Shown piece after piece: positions 1-64,000 of a stretch of 64,000 nt of DNA. Position numbers and translations under genes: made by a program. Numbering within the stretch: the first letter of the stretch is position 1; each line of letters begins with the position of its first letter. A model generated the notes under the pieces. The model was not told where the DNA came from. It was given only the letters and a program-made list of their open reading frames with translations, and did no database searches. This stretch comes from Sulfurovum sp. (GTDB taxonomy: Bacteria > Campylobacterota > Campylobacteria > Campylobacterales > Sulfurovaceae): assembly GCA_030949325.1 (NCBI GenBank), contig JAUZSQ010000093.1:1-64000 (forward strand), written 5' to 3'.

Positions 1-1
1 A

Positions 2-1534
2 AAACTACCCATAGGCATACAAACCTTTAGTAAAATAAGAAACGATGACTATATCTATATAGATAAAACAAAAGAAGCATTAGAGCTTATAGAAAATTAT
101 ACTTATACTTTTTTATCTCGTCCACGACGATTTGGAAAGTCTCTGTTTTTGGATACGCTTCATAATATTTTTGAGGGTAAGAAAGAGTTATTTAAAGACT
201 TGTATATCTATGACAAGTGGGATTGGGATACGACTTATCCTGTGATAAAGATTTCTTGGGATGGAAATTTACAAACAAGTAGTAAACTTGAAACAGTTGC
301 CTTGCATAGCTTGGAGAAAAATCAAGAGAGATTAGGGATAGAGTGTCAGAAGAATAATAATTTATCTGTATGTTTTGATGAGCTTATTCAAAAGGCTTAC
401 GAAAAATATAATCAAAGAGTAGTCATTCTCATAGATGAATACGATAGACCAATTTTGGATACCATAGATAATATAGAACAATCTAAACTCAACAGAGAGT
501 TTATCAAGGGGATGTATTCTGTGATGAAAGGGGCTGATGCTTATATCAAGTTTGTATTTTTGACAGGTGTGAGTAAGTTTAGCAAGGCTTCTATTTTTTC
601 GGGGCTGAATATGCTTAGCGATATATCACTTGATGAACCTTATGGAAATATATGTGGATATACACATCAAAATATTCAGAATGAATTTAGTGAATTTATA
701 GATGATGTAGATTTAGAAAAACTAAAAGAGTGGTATAACGGTTATAATTTTCTCAAAGACCCTGTTTATAATCCTTTTGATATATTGCAGTTTTTTGCTA
801 AAGGAAACAAGTACAAAAACTATTGGTTTGCTACAGGTACTCCAACATTTCTCATTAAACTCATAGAAAAAAACAACTACTTTTTACCAAGATTATCCAA
901 TCTTATCGTAGGCGAACAAATATTAGAGAGCTTTGATATAGAAAATATTAATCTTGAAGTGATACTTTATCAAGCAGGATATTTGACGATTGATGAGATG
1001 ATTATTGATGAAGATTTGGATATTATAGAGTATAAATTAAAGTTACCAAACAAAGAAGTAAAACAATCATTTAATGATTATATCATACAGACTCTACTCA
1101 AAAAAACAGATTACAATAGAGAGAAAAAGTCTATAATTATTGCATTAAGAAATGCTAATTTAGAAGATTTTAGAGATGCTTTTATAGCGATATTTTCTTC
1201 TATTCCTTATAATAATTATAGTAAAAACAATATTCTTCATTATGAGGGCTTTTATGCTTCTATTGTTTATATCTATCTGCAATCTTTGGGGCTTGATATA
1301 ATAGGCGAAGATGTGACCAATCACGGACGAATTGATTTAACTGTAAAAATAGACCAATATATCTATATTATAGAGTTTAAAGTAGGCAAAGGTGAAGCAC
1401 TTACTCAAATAAAACAAAAAGATTATGCTAGTAAGTATATGAATGAGGGTAAAGATATAATTTTGGTGGGGATTAATTTTGATGAAGAGGTGAGGAATAT
1501 TTCTGGGTTTGAGTGGGAGAGGATAGTATGTTAG
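2..1534 (+). CDS. AAA-ATPase-like protein with C-terminal PD-(D/E)XK nuclease domain (5' partial)
   Basis: Frame 2 is open from the window edge, so the start lies just upstream. The opening residues KLPIGIQTFSKIR and the following YIYIDKT are the usual N-terminus of the AAA-ATPase-like/DUF1703 (PDDEXK_9) family, so few residues are missing. A Walker-A-like RRFGKS lies near residue 40 and a Walker-B-like VVILIDEYDRP follows. The C-terminus has GRIDL and IIEFK, giving the D...ExK core of a PD-(D/E)XK nuclease fold. Such genes are common, often multicopy and poorly characterised; any role in defence or mobile DNA is unproven. The next gene follows after 48 bases and is also nuclease-like. Confidence 0.85.
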   Translation, partial: KLPIGIQTFSKIRNDDYIYIDKTKEALELIENYTYTFLSRPRRFGKSLFLDTLHNIFEGKKELFKDLYIYDKWDWDTTYPVIKISWDGNLQTSSKLETVALHSLEKNQERLGIECQKNNNLSVCFDELIQKAYEKYNQRVVILIDEYDRPILDTIDNIEQSKLNREFIKGMYSVMKGADAYIKFVFLTGVSKFSKASIFSGLNMLSDISLDEPYGNICGYTHQNIQNEFSEFIDDVDLEKLKEWYNGYNFLKDPVYNPFDILQFFAKGNKYKNYWFATGTPTFLIKLIEKNNYFLPRLSNLIVGEQILESFDIENINLEVILYQAGYLTIDEMIIDEDLDIIEYKLKLPNKEVKQSFNDYIIQTLLKKTDYNREKKSIIIALRNANLEDFRDAFIAIFSSIPYNNYSKNNILHYEGFYASIVYIYLQSLGLDIIGEDVTNHGRIDLTVKIDQYIYIIEFKVGKGEALTQIKQKDYASKYMNEGKDIILVGINFDEEVRNISGFEWERIVC

Positions 1535-1582
1535 CAGATATATATCCAAAGATAAAAAATGATTATTGGAATGGAGAATAAT

Positions 1583-2332
1583 ATGAGTGAAGAGTTAGAG
1601 TTAAAATTATTGAAAGAAAATGAAGAGTTAAAAAAAAGATTGGATAAATTAGAGGGTAAAAACTTAGATGGAAAACCAACTTATAGTTTTAGTAAAATAA
1701 GTAAAAATGATTTATATAATTTAGTTGATATTCAAAAAGAGATAGGTAGTGATACGTTTTTGGATTGGTTTAGTAAGCGTATTGAAATATCCAAAGAGTC
1801 AGAAGATTTTTTTCATCAATTAATTTTAGAAAACAAAGATTTGATATATGATTACAATGAAGAAGATTTAAAAGTTAATGTTATTATCCCCATTTTAAAT
1901 AGAGTGAAATTCAAATCTTTTGATCATAAATTTAGAGATTTTTATGAGCTTCAAATTAGGTATGAAACAGAAAAATTTATATTTAATGGCACAACAGACT
2001 TTGTAGTCTCCAAAGGATTGATTAGAAGTAAAAAACCCTATTTTTTTATACAAGAGTTTAAAAAAGGTCAAATCAATGCCTATCCTGAACCACAACTTTT
2101 GGCTGAACTTATAGCAGGAGTTGAACTAAATAAAGAAACCGTAATTAAGGGTGCTTATATCGTAGGGGCTATTTGGAATTTTGTGATTTTAGAAAAATTA
2201 GGCAAAGACAAGTATCAATACTTTGTAAGTGAAAATTTTGACTCTTCTAAGATAGGGGATTTAAAAGGGATTTATCGGAATTTGGTTTTTGTGAAAGAGG
2301 AGATTATAGAGATGATACAAAATGAGAATTGA
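1583..2332 (+). CDS. Hypothetical protein, probable PD-(D/E)XK nuclease fold
   Basis: About 249 residues. An upstream in-frame start exists at 1559, but the ATG at 1583 has GGAG six bases before it and is preferred. The N-terminus (about residues 5-35) is a short charged coiled coil (EELELKLLKENEELKKRL). Mid-protein, TTDFVVS followed about 17 residues later by FFIQEFKKG gives D...(Q)ExK, typical of a PD-(D/E)XK nuclease. This resembles restriction-like or type-I-R-like proteins, but no methylase or specificity gene is nearby. It follows another nuclease-like gene in the same direction and may share its transcript. Function unknown. Confidence 0.6.
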   Translation: MSEELELKLLKENEELKKRLDKLEGKNLDGKPTYSFSKISKNDLYNLVDIQKEIGSDTFLDWFSKRIEISKESEDFFHQLILENKDLIYDYNEEDLKVNVIIPILNRVKFKSFDHKFRDFYELQIRYETEKFIFNGTTDFVVSKGLIRSKKPYFFIQEFKKGQINAYPEPQLLAELIAGVELNKETVIKGAYIVGAIWNFVILEKLGKDKYQYFVSENFDSSKIGDLKGIYRNLVFVKEEIIEMIQNEN

Positions 2333-2348
2333 TTAGAAAGGGCTAAGT

Positions 2349-4129
2349 GTGGATAAATCACTAAAGAAACAAACGATAACATTAGTCATGCTCTTCCTCT
2401 ATCTAGGTACATTTCTTTATGCCCAAAAAGTGATACAGCTTAGTCATGCTATTGTTTTTGTAGGTCAAAAGTATATGGACAAAGGACAATTATCAGAGGC
2501 TTTGGGGGTGAAGAATAAAAGTTTTTATCAGTTTTGGAAAGAAGATGACCCTCGTATTGATGATAAGTTGTTGCCGACATTAGAGGCTTCTTTGAGAAGC
2601 TTTTATCGTTCAGAAGGGTTTTATGATGCCCATTTTACGATTGAGAAAAATACGACTATGGTCAGAGTAGGGATAAAAGAAGATGAACCTATACGGATTG
2701 TTGATGTTGATATTTCTAGTGATTATAATCTTTCGTCTTTGCTTTTGTGGGAAAAAGGGGATATTTTTCGTGCGAGTGATTTTATCAAGACTAAGAGTCA
2801 AATTATTGTAAGTCTTCTCAAAGAGGGGTATTGTTCTTATGATTTGGATACCAAGGCGTATGTGGATTTGGATACACATGAGGTGGCTTTGGTATATCAG
2901 CTTACTAAAGGGGGGGATTTGTACTTTTGGTAAGGTGACGACGTATGGTTTGGAAACGATAGACGAGGATGTAATTAGTGCTTATGTGTATGCATCTGAG
3001 GGTCAGAAATTTAATGCAGAGCTCATTAAAGAAACGTCGAATAAACTCTATAGCCTAGGGTCTTTTGATTCTATTTTGATTGATACAGATAAGAAACTTT
3101 ATAATGTCATTCCTGTAGAGATTACTTTCAAAGAAAGGGAAAAACCCTATCATTTTGAAATAGGAGCAGGATATGATACCTATGTGGGTGCACGTATTCA
3201 TAGTACTATTACCAAGCACAATTTCTTGGGAAATGCACAAAAAATCACTTTGAAAGCAGGATGGTCAGAAAAGGAGCAAGTACTTATCAGCGAGTATTTT
3301 AATCCTCTCTTGCTTCGTTTAGGGGAGAGGAGCGTAGATTTTGGTATCAAAGGGGGGATATTCTAGTTTGGAGTTTGATGGTTTTGGAGAAGATAAAGCC
3401 TTTATCAATGGCTATATAGAATATGAGACGAGTAAAATGAAATTACGTCTAGGTATGGCTACAGAAAATATTGTCATTAGGGCTGTAGATAATTTGAGTG
3501 AGGGTGAAGACTTGACACAGGCAGTTAATGAAGGAACATTTATACTTTTGTATCCTTATGTGGATTTTGTCTATGATGCTAGAGATTCCAAACTCAATCC
3601 TAAAAATGGATATTATGTCAGACTTTATAGTGAATTAGGACTTTCACAAGAAGAAGATGCGAGTGTATACCACAAAACTTTGCTAGAAGGACGCTTTATC
3701 TATACGCTCAATCACTTTACGCTTTCAAGCGTAGCAAAAGTAGGTATTTTGGATGCCAAAGTAGCCCATAGTTTACCCGAATCTAAATACTTCTTCGCAG
3801 GAGGTTCTTATTCTAATCGTGCTTATGGTTACAATGAGTTAGGCGTGATACTCTCACCAACAGAAGATAGTATCAATGGAGCATCATCGCTACTCAATCT
3901 CTCTTTGGAAGTGAATTATCCTGTATGGGATGATATTTATGGGGCAGTGTTTACAGACAACACGATGCTCAATGAAGATGCTTATGATTTTAACGGGGAG
4001 GTACTCTCTACTGTGGGGCTAGGCGTACGCTATATTACGCCTATTGGTCCTTTTAAGTTGGATGTGGGGGTTAATGTTCATGATTATAGGGAGTATGGGA
4101 TTTCTTTTCAGATAGGACAATCATTTTGA
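2349..4129 (+). CDS. tamA: Translocation and assembly module outer-membrane protein TamA (two frameshifts)
   Basis: Omp85-family outer-membrane barrel that works with TamB in outer-membrane assembly and lipid transport. GTG start after AAAGGG, then a signal peptide (about residues 1-25), POTRA-like N-terminal region, and a C-terminal barrel ending in Phe. The Omp85 motif appears as FFAGGSYSNRAYGY, slightly altered from the usual R-G-Y. The frame changes at a G7 run (2910-2916) and at a G6 run (3352-3357); removing one G from each restores about 590 residues. tamB starts inside its stop codon. BamA is the alternative, but the size and the tamB neighbour favour TamA. The two G runs could be phase-variable tracts, though similar errors occur across the window. 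Confidence 0.88.
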
Positions 4130-6968
4130 TAAAACATCTTTTTTCTATACTATTTTTGGGGATTAGAAAGCTATTTTTGTATCTGCTTATATTGGTAGTT
4201 TTTCTAGGGATAATGATTTATTTTATAGCCAATTCTTCTTTGGTACTTCAAAAAGTAGCTGAAGAATTTGCCCCTAGGTATGATATTTCTTATACGCGTA
4301 TCTACGGCAATGCTTTAACTGGGGTCAAAATAGCAGGGATTGAATATAAAGGAGAAGCATTATTAGCCAATCTTGTCTTACGCTGGAATCCTCTTTACCT
4401 TTTGGATAAAGCGTTGCGTATTGATACGCTCAAACTAGAAAATCTCAATATCAATACGCTCAAATCCTTGCTAGACACTTTTTCTAGCAGTGCCTCTACG
4501 AACAGTCCTACTATACAAAGTAAGAGTACTTTGGACTTTGTTGTGTCTGTAGAAAGCTTGGCGATAGATATTGAGCCTTTTGTAGAACAAAATATTACGT
4601 TTAGGTATATGGCATTGGGATTAGAAGATATTAGCTATGATAATGCTACTCAAAATGTAGATATTACTCAGGTACTTTTATCAGTAGAAAGTAATCTAGC
4701 CAAAGTAAATTATAAGGCTCAGATGCTCAGTAATACGCTAAAAGGGCAGGTCGTTATCGTACCTTTTGAGGGATTATTTCAGCAATACTTAGAAGCTATT
4801 TCACCTAAAGCCATTAAGGAAATTCGCTTAGACCTCAATCTCTCTAAGGAGCAAGTCCGTATAGGCTTAGATACACAAATACTACAACTTTTAGAAGCAA
4901 AAAAAGATGCTTTTAATGTGGATATAGCTTCTTTACGTCTGCTGTGTGTGTATGATATCAATAGTTCTGTACTCAAAGCAGATATACAGGCGATAGTTGA
5001 TACCCCTTATGCCAAAGATATTTTGGTCGAAAATCATCTCACTTTTGATGGGAATCTTTCTTATAGAGGTACGATACTGCTCAAAGAAATACTTGCAATA
5101 GAACCCCCATGGCGTACACCTCTTCGTAATCTTAGGCTAGTCTATAGAGGGAATGCACAACATATTACAAGTACGATAGAAGCACAAAATCTATCAGGTC
5201 ATTTTATCCTTAAAGAGTTTAAGCAAGGTGTGTTGAGCGTGAAGACTAGCAAGGAGATAATCTTAGAAGACTATCTTACTTTACCTAGTGAACTTAATCA
5301 AACTAGGGGAACAATAGAGATAACAGTACCTATCGTTTTGGAAGCCCATGGCAAAAAGACAGCAGAGGTAGGCATACGTTCAAATGTAGTGAATATCGAT
5401 GCCAATCTAAGCTATGATACAAATATCACACTCTTAGCAGAGATAATTATCCCTCAAAAGTCTCTGCTTAAATCCTATAGTGATGAAGTAAAATGGGAGA
5501 AGATAAGCCCTTTATTCTTAGATGTCACATTAGAAGATAAGACTATCCATAACACAATTAGAGTAGGAGCATTAGGTATAGTATCGGAGTATGATATGAA
5601 TAGTTCTGTGCTTAGTTCTAAAATGAAACTTCAAGATTTGGAAGTGTTACTTTCTGGTAAGCCTACAGAAGAGCTACGCTTAGAGACTCAAATAGTAGAT
5701 ATGTCGGAGGTCAAAAAAAGTATAGAAGCTCTATATGAGGTCAAAGATATGCCTAAGCTACTAGGAGACATATCTATATCTCTCACCCTTTCACAGATGA
5801 AAGCATTAGAGTTGAATTGTACTTCTAGCTATCTTGGCTATGGTACTACAGCTGAAGATATGCAAGAGATAAAAAATATAAATTTGAGACTCTCAGCCAA
5901 TAATGAGACAGTCATAGTAGAGCAATATGAGCTAGAGTATCAAAATCAAAAGATATTTTCTAACAAGCCTTCTACGCTAGGATTTAGCGATAATACTGTG
6001 CGTATCAAGCCTTTTTGGATTAATGATAGTTTGAAGATAGAAGGCAATTATAGTATAGAAGCTAAAGCAGGGGTATTTAGTGCAAAGAGTGAGCGTTTTG
6101 ATGTTACTCATCCAATCATAGAGTTACAGAGTCGTATTGATATTGAAGCGAGTATTAAAGGTAAGCAAACAGATATTAAAGGTAAGATAACGCTATTGGG
6201 TGGGGATATTCATTATGATATGTCACAAAAGAGTTTCGCCAGTGATAGTGATATCGTGATACTTCAAGAGATAAAAGTAGAAGATTCTACAGAGTTTATG
6301 GATAATCTCAATATAGATATACAAGTAGATACGCAAAAACCTTTACGGTATTATCAAGGGAATATTCATCTTGAAAGTAGCATAGAGCTAGGTATTTATA
6401 AAGCAAGTCTCTCAGAGATTATTCTTTTGGGTTCGGTAGAAGTACCCAAGGGAGGGACTTATGTTTTTCAGGACAAGACATTTGTCTTTGCCAGAGCTTT
6501 GTATATTTTACGGGCAATATGAATAACCCATTACTAGAACTCAGTATCAAATATCAATCACTCAATCATCTCATCACTATCTTTATTACAGGTTCAGCAA
6601 ACAATCCCAATATACAGTTTAGTTCTAAGCCATCTTTGACCAAAGAAGAGATATTATCTATCATACTCTTTGATTCAGACATAGGAGCAGGTAGTAATTC
6701 TGCTGAAGATATGATGCGTATGATGGGTGGAGCGATGGCAAAATCAGCACTCTCCAATCTAGGTATCAAGATTGATAGTTTGGTATTTGGTAAAAATAAT
6801 AGTATCGAAATAGGAAAAAAGTTGACAAATAAAATGACGATAATCTATATTAATGACATTGTCTCAGAAGTAAAGCTCAAATATGACCATGGAAAGCATA
6901 CCCAAAGTATATTGGGTGCTAGTGAAGAGTCCGAGTCTTATGATATTATGTATAAAAGAGATTTTTAA
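4126..6968 (+). CDS. tamB: Translocation and assembly module inner-membrane protein TamB (frameshift)
   Basis: Large DUF490/TamB-type protein anchored in the inner membrane and spanning the periplasm, partner of TamA. The TTG start overlaps the tamA TGA, indicating translational coupling. An N-terminal membrane segment lies at about residues 12-32, followed by long beta-rich sequence. The conserved C-terminal DUF490 block (KGGTYVFQDKTFVF, then YFTGNMNNPLLEL, then PNIQFSSKPSLTKEEIL) is split by a frameshift near 6490-6505. Corrected length is about 948 residues. Confidence 0.9.
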
Positions 6969-6970
6969 CG

Positions 6971-7825
6971 ATGTTTTATGATACTATTAAGCCTATGATA
7001 CTTGTAGGTATACTAGGGATATATACGACTATATCAGTAGAAGCTTCTTTTCTGGATGAGGTACTATCTGTAGTCACAGGAGAGGTTAGGGCTACAGAAA
7101 AAGTAAAACATAAAAAAAATGATTATCATAGAAGAGCTATTAAACAATCTCCTTTACCCCCTATAAGTGACGAAATGAAAATTCAAAAGTCTTTATATCA
7201 CTTGGGACTGTATCGTGCGAAGATGGATGGGAAAGTAGCCGTATATACCTATGAAAAAGGGGTATCTGCACATTTTTATACAGGGAAGATAGATGGTGAT
7301 TTAGACTCTACTCAGATGAAAATAGCGATTAGAAATATGTATCTTATCTATGCTATGGATAGTGATAATGTAGATGAAAATGTCTTAGGTGTACAGAGTA
7401 AATATTTTTTGCTAAGTTTAGGCAGATTATATTATTTTGATGAATTACTCAACAAGCCAAGTAAGAAAAAACAAGAACGTATACAAAAAATTCAAATAGC
7501 ACTGAGCATACAAGGATTTTATAGAGGTAAATTAGATGGAACAAGAGGAAAAGTCACACGCAAAGCTGTAAGAAGATACAAGAAAAGCAAAGAGCTTTCT
7601 CGAAGATACCGTTTAACGATACCAGAAGCGAAAGCGTTGATAGATGCGTCTATCTTACTCAATACATCAGCACTTGAAGCACTTCTTTCGACTTTAGAAA
7701 AGGTCTCTATTCCAGAGCAAGAAAGCTATAGCCCTCTGCCCCAAATAATGCAACCTTCTTTACGCAAAGAGACATCAAGTATAATGAAGCCAAAAACAAC
7801 TTTTGGATATAATCCCCTACTTTAA
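6971..7825 (+). CDS. Secreted protein with peptidoglycan-binding-like repeats
   Basis: 284 residues, starting two bases after the tamB stop. N-terminal hydrophobic stretch (about residues 8-24) looks like a signal peptide or anchor. Two segments resemble peptidoglycan_binding_1 helices: IQKSLYHLGLYRAKMDGK near residue 75 and IQIALSIQGFYRGKLDG near residue 178. Both follow the pattern of a helix, G-x-Y, then a short K-x-DG turn. No catalytic domain is visible. The context with tamAB suggests an envelope role, probably cell-wall association; the precise function is unknown. Confidence 0.6.
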   Translation: MFYDTIKPMILVGILGIYTTISVEASFLDEVLSVVTGEVRATEKVKHKKNDYHRRAIKQSPLPPISDEMKIQKSLYHLGLYRAKMDGKVAVYTYEKGVSAHFYTGKIDGDLDSTQMKIAIRNMYLIYAMDSDNVDENVLGVQSKYFLLSLGRLYYFDELLNKPSKKKQERIQKIQIALSIQGFYRGKLDGTRGKVTRKAVRRYKKSKELSRRYRLTIPEAKALIDASILLNTSALEALLSTLEKVSIPEQESYSPLPQIMQPSLRKETSSIMKPKTTFGYNPLL

Positions 7826-7849
7826 TAATTTTTGATGTAGGGAAAGACT

Positions 7850-9193
7850 GTGATAACACTAAAAGAAGCATTAACAAAATCGAACGAAGAGATAGCGATA
7901 TTTAAAGACGAACTGGAAAAGAAGGCAAAAGACTCAGCACTGAATGCTTATGTAGGGTTTGAGAGTTCAGGTGAGGGTGTACCTATCCTTATCAAGGACA
8001 ATATTCAAGTCAAAGCGTGGTCAGTGACCTCTGGGTCCAAAATCTTACAAGGGTATATCGCACCTTATGAAGCCACGGTGATTACGAAGCTAAAATCCAA
8101 AGGTATGATGGCATTTGGTCGAGCGAATATGGATGAATTTGCCATGGGTTCAACGACTGAGAGCTCTTATTATGGAGCGACACTTAATCCTCATGGGACC
8201 AATCGTGTACCAGGAGGCAGTTCTGGTGGTTCGGCTGCTGCTGTTGCAGGGGGTATTGCTATTGCTGCTTTGGGTTCAGATACGGGGGGTTCTATTCGTC
8301 AACCTGCTGCGTATTGTGGTGTGGTGGGCATGAAGCCTACTTATGGGCGTGTCTCACGTTTTGGTTTGGGTGCGTATGCTTCGAGTCTTGACCAAATTGG
8401 ACCTATTGGACAAAATGTAGAAGATACGGCTATCTTGTATGATGCTATTACAGGGCATGATGAGAAAGATTCTACTTCAGCAGATTTTGAGAGTGAAGAT
8501 ATTGCCAATCATCTGAATACTGATGTGAAGCTTACCATTGCTGTAGTAGATTCGTATGTGGAATCAGCCGATGAAGATATACAAAAAGCCTTTGCTTATA
8601 CCGTAGCTAAACTATCAGAAGCAGGGCATACCATCGTGCATAAAGAACTCTCCAATACCAAGTATGATATTGCAAGTTATTATGTTTTGGCAACGGCAGA
8701 AGCGGCTACGAATTTGGCTAGATATGATGGGGTACGTTATGGAAATAGAGCCAAATCTAGCAATACAGAAGAGCTTTATTATCATACGCGTAGCGAAGGT
8801 TTTGGGGAAGAAGTCAAACGACGTATTATGTTAGGAAACTTTGTACTCTCTTCAGGGTACTATGATGCCTATTATGTCAAAGCACAAAAAGTCAGACATC
8901 TTATTCGTGATGAATTTAATGCCATTTTTGAAGAGGCAGACTTAATCCTCTCTCCTGTCACCCCCAGCGTAGCACCCAAAATAGGGGCTAGTAAGAGTGC
9001 TTTAGAGATGTATAAGTCAGATATGTACACCATTGGAGTCAATTTAGCAGGATTACCTGCTATTTCTATACCTGTAGCCAAAAATGAGGAAGGTATGCCT
9101 GTGGGCTTACAATTGATAGCCAAAGCTTTTGATGAAAAAACCCTCTTTGATGGTGCATCAAGTGTAGAAAAAGTAGTTGGTTATACGAAGTAA
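7850..9193 (+). CDS. gatA: Asp-tRNA(Asn)/Glu-tRNA(Gln) amidotransferase subunit A
   Basis: Amidase-signature subunit of GatCAB, which releases ammonia from glutamine to convert Glu-tRNA(Gln) or Asp-tRNA(Asn) to the amide form. GTG start. The Lys-cisSer-Ser triad is visible as K49 (PILIKDN), S124 (PGGSSGGSA) and S148 (GSDTGGSIR), with the expected 24-residue spacing between the serines. 447 residues, intact, usual length. Followed by guaB after 20 bases with an AAGAAGGA ribosome site, so the two probably form one operon. gatB and gatC are not in the window. Confidence 0.97.
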
Positions 9194-9213
9194 ACAAAAG
9201 AAGAAGGATTTAT

Positions 9214-10662
<1,449 letters not shown>

Positions 10663-10684
10663 TGAGTGCAAATAGCCCTTTTAT

Positions 10685-10716
10685 AGTCAGTCTGTTGACT
10701 TTTTATTTATTTTTTT
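10685..10716 (+). terminator. Probable intrinsic terminator after guaB
   Basis: AGTCA (10685-10689) pairs with TGACT (10696-10700) across a short loop, followed by a T-rich run to 10716. The stem is only 5 bp, so strength is uncertain, but it sits between the guaB stop and the next gene. Confidence 0.5.
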
Positions 10717-10753
10717 AAAGTATGATGTTCTTGATGAACTAAAAAGGTACAAA

Positions 10754-11686
10754 ATGAATGATAAAACGTTAATGACTATAAGCAGTATTAGAGGAATCAA
10801 GCAATATACGCTTCCTAAATATCTTAAATCAATGCTAGTGTCTTTTTTGCTTATTATAACGATGCTACTTGTAGGTATGTTTTATTATATTAAGCACTTA
10901 AGTACAGCAGTAGAGGGATTAACACAGTACAATACAGTCTTAACGAAAAAGATGAATGACAACAAATATATCAGTGAAGCGTTGGCAGAAAACTTAAAAG
11001 ACTTAGAAGAGATTAACAGTAAGAAGTTGCTATTAGAACGAAGATTAACCAAAAAAAATCGAACAACTACTCTTAGAAAAAACCACGATTCAAACTTCAC
11101 AACAATTTACCCTTGATATCAAAAATGCAAGAGAGACCCGTTTGGTAGAGTTGACCAATGAAATTTCTGATATTGAAAAATCCCTCAAAAAAGAGATACA
11201 ACTCAAGCATAAACTACAAGATAAACTTTCCTTAAAAATAAAGAGAGAAAGAGAAAAAACCAAAAAAGAGAAAGCCCAAAAGAAGCGAATTAGCCAACAA
11301 AAAATCACAAGAGAAAAACGTTTAGAAACAATAGCCAAAGCCAAATTAGGCAAACGCTATGTATGGGGTGCTGTGGGACCTCGGACATTTGATTGCTCAG
11401 GGTTTACTTCCTATTCTTATAAAAAGATGGGTATTGCTATTCCTCGTACTTCGATTAGACAAGCTGAATACGGAGAATATATCAAAAGAGACAGTCTGTC
11501 AGCAGGAGACCTTATCTTTTTTTTGATACTTCAACGCCAAGAAAAGGTTTTGTGAATCATGTAGGGATTTATTTGGGCAATAATAAATTTATCCATGCTT
11601 CTTCTGCGAAAAAGAAAATTGTGATTACGAGTCTTAAAGAACCTTTTTATAGTAATCGCTATAAATGGGCAAGACGATTGATGTAA
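10754..11686 (+). CDS. NlpC/P60 peptidoglycan endopeptidase with coiled-coil stalk (two frameshifts)
   Basis: Membrane-anchored cell-wall hydrolase. One transmembrane segment (about residues 28-50), then a long charged coiled coil, then a C-terminal NlpC/P60 domain with GKRYVWGAVG, the catalytic Cys in FDCSGF, His in VNHVGIYLG, and FIHASS. Frame changes lie near 11055 (A8 run) and near 11520 (T7 run); reading on gives RYKWARRLM and the TAA at 11684-11686. Corrected length about 310 residues. The C-terminal domain is closely similar to that of the LysM protein at 41599-43359. Start ATG follows AAAAAGG. Confidence 0.88.
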
Positions 11687-11692
11687 GAAGTC

Positions 11693-11724
11693 CATATTTG
11701 AATACGCTTAAAAGTCCAAATATG
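11693..11724. repeat. Inverted repeat upstream of metX
   Basis: CATATTTG (11693-11700) and CAAATATG (11717-11724) form a perfect 8-bp inverted repeat, each arm preceded or followed by GTCC-type sequence. It lies about 40 bases before the metX ATG, next to an AT-rich candidate -10 (TAAAAT). It could be an operator or a weak terminator for the preceding gene; there is no T run after it. Confidence 0.4.
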
Positions 11725-11763
11725 ATAAAATACTATTATTAAATTTAAATCTAAAAGCCGTTT

Positions 11764-12858
11764 ATGAAAATTGAAACCAAAACCCTACAGTTTACTTCGC
11801 CTCTTTATCTTGAAAGTGGGCGTATTTTGGAACCTTATAGTATTTGCTATGAGACGTATGGGGTTTTGAATGCCGATAAATCGAATGTCATTTTGGTTTG
11901 TCATGCACTCTCAGGTTCGCATCATGCAGCAGGGGTGTATGATGGTGAACATAAGGCGGGTTGGTGGGATGGTCTTATTGGGGATGGCAAAGCGATAGAT
12001 ACACAAAAGTATTTTGTTATTTCTACCAATGTCATAGGCTCTTGTTTTGGAAGTACAGCTCCCATGAGTCCCAATTATCCTAGCCAAGACCCGTATCGGC
12101 TCAAATTTCCTGTGATTACTATCAAAGATATGGTACGCGCACAGATGCATTTATTCTCAGCATTGGGTATTTATCATCTTAGGGCTATTATTGGTGGCTC
12201 TATGGGAGGGATGCAGGCCTTACAGTTTGGGGTAGATTATCCCAATTTGGCTGATGATATTATCTCTTTGGCATCTACTTATGCTACACGTCCTTGGACG
12301 ATAGCGTTTAATAAAGTAGCCGTTGAAGCCATACGTCGTGACCCACGTTTTTGTCATGGCTATTATGAAAAAGATGCTTTTATCGAAGAAGGGCTTGATG
12401 GCTTGGCTATTGGACGTATCGCTGGGCATATCTCGTATCTCTCTACTACTTCTATGGATGATAAGTTTGGACGTAACTATGTCAATAATGATGGGCTTTT
12501 TGAACTCTTTGGGCGTTATGAAGTAGAGCGATATATGGAATACAATAGCAATAGCTTTTCGCGTATGTTTGACCCTTTGTCTTACTTATATATCGTCAAA
12601 GCGATTAATACTTTTAACCTGAGCCGTGGGTATGACTCCTTGCACGATGCCGTCTCTCGTATCAAAGCGAAGGTACATCTGATTTCTTTTTCGTCTGATA
12701 TGCTTTTTTGTCCTTCGGAGATGGCATATATTGCCAAGATGATGGAGCGTAATGGACAAGAGTATAGCTATTTAGCCGTACAAAGTGATTATGGTCATGA
12801 TGCTTTTTTGGTAGAGTTAGAGAAATTTGAATCACATATTAAGGATGTATTACAATGA
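11764..12858 (+). CDS. metX: Homoserine O-acetyltransferase
   Basis: Alpha/beta-hydrolase fold acyltransferase that makes O-acetyl- (or O-succinyl-) homoserine for methionine synthesis. 364 residues. Nucleophile elbow GGSMGGMQ with S146; the acid D in SFSSDMLFCP and His in YGHDAFLVE complete the triad. Conserved NVIGSCFGSTAP and ATRPWTIAFN blocks are present. Ends overlapping the xseB start (ATGA). The acyl donor cannot be read from sequence alone. Confidence 0.95.
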   Translation: MKIETKTLQFTSPLYLESGRILEPYSICYETYGVLNADKSNVILVCHALSGSHHAAGVYDGEHKAGWWDGLIGDGKAIDTQKYFVISTNVIGSCFGSTAPMSPNYPSQDPYRLKFPVITIKDMVRAQMHLFSALGIYHLRAIIGGSMGGMQALQFGVDYPNLADDIISLASTYATRPWTIAFNKVAVEAIRRDPRFCHGYYEKDAFIEEGLDGLAIGRIAGHISYLSTTSMDDKFGRNYVNNDGLFELFGRYEVERYMEYNSNSFSRMFDPLSYLYIVKAINTFNLSRGYDSLHDAVSRIKAKVHLISFSSDMLFCPSEMAYIAKMMERNGQEYSYLAVQSDYGHDAFLVELEKFESHIKDVLQ

Positions 12859-13058
12859 AAAATGAAACATTTGAAGAAAAACTAGAACACTCAAAGGCTT
12901 TACTTGAAAAGTTGATGAATCCAGAAATGACACTTGAGGCTTCTGTAGCATTGTATGAAGAGGGATTAAGCACCATCAAAGAAGCACAGCAACTCATCGA
13001 AGAGGCGAAAGTCAAGATTACTGTGATTGAAGAAGCCCATCAGAAGGTGAGTGAATAA
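12855..13058 (+). CDS. xseB: Exodeoxyribonuclease VII small subunit
   Basis: 67 residues, usual size. The family pattern FEEKLEHSKALLEKLMNPEMTLE followed by ALYEEGL is clear. Small subunit of ExoVII, which degrades single-stranded DNA. The start overlaps the metX stop by four bases, and the stop is followed immediately by the next gene, so it lies within a tight operon. xseA is not in the window. Confidence 0.93.
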   Translation: MKNETFEEKLEHSKALLEKLMNPEMTLEASVALYEEGLSTIKEAQQLIEEAKVKITVIEEAHQKVSE

Positions 13059-13059
13059 G

Positions 13060-13872
13060 ATGCCAAAAGAGTTGGTTGTAGGGGCATTACAGCTACCTAC
13101 TTTGGGGATGAATGCTACACGATTGGAGTTTTATCTCAAAAAAGCAGATGAACGTCATGTGGATGTGATGCTTTTGGGTGAGTATGTCCTCAATCATTTT
13201 TTCAAAGAACTTATGACGATGGCACCCAATATGGTCAAGGCTCAGAGTAAAAAACATATTGAACTTCTGAAAAACCTTTCTATGAAGTATGATATACTTT
13301 TTATTGCACCTATTATTATCATCAAGCAAAATAAATACTATAAGACCATAGCCAAAGTAAGTCCTAAATCTATACGTTATTATGAACAGCAGATATTACT
13401 TCCTTATCCTCATTGGAATGAAAAGAAATTTTTTTCCAATAAAGTAGCTCCTCTAAAAGATGCGATGACCTTTACTGTCAAAGGCTTTAAGATTATGGCT
13501 ATGTCAGGGTTTGAATTGCATTTTGAGCCTTTGTGGAAGCAGGTGAGACAAAAGAAGGTAGATTTGGTATTGCTTCCTACGGCTTCTACTTTTGCTTCTC
13601 ATGAGAGATGGCGTGAGATTATGAAGAGTAAGGCATTTTTGTATGGATGCTATATCCTTAGAGCCAATCGTTTAGGTGAGTATGTAGATGCTAATGTCTC
13701 GTGGAAGTTTTATGGTGATACGATGCTAGTAGCCCCTTCTGGTGAGGTAGAGATGATGCTTGAAGACAAAGAATCTATGTTGATTGAAACGATATACAAA
13801 GACGAGGTACTTACACATCGTAAGGCATGGGGCTTTGAGAAAGAATTACGAGAAAGAGAAGGATGCGTATGA
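13060..13872 (+). CDS. Carbon-nitrogen hydrolase (nitrilase) family protein, catalytic residues apparently lost
   Basis: 270 residues with the nitrilase superfamily fold. The Glu is retained (LLGEYVLNHFF, near residue 40). The usual Lys (Y-x-K-x-x-L) seems replaced in YYEQQILLPYP, and the Cys position (usually ICYD) reads MSGFELHFE with Ser. It therefore looks like a non-catalytic or altered member; the alignment is by eye. A GTG start at 13051 is possible, but the ATG at 13060 has AGGTGA nine bases upstream. The 3' end overlaps the ThiF-like gene by ten bases, so the two products may work together. Confidence 0.7.
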   Translation: MPKELVVGALQLPTLGMNATRLEFYLKKADERHVDVMLLGEYVLNHFFKELMTMAPNMVKAQSKKHIELLKNLSMKYDILFIAPIIIIKQNKYYKTIAKVSPKSIRYYEQQILLPYPHWNEKKFFSNKVAPLKDAMTFTVKGFKIMAMSGFELHFEPLWKQVRQKKVDLVLLPTASTFASHERWREIMKSKAFLYGCYILRANRLGEYVDANVSWKFYGDTMLVAPSGEVEMMLEDKESMLIETIYKDEVLTHRKAWGFEKELREREGCV

Positions 13873-14543
13873 CAAAAAGTGAATATTTTAACAGACAAAT
13901 ACAACTTTGGGGTGCTGAGGTACAAGAGAGTTTACAAGGCAAGAAGATAGCCATTATTGGCTCTGGTGGATTGGGCTGTACTTTGGCGATGGCTTTGGGT
14001 ACTTCTGGTATTGGTGAGATTCACATGGTTGATTTTGATACCGTGTCTTCTCACAATATACACAGACAAATTGCCTTTACCCTAGCAGATGAAGGGCAGA
14101 ACAAAGCACAAGTGGTATGTAAACTGATGGAATCAAAGAATCCTTTTGTCAAAGTCAAAGCCTTTGATATGACCTTTAAAAGCTTTGAGGCATTGGGATA
14201 TAGCTATGATTTGATACTCGATGCCACAGATAATCTGCCTGTAAGAGCAGAGATAGATAGCCATGCCAAAGCCCATCATACCCCTTGGATATATGCTTCG
14301 GTAGAAGAATTCAATGGGCAGGTATGTTTTTTTGATGAAGCTACTTTTCAAGTGTTCAATATCTCAGACCATAAACCAGCAGGGATTACCGCACCTATTG
14401 TGATGCATATTGGGTCACTTCAAGCCAATTTGGCATTACGGTATCTAGCAGGACTTTGTGTACTTAAAGATAAATTGTATTATCTTTACTTCACGGATGA
14501 GGGTGAATTGGTCACACAAAAGTTTGGTATGCCCAAAGCTTAA
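13863..14543 (+). CDS. ThiF/MoeB/HesA-family adenylyltransferase-like protein
   Basis: 226 residues, E1-like fold. Nucleotide-binding GSGGLGCTLA near residue 33, DFDTVSSHNIHRQ (MoeB pattern D-x-D-x-V-x-x-x-N-x-x-RQ), and DATDNLPVR. No CxxC zinc pairs and no C-terminal rhodanese are seen, so it is a short form. Members adenylate the C-terminus of ThiS- or MoaD-like proteins. It overlaps the nitrilase-like gene and no ubiquitin-like partner is nearby, so its substrate is unknown. Confidence 0.82.
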   Translation: MRMTKSEYFNRQIQLWGAEVQESLQGKKIAIIGSGGLGCTLAMALGTSGIGEIHMVDFDTVSSHNIHRQIAFTLADEGQNKAQVVCKLMESKNPFVKVKAFDMTFKSFEALGYSYDLILDATDNLPVRAEIDSHAKAHHTPWIYASVEEFNGQVCFFDEATFQVFNISDHKPAGITAPIVMHIGSLQANLALRYLAGLCVLKDKLYYLYFTDEGELVTQKFGMPKA

Positions 14544-14583
14544 AACAATAGTGATAAAATACATAATAATAAGGAGAAACAAC

Positions 14584-14925
14584 ATGAAATTACAAACATT
14601 ATTACTCTCAGGAATGATAGTATTATTTACAGGGTGTACGCAAGAGACACAAAATAGTTTTAGCCGTTCATTACAGAATTGGACAGGTACCAATGGTGTA
14701 CTAGATGTCTATGCAGGAGATAAACTCGTACATAGGTTTATCCATATAGATAAACTCTCTACAGCCAAAGGTACAAGCGATGGTTCAGTGAGACCTTACC
14801 GTTATGGCTATGGTATTGATGACCTCAATTTGAATGGCATCAAAGATAAAGGTGAGAAAAAAGCCTATTTTGAATTTTCGGATTATTCTACCTCTTACAT
14901 TTTTTATGAAAATACAAGAGGCTAG
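14584..14925 (+). CDS. Small lipoprotein
   Basis: 113 residues. Start ATG follows AAGGAGAAACAAC. Type II signal peptide with lipobox FTGC and lipidated C18. The mature part is polar, with an acidic DDLNLNGIKDKGEKKAY stretch that may bind a metal or mimic a calcium loop. I do not recognise a family. Followed by ridA after six bases, so it is probably co-transcribed. Confidence 0.7.
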   Translation: MKLQTLLLSGMIVLFTGCTQETQNSFSRSLQNWTGTNGVLDVYAGDKLVHRFIHIDKLSTAKGTSDGSVRPYRYGYGIDDLNLNGIKDKGEKKAYFEFSDYSTSYIFYENTRG

Positions 14926-14931
14926 GAGAAT

Positions 14932-15321
14932 ATGAAGTTTATAGAGACAAAAGAAGCACCACAAGCCATTGGTCCGTATTCACAAGCTGTTGAAGTCAAT
15001 GGATTTATTTATACTTCAGGACAGATAGCTTTGAGTCCTGAGGGCGTGATGTCAACTCAAGATGTAGAACATCAGACGCATCAAGTGATGAAAAATCTTT
15101 TTTATGTACTTCAAGGAGGTGGAGCGAAATTTACCGATGTGATTAAGACTACGATATTTTTAGCCGATATGGATGATTTTGCCATAGTCAATGACGTGTA
15201 TGCCCATTATTTTGGTGAGCATAAGCCTGTGAGAAGTACCGTAGCAGTCAAAACTTTGCCCAAAAATGCTTTGGTAGAGATAGATTGTATCGCTTTAGCA
15301 GGTACAGATTATCATTATTAG
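14932..15321 (+). CDS. ridA: RidA family enamine/imine deaminase
   Basis: 129 residues. Hydrolyses reactive 2-aminoacrylate-type enamines/imines from pyridoxal-phosphate enzymes. Family features: AIGPYSQAVEVNGFIYTSGQIAL at the N-terminus and RSTVAVKTLPKNALVEIDCIAL at the C-terminus, including the substrate-binding Arg. AGGAGAAT lies before the ATG. Usual length, intact. Confidence 0.94.
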   Translation: MKFIETKEAPQAIGPYSQAVEVNGFIYTSGQIALSPEGVMSTQDVEHQTHQVMKNLFYVLQGGGAKFTDVIKTTIFLADMDDFAIVNDVYAHYFGEHKPVRSTVAVKTLPKNALVEIDCIALAGTDYHY

Positions 15322-15348
15322 AAAAAGTTCAATAATCTTTTACATTAG

Positions 15349-15360
15349 TTTGGGTATAAT
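15349..15360 (+). promoter_or_regulatory. Candidate extended -10 promoter for rplU-rpmA
   Basis: TTTGGGTATAAT with an extended TG-type -10 (TATAAT at 15355-15360), 40 bases before the rplU ATG. Campylobacterota sigma-70 promoters often lack a clear -35, as here. Confidence 0.6.
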
Positions 15361-15399
15361 TGCGAACTTTTAAAATATAGATTTAGTAAAGGATTTGCA

Positions 15400-15705
15400 A
15401 TGTACGCAATCATTAAAGCAAGTGGTCAACAATTCAAAGTTCAAGAGGGTGATATCATCTGTTTTGATAACATGGGTCTTGAGCCAAAGTCAGCAGTAGA
15501 ATTCAAAGAAGTTCTAGCATTAGATAACGGTGAGTTAACTGTCGGTACGCCTTTTGTAGAGGGTGCAGTCGTTAAGGGTGAAGTTATCAATGAGGGTAGA
15601 GATAAGAAGATTATTATCTACAAAAAAAGAAGAAGAAAAGATTCAAAACTTAAACGTGGTTTCAGAAGAGACTATACAAGAGTAAGAATTACAAGCGTAG
15701 CATAA
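15400..15705 (+). CDS. rplU: 50S ribosomal protein L21
   Basis: 101 residues. Characteristic [18 protein letters not shown] start and [22 protein letters not shown]-terminus. Binds 23S rRNA. First gene of the conserved rplU-rpmA pair leading to obgE, as in Campylobacter. Confidence 0.98.
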
Positions 15706-15732
15706 TATAATTTACATATAAAGGAGCATGAA

Positions 15733-15987
15733 ATGGCACATAAGAAGGGACAAGGGTCCACTCAAAATAACCGTGATTCAGCTGGTCGTCGTTTAGGCGT
15801 TAAGAAATTTGGTGGTGAAGCAGTGATTCCTGGTAATATCATCATTAGACAAAGAGGTACAAAAGTACATCCTGGAAATGGTGTTGGCATCGGTAAAGAC
15901 CATACAATATTTGCACTGGTTGAAGGTGTAGTAAAGTTTGGAAATAGAACAAGTACACAAAAGAATGTTTCTGTAGTACCTGCGTAA
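15733..15987 (+). CDS. rpmA: 50S ribosomal protein L27
   Basis: 84 residues, [29 protein letters not shown], which is typical L27. No N-terminal cleavable extension is present. AAAGGAG lies upstream of the ATG. Acts at the peptidyl-transferase centre. A strong terminator follows. Confidence 0.98.
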
Positions 15988-15997
15988 GTTTCACTAG

Positions 15998-16035
15998 AAG
16001 ATACGTCCAATTTTGGACTTATCTTTTTATTTTTT
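15998..16035 (+). terminator. Intrinsic terminator after rpmA
   Basis: Arms 15998-16008 (AAGATACGTCC) and 16015-16025 (GGACTTATCTT) pair over about 10 bp with one mismatch, with loop AATTTT, followed by a T-rich run to 16035. It also overlaps the 3' end of the minus-strand lipoprotein gene. Confidence 0.85.
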
Positions 16036-16317
16036 CCCCAGCAAGTTCAAGCATTTATTTCTACCTAAAAACCATCCTTCTTCATAGTCTTTACTCTTTT
16101 TAAACAATGTATGTGATTTCTTGTATGACCCTTTTGATGTTGTGCATCCATCTACAATCCCTTTTTTATAATTTTTTGGAAAGTATTTACCAAAATAGAC
16201 TCCACTATAGCTATAACTATTTTTAGAAGGAGTAGATATTTTAGGGGAAATACAGCCTTGAAAATAGAGTAGGGAAATTGCTAAAGCAAAAAAAGTACTT
16301 TTTTTAGTTTGACTCAT
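16027..16317 (-). CDS. Small lipoprotein, unknown function
   Basis: 96 residues. Type II signal peptide ending in lipobox YFQGC with C22. The mature part is rich in Ser, Tyr and Lys, with two further Cys (DGCTTSKGSY, GRNKCLNLL) that could form a disulfide in the periplasm. It is inserted against the direction of rpmA and obgE in an otherwise conserved block. No family recognised. Confidence 0.65.
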   Translation of the reverse strand: MSQTKKSTFFALAISLLYFQGCISPKISTPSKNSYSYSGVYFGKYFPKNYKKGIVDGCTTSKGSYKKSHTLFKKSKDYEEGWFLGRNKCLNLLGKK

Positions 16318-16377
16318 CTATAAACCCTTTATATTCTTAATAGCATCAATTATAGCCATAATGTTCTCCAATTTAGA

Positions 16378-16383
16378 TATAAT
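16378..16383 (+). promoter_or_regulatory. Candidate -10 for obgE operon
   Basis: TATAAT 27 bases before the obgE ATG, in the divergent gap with the minus-strand lipoprotein gene. No clear -35. Confidence 0.5.
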
Positions 16384-16409
16384 CACAGCATTAATTAAAA
16401 GGTTTATAA

Positions 16410-17522
16410 ATGTTTGTAGATAGTGTAGAACTTATGATTTCATCAGGCAAGGGTGGAGCAGGATCCATATCTTTTTGGACAGAAAAATTTGTAGCCAATG
16501 GTGGTCCTGATGGTGGTGATGGTGGACGTGGTGGTGCGGTGTCATTTAAAGTAGATAATAATACTGATACACTCACATCGCTTAGAGGACGTGTACATAT
16601 CAAGGCGGAGAATGGTCGTCCAGGTGAAGGACGTAAGTGTTATGGGCGTAAGGGTCAAGATATGTTGATTACCGTGCCTCCAGGGACTACAGTTGTAGAT
16701 ATGGAAACAGGCGAAGAGTTGATGGACTTGGTAACGGAGGGTGAAATTGTACCCTTTTTGGATGGAGGTAAGGGAGGACTAGGAAATATGCATTTCAAAA
16801 GTTCTAGTAACCAGCGTCCTACCTACGCACAACCAGGATTACCAGGGATTACAAAAAGTGTACGTCTTGAGATGAAGCTTATTGCAGATATAGGGTTGGT
16901 GGGCTATCCTAATGTTGGTAAATCGACATTGATTGCTACACTTTCTAATGCTAGACCCCAAGTAGCAAACTATGAATTTACCACACTGACACCCAAATTA
17001 GGCGTCGTGCATATAGGTGATTATGATTCATTTATGATGGCTGATATTCCAGGTATTATTGAAGGTGCGAGTGATGGTCGGGGCTTAGGACATGCGTTTC
17101 TGAAGCACATCGAACGTACCAAAACCCTTTTACTGATGATAGATGCTGCCAATTATAGAGAGATGAAGTATCAGTATGAGACTTTACTGGTCGAGCTTCA
17201 ACGCTATTCTACTACGTTGGCTACACGTAAACATGCGATTGCCATTACCAAAATAGATTCACTCTCCGTTGAAGAAGTCAATATCTTGACCGAAGTATTT
17301 TTAGAAGATATAGGACTGAGTGCCAATAAGACATTGCATCAATACAAAGCCAAAGAAGTGTATACTTCTTATGGATTTAAAAAAGACTTTGGGATACTTC
17401 TACCTGAAGAAAAACCTCTTTTTGTCTTGCCTATTTCTTCTGTAGCACATATTAATACCGAAGCACTTCGTTATGCTTTGGGAGACTTTATTGACGCAGT
17501 AGAAGAGGAAGACGAGGCATAG
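16410..17522 (+). CDS. obgE: Obg family GTPase
   Basis: 370 residues. Glycine-rich Obg domain (about 1-158; [18 protein letters not shown]), then the G domain with GYPNVGKST (G1), [16 protein letters not shown] (G3) and TKID (G4). An essential GTPase linked to 50S assembly and stress response. Four bases separate it from proB. Intact, standard length without a long C-terminal tail. Confidence 0.97.
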
Positions 17523-17525
17523 ATT

Positions 17526-18228
17526 ATGGCTAAGAAACGTATTGTACTCAAAGTAGGTTCTTATGTCTTGACGCACAATGAAGGGATTGCCAAAGAGCGT
17601 ATGCTCGAATTGGTAAAGTTTATTGTGATGCTCAAAAGAGAAGATATTGAAGTAATATTGGTAAGCTCTGGTGCGATATCAGCAGGATATAGTAAGTTAA
17701 AAATCGATAAAAGTGATACGATTAATCGCCAAGTCCTAGCCTCTATTGGACAAACCTATTTATTGAGTACTTATCAAGATTTTTTTGATAACTTTGATAT
17801 GATATGTTCCCAAATATTGTTGCCTTATAGTATTTTTGATTCCCAAATAGGCAGAGAAAATGCAAACAATACGATTAACCGACTACTCTCTTATAATATA
17901 ACGCCTATTATCAATGAAAATGATACTGTAAGTATAGAAGAATTACTAGAAGGGGATAATGATATGCTTTCTGCGTATATTACACACTTTTGTGATGCTG
18001 ATATGCTGATTATCCTCTCAAACCTAGATGCCTATGTCAAAGATGGCAAAGCTATCAAGGTAGAAGACAATATACCTCAAGACGAAAAGAATACAAAAAT
18101 AGAAGCAGGAAGGTTTGTGGTATCGCATCACAAACAAATGTTCTTGGCTTCAGGATTTGATTTATCTGATGCGAAGTCTTTTTTGTTGGACGATATTCAT
18201 AAGGGTGGGACACTTTTTTATTTGATAG
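17526..18228 (+). CDS. proB: Glutamate 5-kinase, short form (probable 3' frameshift)
   Basis: Phosphorylates glutamate in the first step of proline synthesis. Amino-acid kinase fold only (IVLKVGSYVLT, SSGAISAG, NENDTVS, GDNDMLSAYIT); no PUA domain, as usual in Campylobacterota. The open frame continues to 18296 and would overlap bpt by 79 bases. The family normally ends near GTLF, and removing one T from the T7 run at about 18212-18218 gives Leu-Phe-Ile-stop near 18228. I prefer that end; if the sequence is right, the gene ends at 18296. Confidence 0.9.
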
Positions 18229-18982
18229 GTACCCAAGGTTTCCACTCTGGTTTTTCAAAGACTCTAGGGTATCCCTCTAGTATTTCCATAGGCTGAAAGT
18301 TTTGTTTGTACTCAAAAGCTTTAAATCCATCAATCCAATAGCCTAGGTAAACCCAATCAAGACCCAAGTTTTCTGCTAACTTAATTTCATAGAGTAATGA
18401 ATATGTACCTAAAGAAAAGCGAGGATAATCAGGGTCATAATAGCAGTAAATAGAATTAACCCCATCATCCAAAATATCAATGAGGTCAACACAAACCAAC
18501 TTGTCATCAATATAATAGAGCAATTCTTTACCAAAATCATGTGCACCACCTACATAGTTTTCATAATACTCTTGAATACCAATATCTTGATGATGCCATC
18601 CATCTCTTTTGGCTTTGTAACTATGATATTTATTGTATAGCTCTAGGTATTCTTTGGTAATACTTGGCTCTTGAATGACAATTCTAGTATCTTCATTTCT
18701 ATTAATAGTTTTGCGTTGGGATTTAGAATATTTATATTTAGCCACATTGATACGCATACTTTTACACTCAGTACAGCCAAAGCATACAGGATAAATAAAG
18801 TTCTTACCAAATCGTCTCCACCCTCGTTGGGCTACGGCTGTAGCAAAGGTTTTGGATACGACTTCGACTTGCTTATAGTTCATTCGCATCCTTTTGTGAG
18901 GAAGATAGGAACAAGGATGGTCATCTACAGAAAAGTCAATAGATTTTGGTATTAAAGGGTCAGGGTTATTTTTATCATGCAT
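18218..18982 (-). CDS. bpt: Aspartate/glutamate leucyltransferase (N-end rule)
   Basis: 254 residues. Transfers Leu from Leu-tRNA to proteins with N-terminal Asp or Glu, marking them for ClpAP. Features: PCSYLPHKRMRMNY, CFGCTECKSMRI, and the C-terminal GYWIDGFKAFEYKQNFQPMEIL block ending EKPEWKPW. It is converged upon by proB and is inserted between proB and fmt, which are adjacent in Campylobacter jejuni. Confidence 0.93.
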   Translation of the reverse strand: MHDKNNPDPLIPKSIDFSVDDHPCSYLPHKRMRMNYKQVEVVSKTFATAVAQRGWRRFGKNFIYPVCFGCTECKSMRINVAKYKYSKSQRKTINRNEDTRIVIQEPSITKEYLELYNKYHSYKAKRDGWHHQDIGIQEYYENYVGGAHDFGKELLYYIDDKLVCVDLIDILDDGVNSIYCYYDPDYPRFSLGTYSLLYEIKLAENLGLDWVYLGYWIDGFKAFEYKQNFQPMEILEGYPRVFEKPEWKPWVPIK

Positions 18983-19003
18983 AAAAGAATTATACCCAAA
19001 TAG

Positions 19004-19032
19004 TTGACATATTGGATTATACCTACTATACT
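19004..19032 (+). promoter_or_regulatory. Sigma-70 promoter for fmt-birA-parAB
   Basis: TTGACA (19004-19009), exactly 17 bases, then TATACT (19027-19032), 38 bases before the fmt ATG. Near-consensus, and it fits a start for the plus-strand block after the inserted bpt gene. Confidence 0.75.
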
Positions 19033-19070
19033 ACTAGGATAAAAATTTGATATAAAGAGTAAATAATCTG

Positions 19071-19986
19071 ATGAAATACACTATTGTTTATATGGGTACG
19101 CCCCATTATGCCAAAGAGATATTAGCCACGTTGATAGAGGCTGATGATATGGATGTGGCTTTAGTCCTTACGCAACCTGACCGTCCTGTAGGACGTAAGA
19201 GGGTTTTGACTCCTCCTAGTGTGAAGGTTTTGGCACAGAGTCATGATATAGCAGTCCTACAGCCTCATCGTCTAAGAGATGAGGGGATAGCTGAGGCAAT
19301 AGCATTGCTCAAGCCTGATTTTATTATTGTGGCTGCCTTTGGTCAAATCTTGCCAAGAGAGATTTTAGATATTGCACCTTGTATTAATCTTCATGCCTCA
19401 CTTTTACCACAGTATAGAGGGGCTTCACCTGTACAGCAATCGCTTTTGTATGGGGATGCTACGACGGGTGTGACTTCTATGCTAATGGAAGAGGGACTTG
19501 ATACGGGGGATATCTTGCAGAAGTCTGTATTTGTGATTCCTCCCACTATGCGACTACAGGGTTTGATGCAAAAACTGACTAATGATGCTTGTAGTCTTAC
19601 GCTAAGCACGATACGTAATTTTGCAGGGTTGAACCCTCAAAAACAAAATGAAAGCGAAGCTACCTTGTGTAAAAAGATTAAAAAACCTGATGGTGAAGTG
19701 GATTTTATGAAGGCAAAAGAAGTGTATGCAAAATACCGAGCCTTTGAAGGTTGTTAGAAGCCATTTTGTAGCTAATGGTACAAAATTGGAGGGCTTAGGG
19801 TTGATAGAATCAGAACGTGCTCATACTCCTTTTAGCATTCTTGGCTTTGAAGAGGAAGCTATTCTTGTGGGTTGTGGCAAAGGAACGCTACGCATTGCTA
19901 CACTTCAACCTGCATCCAAAAAGGCTATTTCAGCAAAATCCTATTGTGTAGGGCGAGGGTTAAAAATTGGAAGTTTATTATTTTGA
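19071..19986 (+). CDS. fmt: Methionyl-tRNA formyltransferase (frameshift)
   Basis: Formylates Met-tRNA(fMet) for initiation. N-terminal formyltransferase domain with INLHASLLPQYRGASPVQQ (catalytic Asn-His) and GVTSMLMEEGLDTGDIL, then the C-terminal OB-like domain. The frame breaks near 19735-19765 (KYRAFEG... to ...VANGTKLEG); at least two small indels are needed there. Corrected length about 305 residues. The 3' end overlaps birA. Confidence 0.95.
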
Positions 19987-20602
19987 TACTTTGGCTTCTA
20001 CGCAAGTGTATTTGATTGAAGCCCTTAAGAATAAGCACTTATCGGCACCTGTAGCCGTTCTAGCAGGAGAACAAAGTGCAGGTATTGGCTCTCGTAACAA
20101 TACTTGGCTAGGAACTAAGGGGAACTTTTTTGCCTCTATTGCCGTAGAGATAGATGCTTTACCCTCAGATTTACCTTTGGCATCGGCTTCTATCTACTTC
20201 TCGATGATTATGAAACAAGTACTCTTAGGGTTTGATGCCAATATTTGGCTCAAATGGCCGAATGATTTTTATATAGAGTCGGACAAAGTAGGGGGTACTA
20301 TTACCAAAAAAGTAGGTGACACACTCGTATGTGGCATAGGGATAAATCTTCAAAAATCTCCAAATACGTATCGTGTGCTAGAGGAAAATATTGCACCCAA
20401 AGTATTATTAGAACAGTATCTTATCGCAGTAGAGAAATTTCCAACATGGAAGCATATTTTTAGTGAGTTTGAGATAGAATTCAACTTAAGTAGAAAATTT
20501 TCATCACATCATAAAGGTGATAAAGTGAGTCTTGCCAATGCACAATTGTGTAAAGATGGCTCACTACATATTGAAGGGGAAACGGTGTATAGTTTAAGAT
20601 GA
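19967..20602 (+). CDS. birA: Biotin--[acetyl-CoA-carboxylase] ligase, short form
   Basis: 211 residues, monofunctional (no N-terminal HTH), as usual in Campylobacterota. Biotinylates the BCCP subunit. Motifs: GIGSRNNTWLG (biotinyl-AMP loop), LKWPNDFY and KVGGTITK. It starts within the end of fmt and overlaps parA by four bases (ATGA). Confidence 0.93.
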   Translation: MEVYYFDTLASTQVYLIEALKNKHLSAPVAVLAGEQSAGIGSRNNTWLGTKGNFFASIAVEIDALPSDLPLASASIYFSMIMKQVLLGFDANIWLKWPNDFYIESDKVGGTITKKVGDTLVCGIGINLQKSPNTYRVLEENIAPKVLLEQYLIAVEKFPTWKHIFSEFEIEFNLSRKFSSHHKGDKVSLANAQLCKDGSLHIEGETVYSLR

Positions 20603-21383
20603 GTGAAATAATTAGTATAGCCAACCAAAAAGGTGGGGTAGGAAAAACAACGACAGCCGTAAACTTAGCAGCTTCTTTAGCTGAAAGAGGCAAGAAAGTA
20701 CTGCTTTTGGATATTGACCCACAGTCCAATGCTACGACGAGCTTAGGCTTTTCTAGGACAGATTATGAATTTAATATTTATCATGTTTTGATAGGGTCTA
20801 AAAAGCTTTCAGAAGTATTACTTTCTACAGATATCAAAAACCTAAAATTGGCACCTTCGAATATTGGTCTAGTAGGCATAGAGAAAGAATTTTACAATCC
20901 CAACAAAAAAAATAGAGAAATGGTATTGAAAGAGAAGCTCAAAGAGTTGAGTCATAAATTTGATTTTATTATTATTGATTCTCCTCCTGCTTTGGGTCCT
21001 ATTACCATTAATGCTTTGAGTGCATCAGATTCGGTAATTATTCCTATTCAGTGTGAATTTTTTGCTTTAGAAGGCTTGGCTCAATTATTGAATACGGTTT
21101 CACTCTTGAAAAAGACGATTAATCCTAAGCTGAAAATCAAGGGTTTTTACCCACGATGTATTCAGGACAGAACAACCTCTCTAAGCAGGTACTAGATGAT
21201 TTGTCTCATCATTTTAAAGACAAGCTTTTTTACAAGAAGAAAACCAAAGAGTGTATTGTGATACCTCGCAATGTCAAAATCGCTGAGAGTCCTAGTTTTG
21301 GAAAGCCTGTGATTACGTATGCGAGTACATCCAAGGGTGCTGTAGCCTATAGAGATTTGGCTACAGTGATTGCAAAAGGATAA
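20599..21383 (+). CDS. parA: Chromosome partitioning ATPase ParA/Soj (frameshift)
   Basis: Deviant Walker A KGGVGKTTTAVNLA at residues 11-24, DIDPQSNATTSLG, and IIIDSPPALG. Partner of ParB in chromosome segregation. The frame changes near 21140-21148: one missing T in a T run turns GFLPTMYSGQ into GFYPRCIQ. Corrected length about 261 residues, normal. Tight operon with birA upstream and parB downstream. Confidence 0.95.
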
Positions 21384-21386
21384 GGT

Positions 21387-22244
21387 ATGGCATTGGGTAA
21401 AGGTTTGGGAGCAATACTCACAGAAGTAGAAGAAGCCTATGAAAAAGATTTGGCTGATATTGATAGTTTTGAACTAGAATCAGAGGGTATTCGCGTAGAG
21501 ATGTTGGCGGTTGATAGCATTAGTCCCAACCCTTTTCAGCCTAGAAAGTTTTTTGATAAACAAGCGCTCAAAGAGTTAGGTGATTCTATTGTACAAAATG
21601 GACTCTTACAACCTATTGTAGTGATTGAAAGAGGAGATGGCTATTTACTTGTAGTGGGTGAGCGTCGTCTTAAAGCCCATAAACTGGTCGGTCTTGATAC
21701 GATTAAAGCTGTCATTGCTGATACGACTATGGACGATTTCAAGTTAAGAGAATTGGCACTACTAGAAAATATCCAAAGAGAAAATCTCAATGCCATAGAG
21801 TTGGCACATGCCTATGCAGAACTCATAGACGTGCATGATATTACCCATGCAGAATTGTCCAAAATCGTGCATAAAAGCCGTTCTCAAATTACCAATACTA
21901 TGCGTTTACTTTCCTTGACACCTTATGCTCAGGAGAAAGTAGTCTCTGGTAAAGTCACCCAAGGACATGCCAAGGTACTTGGAGGACTCGATGAGAAAAA
22001 GCAAAAAGTGATTATCGACTCGATTGTAGGTCAAAAACTTTCTGTGCGTGAAACCGAAAATATCGTCAAAAAATATAAAGAAAATACTCCCAAAACCCTA
22101 GCTTCTAAAAAAGAATTGTCAAAAGAATTGTCAAAAATTTTACCATTTTCTTATACATTAAAAGAGAAAAGTATTGAAATTCATTTCACAGATGATAAAG
22201 ATAGGGACAAATTCCTTACATTCCTCAAAAAAATCAAAAATTAA
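21387..22244 (+). CDS. parB: Chromosome partitioning protein ParB/Spo0J
   Basis: 285 residues. ParB/Srx domain with PNPFQPRKFF and the CTP-binding GERRLKAHK, then the HTH (ITHAELSKIVHKSRSQITNTMRLL), then a lysine-rich linker and C-terminal dimerisation region. Binds parS and loads as a CTP-dependent clamp. Starts three bases after parA. No parS site was recognised in the window. Confidence 0.96.
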   Translation: MALGKGLGAILTEVEEAYEKDLADIDSFELESEGIRVEMLAVDSISPNPFQPRKFFDKQALKELGDSIVQNGLLQPIVVIERGDGYLLVVGERRLKAHKLVGLDTIKAVIADTTMDDFKLRELALLENIQRENLNAIELAHAYAELIDVHDITHAELSKIVHKSRSQITNTMRLLSLTPYAQEKVVSGKVTQGHAKVLGGLDEKKQKVIIDSIVGQKLSVRETENIVKKYKENTPKTLASKKELSKELSKILPFSYTLKEKSIEIHFTDDKDRDKFLTFLKKIKN

Positions 22245-22298
22245 CCGATTTTTTATTTTTTCATGCTATTATTGCACGAAATTACATGAGGAGTTTTA

Positions 22299-22721
22299 AT
22301 GCTTGACATACATTTACCATTGATGTTATTCGTTCTGGTTTTGTTTTTGACTTTACTGGTTCTTTTGAATAATATGCTATTTCAACCATTGGTGAAATTT
22401 ATGGATGACAGAGATGCATCTATAGCAAAAGATTTAGAAGCTGCAAAAAGTTTTGGTGGTAACACAGATGAATTAAATGCAAAAGCAGACGAAGTGATTA
22501 GCCATGCTAAAACTGAAGCTGCGGGGATTAGACAGAAAGCAATTGATGATGAGAAAACATTGGCTGCAAGTAAAGTTGAGACGAAACAAGATGAATTGGA
22601 AGCAGAGTATAATACGTTTATAACAAAATTACACGCTGAAAAAGAGCAACTAAAAAATGCTTTACTTTCTCAAATGCCTCTCTTTAAAGAGAGTCTCAAA
22701 GCTAAATTTAGCACACTATAA
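22299..22721 (+). CDS. atpF': ATP synthase F0 subunit B'
   Basis: 140 residues. One N-terminal membrane span (about 6-27), then a long polar helix, the peripheral stalk. First of the duplicated b-type subunits, as in Campylobacter and Helicobacter. A TATTAT -10 candidate lies at 22267-22272, and GAGGAG precedes the ATG. Opens the F0F1 operon. F0 subunits a and c are not in this window. Confidence 0.92.
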   Translation: MLDIHLPLMLFVLVLFLTLLVLLNNMLFQPLVKFMDDRDASIAKDLEAAKSFGGNTDELNAKADEVISHAKTEAAGIRQKAIDDEKTLAASKVETKQDELEAEYNTFITKLHAEKEQLKNALLSQMPLFKESLKAKFSTL

Positions 22722-22735
22722 GAAGGAAGATACCT

Positions 22736-23281
22736 ATGAAAAGAATTGTACTATTGTCTTTGCTTGTACTCCCTGCCATTGTATTAGCAAGTGGGGGAGA
22801 TGCTGAATCTTCACGTTATTTTGCACAAACAGGTAGAGAGAGCGATTTTTTACCTAGACTCGTGAACTTTACTATTTTTGCTTCCTTGCTGTATTATCTA
22901 CTTGCGAATCCTATCAAAGCATTTTTTGTAGGACGGTCTAAAGATATAGAAGAAAAACTCAATGAGATTGAGCGTAAACTTCAATTGGCTAAGGATGAGA
23001 AAAAAGAAGCACAATCACGTTTTTTGAACTCTGAGAAGAAAGCGAAAGAGATTGTAATAGATGCAAAAGCAGAAGCAAAAATATTGGCTGGAAAGATTAT
23101 CTCAGCAAATAAGCATGAATTACTTGTCATGGTAAAGCATCTTGATGAAAAAATCACTTTAGAAGAGAGACGTTCTGCAAGAGAAGCAATTGATGAAGTC
23201 TTAAGTGAAAATATCACGACAGATGATATTAATCTTGATGTCACAAAAGTCATTGATATCCTCTCTAAGAAGGTGGCATAA
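22736..23281 (+). CDS. atpF: ATP synthase F0 subunit B
   Basis: 181 residues. N-terminal signal-like hydrophobic segment, a second hydrophobic stretch (about residues 40-60; FTIFASLLYYLLANPIKAFF), then a long charged helix forming the peripheral stalk. AAGGAAG precedes the ATG. The stop abuts the atpH start. Confidence 0.94.
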   Translation: MKRIVLLSLLVLPAIVLASGGDAESSRYFAQTGRESDFLPRLVNFTIFASLLYYLLANPIKAFFVGRSKDIEEKLNEIERKLQLAKDEKKEAQSRFLNSEKKAKEIVIDAKAEAKILAGKIISANKHELLVMVKHLDEKITLEERRSAREAIDEVLSENITTDDINLDVTKVIDILSKKVA

Positions 23282-23809
23282 ATGGAAGAGTTAATTGCAA
23301 AAAGATATGCCAGTGCCTTATCTTCTGTCTCTAAAGACTTACCTGCTATTTTGGAAGTACTCAATGTACTAAGCGAAGCGTTAAGTCACAAAGAAGTTAT
23401 CTTAGCACTCACTTCACCTATTATTAGCAATGAGAAGAAGACAGAAATGATTCTTGCTACATTGGGTGAAGATACAGATACTATATTGACAAACTTTATT
23501 AAAATACTCGGTGAAAATCGTAGATTAGATTTAATCCCTGCGATTACGAAAGTACTAAATTCAGACCAACAATGTGTTAAAAATGAGTATGAAGGTGTAT
23601 TAAGAAGTGCATCAACATTAGATGCCTCGGCACTAACAAACTTAGAAGAAACACTTCACAGATATACAGGTTCAATGATTAAATTAACGCAAGAGAAAAG
23701 TGACCTTGATGGGTTGCGTGTTTCTGTTGATGATTTAGGAATAGAGGTAAACTTCTCTAAGCAGAGAGTTAAAGAACAACTCATCGATTTTATTAAAAAA
23801 TCTTTGTAG
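23282..23809 (+). CDS. atpH: ATP synthase F1 subunit delta
   Basis: 175 residues. Starts MEELIAKRYASAL, typical of delta/OSCP, and ends with the DDLGIEVNFSKQRVKEQLIDFI helix. Connects F1 to the b/b' stalk. Immediately follows atpF. Confidence 0.95.
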   Translation: MEELIAKRYASALSSVSKDLPAILEVLNVLSEALSHKEVILALTSPIISNEKKTEMILATLGEDTDTILTNFIKILGENRRLDLIPAITKVLNSDQQCVKNEYEGVLRSASTLDASALTNLEETLHRYTGSMIKLTQEKSDLDGLRVSVDDLGIEVNFSKQRVKEQLIDFIKKSL

Positions 23810-23833
23810 TTATCTAACAGTAAAGGAGTATCA

Positions 23834-25349
23834 GTGGCAGTTAAGTTACAAGCAGATGAGATAAGTTCAATCATCAAAGAGAGAATAGAGAACTTTGATA
23901 TTGATGTTGACATCAATGAGATAGGAAAAGTAGTAGGTATCGCAGACGGTATTACAACAGTATATGGTCTAAACAATGTGATGGCTGGTGAAGTTGTAGA
24001 GTTTGACAATGGTGCTAAAGGACTTGTACTAAATCTTGAAGAATCAAACGTTGGTGTGGTTATTCTAGGTTCAAGTGCAGGTATTAGAGAAGGTATGATT
24101 GTTAAAAGAGCAGGAGAACTTCTTAAGACACCCGTAGGTGACAGCATGATAGGTAGAGTGGTAAATCCACTTGGTGAAGCTATCGATGGTAAGGGGGCTA
24201 TTGAAGTATCTGAGTATAGATTCGTCGAAGAAAAAGCACCTGGTATCATGGCTAGAAAATCTGTTCATGAACCTCTTCAAACAGGTATCAAAGCGATTGA
24301 TGCACTCGTACCAGTGGGACGTGGGCAAAGAGAGCTTATTATTGGTGACAGACAAACAGGTAAAACGACTTTAGCGATTGATACGATTATCAACCAAAAA
24401 GGTCAAGATGTTGTTTGTATTTATGTAGCTATTGGTCAAAAACAATCCACTGTAGCAGCATTGGTCAAAAAATTAGAAGAACATGGAGCGATGGATTATA
24501 CTATCATTGTTACAGCAGGTGCTTCTGATTCTTCAGCATTACAATTTTTGGCTCCTTATGCAGGTGTGACTATGGCTGAGTACTTTAGAGACAATGGCAG
24601 ACATGCAGTTATCTTTTATGATGACCTATCTAAACATGCCGTAGCCTACAGAGAAATGTCATTGATTCTTCGTCGTCCTCCAGGTCGTGAAGCGTATCCA
24701 GGAGATGTATTTTATCTTCATTCAAGATTGCTTGAACGTGCTGCGAAACTTTCGGATGAATTGGGTGGTGGTTCTATTACGGCTTTCCCAATCATTGAAA
24801 CACAAGCAGGTGATGTAGCAGCGTATATTCCTACCAATGTTATTTCTATTACTGATGGTCAAATCTTTCTAGAGACTGATTTATTCAACTCAGGTATTAG
24901 ACCAGCGATTAACGTAGGACTTTCTGTTTCTCGTGTGGGTGGAGCTGCTCAAATTAAAGCCACTAAGCAAGTTGCTGGTACACTCAGACTTGACTTGGCT
25001 TCATTTAGAGAGCTTCAAGCCTTTGCACAATTTGCTTCTGACCTTGATGAATACACAAGAGGTCAACTAGAGCGTGGTCAAAGAATGGTGGAGGTACTGA
25101 AGCAAAGGACCTTATGCTCCTGTGCCTATTGAAAAACAAGTGGTTATTATTTTTGCTGGTGCACAAGGATTACTTGATGATATTGCTGTCTCTTCTGTTA
25201 CCAAGTTTGAAGCTGAGCTTATGCCTTTTATGGAAGCAAAGTTTGCCAATATTCTTGATGCAATTAGAAATGAGAAAAAAATCTCTGATGATACAGATGC
25301 AGAGTTAAGAAAAGCTATCGAAGACTTCAAAGCTTCATTTGCTGAGTAA
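23834..25349 (+). CDS. atpA: ATP synthase F1 subunit alpha (frameshift)
   Basis: Non-catalytic nucleotide-binding subunit. GTG start after AAAGGAG. P-loop [11 protein letters not shown] near residue 170, and [24 protein letters not shown]. The frame changes near 25105, where CAAAGGACC should be CAAGGACC; reading resumes [21 protein letters not shown] to the TAA at 25347-25349. Corrected length about 505 residues. Confidence 0.97.
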
Positions 25350-25361
25350 GAAAGGCTTCAT

Positions 25362-26249
25362 ATGGCTAATTTAAAAGAGATAAAGCGTAAGATAGGGTCT
25401 GTTAAGAATACGCAGAAGACTACAAACGCTATGAAGCTTGTATCTTCTGCTAAATTGAAAAGAACAGAAGAACTGGCTAAGCGTTCAAGAGTGTATGCAA
25501 GTAAACTGACTGAACTTATAGAAGAGATTGCTCAAAAAATGAAGCAATCTAACGCAGATGGTATCAATAATATTTACTTTAAGGAAATTGAAAATCCTAC
25601 AAAAGTAGATATTATCTTTATTACTGCAGACAAAGGTCTTTGTGGTGGGTTTAACTCTCAAACTCTCAAAAGTACCAAAAACCTTATTGCCCAATATCAG
25701 GCAAAAGGGGTTAAGGTACGTCTGAGAGCTGTAGGAAGAAAAGGTATTGATTTCTTTAAGTTTAATGGTATTGAACTCAATGATGAAGTCATTGGTCTTT
25801 CTGCCTCACCTGACTTTAAGAAAGCTTCGGAGTTTATCTCTGGAGTAGCTGAATCCTATGTCAATGGTGATACAGATAAAATTATTTTGATACATAATGG
25901 TTATGTAAATATGATTACTCAAGAAGTAAGAGAAGATCAGATTTTACCAGTAGATACATCCAAATTAACTCTGAATACTGTCACAACTTCAGAACTTGAA
26001 GTAGAACCAGATGATGACGATACACTTTTAGATGCATTGGTGAAGCGTTATATTGAATATACAATGTATTATTCACTCATTGATTCACTCGCAGCAGAAC
26101 ACTCTGCGCGTATGCTAGCAATGGACGCAGCGACGAAGAATGCAAAAGAAATGGTTAAAGAGTTACAAGTGAAATACAACAAAGCAAGACAAGAATCGAT
26201 TACGACTGAACTCATTGAGATTATCAGTGGTATGGAATCTTTGAAATAA
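25362..26249 (+). CDS. atpG: ATP synthase F1 subunit gamma
   Basis: 295 residues, intact. N-terminal MANLKEIKRKIGSVKNTQKTTNAMK and C-terminal KYNKARQESITTELIEIISG helices form the rotor shaft; DKGLCGGFN is the usual internal motif. Twelve bases after atpA. Confidence 0.97.
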   Translation: MANLKEIKRKIGSVKNTQKTTNAMKLVSSAKLKRTEELAKRSRVYASKLTELIEEIAQKMKQSNADGINNIYFKEIENPTKVDIIFITADKGLCGGFNSQTLKSTKNLIAQYQAKGVKVRLRAVGRKGIDFFKFNGIELNDEVIGLSASPDFKKASEFISGVAESYVNGDTDKIILIHNGYVNMITQEVREDQILPVDTSKLTLNTVTTSELEVEPDDDDTLLDALVKRYIEYTMYYSLIDSLAAEHSARMLAMDAATKNAKEMVKELQVKYNKARQESITTELIEIISGMESLK

Positions 26250-27664
<1,415 letters not shown>

Positions 27665-27685
27665 TTCACTCTTTAAAGGATAATT

Positions 27686-28073
27686 ATGGAACTTTTAAAG
27701 CTAGAAATTATCACACCTAATGGTGTGATATTTGATGGTAAAGGTACAACAAGTAAATTTACCAGGTTCTGAAGGTGAGTTTGGTGTTTTAGCTGGACAT
27801 GCATCACTGGTATCTCTATTGGATACAGGTGTCATACTCATCGAAAAAGAAGATAAAAGTGAAATTGCTGTAGCGATTAATTCAGGTTATGTTAAAGTAG
27901 AAGAAGCAAAAACCACTTGTATCGTAGATGGAGCTGTAGCCCTTTCTTCGGACGATAGTGAGCTTTCACAAGCACTTGAAGAAGCCAAAGCGTTACTCAA
28001 AAGTACAGAAGCTTCTAGTGCTGCTATTGCAGCAGCGGTAAGTAAAGTAGAACATATCGGAAAGTCTATTTAG
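27686..28073 (+). CDS. atpC: ATP synthase F1 subunit epsilon (frameshift)
   Basis: ATG after AAAGGATAATT. Begins MELLKLEIITPNGVIFDG; one extra G near 27741 shifts the frame, and VQQVNLPGSEGEFGVLAGHASLVSLL continues in the next frame. Corrected length about 129 residues. Last gene of the F1 operon; the tolQ-like gene starts 14 bases on. Confidence 0.94.
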
Positions 28074-28086
28074 TTTGGGTTCCTTT

Positions 28087-28651
28087 ATGACATATTTCTT
28101 TGAAAGTAGTGCAATCTCTATGCTTGTACTGCTTTCTCTGTCTTTTTATTTTATTGCTGTATTTTGGATTTTCTTAGATAGATATTATATCTTGAATTCT
28201 CGTATTTCAGTCGAAGCGAACTCACTCAAAGCACTGTATACAGGTCAGTCAAAATCAGTCTCCCCTTATTCACTTATTTTTACTTATCTGTCTCGTGTAC
28301 ATACACCCAATAAAGCCATACTCGAAGCAGCTTCTTCTGATGCGATTCGAGTCTCCACCAAAGGGTTTAACATGGCTGTCTATTATTGCTTCGACTTCAC
28401 CTTTTATTGGCTTATTTGGTACTGTGATTGGGATTCTTGATACTTTTTCCAAATTGGGAGAGCAATCAAGTGCTTCACTTTCAGTGGTAGCCCCTGCTAT
28501 TTCTGAAGCATTAATCGCTACAGCCGCAGGTATTGCCGTGGCTATTTTTGCGTATACTTTTCATCTGATTCTCAAACGCAAAGCCTATGAGCTTTCTTCT
28601 TTACTTTCGTCTCAATCTGAGGTTATATTATCTCAATTACCTAAGGAATAA
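28087..28651 (+). CDS. tolQ: TolQ/ExbB-type proton channel protein (frameshift)
   Basis: MotA/TolQ/ExbB family inner-membrane protein using proton motive force. First span near residues 10-35, then cytoplasmic loop, then SIIASTSPFIGLFGTVIGILD and ISEALIATAAGIAVAIFAY, the two conserved pore helices. One extra G near 28370 breaks the frame. ATG 28087 is preferred over a TTG at 28075. Forms a set with tolR and a TolA-like gene, in the same place as in Campylobacter; ExbB is the alternative name. Confidence 0.88.
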
Positions 28652-29040
28652 TGATGTTTAACTGGGATGATAGTCCAGACTTAAATATTACGCCTTTAGT
28701 GGATGTCATGCTCGTTTTGATGGCGATTCTGATGGTCACTGCCCCAACGATTACCTTTCAAGAACAAATTACTCTGCCACAAGGCTCTAAAAGTGTGCAA
28801 GTAGAAAAGCCCAAGACACTCACCATTCGTATAGACAAAGACAAAAAGATTTATATTAATAACGATACTTATGGGCTAGATACCTTTGCCGATGATTTTA
28901 TCAATATGTCGGTAAAGTTTGACAAAACATCTGAAGTGTATATTCGTGCCGATGAAAATCTTCAATATAAAACCGTGATATATATATTGAAGAGTATCAA
29001 ATCAGCACATTTTGAGAATGTATCCTTACTTACCCTTTAG
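28651..29040 (+). CDS. tolR: TolR/ExbD biopolymer transport protein
   Basis: 129 residues. N-terminal DSPDLNITPLVDVMLVLMAILMVTAP, with the conserved membrane Asp, then a periplasmic domain. Overlaps the tolQ stop by one base. Couples proton flow through TolQ to the TolA-like protein. Confidence 0.9.
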   Translation: MMFNWDDSPDLNITPLVDVMLVLMAILMVTAPTITFQEQITLPQGSKSVQVEKPKTLTIRIDKDKKIYINNDTYGLDTFADDFINMSVKFDKTSEVYIRADENLQYKTVIYILKSIKSAHFENVSLLTL

Positions 29041-29048
29041 GAGAGTTT

Positions 29049-29790
29049 ATGCAAATTACAGAAGAATTTTTGGCTTTAGGTTTAGAGGATGGGGTATTAA
29101 ATAAAACCCAATTGTCACTTTTGGAAAAAGGCAAAGAGCTCTCCACAGGAGATATCAATCTATTTCTTTTACTCAAAGGGAAATTCACCCTAAGCGTACA
29201 AAAACAAATTGTCAAAAACTATCAAAGTGTAGCAAACTTTCATAAAGTCAAAAAAACACCCAAAGTATCAGAAAAACTACAAAACTTCTAACAATACGAT
29301 ACTCACTATTTATTGCGATGGTGCTTGTCAAGGTAATCCTGGTAGGGCAGGGAGTGGATTGGCTTTGTATGAGGGTAATGAAAACCCCGTACTTTGGTAT
29401 GGGGCTTATACCAAAGACGGCACAAACAATACAGCAGAACTTCATGCACTCTATCAAGCATTGCATTTTGCCAAAGAGCAGAAAGAAGCACTGATATATT
29501 CTGATTCTAAATATAGTATTGATTGTATCACGGTATGGGCGTATGGGTGGAAGCGTAATGGATGGAAGAAAAAAGGTGGAGAGATTAAAAACCTAGCCTT
29601 AATACAGAGCATCCATAGCTTGTATGATACACTCAAAAACAAGGTCAAGATTAAGCATGTCAAAGGGCATTCTGGGGTAGAAGGCAATGAATTGGCTGAC
29701 CGTATGGCAGTACATGCGATTGCTCAAAAAGCTTTGGAATATGAAGTCTATAGCTATGACAATATTACCAGTATTTTGGCGAAGATATAG
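29049..29790 (+). CDS. rnhA: RNase HI-family protein with N-terminal extension (frameshift)
   Basis: RNase H degrades RNA in RNA-DNA hybrids. The C-terminal domain has IYCDGACQGNPGRAG (first Asp), NNTAELHAL (Glu), SDSKYSID (Asp) and HVKGHSGVEGNELADRMA (His, Asp). It has no ATG of its own: its open frame only reaches back to a TAG at 29230. The upstream ORF from ATG 29049 encodes 80 residues (LALGLEDGVLNKTQLSLLEKGK) and ends 24 bases before the RNase H core, in the adjacent frame. I infer one protein of about 245 residues with a single-base frameshift near 29265-29291; two separate genes are the alternative. Confidence 0.75.
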
Positions 29791-29795
29791 TCCGT

Positions 29796-30608
29796 ATGTG
29801 GAATCCTTTTGTTGTTTTTAGTACTATGAAATCCTCGACTTTAGTCGCAGGTATTTTTTCTGTAGGTATTTATATATCCGTTTTACTTTTGCTAGTGCTT
29901 TATATTGATAGTACCCAAACCCAAAAGCCTGTACACTTTGTCAAGAAAAATGAAGATGCCATACGTATTAGTATGGCATCAGTAGAAGTTACGCCAAAAG
30001 AGATAATACCAGTGACTAAACCCACAAAAAAAGAAGAACCTCAAAGAAAGGATAGGGCAAAAAAAGAGAAAGACACAGACAAAAAAGTACTCAAAGAAAA
30101 AATCGTCAAAAAAGTAAAACCCAAGAAGCCCAAAACCCCTCCCAAAAAAGTGATACCCAAGAAAATCAATAAACCTAAAGACCTTTTTGCCTCTGTATCT
30201 ACACCCAAAAAGCCAAAAAACAAACCCAAAAAAGCACTGGAAAAGATAAAGCCCAAAAAAGTACCCCCTAAAGTAGCTAAAGCTAGTGCGAGTGATATCG
30301 TATCTGATAGTTTCAAGCAACAAAAAACGAGTGACAAGGGAAAAGTAAATGCCTATGGTGCTTTAGTAGAAAGTAAATTATATGAATGGTCAGGAGAAGC
30401 TGAATTTGCTGGTGAACATGCAGTGATAAGATTAAAAATTCAACGTAATGGTAAGTTTAGCTTTAAAATACTAAGAAGTTCTTCCAATGTAAACTTTAAA
30501 GATAGCCTCAAAGCTTATCTTACACAGTTACAAAGGATAGGCTTTACTAGGCATGATAACTCAAAAGGCTATTATGAGTTTGACGTTGAGTTTGAAGCCA
30601 AAGAGTAG
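29796..30608 (+). CDS. TolA/TonB-like energy transducer
   Basis: 270 residues. One membrane span (about 16-37), then a long Lys/Pro-rich periplasm-spanning linker (about 65-165, many KPKK units), then a globular C-terminal domain (VRLKIQRNGKFSFKILRSSSNVNFKDSLKAYL is TonB_C/TolA_C-like). It follows tolQ and tolR as expected for the Tol system; tolB and pal are not in the window. TolA versus TonB cannot be settled by eye. Confidence 0.82.
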   Translation: MWNPFVVFSTMKSSTLVAGIFSVGIYISVLLLLVLYIDSTQTQKPVHFVKKNEDAIRISMASVEVTPKEIIPVTKPTKKEEPQRKDRAKKEKDTDKKVLKEKIVKKVKPKKPKTPPKKVIPKKINKPKDLFASVSTPKKPKNKPKKALEKIKPKKVPPKVAKASASDIVSDSFKQQKTSDKGKVNAYGALVESKLYEWSGEAEFAGEHAVIRLKIQRNGKFSFKILRSSSNVNFKDSLKAYLTQLQRIGFTRHDNSKGYYEFDVEFEAKE

Positions 30609-30613
30609 ATACG

Positions 30614-31945
30614 CTAAAAAACAATAATATTTTTGAGCGTATTAATGAGTTTACTGCCTTCTCGAATATCAGAACGTTCTTTGCCTGGTTCGGTGGTGGT
30701 GATGATGGTACGACCCGTAACAAGCTTAGTACGGTCTTTTTTGCGTATGCCCCAGTAGGTATGCATGATGACGGGTTCACCTTTGTATTGTCCCATATAG
30801 AGTACGATATGTCCTGGTACATGTAACAAAGAACGAAAAGGTTCGGCATCTCTGATGATTTTGGCTTTCTTTTTGGCTTTGGAGAGACCTTTGATATAGA
30901 TTCTTTTACCATCAAGTGCTTGTTTGGAAGAATTACGACGCAAGAAAATACCAAAAGGACCCAAGAAATCTCTGGTAGTTGCAGAACAATCTCGACATTC
31001 ATAGCTTCCCCCCCAACCATAAGGCTCATCGTAAAACTCTTTGGCTATCATGGCTACATTTTTGGCTGTAAAGGCAAGAGGTTTTTTGGCAATGAGGGTA
31101 CTTTTGGTAGGCAGTATGATTTCTATACTTGCATGACCTTTTTTGTCACGTCCTGCGACGATGAGGCGTTTAGTTTTTTTATCTATAGGAAATATTGCAC
31201 CTAATTTGACCAAAGAAACCTTTTTGTTCTCTTGATAGAGTCGAAGATTGTCTTTAATCACCACAGCATAGTTTCCATTTTTGAATGTCTTGATAAATGT
31301 GCTATCAACGAGTGCCAAATCTGCCATTTTTATCCATCCAAAAGCGTAAGAAGCTTGTACAAATGCCCAGCGTTTGTCTTTGGAGAAATGTGAAATATGC
31401 AAAGGAATATTGATATGCAAGGCTGAGTTTTGGTTATAATCAAAAGGAAAGCCTTCACCTGTTCTTTTGGGGTTTCTATAAAATGCTGTAGAAGTAGGCA
31501 GTGCTTTGACATTGGTACGGCGTATAGTGATGGCTTTGTACTTCTTGGTATCTACGGCTTTATAGTTGGCATTGTCAATCCAACGGTTATACACAGAAGA
31601 AGGAATCACTGAGCCTTTTGCCTTATAGATAGGTTTTCTAGTGACAAAACGTATTTCCCATCCGAAGTCTTTTTTGGGAATAGTGATTTTCTTGATAGAC
31701 CAAGGGGTAAAATACTTTTTGTTATACTCTTTATCTAATTTGGCTTGTTTGGTCTTGGAAAACGGCTTAATTTGATTGGCATAATAGGCAGGGTCTTGAG
31801 GGATATTTTTCATATCAGCCACTTTAGCTTTGGGCATACGGTCTATTATACTTTTGCTACGAGAGCCTTCTTTGAGAGTATAAGAGGCTTCCATAGTAGT
31901 CCACAAGAGGATAAGCAAGAGTAAGGGTCGTGTCATTTTGTGCAT
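30614..31945 (-). CDS. SH3-domain NlpC/P60 cell-wall hydrolase
   Basis: 443 residues with a signal peptide (about 1-20). N-terminal stabilising region and two SH3-like modules (about 60-290; YNRWIDNANYKAV, WAFVQASYAFGWIKMADLAL), then an NlpC/P60 domain with AKEFYDEPYGWGGSYECRDCSATTRDF (catalytic Cys), GHIVLYMG (His) and IMHTYWGI. This matches the three-part NlpC_P60_N/SH3/NLPC_P60 architecture. Probably cleaves within peptide stems in the periplasm. Converges on the TolA-like gene with five bases between stops. Confidence 0.87.
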   Translation of the reverse strand: MHKMTRPLLLLILLWTTMEASYTLKEGSRSKSIIDRMPKAKVADMKNIPQDPAYYANQIKPFSKTKQAKLDKEYNKKYFTPWSIKKITIPKKDFGWEIRFVTRKPIYKAKGSVIPSSVYNRWIDNANYKAVDTKKYKAITIRRTNVKALPTSTAFYRNPKRTGEGFPFDYNQNSALHINIPLHISHFSKDKRWAFVQASYAFGWIKMADLALVDSTFIKTFKNGNYAVVIKDNLRLYQENKKVSLVKLGAIFPIDKKTKRLIVAGRDKKGHASIEIILPTKSTLIAKKPLAFTAKNVAMIAKEFYDEPYGWGGSYECRDCSATTRDFLGPFGIFLRRNSSKQALDGKRIYIKGLSKAKKKAKIIRDAEPFRSLLHVPGHIVLYMGQYKGEPVIMHTYWGIRKKDRTKLVTGRTIITTTEPGKERSDIREGSKLINTLKNIIVF

Positions 31946-31985
31946 AGATTCATCTTTAGTTAATTTAGATGAATGATAGGCTATT

Positions 31986-32816
31986 TTAGTTAATGATTGG
32001 TATCGTTCTTAGATATTTGGCTACAGCATCTTCATCATTGGAGTGGGGCAGTACAATAGTAGCAACAGCTTTGACTTCATCGAGGGCATTGGAGACAGCG
32101 ATAGAGGTCTTGGCAAGGTTAAACATGCCTATGTCATTGAGCGAATCACCAAATACCGTCATATCATTGCTATCACGTTCCAAATAATGCATGACTTTCT
32201 CCAAAGCATGGGCTTTGTCCCCTTTGGGATGTAATATCGTCAAAAAGTACCCATCACTATAATTCTCAGGAGCGAGTTTACACTCGATTGCGTCCTCAAA
32301 AGTACTTTTGAGTGCATCACAAAGAGGTTTGAGGGTAGTATATTCTCCAAAATAGACAATTTTTAGATTCATGTCCATGGTTTTATTTTGAGGATTAAAC
32401 TGCATACGAGGGTCATCTTTGTAGCCTTTGAGTACAAATTTTTGATGCCTATTGAGTGTGCGTGGATACAAGAAGGATTCATTCAAATCCATATCCTTAA
32501 GTCCTATAATAAAAGGGTCTATATCAAAGCCAAACCCTATCTCAACCACAGCGTCGCCTAGTGCCTTATTGATAGTCTGCACATCAATGAGCTTTTTCTC
32601 AGCAGAGACTATCATACTCCCATCCAAGAGTATCATAGGTGCTGTCAGATGTAAGGTATGTAAAAAATCACGGCTTGTTTGGTAGCTCCGTGCTGTGGCT
32701 ATGGAGAGTATATTGTCGTTGGCTTTTTCATTCCATACTTGGGTACTAAAGTCACTAATACTTAAGTCTGTACGCAAAAAGGTATGGTCTAGGTCTGTAA
32801 TATAGATAGGTTTCAT
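31986..32816 (-). CDS. HAD-superfamily (Cof-like, IIB) phosphatase
   Basis: About 276 residues from the preferred ATG at 32816 (an upstream ATG at 32831 is possible). Motif I YITDLDHTFLR with the nucleophile D8 and D10, cap domain insertion, motif III lysine region, and motif IV VFGDSLNDIGMF. Usually acts on sugar phosphates or similar small molecules; substrate unknown. About 40 bases separate it from the NlpC/P60 gene downstream. Confidence 0.85.
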   Translation of the reverse strand: MKPIYITDLDHTFLRTDLSISDFSTQVWNEKANDNILSIATARSYQTSRDFLHTLHLTAPMILLDGSMIVSAEKKLIDVQTINKALGDAVVEIGFGFDIDPFIIGLKDMDLNESFLYPRTLNRHQKFVLKGYKDDPRMQFNPQNKTMDMNLKIVYFGEYTTLKPLCDALKSTFEDAIECKLAPENYSDGYFLTILHPKGDKAHALEKVMHYLERDSNDMTVFGDSLNDIGMFNLAKTSIAVSNALDEVKAVATIVLPHSNDEDAVAKYLRTIPIIN

Positions 32817-32930
32817 GAAGGTATTATACACGATTTGTTTTTATTTGTAATGATAGACTCTCTTTTATAGGATATTTTCAGCATAAGATTGCTAGAGTAT
32901 TGTAATCTTGCCTATAAAGGAAGATATACT

Positions 32931-33029
32931 ATGTATAAAAATCCAAAAGAAGAACAAAAGTTTAGATTACAAATTTTTCAACATACGATTGCTATTATGT
33001 GTGACTTTGCCTTTACAAATTTTAAATAA
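32931..33029 (+). CDS. Possible 32-residue small protein
   Basis: ATG preceded by AAAGGAAG eight bases upstream. Encodes a short peptide (MYKNPKEEQKFRLQIF, then FQHTIAIMCDFAFTNFK) ending at TAA, eight bases before the next gene, with AAGAAGG in between. The good ribosome site is the only support. It could be a leader peptide or chance. Confidence 0.35.
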   Translation: MYKNPKEEQKFRLQIFQHTIAIMCDFAFTNFK

Positions 33030-33037
33030 GAAGGTGA

Positions 33038-34180
33038 ATGAAGTACTTGACCCAAAAGATAAAAGATATTTTAGCACAAATACATGCTACCGATGATATA
33101 GAAGAGAGAATAAAGATTGTAACAAAAGACTATGATGAGTCTTTGTATAAAAGTCGGAGGAAACAAGTATGGATTACAAGACCTAGCTATTCTATGCCTA
33201 TTATTCGAAAAATCAAAGAAGATACACCTACATGGGGTCTTTTAATCCTTGATAGTATTCCCATTAATGATAAAATACCAAAGTGTAGTCTTGGTTTTAA
33301 TAGATATGGTATTTCTCTAAATGCTGAATATTCTTTGATTATTGGTAGAATCTTGTCTCATCCACCATTGGAAGAGTTTAAAATTAAAGCACAGTTTACA
33401 AGTGTTTCTGAGAATCTTAGAAAATTAGGTGTCCCCTTATATAGTACAAATAGCCTATTAAATAAGCGTTTTTCTCTTGCAGAAAACATTATAGAACAAA
33501 AGCAAAAAAATCTTAAAAAAGTATTTACCTTACTTGAACCTATTTATCAAAGTAGAGAAGACCCTTTAACTCGTAAAGAGTTAGAAAGAATTGCTAGATT
33601 TGCTGTATATCTTATTAAACATAATATTCAAGGAAATGAAGAGAGGATATCCCTTTCCGATACTTTATCCGTAAGATTTAATAATGGTAGTTTAATAGTC
33701 TATAATGATAAAGAGAATCATAAAATTGTTAATGAAGAATATAACAAAGATATATTAGCTTTTAAAAACCATGAGAGAATGTGGATGAGTGAATATATTA
33801 ATTTATTGATGAGTGAGAGACGCTTTTTAAGAACTCAGGGTAGTCAAAAAGAGATTATTGGACAGACTATTAAAAAGATTATTAATATTTCTGAAGCAGA
33901 TAAAGGGTGTTTTATTAAATACTCTACAACTACAGGTAAACTCGATGAAGATTCTATCTATCATGGTGCGGATGATGACTATTGGCGTGGTATTAAAAGT
34001 ACTATTAAATACCTTAATGAGAATTCAAACTCGCGTCAACAATCTCGAGCTTTACGAATCATTGATAGATATTTTAATGAAGGAATCACTTTTGAGTTAG
34101 AAAACAATGGACAAAATATAGAACAACCCATAAAGGATAAATCTATACGCTCTTATATGCATACCTTTCTACACAACTAA
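33038..34180 (+). CDS. Hypothetical protein with truncated GAF-like domain, 3' end inside an insertion sequence
   Basis: 380 residues. The body (1-270) is not recognised: lysine-rich, helical, with PSYSMPIIRKIKEDTPTWGLLILDS. From about residue 275, EIIGQTIKKIINISEADKGCFIKY resembles the start of a GAF domain, and KDKSIRSYM near the end resembles the GAF 'siRS-vPl' strand. The last residues (HTFLHN) and the stop are encoded by the left end of the insertion element (from 34160). The protein therefore looks like a sensor cut off by IS insertion; its output domain is missing. Inference only. Confidence 0.55.
   Translation: MKYLTQKIKDILAQIHATDDIEERIKIVTKDYDESLYKSRRKQVWITRPSYSMPIIRKIKEDTPTWGLLILDSIPINDKIPKCSLGFNRYGISLNAEYSLIIGRILSHPPLEEFKIKAQFTSVSENLRKLGVPLYSTNSLLNKRFSLAENIIEQKQKNLKKVFTLLEPIYQSREDPLTRKELERIARFAVYLIKHNIQGNEERISLSDTLSVRFNNGSLIVYNDKENHKIVNEEYNKDILAFKNHERMWMSEYINLLMSERRFLRTQGSQKEIIGQTIKKIINISEADKGCFIKYSTTTGKLDEDSIYHGADDDYWRGIKSTIKYLNENSNSRQQSRALRIIDRYFNEGITFELENNGQNIEQPIKDKSIRSYMHTFLHN
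34160..34178 (+). repeat. Left terminal inverted repeat of the IS
   Basis: 19 bases identical to the reverse complement of 35540-35558, and also found at the end of the truncated copy (35920-35938). Confidence 0.9.
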
Positions 34181-34267
34181 CTCAAAAGAAAAAGTGCTAT
34201 TATTCAAGTAAAAGAAAAGACATGAATCAAAGACTAAAAAAGATATCAGAAGTTAGTAAGAGGTGAG

Positions 34268-35540
34268 ATGAATACAAAACATAGAAGCCAAAGTGGAATG
34301 AACCTAGTATTAGAGACTGATGGATGGAGTCAAGTTCAAGCGTCATGGCGATTTTATAATAATGAAGAAGTAACAATTCCCTCACTCAATGACCCCATCA
34401 TAGAAGAAGTGGTAGAGCAAAGTAACAAAAGAGCAGAGTAACTATACCTTGGTAGCCTATGATTGGTCACATTTAGACTATAAAAAGCATACAAAGAAAC
34501 AGGAACTTGTGACTAAGAATAAGAAAGGGAATGCGAAACAGATAGGATATGATTTGCAAGGTTCATTGGCAATGGATGAGAAAGGAAATCCTTTGGGTGC
34601 CTTAGCCCAAAACTTGGCAACAAGTGAGAAGATATACTCCACTTATGATAGCAATATTGATACAAACTTAACGCATTTAGAGGAGTTGGTTCAAAGAACT
34701 AAATACATACGAGAAAATTATAAGTTTGAAAAAGAGTTGGTTGATATTATTGACCGAGAAGGAGATAGTGTAGCCTTAATGAGAGAGTATGAAGCCAATG
34801 GTTGGTGCTATCTGATTCGAGCTAAATCAAATCACAAAGTTTACCTGCCTGACGAGGATAGAGAGGTAAAACAAGGAGATTTGGCAAAAGAATTAACGCT
34901 AGGAAGCTACCTTAAAACCATTAAATATAAAGTGGATAAAAAGATGCAAAAGGTGAAGATATTTGTCAATGAAATAGAGGTGAATATACGAAGAGATGCC
35001 ACCAAATCAGTACTTGACGAGGACGGTAAGCGAAAAACTATCTTCACAGCAGGAAAAAGTATTAAGGCAAGGTTTGTGGTGGAGAGATTGGTTGATGAAG
35101 ACAATAATACTGTTGCCCAATGGATGCTTTTGAGCAATGTTCCCAAAGAGGTAACAGCCACAACTATTGGTACTTGGTATTATCATAGATGGAAAATAGA
35201 AAGCTATTTCAAACTTCTAAAATCTTCTGGATTTAATCTTGAAAGTTGGCAACAAGAAACTCCAATGGCTCTGTTTAGAAGACTTCTCGTGGTCTCGTAT
35301 GCTACATTGTTTGTTTGGAAGATTGAGCGTTCGGAAGAGAAAAATGCTCCTGCTGTTAGAAAGTTTTTAGTGCAACTCTCAGGACGACTTATTGAAAAGA
35401 ACAAAGAATTTACAACACCTGCTTTACTATCAGGTCTTTGGGTTTTTATGAAGATGATGAATGTTTTAAAGATCTACGATGTTGAGGCTCTTTTTGCCTT
35501 TAAAGAGCAAATCGGGGATATGATGGGCATGGAACTTTGA
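34268..35540 (+). CDS. IS4-family DDE transposase (frameshift)
   Basis: The N-terminal part, from ATG 34268, has GWSQVQASWRFYNNEEV, matching the Tn5 transposase 'A-x-YRFxxN' region; it stops at 34441 in one frame. The catalytic part continues in another frame with AYDWSHLDY (first Asp), IIDREGDSVALM (second Asp) and the YREK signature YHRWKIESYFKLLK (Glu). The switch lies near 34425-34440. An earlier ATG at 34222 is in a third frame. Whether the frameshift is a read error or inactivates the element is unknown. About 420 residues when joined. Confidence 0.85.
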
Positions 35541-35558
35541 GTTGTGTAGAAAGGTATG

Positions 35559-35938
35559 ATTATCATAGATGGAAAATAGAAAGCTATTTCAAACTTCCGC
35601 AAATCTTCTGGATTTAATCTTGAAAGTTGGCAACAAGAAACTCCAATGGCTCTGTTTAGAAGACTTCTCGTGGTCTCGTATGCTACATTGTTTGTTTGGA
35701 AGATTGAGCGTTCGGAAGAGAAAAATGCTCCTGCTGTTAGAAAGTTTTAGTGCAACTCTCAGGACGACTTATTGAAAAGAACAAAGAATTTACAACACCT
35801 GCTTTACTATCAGGTCTTTGGGCTTTTATGAAGATGATGAATGTTTTAAAGATCTACGATGTTGAGGCTCTTTTTGCTTTTAAAGAGCAAATCGGGGATA
35901 TGATGGGCATGGAACTTTGAGTTGTGTAGAAAGGTATG
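35559..35938 (+). mobile_element. Left-truncated second copy of the IS (last 380 bp)
   Basis: Repeats 35179-35558 almost exactly, including the transposase end and right terminal repeat, head-to-tail with the full copy. It differs by a few substitutions and indels (near 35597, 35746, 35823, 35877), so it is not a perfect assembly echo. It begins at the YHRWK codons. It encodes no intact protein. Confidence 0.85.
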
Positions 35939-36103
35939 GATATAGAGACATTGAAAAAGAGTTTTAACAATATAGTAGATATAAAAAAACGAAATAAAAA
36001 GATAGTAGAAGTGTATGAAAAAGGATATTCACAGCATATGATTGCTAAAGTATTGGAATTAAATCAGGCGACTGTCCAAAGGATTATTAAGAGGACGAAG
36101 TAG
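35936..36103 (+). pseudogene. Orphan helix-turn-helix fragment, probable transposase C-terminus
   Basis: 55 codons from an ATG formed by the last bases of the truncated IS, ending at TAG 36101-36103. The end reads KIVEVYEKGYSQHMIAKVL then LNQATVQRIIKR, a resolvase-type HTH like that at the C-terminus of REP-associated (Y1/TnpA_REP) transposases. There is no upstream body, so it looks like a remnant left after IS-linked deletion. Related to the small ORF at 52585-52713. Confidence 0.5.
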
Positions 36104-36146
36104 CATTCACATCGCTTGACCCCTCGATTTAGCTAACTCAGCTATC

Positions 36147-37587
36147 CTATTCTTGATTCATCTCCTTGACAGCATCGGCATACTCTTGGTCTGCTTTAAT
36201 CGTAGCATCCAGCTTCTCTTGTGTCAGGTTAATATCATCAAAATTTGTACGTTTCTTGGTTTTAGGCTTCTCTATCTTCGCGATAGCTATTTTCTTCTCA
36301 GATTGCTTTATTTCTTTGGGTTTGGTCTTTGCTGTGACTTTCACTTTTGGCTTGATAGCTACTTTTTCTACTGCTTTTTTGACTACTTTCTTCGGCTTAT
36401 TAAATTTACTTAATGCTTTATTCACTTCTTTAAGACTTTGTTTCAATTCCAAAATTCGTGCTTGTTTTTCTTGCTTCTTTTTCTTTGCTTCTGCACGTTT
36501 GGCTTTTTTCACTTCAAGTTTTCGCTTTTTTTCTGCTTCGGCTTTGGCTCGTTTTTCTGCTTTGGCTTCTTTTGCTTTTTCTTTCTTCTGTGCACGTTTT
36601 TTAGCACGTTGTTTTTCATAAGCTTCGACCTCTAGTCTTTCTATATCAGCTTTCTCTTGGGCTATACGTTTAGCTTTGGCTTTTTTACGCTTGGCTTCTG
36701 CCTCTTTCTCTGCCTTTTCCTTGGCTAGTCTTTCTTTTTTGGCTTTTTTGGCTTCGGCTTTTTCTTTCTCAAGACGCTTGGCTTCTGCCTCTTTCTCTGC
36801 TTTTTCCTTGGCTAGTCTTTCTTTTTTGGCTTTTTTTTGGCTTTTGCTCGGCTTTTTCTTTCCTCAAGACGCTTGGCTTCTGCCTCTTTCTCTGCTTTTT
36901 CCTTGGCTAGCTTCTTTCTTTTTTGGCTTTTTTTGCTTCAGGCTTTTTCTTTATCAAGACGCTTGGCTTCTGCCTCTTTATCAGCCTTTTCTTTGGCTAG
37001 TCTTTCTTTTTTGGCTTTTTTGGCTTCAGCTTTTTCTTTCTCAAGACGCTTGGCTTCTGCCTCTTTCTCTGCTTTTTCCTTGGCTATTCTTTCTTTTTGG
37101 CTTTTTTCGGCCTCTGGCTTCTTCTTTTCGCCTGGACGGCTTCGCTTTCTGCCTTTTTATCAGCCTTATCTTGGGCTATTCTTTCTTTTTCAGCCTTTCT
37201 CGCTTCGACTTTTTCTTTTGCAAGACGCTTGGTTTCTGTTTCTTTCTCCACTTTTTCTTTGGCTCGTGTTATTGCCTTGGATTCAGGCTCAAGAGGGATA
37301 ATCCTAGTTTTAGCAGAAGTACTTTCATCTTCTATCAAAGCTTCTAAAAGTGCTATTTGTACTTCTGGTATAGGTTTTTTACTTTTTTGGGTGCTATTTC
37401 GCTGAGGGGTTTGTCGCTGAGGAGTTTCTTGTTTTACGCTTTTATCTTCATGCTTTTTCAAGCCAGACAGAAGTAAATCTTGCTCATATTCTAAGTTTCC
37501 AAAGTTTGTTTGTAAATCAAATGGATTTTCTGATGCTTCTACTTGCATCACTAATGCTATTATCCCTACCCATAGTATGTGTTTCAT
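36147..37587 (-). CDS. Secreted Lys/Glu/Ala coiled-coil protein with 29-residue repeats (several frameshifts)
   Basis: About 480 residues when joined. The preferred start MKHILWVGIIALVMQ (ATG 37587, after GGAG) gives a signal peptide, then NPFDLQTNFGNLEYEQDLLLSGLKK. From about residue 120 to 400 it is almost wholly K, E, A and R, with a 29-residue unit (EKEKAEAKKAKKERLAKEKA and on). The C-terminus is NLTQEKLDATIKADQEYADAV. Frames shift near 37110, 36930, 36840 and 36520-36660. It occupies the place after eno and the FtsB-like gene where Campylobacter encodes Cj1670c-type periplasmic proteins. Probably a rigid periplasmic rod; function unknown. Confidence 0.7.
36687..37130 (-). repeat. 87-bp tandem repeats (about five copies) inside the coiled-coil gene
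   Basis: The anchor ACGCTTGGCTTCTGCCTCTTT recurs from 36687, 36774, 36869, 36959 and 37046. Spacings are 87, 95, 90 and 87 bases; 87 is 29 codons, and 95 and 90 carry extra bases that break the frame. Uneven spacing fits homopolymer errors or repeat slippage. Confidence 0.85.
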
Positions 37588-37623
37588 ATCCCTACACTCC
37601 TTTTTCATTGTTAGTTTAAATCA

Positions 37624-37889
37624 TTACTCTTTTGGTACCAACTGCTTTAATTCAAAAAAAGCTTTTTGAAGTACTTGATTTTCAATTTTTAATACCTTTT
37701 GTTGTGCTTCTAGCCCTGATTTTTTGTCTCTTAAATCAGCGAGTACCGTAAAAGAGTTTTCACCAAATATCAAAACCTTCACATAAAAACCCAGTAGCAC
37801 CGAAGCTACAAGTATCAAGAAAAGTGCTTTGAGAGAAAAGCCTGTAATACCTTCTGCTTCTCTACTCTGTGCTTCTGTACTGTCTTGCA

Positions 37890-37890
<1 letters not shown>
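37624..37890 (-). CDS. FtsB/DivIC-like septum protein
   Basis: 88 residues. Cytoplasmic N-terminus, one membrane span (about 20-42), then a short periplasmic coiled coil (ADLRDKKSGLEAQQKVLKIENQVLQKA). This is the FtsB/DivIC layout. The ATG overlaps the eno stop by one base (TAATG), and Campylobacter has a similar gene after eno. Divisome role is inferred from shape and position. Confidence 0.72.
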
Positions 37891-39164
<1,274 letters not shown>

Positions 39165-39297
39165 CTACATACCTTTAGTTATAATTAATACTCTTATTTT
39201 ATCGAAAGTTACCCTATATTTGTATGAGAGGCGTAATAGTGTGAAGTGGGGGTAAGTATATGGTAGAAAAAGTAAGTGATGAGGTAAATAAAAGGTA

Positions 39298-39385
39298 TGG
39301 CCGGGAGAGGGGGATTCGAACCCCCGGAGGTATAACCCTCACCGGTTTTCAAGACCGGCACATTCGACCACTCTGACATCTCCCG
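39298..39385 (-). tRNA. tRNA-Ser (UGA)
   Basis: Acceptor CGGGAGA/TCTCCCG with encoded CCA, a long variable arm as in class II tRNAs, anticodon stem CCGGT with loop CTTGAAA (anticodon TGA), and T arm GGGGGTTCGAATCCCCC. About 88 bases. Confidence 0.96.
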
Positions 39386-39454
39386 ACATTTGCAAGGTAA
39401 CATTAGTTCAATAGAAACACTATTTTATCTAATAAAAGATAAAATATAGTTTAT

Positions 39455-39531
39455 ATGGAGGAGCCAACCAGACTCGAACTGGTGAATAGCAGATTTGCAA
39501 TCTACGGCCTTACCAACTTGGCGATGGCTCC
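39455..39531 (-). tRNA. tRNA-Cys (GCA)
   Basis: Acceptor GGAGCCA/TGGCTCC, discriminator T and CCA, anticodon loop ATTGCAAAT (GCA), T arm CCAGTTCGAGTCTGG. U73 and GCA are the usual Cys identity elements. Ends are certain to within one base. Confidence 0.95.
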
Positions 39532-39554
39532 AAAATATAAGTTAAATATGTGAA

Positions 39555-39642
39555 TGGTGCCCGAGGCCGGACTTGAACCGGCACAGTCGCAATGACCGGG
39601 GGATTTTAAGTCCCCTGTGTCTACCAATTCCACCACTCGGGC
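39555..39642 (-). tRNA. tRNA-Leu (UAA)
   Basis: Acceptor GCCCGAG/CTCGGGC with A73 and CCA, long variable arm, anticodon loop ACTTAAAAT (TAA), T arm GCCGGTTCAAGTCCGGC. Class II tRNA. Confidence 0.96.
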
Positions 39643-39666
39643 ATAAAAGGCACCATCTATTGTTTA

Positions 39667-39741
39667 TGGAGCGGGCGAACGGGTTCGAACCGTCGACCCC
39701 AACCTTGGCAAGGTTATGCTCTACCGCTGAGCTACGCCCGC
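39667..39741 (-). tRNA. tRNA-Gly (GCC)
   Basis: Acceptor GCGGGCG/CGCCCGC, anticodon loop CTTGCCAAG (GCC), T arm ACGGTTCGAACCCGT, encoded CCA. First of the four-gene minus-strand cluster Gly-Leu-Cys-Ser, probably one transcript. Confidence 0.96.
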
Positions 39742-39827
39742 ACATCCATAATCTTCTTCTAAGTTTTCACTTAAAATCGGAATGAGATTATAGCCTAAAA
39801 AACTTTAGAAGTAAATAGTATTTGTGA

Positions 39828-39833
39828 TATAAT
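39828..39833 (+). promoter_or_regulatory. Candidate -10 for ilvD
   Basis: TATAAT 54 bases before the ilvD ATG, with the palindrome at 39853-39869 just downstream. Confidence 0.5.
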
Positions 39834-39852
39834 CTTTAAAATACTTAAAAAT

Positions 39853-39869
39853 ACTATACTAAGTATAGT
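39853..39869. promoter_or_regulatory. Palindrome in the ilvD 5' region, possible operator
   Basis: ACTATACTAAGTATAGT is symmetric apart from its centre. It lies between the candidate -10 and the ATG, at the position of a repressor site. No regulator is known from the sequence. Confidence 0.45.
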
Positions 39870-39886
39870 GTTTACAGGAGAATAAT

Positions 39887-41577
39887 ATGAGAAGTAATGA
39901 AATAAAAGAGGGGTTTTCACGAGCACCTCATAGAAGTCTATTGAGAGCTACAGGGGTCAAAGATGAAGACTTTGCCAAGCCATTTATTGGGGTAGCCAAC
40001 TCTTTTATCAGAAATCATCCCTGGTCACTTTTTTCTCAATAAAGTAGCTGAAATCATCAAAGAAGAAATACGAGCAAACGGTTGTGTGCCTTTTGAATTT
40101 AATACTATTGGTGTAGATGATGGTATTGCTATGGGGCATGATGGTATGCTCTATTCTTTGCCATCGCGTGAGATTATTGCCAATTCTATTGAGACGGTGA
40201 TGAATGCTCATAAGCTTGATGCGATGATAGCCATACCCAACTGTGACAAAATCGTTCCAGGGATGATAATGGGTGCTTTGCGTGTCAATGTTCCTACGGT
40301 CTTTGTCTCAGGTGGACCTATGGAGAAAGGCTATACTGAAGATGGTACGCCTATTGATTTGGCTACAGCCTTTGAAGCAGTAGGTAAGCATGAAGCAGGA
40401 GAAATCACCGATGAAGAGCTTCTTGATATTGAATGTAATGCTTGTCCTAGTGGTGGCTCATGTTCTGGTATGTTTACAGCCAATTCTATGAATACACTCA
40501 TGGAGGCTATGGGCATTGCCTTGTCTGGTAATGGTACAATACTTGCACTCACCCCTGCACGAACAGCCTTGTATAAAAAAGCTGCGCGTCGTATTTGTGA
40601 AATCGCTAAACTTGAAGCATCAGAGCAAGAAAAATACCGTATGAAAAATATCTTGAATGAAAATGCCGTACGCAATGCTTTTGCCGTAGATATGGCAATG
40701 GGTGGAAGCTCCAATACTGTACTGCACATGTTGGCCATTGCCAAAGGAGCCGATGTTGACTTTAATCTCAGTGACATCAATGCGATTTCAAAACGTGTTT
40801 CACATATCGCCAAAATCTCTCCTTCACTTTCTACGGTACACATGGAAGACATCGACAAAGCAGGTGGAGTCAATGCCGTGATGCATGAGATGATGAAACG
40901 TGGTGAGGATATCTTGCTGGACAATTTGGCTATCACAGGGGGAAACACTCTATGAAAAAGTCAAAGATGCTAAAATCATTGATACCAATATCATTCATAC
41001 CATTGACAATCCTTATTCTGAAGTTGGTGGTTTGGCTATTTTATATGGTAACCTCGCAGAACAAGGTGCCGTTATTAAGACAGCAGGTATTATTGGAGAA
41101 AGAGTCTTTACAGGGACTGCTGTATGTTTCAATTCACAAGATGACTGTATCGAAGGTATCCTAGCAGGAAAAGTCGTCGCTGGTAATGTCGTAGTCATTC
41201 GTTATGAAGGTCCTCGTGGTGGTCCTGGTATGCAAGAAATGCTGAGTCCTACTAGCCTTATTATGGGTATGGGATTAGGTGATAAGGTAGCCCTTATTAC
41301 CGATGGTAGATTCTCAGGAGCTACCAGAGGAGCGAGTATTGGTCATGTGAGTCCTGAAGCTGCTGAAGGTGGGTTGATTGGACTGGTAGAAGATGGCGAT
41401 AGCATACATATAGATGTCGATAAATATATCTTAGAAGTAGCACTATCAGACGAAGAGATTAGTCAAAGAAGAGCCAATTTTAGCCCACTCATTAAGCCAC
41501 TAAAGAGTAAATGGTTACGTCAATACCGTGCCTTGGTTACCAATGCTAGTGCAGGTGCTGTACTCGAAGCTGACTAA
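39887..41577 (+). CDS. ilvD: Dihydroxy-acid dehydratase (two frameshifts)
   Basis: Fe-S enzyme of valine and isoleucine synthesis. Start ATG after CAGGAGAATAAT. Cluster-ligand regions [11 protein letters not shown] and [17 protein letters not shown], and the C-terminal [19 protein letters not shown]. Frame changes near 40012 (extra A: ATCAGAAATC for ATCGAAATC) and near 40935 (extra G before AAACACTC). Corrected length about 563 residues, normal. Confidence 0.96.
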
Positions 41578-41598
41578 ATGTTAGAAGAAGGTCTTCCA

Positions 41599-43359
41599 TT
41601 AAGAAGGTCTTCTTGCACCCCTATAGCGTTTTAAATAAAATTTGCTTAACTTGGTAATCACCACTTTACGTTTAGCCGAACTTGCATGTATAAACTTACC
41701 ATTACCGATATATATCCCTACATGATTGACATACCCTTTACGTCTCCTAGAAGTATCAAAAAAGATAAGGTCACCCTTTTTTAACTTGTTTCTAGGTACA
41801 TATTTACCAAATTTGGATTGATTGATTGAAGTACGAGGTATGGTAATACCATTTTTCTTATACACATATTTGGTAAAGCCAGAACAATCAAAGGTATTCC
41901 TTTTGCCTGTCGCACCCCATACATATCTTCTGCCTAGTTTGGTTTTGGCTACTGTCGTAATCTTGCCTCTAGTGATACGCCTTGTAGTACTGCGTTTATA
42001 ACGATACGTCTTTAGGGGCTTTTTTGTATTCTTGGCTAATCTTCTATTGGGTGCTTTGTAGGTATTGGTAGGGACGTTGAGTATCTTCCCTACTTTTAAA
42101 ATATCACCCCTTTTTAAGCCATTGGCTTTTCTCACAGCACTTATGGTTGTATGGTGTTTTCTTGCAATGGTAAAGAGTGTTTCACGCTTTTTGATACGAT
42201 GTTTAGCCATCTTGATTTTGGGTTTTTGTTTTTTGCTCTTTTTGATACTCACGACTCTTTTAGAGGTATAACTATTTTTAGGTACGTTTAACACACGCCC
42301 AATTTTGAGAACCTCATCGGTCTTTAAATGATTTTTATTTTCTATATCAGCAATACTACTGTGATACTTTCGTGCAATAATAAACAGTGTTTCTCCTGCT
42401 TTAATAGGATGCTTTACTATTTTAATCTTGCCTACTTTAGGACTGTTATACTTTTTGAATCGTAGTACCTTTTTTTGTACCCTATCATAAGTATTGATAG
42501 GCACAATGAGTACACGACCTAGTTTGAGCATCTCATTACTCTTTAAACTATTCTCGCGTATCACCTCATCCATCGTTGTACGATGGGCGCGTGCGATGGT
42601 AAAGAGGGTTTCTCCTCCTTTGATAACATGTGTTACCAATGTTGCATCGCTGTATTGACTCTTTGCACCTTTTACCAAGGTAATAGGCTTTTTGGCTTTG
42701 GGAAAGTAGGTATTGATAGGAACTTTTAGCACATCCCCTATGGTGAGCATGGTATCTGTGGCTAAGGCATTCTCTCTTTGTATCTCAGATGAAGTGCTAT
42801 GATACTGCTTGGCTATAATAAAAAGGGTTTCTCCATCGGAGACACGATGTGTGACTAATGGTGTTTTAGTATAAAGACTCTTAGCCCCTTTGAGCAAAGT
42901 CACATGTTTTTTCTCTATAGGGAAATAGGTATCTATAGGGACATTTAGCACATCCCCTATGCTGAGCATAGCATCTTTGCCTAGGGCATTCTCTTTTTGT
43001 ATCGCTGATGAGGTCGTATGATACGCCTTGGCTATAATAAAAAGCGTTTCTCCATCTTCAACCGTATGCGTCACTAAAGGTGTATGGGTATAAAGACTTT
43101 TGATACCTTTGGCTAGAGTCATAAGCTTTTTGGGGCTAGGAAAATAGGTATTGATAGGTATATTTAAGATACGCCCTATACTTAACATTTCGTCTTTTGC
43201 TAAGGCGTTCTCTTCTTGTATATCTGCTGAGGTACTGTGATAAAGCTTGGCTATAGTAAAAAGGGTTTCACCATTTTCTACTGCATGTGTCACTGTTTTG
43301 GCGTGTAACCCCAAAGTAAACACATAGCAAGTAAATAATAATGTGTAGATATTCTTCAT
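41599..43359 (-). CDS. Six-LysM NlpC/P60 peptidoglycan hydrolase
   Basis: 586 residues with signal peptide (about 1-20). Six LysM modules of about 50 residues with linkers, each with the pattern GETLF-IA followed by a VPxNxY end (the first three are the most alike). They bind glycan. A basic linker leads to a C-terminal NlpC/P60 domain: RRYVWGATGKRN, catalytic Cys in FDCSGF, His in VNHVGIYIG, FIHASS. Very similar to the domain of the 10754-11686 protein. Probably a cell-separation or wall-remodelling enzyme. A perfect palindrome lies just upstream. Confidence 0.92.
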   Translation of the reverse strand: MKNIYTLLFTCYVFTLGLHAKTVTHAVENGETLFTIAKLYHSTSADIQEENALAKDEMLSIGRILNIPINTYFPSPKKLMTLAKGIKSLYTHTPLVTHTVEDGETLFIIAKAYHTTSSAIQKENALGKDAMLSIGDVLNVPIDTYFPIEKKHVTLLKGAKSLYTKTPLVTHRVSDGETLFIIAKQYHSTSSEIQRENALATDTMLTIGDVLKVPINTYFPKAKKPITLVKGAKSQYSDATLVTHVIKGGETLFTIARAHRTTMDEVIRENSLKSNEMLKLGRVLIVPINTYDRVQKKVLRFKKYNSPKVGKIKIVKHPIKAGETLFIIARKYHSSIADIENKNHLKTDEVLKIGRVLNVPKNSYTSKRVVSIKKSKKQKPKIKMAKHRIKKRETLFTIARKHHTTISAVRKANGLKRGDILKVGKILNVPTNTYKAPNRRLAKNTKKPLKTYRYKRSTTRRITRGKITTVAKTKLGRRYVWGATGKRNTFDCSGFTKYVYKKNGITIPRTSINQSKFGKYVPRNKLKKGDLIFFDTSRRRKGYVNHVGIYIGNGKFIHASSAKRKVVITKLSKFYLKRYRGARRPS

Positions 43360-43383
43360 TCATGATCCTATGAGACTTACGTC

Positions 43384-43407
43384 TTGTTATAATCATTATT
43401 ATAACAA
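43384..43407. promoter_or_regulatory. Perfect palindrome over the LysM hydrolase promoter
   Basis: TTGTTATAAT (43384-43393), loop CATT, then ATTATAACAA (43398-43407): two exact 10-base arms containing a TATAAT on each strand, about 25 bases before the minus-strand ATG at 43359. It looks like an operator that overlaps the -10. Confidence 0.6.
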
Positions 43408-43463
43408 TACTGCGTTAATCAACCATCAATGTTTGGTTAACAAAATCTGAAATCTTGTCAAAT

Positions 43464-45140
43464 TTATGTCAACTTTTTCAACACGCCTACAATATGGTCA
43501 GCCACCCGAAAGGCATTGGCATAGATAGTCCATGTATAGGCTACAGAACCTCCTGTAGGCATAAAACTACCATCCGCTATAAAGAGGTTACTCACATCAT
43601 GGGATTGACAATATTTATTGAGTACGGAGGTCTTGGGGTCATTCCCAAAACGGCATCCCCCTGCGATAAGGTTAGACGGAGGAGAGGAAGAGACCCCTGA
43701 ATAAATATTCTTCGCTCCCATTTCTTCTAGTATCTTCTCACACTTTGTAGCAATATATTCACCTACTTTGACATCTTGTGGATGCCCTTCCACACGTAAC
43801 TTACCCACAGGCATACCATATTTATCTTTGTGCTTTTCATCTAAGGAGACAAAACAATCATCATGAGGTAACCAATCATTAAAGATTTCAAATCGGATGC
43901 TTTTTTGTGTTTGTAAACGTTCTTTCACGTGTCCACCCAAGGCTTTACCCCAAACCAATTTACCATCAACTTCATTGTCCTTACGCGCACGGTTAATAAG
44001 GTTTTGATGCTCAAACATAAACTCTACCGAGCCTCCTTTGAATTTACCGTCCCACCAATCATCTATAAAGTACCAGTCTAAAACACTACGATTGACAAAG
44101 AGTCCAGTAGTCATAAGCTCATCAAATTTTATCTCTTTTAGGTCTGCTTTGTGCAATTCCCCTTGCCCAGACCCTCCTCCTGAAAAAATCAAATTCTTAC
44201 CCACTTCTCCAGAGCTGTTTCCCAGTCCTGAAGGATGATACTTGTTATGAGAATTGAGCAATAATCTAGCACTCTCATGTGCCTGAGCAGCCACGACAAA
44301 AATCTTGCCTTCAATATGTTTTTCTTTGCCTGTAATGGTATCTATCACCACTGCATATTTGACACTATCTTTGGCTTCGCTGTGCAAAGACTTGACATGA
44401 GCATTGGTAATTAGTGTCAAGTTTCCTGTAGCCAAGGCAGGTTGGATAAGGGCTTCTCGTGAGCTACCCTTCGCTCCAGAGCTACAACCATAACTGCCAC
44501 AAAGGTTGGAATAATAACAGGCATCACGCCCTGCTTTATTTTGAGAAAGTACAGCCCGAGGGGTCACCAAAGGAGTAATCGATAAGGCACGACAACTCTT
44601 ATCCAGTAGCTTCACGACAGCATTCTCTTTCGTAGGAGGTTGGCTAAAGTTTGGCGTACTGCGTTTGGGTTCAAAAGGATGTGCTTGGTAATGTCCTGAA
44701 ATACCTACCAATTCTTCACTCAAAGCATAATACGGTTCTAACTCTTCATAAGAAATAGGCCAATCGACAATATTGGCACCTTCAATGTCACCATATTTAC
44801 TCTTGAGCCTAAAATCATCAGGGTGCAAACGATGCAACATACCTGACATAAAATTGGAAGACCCTCCTACGACATTGCCATTCCAAAAGCTCCATCCTGA
44901 GACATACGTGGGCTTAGATACCCATTTACCCTCTATCTTTTCATCAATGGTATGGTATTCATCAAAAAGGTTAGGTGTAATCAAATCTCTACGACAATAC
45001 GCCAATTCATCTTTGGAAAAATCTTTTCTATTAAGAAGCCGTCCTTTTTCTAAGACAGCCACCTTATATCCTGCCTTACACAAAGTATAAGCCACTGCCC
45101 CACCACTTGCACCCGAACCAATAATCACAACATCATACAT
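43464..45140 (-). CDS. GMC-family FAD oxidoreductase
   Basis: 558 residues. N-terminal FAD site VVIIGSGASGGAVAYTLCKAGYKVAVLEKG, GGSSNFMSGML near residue 95, and the C-terminal FIADGSFMPTGGSVAYTW. Resembles the large subunit of gluconate 2-dehydrogenase-type alcohol/sugar dehydrogenases. It has no signal peptide and begins two bases after the small subunit gene, whose Tat signal could carry the pair across the membrane. Substrate unknown; no cytochrome c gene adjoins. Confidence 0.87.
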   Translation of the reverse strand: MYDVVIIGSGASGGAVAYTLCKAGYKVAVLEKGRLLNRKDFSKDELAYCRRDLITPNLFDEYHTIDEKIEGKWVSKPTYVSGWSFWNGNVVGGSSNFMSGMLHRLHPDDFRLKSKYGDIEGANIVDWPISYEELEPYYALSEELVGISGHYQAHPFEPKRSTPNFSQPPTKENAVVKLLDKSCRALSITPLVTPRAVLSQNKAGRDACYYSNLCGSYGCSSGAKGSSREALIQPALATGNLTLITNAHVKSLHSEAKDSVKYAVVIDTITGKEKHIEGKIFVVAAQAHESARLLLNSHNKYHPSGLGNSSGEVGKNLIFSGGGSGQGELHKADLKEIKFDELMTTGLFVNRSVLDWYFIDDWWDGKFKGGSVEFMFEHQNLINRARKDNEVDGKLVWGKALGGHVKERLQTQKSIRFEIFNDWLPHDDCFVSLDEKHKDKYGMPVGKLRVEGHPQDVKVGEYIATKCEKILEEMGAKNIYSGVSSSPPSNLIAGGCRFGNDPKTSVLNKYCQSHDVSNLFIADGSFMPTGGSVAYTWTIYANAFRVADHIVGVLKKLT

Positions 45141-45142
45141 CT

Positions 45143-45650
45143 TTATACTCCCAAATATTTGGTTTGAGGTCTTGGAAATCCACCATCAGACCCTACAAAT
45201 TTCCACCCTGCTTCAGCTACGTTAGAACCATAAATAGGGTCACAAAATAGTGCTTCCATACTCAAAGTCATGATACGCGATAGCCATGCACTTCCATAAC
45301 GTGTCGTCTCATAGTCACGTAAAGAAGCTTCTTTTTGGCTCTGCGTCATAGCCAAAAATTTTCCTTTTTCTCTACTGTCTAACTCTTTGGCACCTTCTAA
45401 CACAAAGGCTTTTATATCTTTATCAAAACTAGCATGCTTCATCGTATCAAATAAAAATGCTGTCATCTTCATCGTCTTAGCAGAAGGTAAATCATTGCCT
45501 TGGGGAAACAAATGTTCTTGCACAGCCTCTAAAATAGCTTCTCTTTGTCTAAATTGCTTTTCAAAAGACGCTGATGCTCTCTGCCCTACTATACGTTGCA
45601 AGTCCCAACACCGAACCCCAAACCAAAAATTGTCTTCGTTCTATACGCAT
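45143..45650 (-). CDS. Gluconate 2-dehydrogenase subunit 3-like protein with Tat-type signal (frameshift)
   Basis: About 168 residues when joined. From ATG 45650, MRIERRQFLVWGSVLG is a twin-arginine-like signal, ending near TYSRA. One extra T near 45565 shifts the frame; the rest reads FEKQFRQREAILEAVQEHLFP to FPRPQTKYLGV, with YGSNVAEAGWKFVG typical of the family. Small subunit paired with the GMC oxidoreductase directly downstream. Confidence 0.8.
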
Positions 45651-45734
45651 ATTTTATAGCCTTTTTTATCATTATATTTACTCTTTGTGTATTTGGGGTG
45701 TAATCACTACACACTTTCTACACAAACATTCTAC

Positions 45735-45740
45735 TATACT
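45735..45740 (+). promoter_or_regulatory. Candidate -10 for the small Cys-rich lipoprotein
   Basis: TATACT 31 bases before the ATG at 45771, in the divergent gap with the oxidoreductase genes. No clear -35. Confidence 0.4.
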
Positions 45741-45770
45741 TACTTTATCAAAATATTTAGGAGATACACC

Positions 45771-45941
45771 ATGAAACACATCATTTTTTCTTCCCTTATA
45801 GGATTTGCCCTACTTACCTTCACAGGTTGTACGCACTCAGAAGATGTAAAAGTCAGTAAATGTCAAGCCAAGAAATGCGATAAAGCCAAAAAAGAAAGCA
45901 AAAAGTGCCAATCCAGTGGTAAATGTAGTACAGGATATTAA
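45771..45941 (+). CDS. Small Cys/Lys-rich lipoprotein
   Basis: 56 residues. ATG after TTTAGGAGATACACC. Lipobox LTFTGC with C20. The short mature part has four further Cys in K-rich context (SKCQAKKC, KKCQSSGKCSTGY), a pattern suited to metal or thiol chemistry at the membrane. Not a family I can name. Its composition resembles the EGKCG peptide encoded at 46524. Confidence 0.7.
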   Translation: MKHIIFSSLIGFALLTFTGCTHSEDVKVSKCQAKKCDKAKKESKKCQSSGKCSTGY

Positions 45942-46012
45942 TCTAAAAAATAATATTAACTTATATTTTATAGAAATTAAACATAATACACATAGATTAC
46001 ACAAACTTCTTT

Positions 46013-46018
46013 TATAAT
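46013..46018 (+). promoter_or_regulatory. Candidate -10 for the DoxX gene
   Basis: TATAAT 36 bases before the ATG at 46054, within CTTTTATAATTGC, a good Campylobacterota -10 context. Confidence 0.5.
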
Positions 46019-46053
46019 TGCCCTGTTACAACATATACAGGGATAAAAGGCAG

Positions 46054-46485
46054 ATGATGATTCAAGCAAGCCATGCATATATAAGAGCTCTCCTTAGTCA
46101 AGGACAAAGTCTTTCATTGTTGTTCGCTAGACTTGCTGTAGCCTATGGCTTCTATGACCCTGCTATGCAGAAATGGTCAGATATAGGTTCAGTGGCTACT
46201 TGGTTTGAGTCTCTGGGTATCCCCTTTCCTACACTCCATGCCTATATGGCAGCGAGTACAGAAATATTAGGTGTGATTCTCTTGACTTTAGGTCTGTTTA
46301 CAAGAATCATCTCTATTCCTCTCATTGTGATTATGATGGTAGCTATTGCTACAGTACATCTTAGCCACGGATTCTCAGCTGGTGATAATGGCTTTGAGAT
46401 TCCACTGTATTATATGTTGTTTTTAGCCCTCTTTGCTTCTCTTGGAGCTGGAAAATTTAGCTTTAGATTATCTATTGTTTGGTGA
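46054..46485 (+). CDS. DoxX family membrane protein
   Basis: 143 residues, four predicted membrane spans (about 20-35, 63-83, 87-108, 115-133). DoxX pattern: FARLAVAYGFYDPAMQKWSD, then TEILGVILLTLGLFTRI. DoxX proteins are linked to thiol/redox balance, and members are part of hvf/bufferin-type operons. The EGKCG peptide gene follows after 38 bases, which supports a shared function here. Confidence 0.85.
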   Translation: MMIQASHAYIRALLSQGQSLSLLFARLAVAYGFYDPAMQKWSDIGSVATWFESLGIPFPTLHAYMAASTEILGVILLTLGLFTRIISIPLIVIMMVAIATVHLSHGFSAGDNGFEIPLYYMLFLALFASLGAGKFSFRLSIVW

Positions 46486-46523
46486 AGAACAATAAATATT
46501 TAACATATTAAAAGGAAATATCC

Positions 46524-46727
46524 ATGAAAAAATTACTCATACTCTTAAGTGCATTTGCACTGACATTAACACTCGCAACAGCTGAAGGTAAATGTGGTGA
46601 AGGTAAATGTGGCGATAGCAAAACAGAAAAAAAATGTGACGCTGCAAAGGCTGACAAAAAATGTGCTGCAGGTAAGTGTGGTGAAGGTATGAAAGACGCA
46701 AAACCTGAAACACCTGCAAAAGATTAA
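46524..46727 (+). CDS. Exported EGKCG-motif peptide, HvfA/bufferin-like
   Basis: 67 residues. AAAAGGAAAT before the ATG. Signal peptide 1-20 ending ATA. The mature part starts directly with two motifs, EGKCGEGKCG (residues 21-30), then KKCDA, KKCAA and GKCGEG: five Cys in all, otherwise Lys, Ala, Glu and Gly. EGKCG is the motif that DUF692 (MNIO) enzymes convert to copper-binding oxazolone-thioamide groups in HvfA-type peptides. No DUF692 or HvfC-like partner gene is in the window, so modification would need distant genes or not occur. A strong terminator follows. Confidence 0.72.
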   Translation: MKKLLILLSAFALTLTLATAEGKCGEGKCGDSKTEKKCDAAKADKKCAAGKCGEGMKDAKPETPAKD

Positions 46728-46769
46728 CCTGTACTGTGGATAATCTACCCACTCTCTGTTCTTCTTTAC

Positions 46770-46797
46770 ACTCCTATATATAAAATATAGGAGTTTT
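46770..46797 (+). terminator. Intrinsic terminator after the EGKCG peptide gene
   Basis: Perfect 10-bp stem ACTCCTATAT (46770-46779) and ATATAGGAGT (46785-46794), 5-base loop, then TTT. Ends the DoxX-EGKCG unit. Confidence 0.8.
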
Positions 46798-46856
46798 AAC
46801 TCCCTCTCATAAATCATTGTATAATGTGCTTATAATTTATTTTAAAGGACAGATTG

Positions 46857-47276
46857 ATGAAGTACTTACTTATTGCTATGATACTACTCTCTTTTAACGG
46901 ATGTCAAGATAAAGAAAATGATGCAAAAGTACAAGCAAAGCATGATGCAAAAATAGCTGCCCAAGCTAGAGCTGAAGTACTTGCAGAATTTGAAGCCCAT
47001 AAAATTGCCCGTGCCAAAGAAATCCAAACACAACAAGCACGCATAAATGAAAAAGCCTCTAAGCCTATCATTGATACCAATCAAACCAAACAATTTTTAC
47101 GTGACCTTAGCCAAACAGTTTCCCATGAGATAGATATTGCTAAGGAATACATAAATATTGAAATCAATCAAACCAAAAACCTTCTTGAAGTATGGAACCA
47201 AAAAATAGAGAATTTTGTCAAAGAATTTGATACGGTCACAACGCCAACAGAAATTAATACAAGCAAAGGACATTAA
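46857..47276 (+). CDS. Small helical lipoprotein
   Basis: 139 residues. TATAAT at 46820-46825 upstream. Lipobox SFNGC with C16. The mature part is an Ala/Lys/Glu helix (KHDAKIAAQARAEVLAEFEA) followed by an amphipathic region with NQTK repeats (residues about 75 and 106). No domain recognised. Its stop overlaps the next ATG by one base (TAATG), so it is coupled to the FTR-rhodanese gene. Confidence 0.65.
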   Translation: MKYLLIAMILLSFNGCQDKENDAKVQAKHDAKIAAQARAEVLAEFEAHKIARAKEIQTQQARINEKASKPIIDTNQTKQFLRDLSQTVSHEIDIAKEYINIEINQTKNLLEVWNQKIENFVKEFDTVTTPTEINTSKGH

Positions 47277-48016
47277 TGCAAAAAATAGATATGAACTCAG
47301 ATGAATTCCAAACAGAACTAGAAAAAACCTCCAAATTCGTAGATAAAGTCTACAACCAATTTGGATGGGTACCCAACCCAAATGAAGAAGTCAACGAGGG
47401 TGTCACTATGGGACTTGCTAGAAACAAGCTCATTTATGGCAAAAGATTTTGTCCCTGTTTCATGGTGATTGGTGAGACTAAAGAAGAACAAAAAACAGCA
47501 GATAACCGTATCTGTCCATGTAAACCTGCCATAGAAAAAGAGATTCCAGAAGATGGTCTTTGTCACTGTGGTATCTTTTGTACAGAAGATTATGCCAAAG
47601 CACAAGCCACGCATGATGAAATAGAAGAAGTCGTACACGCACACTCCCAAGGTCTAAGCCAAGCCCAAGCCCAAACCCTACTAGAGACAGAACAACTCGG
47701 TGGAGATGAGCTAGAAGCACTCATAGAAGCCAAAAGCCTTGGTATGATAAACTTCACCCTAGTCGATACTAGAGAATACATGGAATTTCAAATGAGTCAT
47801 ATTGTAGGTACAGATACACTCCTACCTACTTCACAATTCTATGCCAAAGTAGAAGAAGAACTCTCAGGTAAGAAATCTGAAGCTATTGTCTTGTATTGTC
47901 ACTCAGGAAGCAGAAGCTACCAAGTACAACAAGCCATGAAAGGTCTAGGATTTGAACATGTTTGTAACTTACGTCCTGGTATTATCGGATTTTCAGGAGA
48001 AACGCAAAGAGGATAA
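47276..48016 (+). CDS. Ferredoxin-thioredoxin reductase catalytic domain fused to rhodanese
   Basis: 246 residues. N-terminal FTR beta-type domain with the CPC-CPC-CHC signature: C59/C61 (FCPCF), C80/C82 (ICPCKP), C96/C98 (LCHCG), which bind a 4Fe-4S cluster and the redox disulfide. The linker is Gln/Ala-rich (about 110-150). The C-terminal rhodanese has VDTREYMEFQMSHI and an active loop YCHSGSRS with C208. The fusion suggests electrons from ferredoxin reduce a persulfide or disulfide handled by the rhodanese. No FTR alpha subunit is encoded nearby. Confidence 0.85.
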   Translation: MQKIDMNSDEFQTELEKTSKFVDKVYNQFGWVPNPNEEVNEGVTMGLARNKLIYGKRFCPCFMVIGETKEEQKTADNRICPCKPAIEKEIPEDGLCHCGIFCTEDYAKAQATHDEIEEVVHAHSQGLSQAQAQTLLETEQLGGDELEALIEAKSLGMINFTLVDTREYMEFQMSHIVGTDTLLPTSQFYAKVEEELSGKKSEAIVLYCHSGSRSYQVQQAMKGLGFEHVCNLRPGIIGFSGETQRG

Positions 48017-48026
48017 CCCCTCTTTG
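48005..48026 (+). terminator. Hairpin at the end of the FTR-rhodanese gene
   Basis: CAAAGAGG (48005-48012) pairs with CCTCTTTG (48019-48026) across the stop codon. There is no clear T run, so termination is uncertain. Confidence 0.4.
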
Positions 48027-48156
48027 AGTACCTCTCTCCCTATTCAAAAGTTAATTCCAAAAAGCTACTCTCAACAAAACTAATAACAATCAGCACAAAA
48101 CTCATATATTTTATTTATTATTTATTTTATAATGCTCCTAAATACTAAGGAGTTTT

Positions 48157-48549
48157 ATGATGAAAAAGTTAACGATACTTTTGAGAGTGGTGGGTGTGTT
48201 ACAGATTATTTTGGGTCTATTGTTCCTCTTTGCACCTGCTTTTGTTTTGACAGCGATGGGACATAGTTTGCCTGAACCTGATATATTTTATCCTTTGGCA
48301 ATGTTGTCTGCTCGATTTATCTCTTATGGAGTGGCTTTAATGTATATCTCAAGTCATCCTATTGAACATAAATTATGGATATACTTTATGATACTCATTC
48401 AAGTAATTGATTTGAGTGCAGGGATATTTTATACGGCGACAGGCGTAGTGTCTTTAGAATTATCAGGTGTTGCGATGTTTAATGCCAGTTGGATTATCAT
48501 ACTGCTTTATCTTTTTACTAAATCGGAGATACAAAAATCAGAACACTAA
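48157..48549 (+). CDS. Small four-span membrane protein
   Basis: 130 residues with four hydrophobic segments (about 7-28, 46-63, 70-90, 99-122). TATAAT at 48128-48133 and AAGGAG before ATGATG. The layout resembles DUF4345-type or DoxX-like small membrane proteins, but no diagnostic motif was found. Overlaps the methyltransferase gene downstream. Confidence 0.6.
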   Translation: MMKKLTILLRVVGVLQIILGLLFLFAPAFVLTAMGHSLPEPDIFYPLAMLSARFISYGVALMYISSHPIEHKLWIYFMILIQVIDLSAGIFYTATGVVSLELSGVAMFNASWIIILLYLFTKSEIQKSEH

Positions 48550-49142
48550 TATTTTTATGGCTACATAATCAAGCCTTTTATAAGCAATTACAAGCCAAAG
48601 CCCTTGAGCCTATTGGCTTGGCTAGTGAGGATAAAAGTTGGGCAGATATTGGCTGTAGTACAGGACTGCTTACACGATTGGCTCACAAGCTACACTATCA
48701 TGTGAAAGGTTTTGACATCAATACTATTTCATTATTGGTAGCAAAAATGCTCTCCTTAGCTCTGCCAAATATACATTATCAAAAAAAAGACTTTTACACC
48801 ATAGAAAGCAAGTTTGACATCGTTACTGCTACTTCACTTCTAAGCGTCGTAGAAGACAAAAAAGAAGCTTTACTCAAACTTATATCTTTACTCAAAGACT
48901 CAAACTCTACACTCATTATCATAGAACCCACCCAAGCACTCAGTGTAGTAAATACTTGGAAGTGTATCCATAATCTAAGTACATGGTGGTTGTACAAAGG
49001 CTTATTGGTATGGGCAAAAGCACGAGAAGGCAAAGCCATTGACGAGAAAATATTTGAAGAGATAGACGGCATTTTCTTTTCACATAGCTATCATTTAGAC
49101 ACGATGGTACGTGTGACATATATTAAAACTGCCCAGATATAG
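48537..49142 (+). CDS. Class I SAM-dependent methyltransferase, start codon unclear
   Basis: About 201 residues. Motif I WADIGCSTGLLTRLA, then GFDINTISLLVAK, KKDFYTIESKFDIVTATSLLSVV (motifs II-III) and LIIIEPTQAL. The frame has no ATG before the domain: coding sense (FLWLHNQAFYKQLQ) reaches back to about 48540, and a GGAGAT ribosome-like site precedes an ATC at 48537. A G read as C in ATGAGAAC would give a normal start. The ORF alone begins with TTG at 48618, inside the fold. Substrate unknown. Confidence 0.7.
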   Translation: MRTLIFLWLHNQAFYKQLQAKALEPIGLASEDKSWADIGCSTGLLTRLAHKLHYHVKGFDINTISLLVAKMLSLALPNIHYQKKDFYTIESKFDIVTATSLLSVVEDKKEALLKLISLLKDSNSTLIIIEPTQALSVVNTWKCIHNLSTWWLYKGLLVWAKAREGKAIDEKIFEEIDGIFFSHSYHLDTMVRVTYIKTAQI

Positions 49143-49150
49143 AAGTCCAA

Positions 49151-51221
49151 TTATCTCTCCATCTCATCCATATCATACATACTCGCCACACCTAACTTCA
49201 ACAAAAAAGCCTGTACCATCGCTACCTCTTTAAATGCTTCAAATCTTCCTGAAGCTCCACCATGTCCTGTGTCCATGTTGGTATGCAGTAAAAGCATGTT
49301 GTCGTCTGTTTTGTAGTCTCGTAATTTAGCTACCCACTTTGCTGGTTCCCAGTACTGTACTTGTGAGTCATGTAAGCCTGTGGTTACAAGCATATTTGGG
49401 TATCCCTGTCTTTCTACATTGTCATAAGGAGAATAGGCTAACATATAGTCATAAAACGCTTTGTCATTAGGGTTTCCCCATTCATCGTACTCACCTGTGG
49501 TTAGAGGAATGCTATCGTCTAGCATAGTGGTGACCACATCTACAAAAGGCACTTGTGCAACTACGCCTTTGTAGAGTTCTGGTCTCATGTTTACGATAGC
49601 CCCCATGAGTAATCCTCCTGCACTTCCACCTTGGGCAAAAAGTTTTTGATTAGAAGTATATCCCTCTTCTATTAAGATACTCAGAACACGCTATAAAGTC
49701 TGTAAAGGTATTCATCTTTGTTAAAAGCTTCCCCTCTTCATACCATGCACGACCAAGCTCCTCACCACCTCGTATATGTGCAATGGCAAAGACAAAACCT
49801 CTGTCGAGTAAAGAGAGTCTTGAAAGTGAGAAAGAAGCATCCATAGAGTAGCCGTAAGAGCCATATGCATACTGAAGTGTAGGGTTTGTACCATCTAAGA
49901 CTAAACCCTTTTTATACACCAAAGAAAGAGGGATTCTTTTCCCATCACTTGCTCTTACCCATGCACGTTTACTCTCGTAGTCTTCTTTGTTAAAATCACC
50001 CAAAATCTCTGTTTCTTTTAAAACAGTTTTTTCTTTACTCAACATGTTAAAACGTAGGGTAGAGTTGGGTGTGGTTAAAGAGTTATACCCATAACAAAGC
50101 TCGTTGGTATCAAAGTCAAGATTCATAGAAATATAAGCATCATACACCGCCTCAGCAAAATCTAAATAATAGGATTCTTCTGTTTTAGTGTTTTTTATGT
50201 AAATCTGCGTTAAGCCATTTTTCTTCTCTTCTAATACCAAAAAGTCATTGAAAAGCTCGAAGCCTTCGAGTAAGACATCTTCTCTATGGGCTATAAGCTC
50301 TTTCCAATGCTCTTTACTTGTATGCTCCAAGTCACAGTGCATAAGTCTAAAGTTTTTCGCTTCAAGGTTCGTTGCGATGACAAACTTGTCATCATGATGT
50401 TCCACCGAGTATTCTAGGTCACGCTCACGTTTAGCGAACACTTGAAAGTCTCCCATAGGTTCATCTGCTGACAATGTTTGTACTTCGGTAGAGAGTGTAG
50501 AGTAAGATTCTATAAAAAGAAACTTTTTAGACTTAGACTTTGAGACATGTACTCCATAAGTATCGTCTACTTCATGGTAAATTTCTACTTCTTCACAAGA
50601 ACCCATCTCATACCTAAAAATCTTGTAGGCTCTAAGCGTCTCTGCTTCCATTTGTGTAAAGAAAAGTGTGTTGTTGTCATTTGCCCAAGTAGCAGAACCT
50701 GTTGTATTTTTTATGCACTCTTCAAGTACCTCACCCGTTTCTAGATTTTTAAAATACAAAGTATAAATACGACGAGAAATATTGTCCACACCATAACAAA
50801 GCATGGCGTTATCAGGACTAATACTTAGCCCTCCTACGGAATAATACGCATGACCCTCAGCCAACACATTCACATCTAAGATGATGACTTCATCCGCAGC
50901 CAAATACTCTTTTTTGCGACAATAAATAGGATAATCCTTCCCCTCCTCATAACGTGCATAATACCAGTACCCATTACTCTCATAAGGCACAGAAGAGTCA
51001 TCTTTTACTATCTTGGCTACTATCTCATCAAAGAGTTCTTTTTGTAAATCTTCAGTAGATGCTAACTTCTCTTTCGTGTAGGTATTTTCTGCATGAAGAT
51101 AGTCTATAACCTCCGAATCTTCTCTATCATTGAGCCAATAATAGTTATCTATTCGCTCATGATTGTTTTTGTTAGTATTTTGGGTTTTTGGGTTGCTTTT
51201 GGGTAGTTCATGTTTGCTCAT
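49151..51221 (-). CDS. ptrB: Oligopeptidase B / prolyl oligopeptidase family serine protease (frameshift)
   Basis: About 690 residues when joined. N-terminal beta-propeller ([19 protein letters not shown] near residue 22), then the hydrolase domain: [17 protein letters not shown]-like strand, [21 protein letters not shown], catalytic Ser in [10 protein letters not shown], Asp in [15 protein letters not shown] and His in TGHGGASGR. One extra A near 49672 shifts the frame just before the Ser. Cleaves short peptides after basic residues. Standalone gene, convergent with the methyltransferase. Confidence 0.93.
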
Positions 51222-51294
51222 TTTTAGGGTATTGTAGCAAGATATGGAAAGAAGAAGGGTGAAGATACAAATTATTATACGTACTCTAGCTAAC

Positions 51295-51323
51295 TTGACA
51301 TCTTTTTATACCTTTGTTATAAT
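51295..51323 (+). promoter_or_regulatory. Sigma-70 promoter for the toxin-antitoxin pair
   Basis: TTGACA (51295-51300), exactly 17 bases, then consensus TATAAT (51318-51323), 27 bases before the antitoxin ATG. One of the best promoter matches in the window. Confidence 0.8.
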
Positions 51324-51349
51324 AGGGTAAAAAATACAGGAGAATAGTT

Positions 51350-51691
51350 ATGGTATTAAGTTCCCAAGAAAAAACCTCATTAGAAAAAGTGACCGTTGTA
51401 TTACCTCAGGTATTAAAAAATGAAGTGCTACAACTGAAAAAAACCTTACATGTTTCCATGAATACTATCTATCAAACAGCCATAGCAGAATATGTAGCCA
51501 AACAAAAAAAAGAACAACTTAGTAAAGAAGCGATGCTCATGCTAGAAGAATATAAAAATAATCCAGAGATACAAGAACTCATAGAATTTGAAGAAGATAT
51601 TTATGCGTACGAAAGAGATTTATCTTGTAGATTTAAACCCCACAAAAGGTGCAGAGACTCAAAAAGCAAGACCATGTATCATCGTGAGTAA
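51350..51691 (+). CDS. Probable antitoxin, CopG/MazE-like
   Basis: 113 residues as read, start after CAGGAGAATAG. The N-terminal half (KVTVVLPQVLKNEVLQLKKTLHVSMNTIYQTAIAEYV) fits a ribbon-helix-helix DNA-binding domain; the rest is acidic (EEYKNNPEIQELIEFEEDIYA). The last 30 residues are Cys/Arg-rich and lie inside the toxin gene (89-base overlap), so the true C-terminus may differ through a frameshift. Confidence 0.65.
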   Translation: MVLSSQEKTSLEKVTVVLPQVLKNEVLQLKKTLHVSMNTIYQTAIAEYVAKQKKEQLSKEAMLMLEEYKNNPEIQELIEFEEDIYAYERDLSCRFKPHKRCRDSKSKTMYHRE

Positions 51692-51857
51692 TGATGATGT
51701 AGGTATCTTACCCCTCAAAGTCATCATCCCACTCATCGGATATAAACCCCTACACGATAATAAAAGTTGGCTCACACCCATAGAACCAACAGGCAAGAAT
51801 GGTCTAGCTAAGAAATCTACGGCTGATGCTTTGAATATACGTTCTGTCACAGTTTAG
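51603..51857 (+). CDS. MazF/PemK-type mRNA interferase toxin, short C-terminus
   Basis: 84 residues from ATG 51603 (an earlier TTG at 51588 is less likely). IYLVDLNPTKGAETQKARPCIIVSND is the typical MazF N-terminus; the middle has ITPIEPTG-like and KKSTADALNIRSV. Family members are about 105-115 residues and continue past RSV with a helix (ERF-KK). Here a stop follows IRSVTV, so about 25 residues are missing through a frameshift or truncation. Toxin activity is uncertain. Confidence 0.75.
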   Translation: MRTKEIYLVDLNPTKGAETQKARPCIIVSNDDVGILPLKVIIPLIGYKPLHDNKSWLTPIEPTGKNGLAKKSTADALNIRSVTV

Positions 51858-51882
51858 TATAAGAAGTAAATAACGCTCATCC

Positions 51883-52583
51883 CTATAGCCAATGCCCAAG
51901 CAACACATTCACCACAGCTTCTGTGCGTAAAATTCGTTGTCCTAAACTCACAGATGTACAACCGTGTTGGCAAAGTAAACTCACTTCATAGTCTATCCAA
52001 CCACCTTCTGCTCCGATACAGAGTACCTTTGGCATAGTGTTTGTATCAAGATAGGTTTTCCAAGACTGTGTTGCATAAGGATGAGCGATGACTGCCTTGC
52101 TTTGCTCGTTTAATAGGGCAGGAAATTCATCTTCAACAAAGGGCTTAAAATATTTTTTGAGTTCAATCACTGGTGGCACAGTATCTATGGCTTGTTGTAA
52201 GCCTTCAAAAACAAACTCATCTATGCGGTTGAGTAGGGGCTTTGCCAATAACTTTTTTCAGATCGGTAACTATTGACAATAATAATTTTATTGACACCAA
52301 GAGAGGTCATATCCATAATCAATCTACGTAAGACTTTTGGACGTGGCAAAGCAAGAATAACGGTTAAATCAAGTTTAGCTGGTGGTTGTTTATCTAGTGT
52401 AATGTCTCTAAGAAGTATTTCATTGCTATTTATTTCGCTAATAGTAGCCTTGCCTATGTTAGCACCCATCTCACCTATGGTCAAAGTATCTCCTACCTTA
52501 GATTTGAGTATTTCTTTGATATGTTTTACTTGATTTAGGTCACGAATACTTTTGGCATTTTTGGCTAATAAAATACAGTTCAA
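51883..52583 (-). CDS. rsmE: 16S rRNA m3U1498 methyltransferase (frameshift)
   Basis: SPOUT methyltransferase. The N-terminal PUA-like part has HIKEILKSKVGDTLTIGEMGANIGKA; the C-terminal knot has VLCIGAEGGWIDYE and SLGQRILRTEAVVNVLL. One missing C near 52247 splits it (WQSP...LLNRIDEF). The ORF can be extended upstream to 52610, but TTG at 52583, with GAGGAA upstream, gives the normal N-terminus and follows the stop of the small HTH ORF directly. About 233 residues. Confidence 0.9.
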
Positions 52584-52584
52584 A

Positions 52585-52713
52585 TTACTTATTCCTCTTA
52601 ATAACCCCATAAATAGCAGGGTGTGATAGTTCTAATAGTCTAACAACCTTATGCTGAGGATAGGCTTCTTTATATATTTTTTGTATTCTCCAAGAGATAA
52701 GTATATTCTTCAC
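52585..52713 (-). CDS. 42-residue helix-turn-helix-like ORF
   Basis: GTG start overlapping the stop of the membrane protein gene (GTGA), and the stop is directly before the rsmE start. The sequence KIYKEAYPQHKVVRLLELS then HPAIYGVIKRNK matches the HTH fragment at 35936-36103 at about 11 of 25 positions (Y-QH...LEL...A...IKR-K). Either a transposase C-terminal remnant or a small coupled regulator. Too short for the usual gene cut-offs. Confidence 0.45.
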   Translation of the reverse strand: MKNILISWRIQKIYKEAYPQHKVVRLLELSHPAIYGVIKRNK

Positions 52714-52985
52714 CCTACCAAAGCCTCGTGTATTTGCATGTAGGCGATTAAGAATTCAAACATCATTCTCCAAAAGAGTTGCATGAATAGTATCATCATC
52801 GTAAAGGAGAAGATAAAGAGTGTTTTGTGTTTGAAATTTAGCCTTTTCCATACGATATTTTTGACGGATTCGTATTTTTTATGGGAGAAAAACCATAAGA
52901 GTAAGGGGATGAGTATAGCCCCTATATAGTAAAATATAACAAGCATAAGGGGACTGATAAATGTTTGGAATGTAAGAAAATCCAT
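52710..52985 (-). CDS. Small membrane protein, DUF4282-like
   Basis: 91 residues. Two hydrophobic spans (about 11-32 and 56-80) joined by a basic loop (SHKKYESVKNIVWKRLNFKHK). The layout is like DUF4282 inner-membrane proteins, but the match is by shape only. Overlaps the 42-residue ORF by four bases and lies upstream of rsmE in the same direction. Confidence 0.55.
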   Translation of the reverse strand: MDFLTFQTFISPLMLVIFYYIGAILIPLLLWFFSHKKYESVKNIVWKRLNFKHKTLFIFSFTMMILFMQLFWRMMFEFLIAYMQIHEALVG

Positions 52986-53036
52986 TGGATACCTTTTTGT
53001 AGCGTTTGATGCAATTTTACCATAAAAGTATTTCGC

Positions 53037-53042
53037 TATAAT
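53037..53042 (+). promoter_or_regulatory. Candidate -10 for leuC
   Basis: TATAAT in TTTCGCTATAATTC, 32 bases before the leuC ATG. Confidence 0.5.
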
Positions 53043-53073
53043 TCAAGTATTATATATATTGAAGGATATACTC

Positions 53074-54354
53074 ATGGGACAAACGATAACAGAAAAAATA
53101 TTCTCAGAACACGCAGGGAAGTTGGTACATTCAGGTGAGATAATTAGAGTGGATATTGATATGATTATTGGTAATGATATTACGACTCCTATTTCTATTA
53201 GAGCATTTGAAGAAAGTGGTGCAACACAGTTGGCAAAACCTGATAGCTTTTGTATCGTGATGGATCATTATATTCCTGCCAAAGATATTGCTTCGGCGAA
53301 TCAAGCCAAGATTAGTAGAGAATTTGCCTATAAGCATGATATGAAATACTTTTTTGATGAAAAAGATATGGGGATAGAACATGCCCTACTTCCAGAAAAA
53401 GGCTTGATTTTACCAGGGGATGTGGTTATTGGTGCTGATTCTCATACTTGTACGCATGGGGCATTGGGTGCCTTTTCTACGGGTATGGGTTCTACGGACT
53501 TGGCATTTGCTATGATTACTGGGGACAATTGGTTCAAGATACCTGAGACTATCAAAGTAGAACTCACAGGAAAACCAGCAGAGCATATCTATGGTAAAGA
53601 TATTATCTTGGAGCTTATCCGTCAAATTGGTGTCGATGGTGCCTTATATAAAGCCATTGAATTTACAGGAGATGCTTTGCAGCATCTCGGTATGGCAGAT
53701 AGATTTTCTATCGCCAATATGGTCATCGAAGCAGGAGCCAAAAATGGTGTCTTTCCTGTCGATGATGTGACGCGTACCTACCTAGACGAAAGAGCAGAAG
53801 CCAATGGAGGGCTTAGAGCAGAACCCAAGATTCACTATTCGGATGAAGATGCTGTCTATTGTCAGACGATTAGTATAGATATCTCTATTCTTAGTCCTGT
53901 TATTGCCTATCCATTTTTACCAAGTAATGGTAAGCCTGTAGAACAAGCTGTCAAGGATAATTTGAAAATAGACCAAGTCATGATAGGGAGCTGTACCAAT
54001 GGACGTATCGAAGATTTACGCATTGCTGCGAAGATTATGAAAGGGCAAAGAGTCGCACGTCATACGCGTATGATAGTCACCCCTGCGACACAGAAAATTT
54101 TACTTCAGGCACAAGATGAGGGGCTTATGAAGATACTCATTGAAGCTGGAGCTGTTGTTTCCAATCCTACTTGTGGTGCGTGTTTGGGTGGATATATGGG
54201 TATTTTGGGAGACAATGAAAGATGTGTGGCTACGACTAACCGTAACTTTGTAGGGCGTATGGGTGCAAGGAGTTCTGAAATTTACCTAGCCAATTCTGCT
54301 GTAGCAGCTGCGTCGGCTATTGCAGGTAAAATTGTTGACCCTAGAGTAAAGTAA
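53074..54354 (+). CDS. leuC: 3-isopropylmalate dehydratase large subunit
   Basis: 426 residues from ATG 53074, which follows GAAGGATATACTC (a TTG at 53059 is in frame but lacks such a site). Aconitase-type 4Fe-4S enzyme of leucine synthesis: GADSHTCTHGALGAFSTGMGSTD, and cluster Cys in IGSCTNG and NPTCGACLGG. Intact, archaeal/homoaconitase-like short form. leuD and leuB are not adjacent; rpoC converges directly downstream. Confidence 0.94.
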   Translation: MGQTITEKIFSEHAGKLVHSGEIIRVDIDMIIGNDITTPISIRAFEESGATQLAKPDSFCIVMDHYIPAKDIASANQAKISREFAYKHDMKYFFDEKDMGIEHALLPEKGLILPGDVVIGADSHTCTHGALGAFSTGMGSTDLAFAMITGDNWFKIPETIKVELTGKPAEHIYGKDIILELIRQIGVDGALYKAIEFTGDALQHLGMADRFSIANMVIEAGAKNGVFPVDDVTRTYLDERAEANGGLRAEPKIHYSDEDAVYCQTISIDISILSPVIAYPFLPSNGKPVEQAVKDNLKIDQVMIGSCTNGRIEDLRIAAKIMKGQRVARHTRMIVTPATQKILLQAQDEGLMKILIEAGAVVSNPTCGACLGGYMGILGDNERCVATTNRNFVGRMGARSSEIYLANSAVAAASAIAGKIVDPRVK

Positions 54355-54383
54355 ACCCTAGCTGTCAATACTCAAAAGTGAAG

Positions 54384-63103
<8,720 letters not shown>

Positions 63104-63210
63104 TTAATATCGTTTTAGTAGTCATACAAATGCTACCTAGATACACAAAGAAACTATTCGTAGAGGGTATGAAATGTCTCCCAATAGCTTTTAACTATAT
63201 CTCTAAATCA

Positions 63211-63255
63211 GACCAAGCCCAAAAGCTTAGTCTTCTTAAATAAGTCCAAAGACTT
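63211..63255 (-). promoter_or_regulatory. Paired hairpins between rplL and rpoB, possible attenuator
   Basis: Two stem-loops: AAGTC-TTTG-GACTT (63242-63255, over the rplL stop) and a 22-base hairpin at 63211-63232 (GAC-AAGC...GCTT-GTC). No T run follows. Many bacteria have a partial terminator or processing site between rplL and rpoB; this is the likely counterpart. The remaining gap (63065-63210) shows no gene. Confidence 0.45.
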
Positions 63256-63618
63256 ATTTAAGTTCACACACAGCACCAGCATCTTCGATTTGTTTTTTAA
63301 TCGTTTCAGCTTCGTCTTTAGATACAGCTTCTTTAAGTGTTGTTGGAACACCTTCAACTGCACCTTTTGCTTCTTAAGTCCAAGACCTGTAATCGCACGT
63401 ACGACTTTAATTGCATTGATTTTTTTCTCTCCAGCACCTGTAAGAATAACATCAAATTCTGTTTGCTCTTCTACTTCTTCTACTGCCGCTCCACCAGCTA
63501 CTACTGTAGCTTGTGCTGATACGCCAAATTTTTCTTCAAATTCTTTTACAAGCTCTGAAAGCTCAAGTACTGACATGTTTGAGATAAACTCAAGAACATC
63601 TTCTTTAGTTGTTGCCAT
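63254..63618 (-). CDS. rplL: 50S ribosomal protein L7/L12 (frameshift)
   Basis: [35 protein letters not shown], then the Ala-rich hinge and [33 protein letters not shown]. One A is missing near 63376 (CTTAAAGAAGC read as CTTAAGAAGC); the corrected frame ends DAGAVCELK at 63254. About 122 residues. Stalk protein that recruits translation factors. Confidence 0.96.
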
Positions 63619-63671
63619 AATTAATTCCTTAAATATATTTTTTATTAAAAAGCCCTAGGGCTATTATTTCT

Positions 63672-64000
63672 CTACGCTTCTTCTTCTAATTTCTTAGAAA
63701 GAGCATCCATTCCGATTGTAAAGTTCTGCACTGGTGCATTCCAAACATTCAAAAGCATCCCAATAAGGGTGTCTCTATCAGGAAGAGTTGCCATCGCATT
63801 AATCGTCGCCATATCAGCAATTTTTGATTCAATCAAACCCGTTTTAATGGAAAAAAACTTCTTTAAAATCATTGGATGCATTGTCAGCAATCTTACATGC
63901 TGTGATTTGGGAATCACTCCAGATTATAAGGTTAGTATCTGTAAATTCAATATCTTCACATCCTGCATTTTTCAATGCAATTCGTGCCAATTTATTCTTT
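63672..64000 (-). CDS. rplJ: 50S ribosomal protein L10 (partial, frameshift)
   Basis: C-terminal part only; the start lies beyond the window. Reads NKLARIALKNAGCEDIEFTDTNL, then MATLPDRDTLIGMLLNVWNAPVQNF and the end ALSKKLEEEA. One extra T in a T run near 63850 breaks the frame (KEVFSIKTG). Anchors L7/L12 to the ribosome. 53 bases upstream of rplL in the usual rplJL-rpoBC order. Confidence 0.92.

Follow-up and report, generated by a model that had tools for sequence, protein, structure and literature searches.

The closest described relatives of the locus reported here are the oxazolin system HvfABCX of Haemophilus influenzae and the Buf_EGKCG bufferins or captophorins, which are 5-thiooxazole copper peptides. 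Peptides with EGKCG motifs have been treated as substrates of the MNIO (DUF692) enzymes. MNIO genes were absent from 67 of the 2583 genomes with Buf_EGKCG (PMC12452194, Table 3), and these rare cases were counted and then set aside, with the suggestion that their peptides need no modification or are non-functional (PMC12452194).

The stretch of DNA analyzed here (the window) comprises 64,000 nt of a contig of Sulfurovum sp. (JAUZSQ010000093.1, assembly GCA_030949325.1). A preliminary description of it had reported an exported EGKCG peptide beside a DoxX gene, and had left two alternatives: modification by an enzyme acting from another locus, or function of the peptide in an unmodified form.

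The exported peptide and its operon

The open reading frame at 46524-46727 (forward strand) encodes a Cys/Lys peptide of the HvfA/Buf_EGKCG type, 67 residues long and with five cysteines. Its sequence is MKKLLILLSAFALTLTLATA followed by EGKCGEGKCGDSKTEKKCDAAKADKKCAAGKCGEGMKDAKPETPAKD. The Sec signal, as judged by eye, ends directly before EGKCGEGKCG, which forms the N-terminus of the predicted mature peptide, as described previously. DNA able to encode EGKCGEGKCG was present at a single site in the 2.53-Mb genome, and at none when the reversed pattern was used as a control.

The proposed kinship with HvfA held. The peptide matched NCBIfam NF050137 (KCGExKCG_twice, HvfA family) with 22.5 bits, above the cut-off of 19.5. 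It did not reach the full-length equivalog NF050188 (16.1 of 95). Matches to DUF1482 and similar weak Pfam matches lay below the cut-off and were disregarded. The oxazolone-thioamide ligands named in the preliminary description have to be replaced, as the published modification of EGKCG peptides is now assigned as 5-thiooxazole (PMC12668002, PMC13419390).

The DoxX gene (46054-46485, forward strand) lies 39 bp upstream of the peptide gene in the same operon and encodes a membrane protein (PF07681, 69 bits). It scored 112 bits with the HvfX model NF050144 (cut-off 80), which confirmed that a DoxX of the bufferin-operon type adjoins the peptide. Orthologs were found in 55 Sulfurovum genomes.

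Further upstream, the open reading frame at 45771-45941 (forward strand) encodes a 56-residue, Cys/Lys-rich peptide with a lipobox and a sub-threshold match to the ChrA-related model NF050125. A lipobox was recognized by a regular expression in 36 of 41 Sulfurovum peptides encoded upstream of DoxX. This lipopeptide is probably a second, membrane-anchored member of the system.

The peptide gene is followed by genes for a small predicted lipoprotein resembling a coiled coil (46857-47276, forward strand; family F8) and for a fusion of the ferredoxin:thioredoxin reductase (FTR) catalytic domain with rhodanese (47276-48016, forward strand; PF02943, 125 bits; PF00581, 48 bits; family F9). Both are kept downstream of the peptide operon in Sulfurovum.

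Conservation of the peptide motifs

The preliminary description had made the meaning of the motif depend on its conservation among orthologs, and the refuting outcome did not occur. Among 34 distinct peptides encoded just downstream of a DoxX ortholog, 32 of them from Sulfurovum, GKCG was kept in all 34 (32/32 in Sulfurovum), and the pair GKCG-x-GKC in 32, usually at the C-terminus. The most constant element in the relatives is a C-terminal GKCGxGKCG pair rather than the literal EGKCG. The window peptide has its pair at the N-terminus and is without the C-terminal one.

In the Sulfurovum peptides, Lys precedes Cys at 217 of 225 cysteines, and CX4C spacing is common. Gly follows only 46% of these cysteines, versus 96% in MNIO-linked peptides. 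The low frequency of Cys-Gly would suit plain thiolate binding in Sulfurovum. We considered it as a footprint of MNIO loss and rejected this, since the GMC-linked, MNIO-free lineages other than Sulfurovum (see below) keep Cys-Gly at 83-100%. Relaxed Cys-Gly is therefore not diagnostic of MNIO loss.

Absence of MNIO and HvfC

The earlier observation that the window contains neither a DUF692 gene nor its partner could be extended to the whole genome and the genus. A search for PF05114 (DUF692/MNIO) found no gene in the 2.53-Mb assembly of the window (115 contigs, 93% complete) or in any Sulfurovum genome, including four complete genomes in single contigs. HvfC (DUF2063, PF09836) was likewise not found in the genome of the window or in any other Sulfurovum genome. 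The search detected MNIO in relatives at E values of about 1e-85 to 1e-96.

Within the family, 3 of 175 genomes contained PF05114, and DUF2063 was found in the same three only. Two of them showed the canonical order peptide-MNIO-HvfC-DoxX, where the contig and DoxX allow it to be read. Among 397 Campylobacterota genomes, 25 contained MNIO above the cut-off, in the order peptide-MNIO-HvfC and often followed by DoxX. Two loci of genus g21 gave sub-threshold PF05114 matches (18-19 bits, positions 117-213), which probably represent another TIM-barrel family.

One of the two original alternatives, an MNIO acting from another locus, is thus excluded for Sulfurovum, complete genomes included. The fragmentation of the window's assembly and the existence of unlinked precursors and MNIOs elsewhere (PMC12452194) might be cited for an MNIO that is distant or was lost in assembly gaps. 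Four single-contig genomes without one refute this for the genus at the sensitivity of the PF05114 search, and we give it practically no credence.

A GMC flavoprotein and its twin-arginine subunit

The peptide had been described as an orphan. This did not stand, because a conserved partner, a pair of genes at 43464-45650, lies in the window and is transcribed divergently. The intergenic region between the two transcription units spans 45651-45770. The product of 43464-45140 (reverse strand) is a flavoprotein of the GMC family with the fold of a fructose/glucose dehydrogenase large subunit, according to Pfam matches (PF05199/PF00732), the fold model and alignment. The product of 45143-45650 (reverse strand) resembles subunit 3 of gluconate 2-dehydrogenase (G2DH3; PF13618, 45.3 bits, cut-off 23.4).

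G2DH3 bears a twin-arginine signal, MRIERRQFLVWGS, of which the RR is nearly invariant in the alignment. From this signal, GMC and G2DH3 are expected to leave the cytoplasm in a folded state and to reach the same compartment as the peptide. The window copy of the G2DH3 gene carries a one-base frameshift in a TTTT tract near 45,565 (region 45560-45650, reverse strand), which falls between the twin-arginine signal and the mature part. It is intact in relatives, and the frameshift is either an assembly error or a recent slippage.

The structural model of the window GMC (pLDDT 79.5, pTM 0.86) best matched, in Foldseek, the large subunits of fructose and glucose dehydrogenases (E 5e-38, TM 0.75 to fructose dehydrogenase). 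The three-Cys cluster motif CX5CX4C was invariant in an alignment of 24 rows. We expect the protein to bind FAD and, judging from its homologs, also an iron-sulfur cluster. For G2DH3 (model pLDDT 87), neither the fold search nor a search of PDB sequences by its profile gave a match.

The PDB set includes mutants of fructose dehydrogenase at N1146, H1147 and N1190. In glucose dehydrogenase (6a2u), the corresponding His and Asn have the same spacing as H1147 and N1190, 43 residues. When the GMC subfamily was aligned to 6a2u, Leu was found at the equivalent of H1147 and Ala, Pro or Thr at that of N1190; the neighboring Asn was kept. With both catalytic residues replaced, the window GMC probably does not act as a sugar dehydrogenase. 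Identity with the gluconate dehydrogenase of Campylobacter jejuni was also considered and rejected: the Campylobacter type keeps the catalytic His and sits on a very long branch of the GMC tree.

The same GMC subfamily and G2DH3 were also found in the gammaproteobacterium Thalassotalea (two loci), directly after a thioredoxin-like CXXC gene and with no EGKCG peptide nearby. This arrangement hints at a chemistry of thiols, and at transfer of the genes from one phylum to another.

Linkage and co-occurrence of the peptide with GMC/G2DH3

Family and genus names were assigned from a few named records; for Sulfurovum, these were the nearest named relatives of the GMC. All 55 Sulfurovum genomes with the DoxX ortholog also had G2DH3. 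In 52 of them it was divergent and within about 1 kb, as in the window; in the other three it was on another contig.

Outside Sulfurovum the arrangement varied. The order peptide-DoxX-G2DH3-GMC, all co-directional, was found with DoxX and G2DH3 touching in genus g21 of family f3 (four loci) and genus g38 of f2 (one locus), and with the two close together in Sulfurimonas of f7 (four loci) and in f6 (one locus). Two loci had peptide-G2DH3-GMC without DoxX. Divergent GMC/G2DH3 lay beside the peptide in Sulfurospirillum (five loci) and in genus g29 of f6 (one locus). Altogether the peptide was seen with GMC/G2DH3 in seven families (f1, f2, f3, f6, f7, f8 and f10). Among 80 GMC loci of named genomes, a Cys peptide was within 1.6 kb of the pair in 34 and within 4.5 kb in 45. 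A contig assigned to an alphaproteobacterial MAG, probably by mis-binning, also carried a Sulfurospirillum-like peptide-G2DH3-GMC locus.

To quantify co-occurrence, genes were called as open reading frames and G2DH3 was scored as present at 84 bits or more. This gave 71 of the 397 Campylobacterota genomes, 66 of them MNIO-free. The 57 of these 66 in which an EGKCG-type peptide was found span seven families, and the peptide is in some cases in trans. In 35 genomes it was found nearly always at the GMC/G2DH3 locus itself. A peptide profile was then run against 29 MNIO-free genomes whose GMC was unlinked; 22 of them carry the peptide elsewhere, and a 23rd (G053) gave a weak match. Nine of the 66 had no clear peptide. 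The profile is short and Cys-rich, and weak matches (E greater than roughly 1e-5) are possibly spurious; GMC-free genomes gave none. None of the 54 tested genomes with neither G2DH3 nor MNIO, which were picked from output lists and not at random, carried the peptide.

The same pattern was seen within genera. In g17, g18, g33 and g56, the peptide was present in 29 of 30 genomes with G2DH3 and in none of 26 with neither enzyme (Fisher p 4e-15, with no correction for phylogeny; shared ancestry is ignored beyond the genus). On the GMC tree, well-supported branches account for 16 or more changes between the linked and unlinked states, some of the 'unlinked' cases being due to short contigs. This indicated that the association is not one inherited, frozen gene order. 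The linkage of the peptide to GMC/G2DH3 is well supported.

Two lineages are examples of the parts lying apart. In MNIO-free Arcobacteraceae of genus g17 (loci L328-L348), a canonical peptide with SCGAGKCG repeats stood alone between YceI-like and MATE-like genes, and GMC/G2DH3 was elsewhere in the genome. In genus g53 (five loci), peptide-DoxX pairs had KCNGEKK-type repeats ending in GKCGQGKCGG, and GMC/G2DH3 was again unlinked.

In one Sulfurimonas MAG (L261), peptide-MNIO-HvfC and G2DH3-GMC were about 3 kb apart on one contig, and so the two enzyme types can coexist. GMC/G2DH3 was also present in 5 of the 25 MNIO genomes. Strict mutual exclusion was therefore rejected, and GMC/G2DH3 is not a strict replacement of MNIO.

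A second DoxX paralog was found in the same Sulfurovum genomes (six loci, among them L054 on G000:C56), followed by an FMN-binding, glutamate-synthase-like (GltB-like) protein with an N-terminal membrane segment. The latter protein is encoded in the peptide operon in genus g11 and in Sulfurimonas. It was considered as a common partner of the peptide and rejected: it is absent beside the Sulfurovum peptide operon and accompanies the DoxX paralog instead (L054-L057). Its partner pattern is less consistent than that of GMC/G2DH3.

Discussion

We interpret the locus as an MNIO-free relative of the EGKCG bufferin/captophorin copper-peptide system with GMC/G2DH3 as its functional partner, a reading that we judge about evenly balanced between right and wrong. 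The copper role of the window peptide would follow by analogy with its relatives. The peptide would be exported by Sec, and its sister encoded upstream would be lipid-anchored. The Lys-Cys motifs of both, often in CX4C spacing, would be suited to soft metals, most likely Cu(I). DoxX of the HvfX type would reside in the inner membrane. A periplasmic GMC, exported by means of the Tat signal on its G2DH3 subunit, would take the position of the MNIO/HvfC pair, which is cytosolic and depends on O2.

The substrate of GMC/G2DH3 would most likely be the cysteines of the peptide, oxidized after export. We speculate that such oxidation could either install the copper ligand or cycle the redox state of the thiols, and that DoxX might be an electron outlet to quinone. 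The linkage would also be compatible with an enzyme that shares a pathway with the peptide and does not act on it. MNIO needs O2, and a flavin enzyme would suit hosts with little of it. The stronger proposal is that GMC/G2DH3 is an exported flavin/iron-sulfur oxidase of a new peptide-modifying class, which converts EGKCG cysteines to copper ligands in the periplasm without MNIO. This is less likely than not, and we advance it tentatively. If it is true, the (micro)anaerobic Campylobacterota would have a route of their own to metallophores resembling captophorins.

The main rival is that the peptide is an unmodified, metallothionein-like buffer which binds Cu(I) through plain Cys thiolates, while GMC/G2DH3 shares a stress or respiratory programme with it and leaves it untouched. 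It would fit the absence of any known modifying enzyme in Sulfurovum, the nearly constant Lys-Cys with frequent CX4C, and the relaxed residue after Cys. At that position, most residues other than Gly or Ala prevented the MNIO pair FonBC from acting in vitro (PMC12668002), and MNIO-less precursors perhaps need no modification (PMC12452194). This rival is nonetheless doubtful, since it leaves unexplained why the peptide tracks GMC/G2DH3 even in trans, and why Cys-Gly is so well kept in the other GMC-linked lineages.

A module for thiol or sulfur redox is less probable still. Here DoxX, FTR-rhodanese and the Cys peptides would handle sulfane sulfur or oxidative thiol stress, with copper secondary. 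The mycobacterial SodA-DoxX-SseA complex offers an analog, the hosts are sulfur oxidizers, FTR-rhodanese is kept downstream in Sulfurovum, and the Thalassotalea GMC lies beside a thioredoxin-like protein. On the other hand, FTR-rhodanese is missing from the peptide loci read in other families, where GMC/G2DH3 is present, and the peptides are of the copper-peptide type. We find it very improbable that GMC/G2DH3 has an ordinary function as a dehydrogenase of gluconate or sugars and lies beside the peptide by accident. Such an annotation would follow from homology, from the fold match to fructose and glucose dehydrogenases, and from the assignment of C. jejuni Cj0414/Cj0415 as a gluconate dehydrogenase (PMC4178425). 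Against it stand the replacement of the catalytic His and Asn throughout the subfamily, the very long branches that separate it from the His-bearing Campylobacter type, and the repeated finding of the pair with the peptide, linked or in trans.

Our reading of an MNIO-free system with GMC/G2DH3 as partner can be set beside published work. The MNIO-less genomes in PMC12452194 likewise have an EGKCG precursor without MNIO. The main text of that paper discusses no partner for them and does not mention GMC, gluconate or Sulfurovum. No relevant report that combines GMC oxidoreductase, gluconate 2-dehydrogenase subunit 3 and DoxX was found in the part of the literature covered. What had been a rare exception is here a whole genus, Sulfurovum, together with many genomes in six other families, with the peptide, no MNIO, and one flavoenzyme pair. 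A modifying role of GMC/G2DH3 would make the pair a new class of enzyme; without such a role, the system would still set metal binding by the peptide apart from its modification.

Compared with membrane-bound fructose and glucose dehydrogenases (PDB 7w2j, 6a2u) and with C. jejuni Cj0414/Cj0415, the enzyme pair shares the GMC fold, the three-Cys motif and a twin-arginine subunit of the PF13618 type. It differs from the sugar and gluconate dehydrogenases in its replaced equivalents of H1147 and N1190, in the lack of a cytochrome subunit at its loci, in its link to EGKCG peptides and in its distance from the Campylobacter type on the tree.

Like HvfABCX and the bufferins or captophorins, the Sulfurovum system has an exported peptide with repeated (E/A)GKCG and a DoxX of the HvfX type. 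Unlike them, it has GMC/G2DH3 instead of MNIO (HvfB) and the DUF2063 partner (HvfC), and most non-terminal cysteines of its peptides are without a following Gly. The canonical peptide-MNIO-HvfC-DoxX loci of other Campylobacterota (for example L033, L050, L077, L087 and L172) have the same type of peptide and a DoxX 62-72% identical to that of the window. They differ in having MNIO and HvfC, and none of the canonical loci read has GMC/G2DH3 in the cluster, except for the neighboring pair in L261. In sulfur-oxidizing Campylobacterota, the consistent association of the peptide with an exported flavin enzyme, and not with the iron enzyme MNIO that modifies such peptides elsewhere, points to an unrecognized version of the copper-peptide system.
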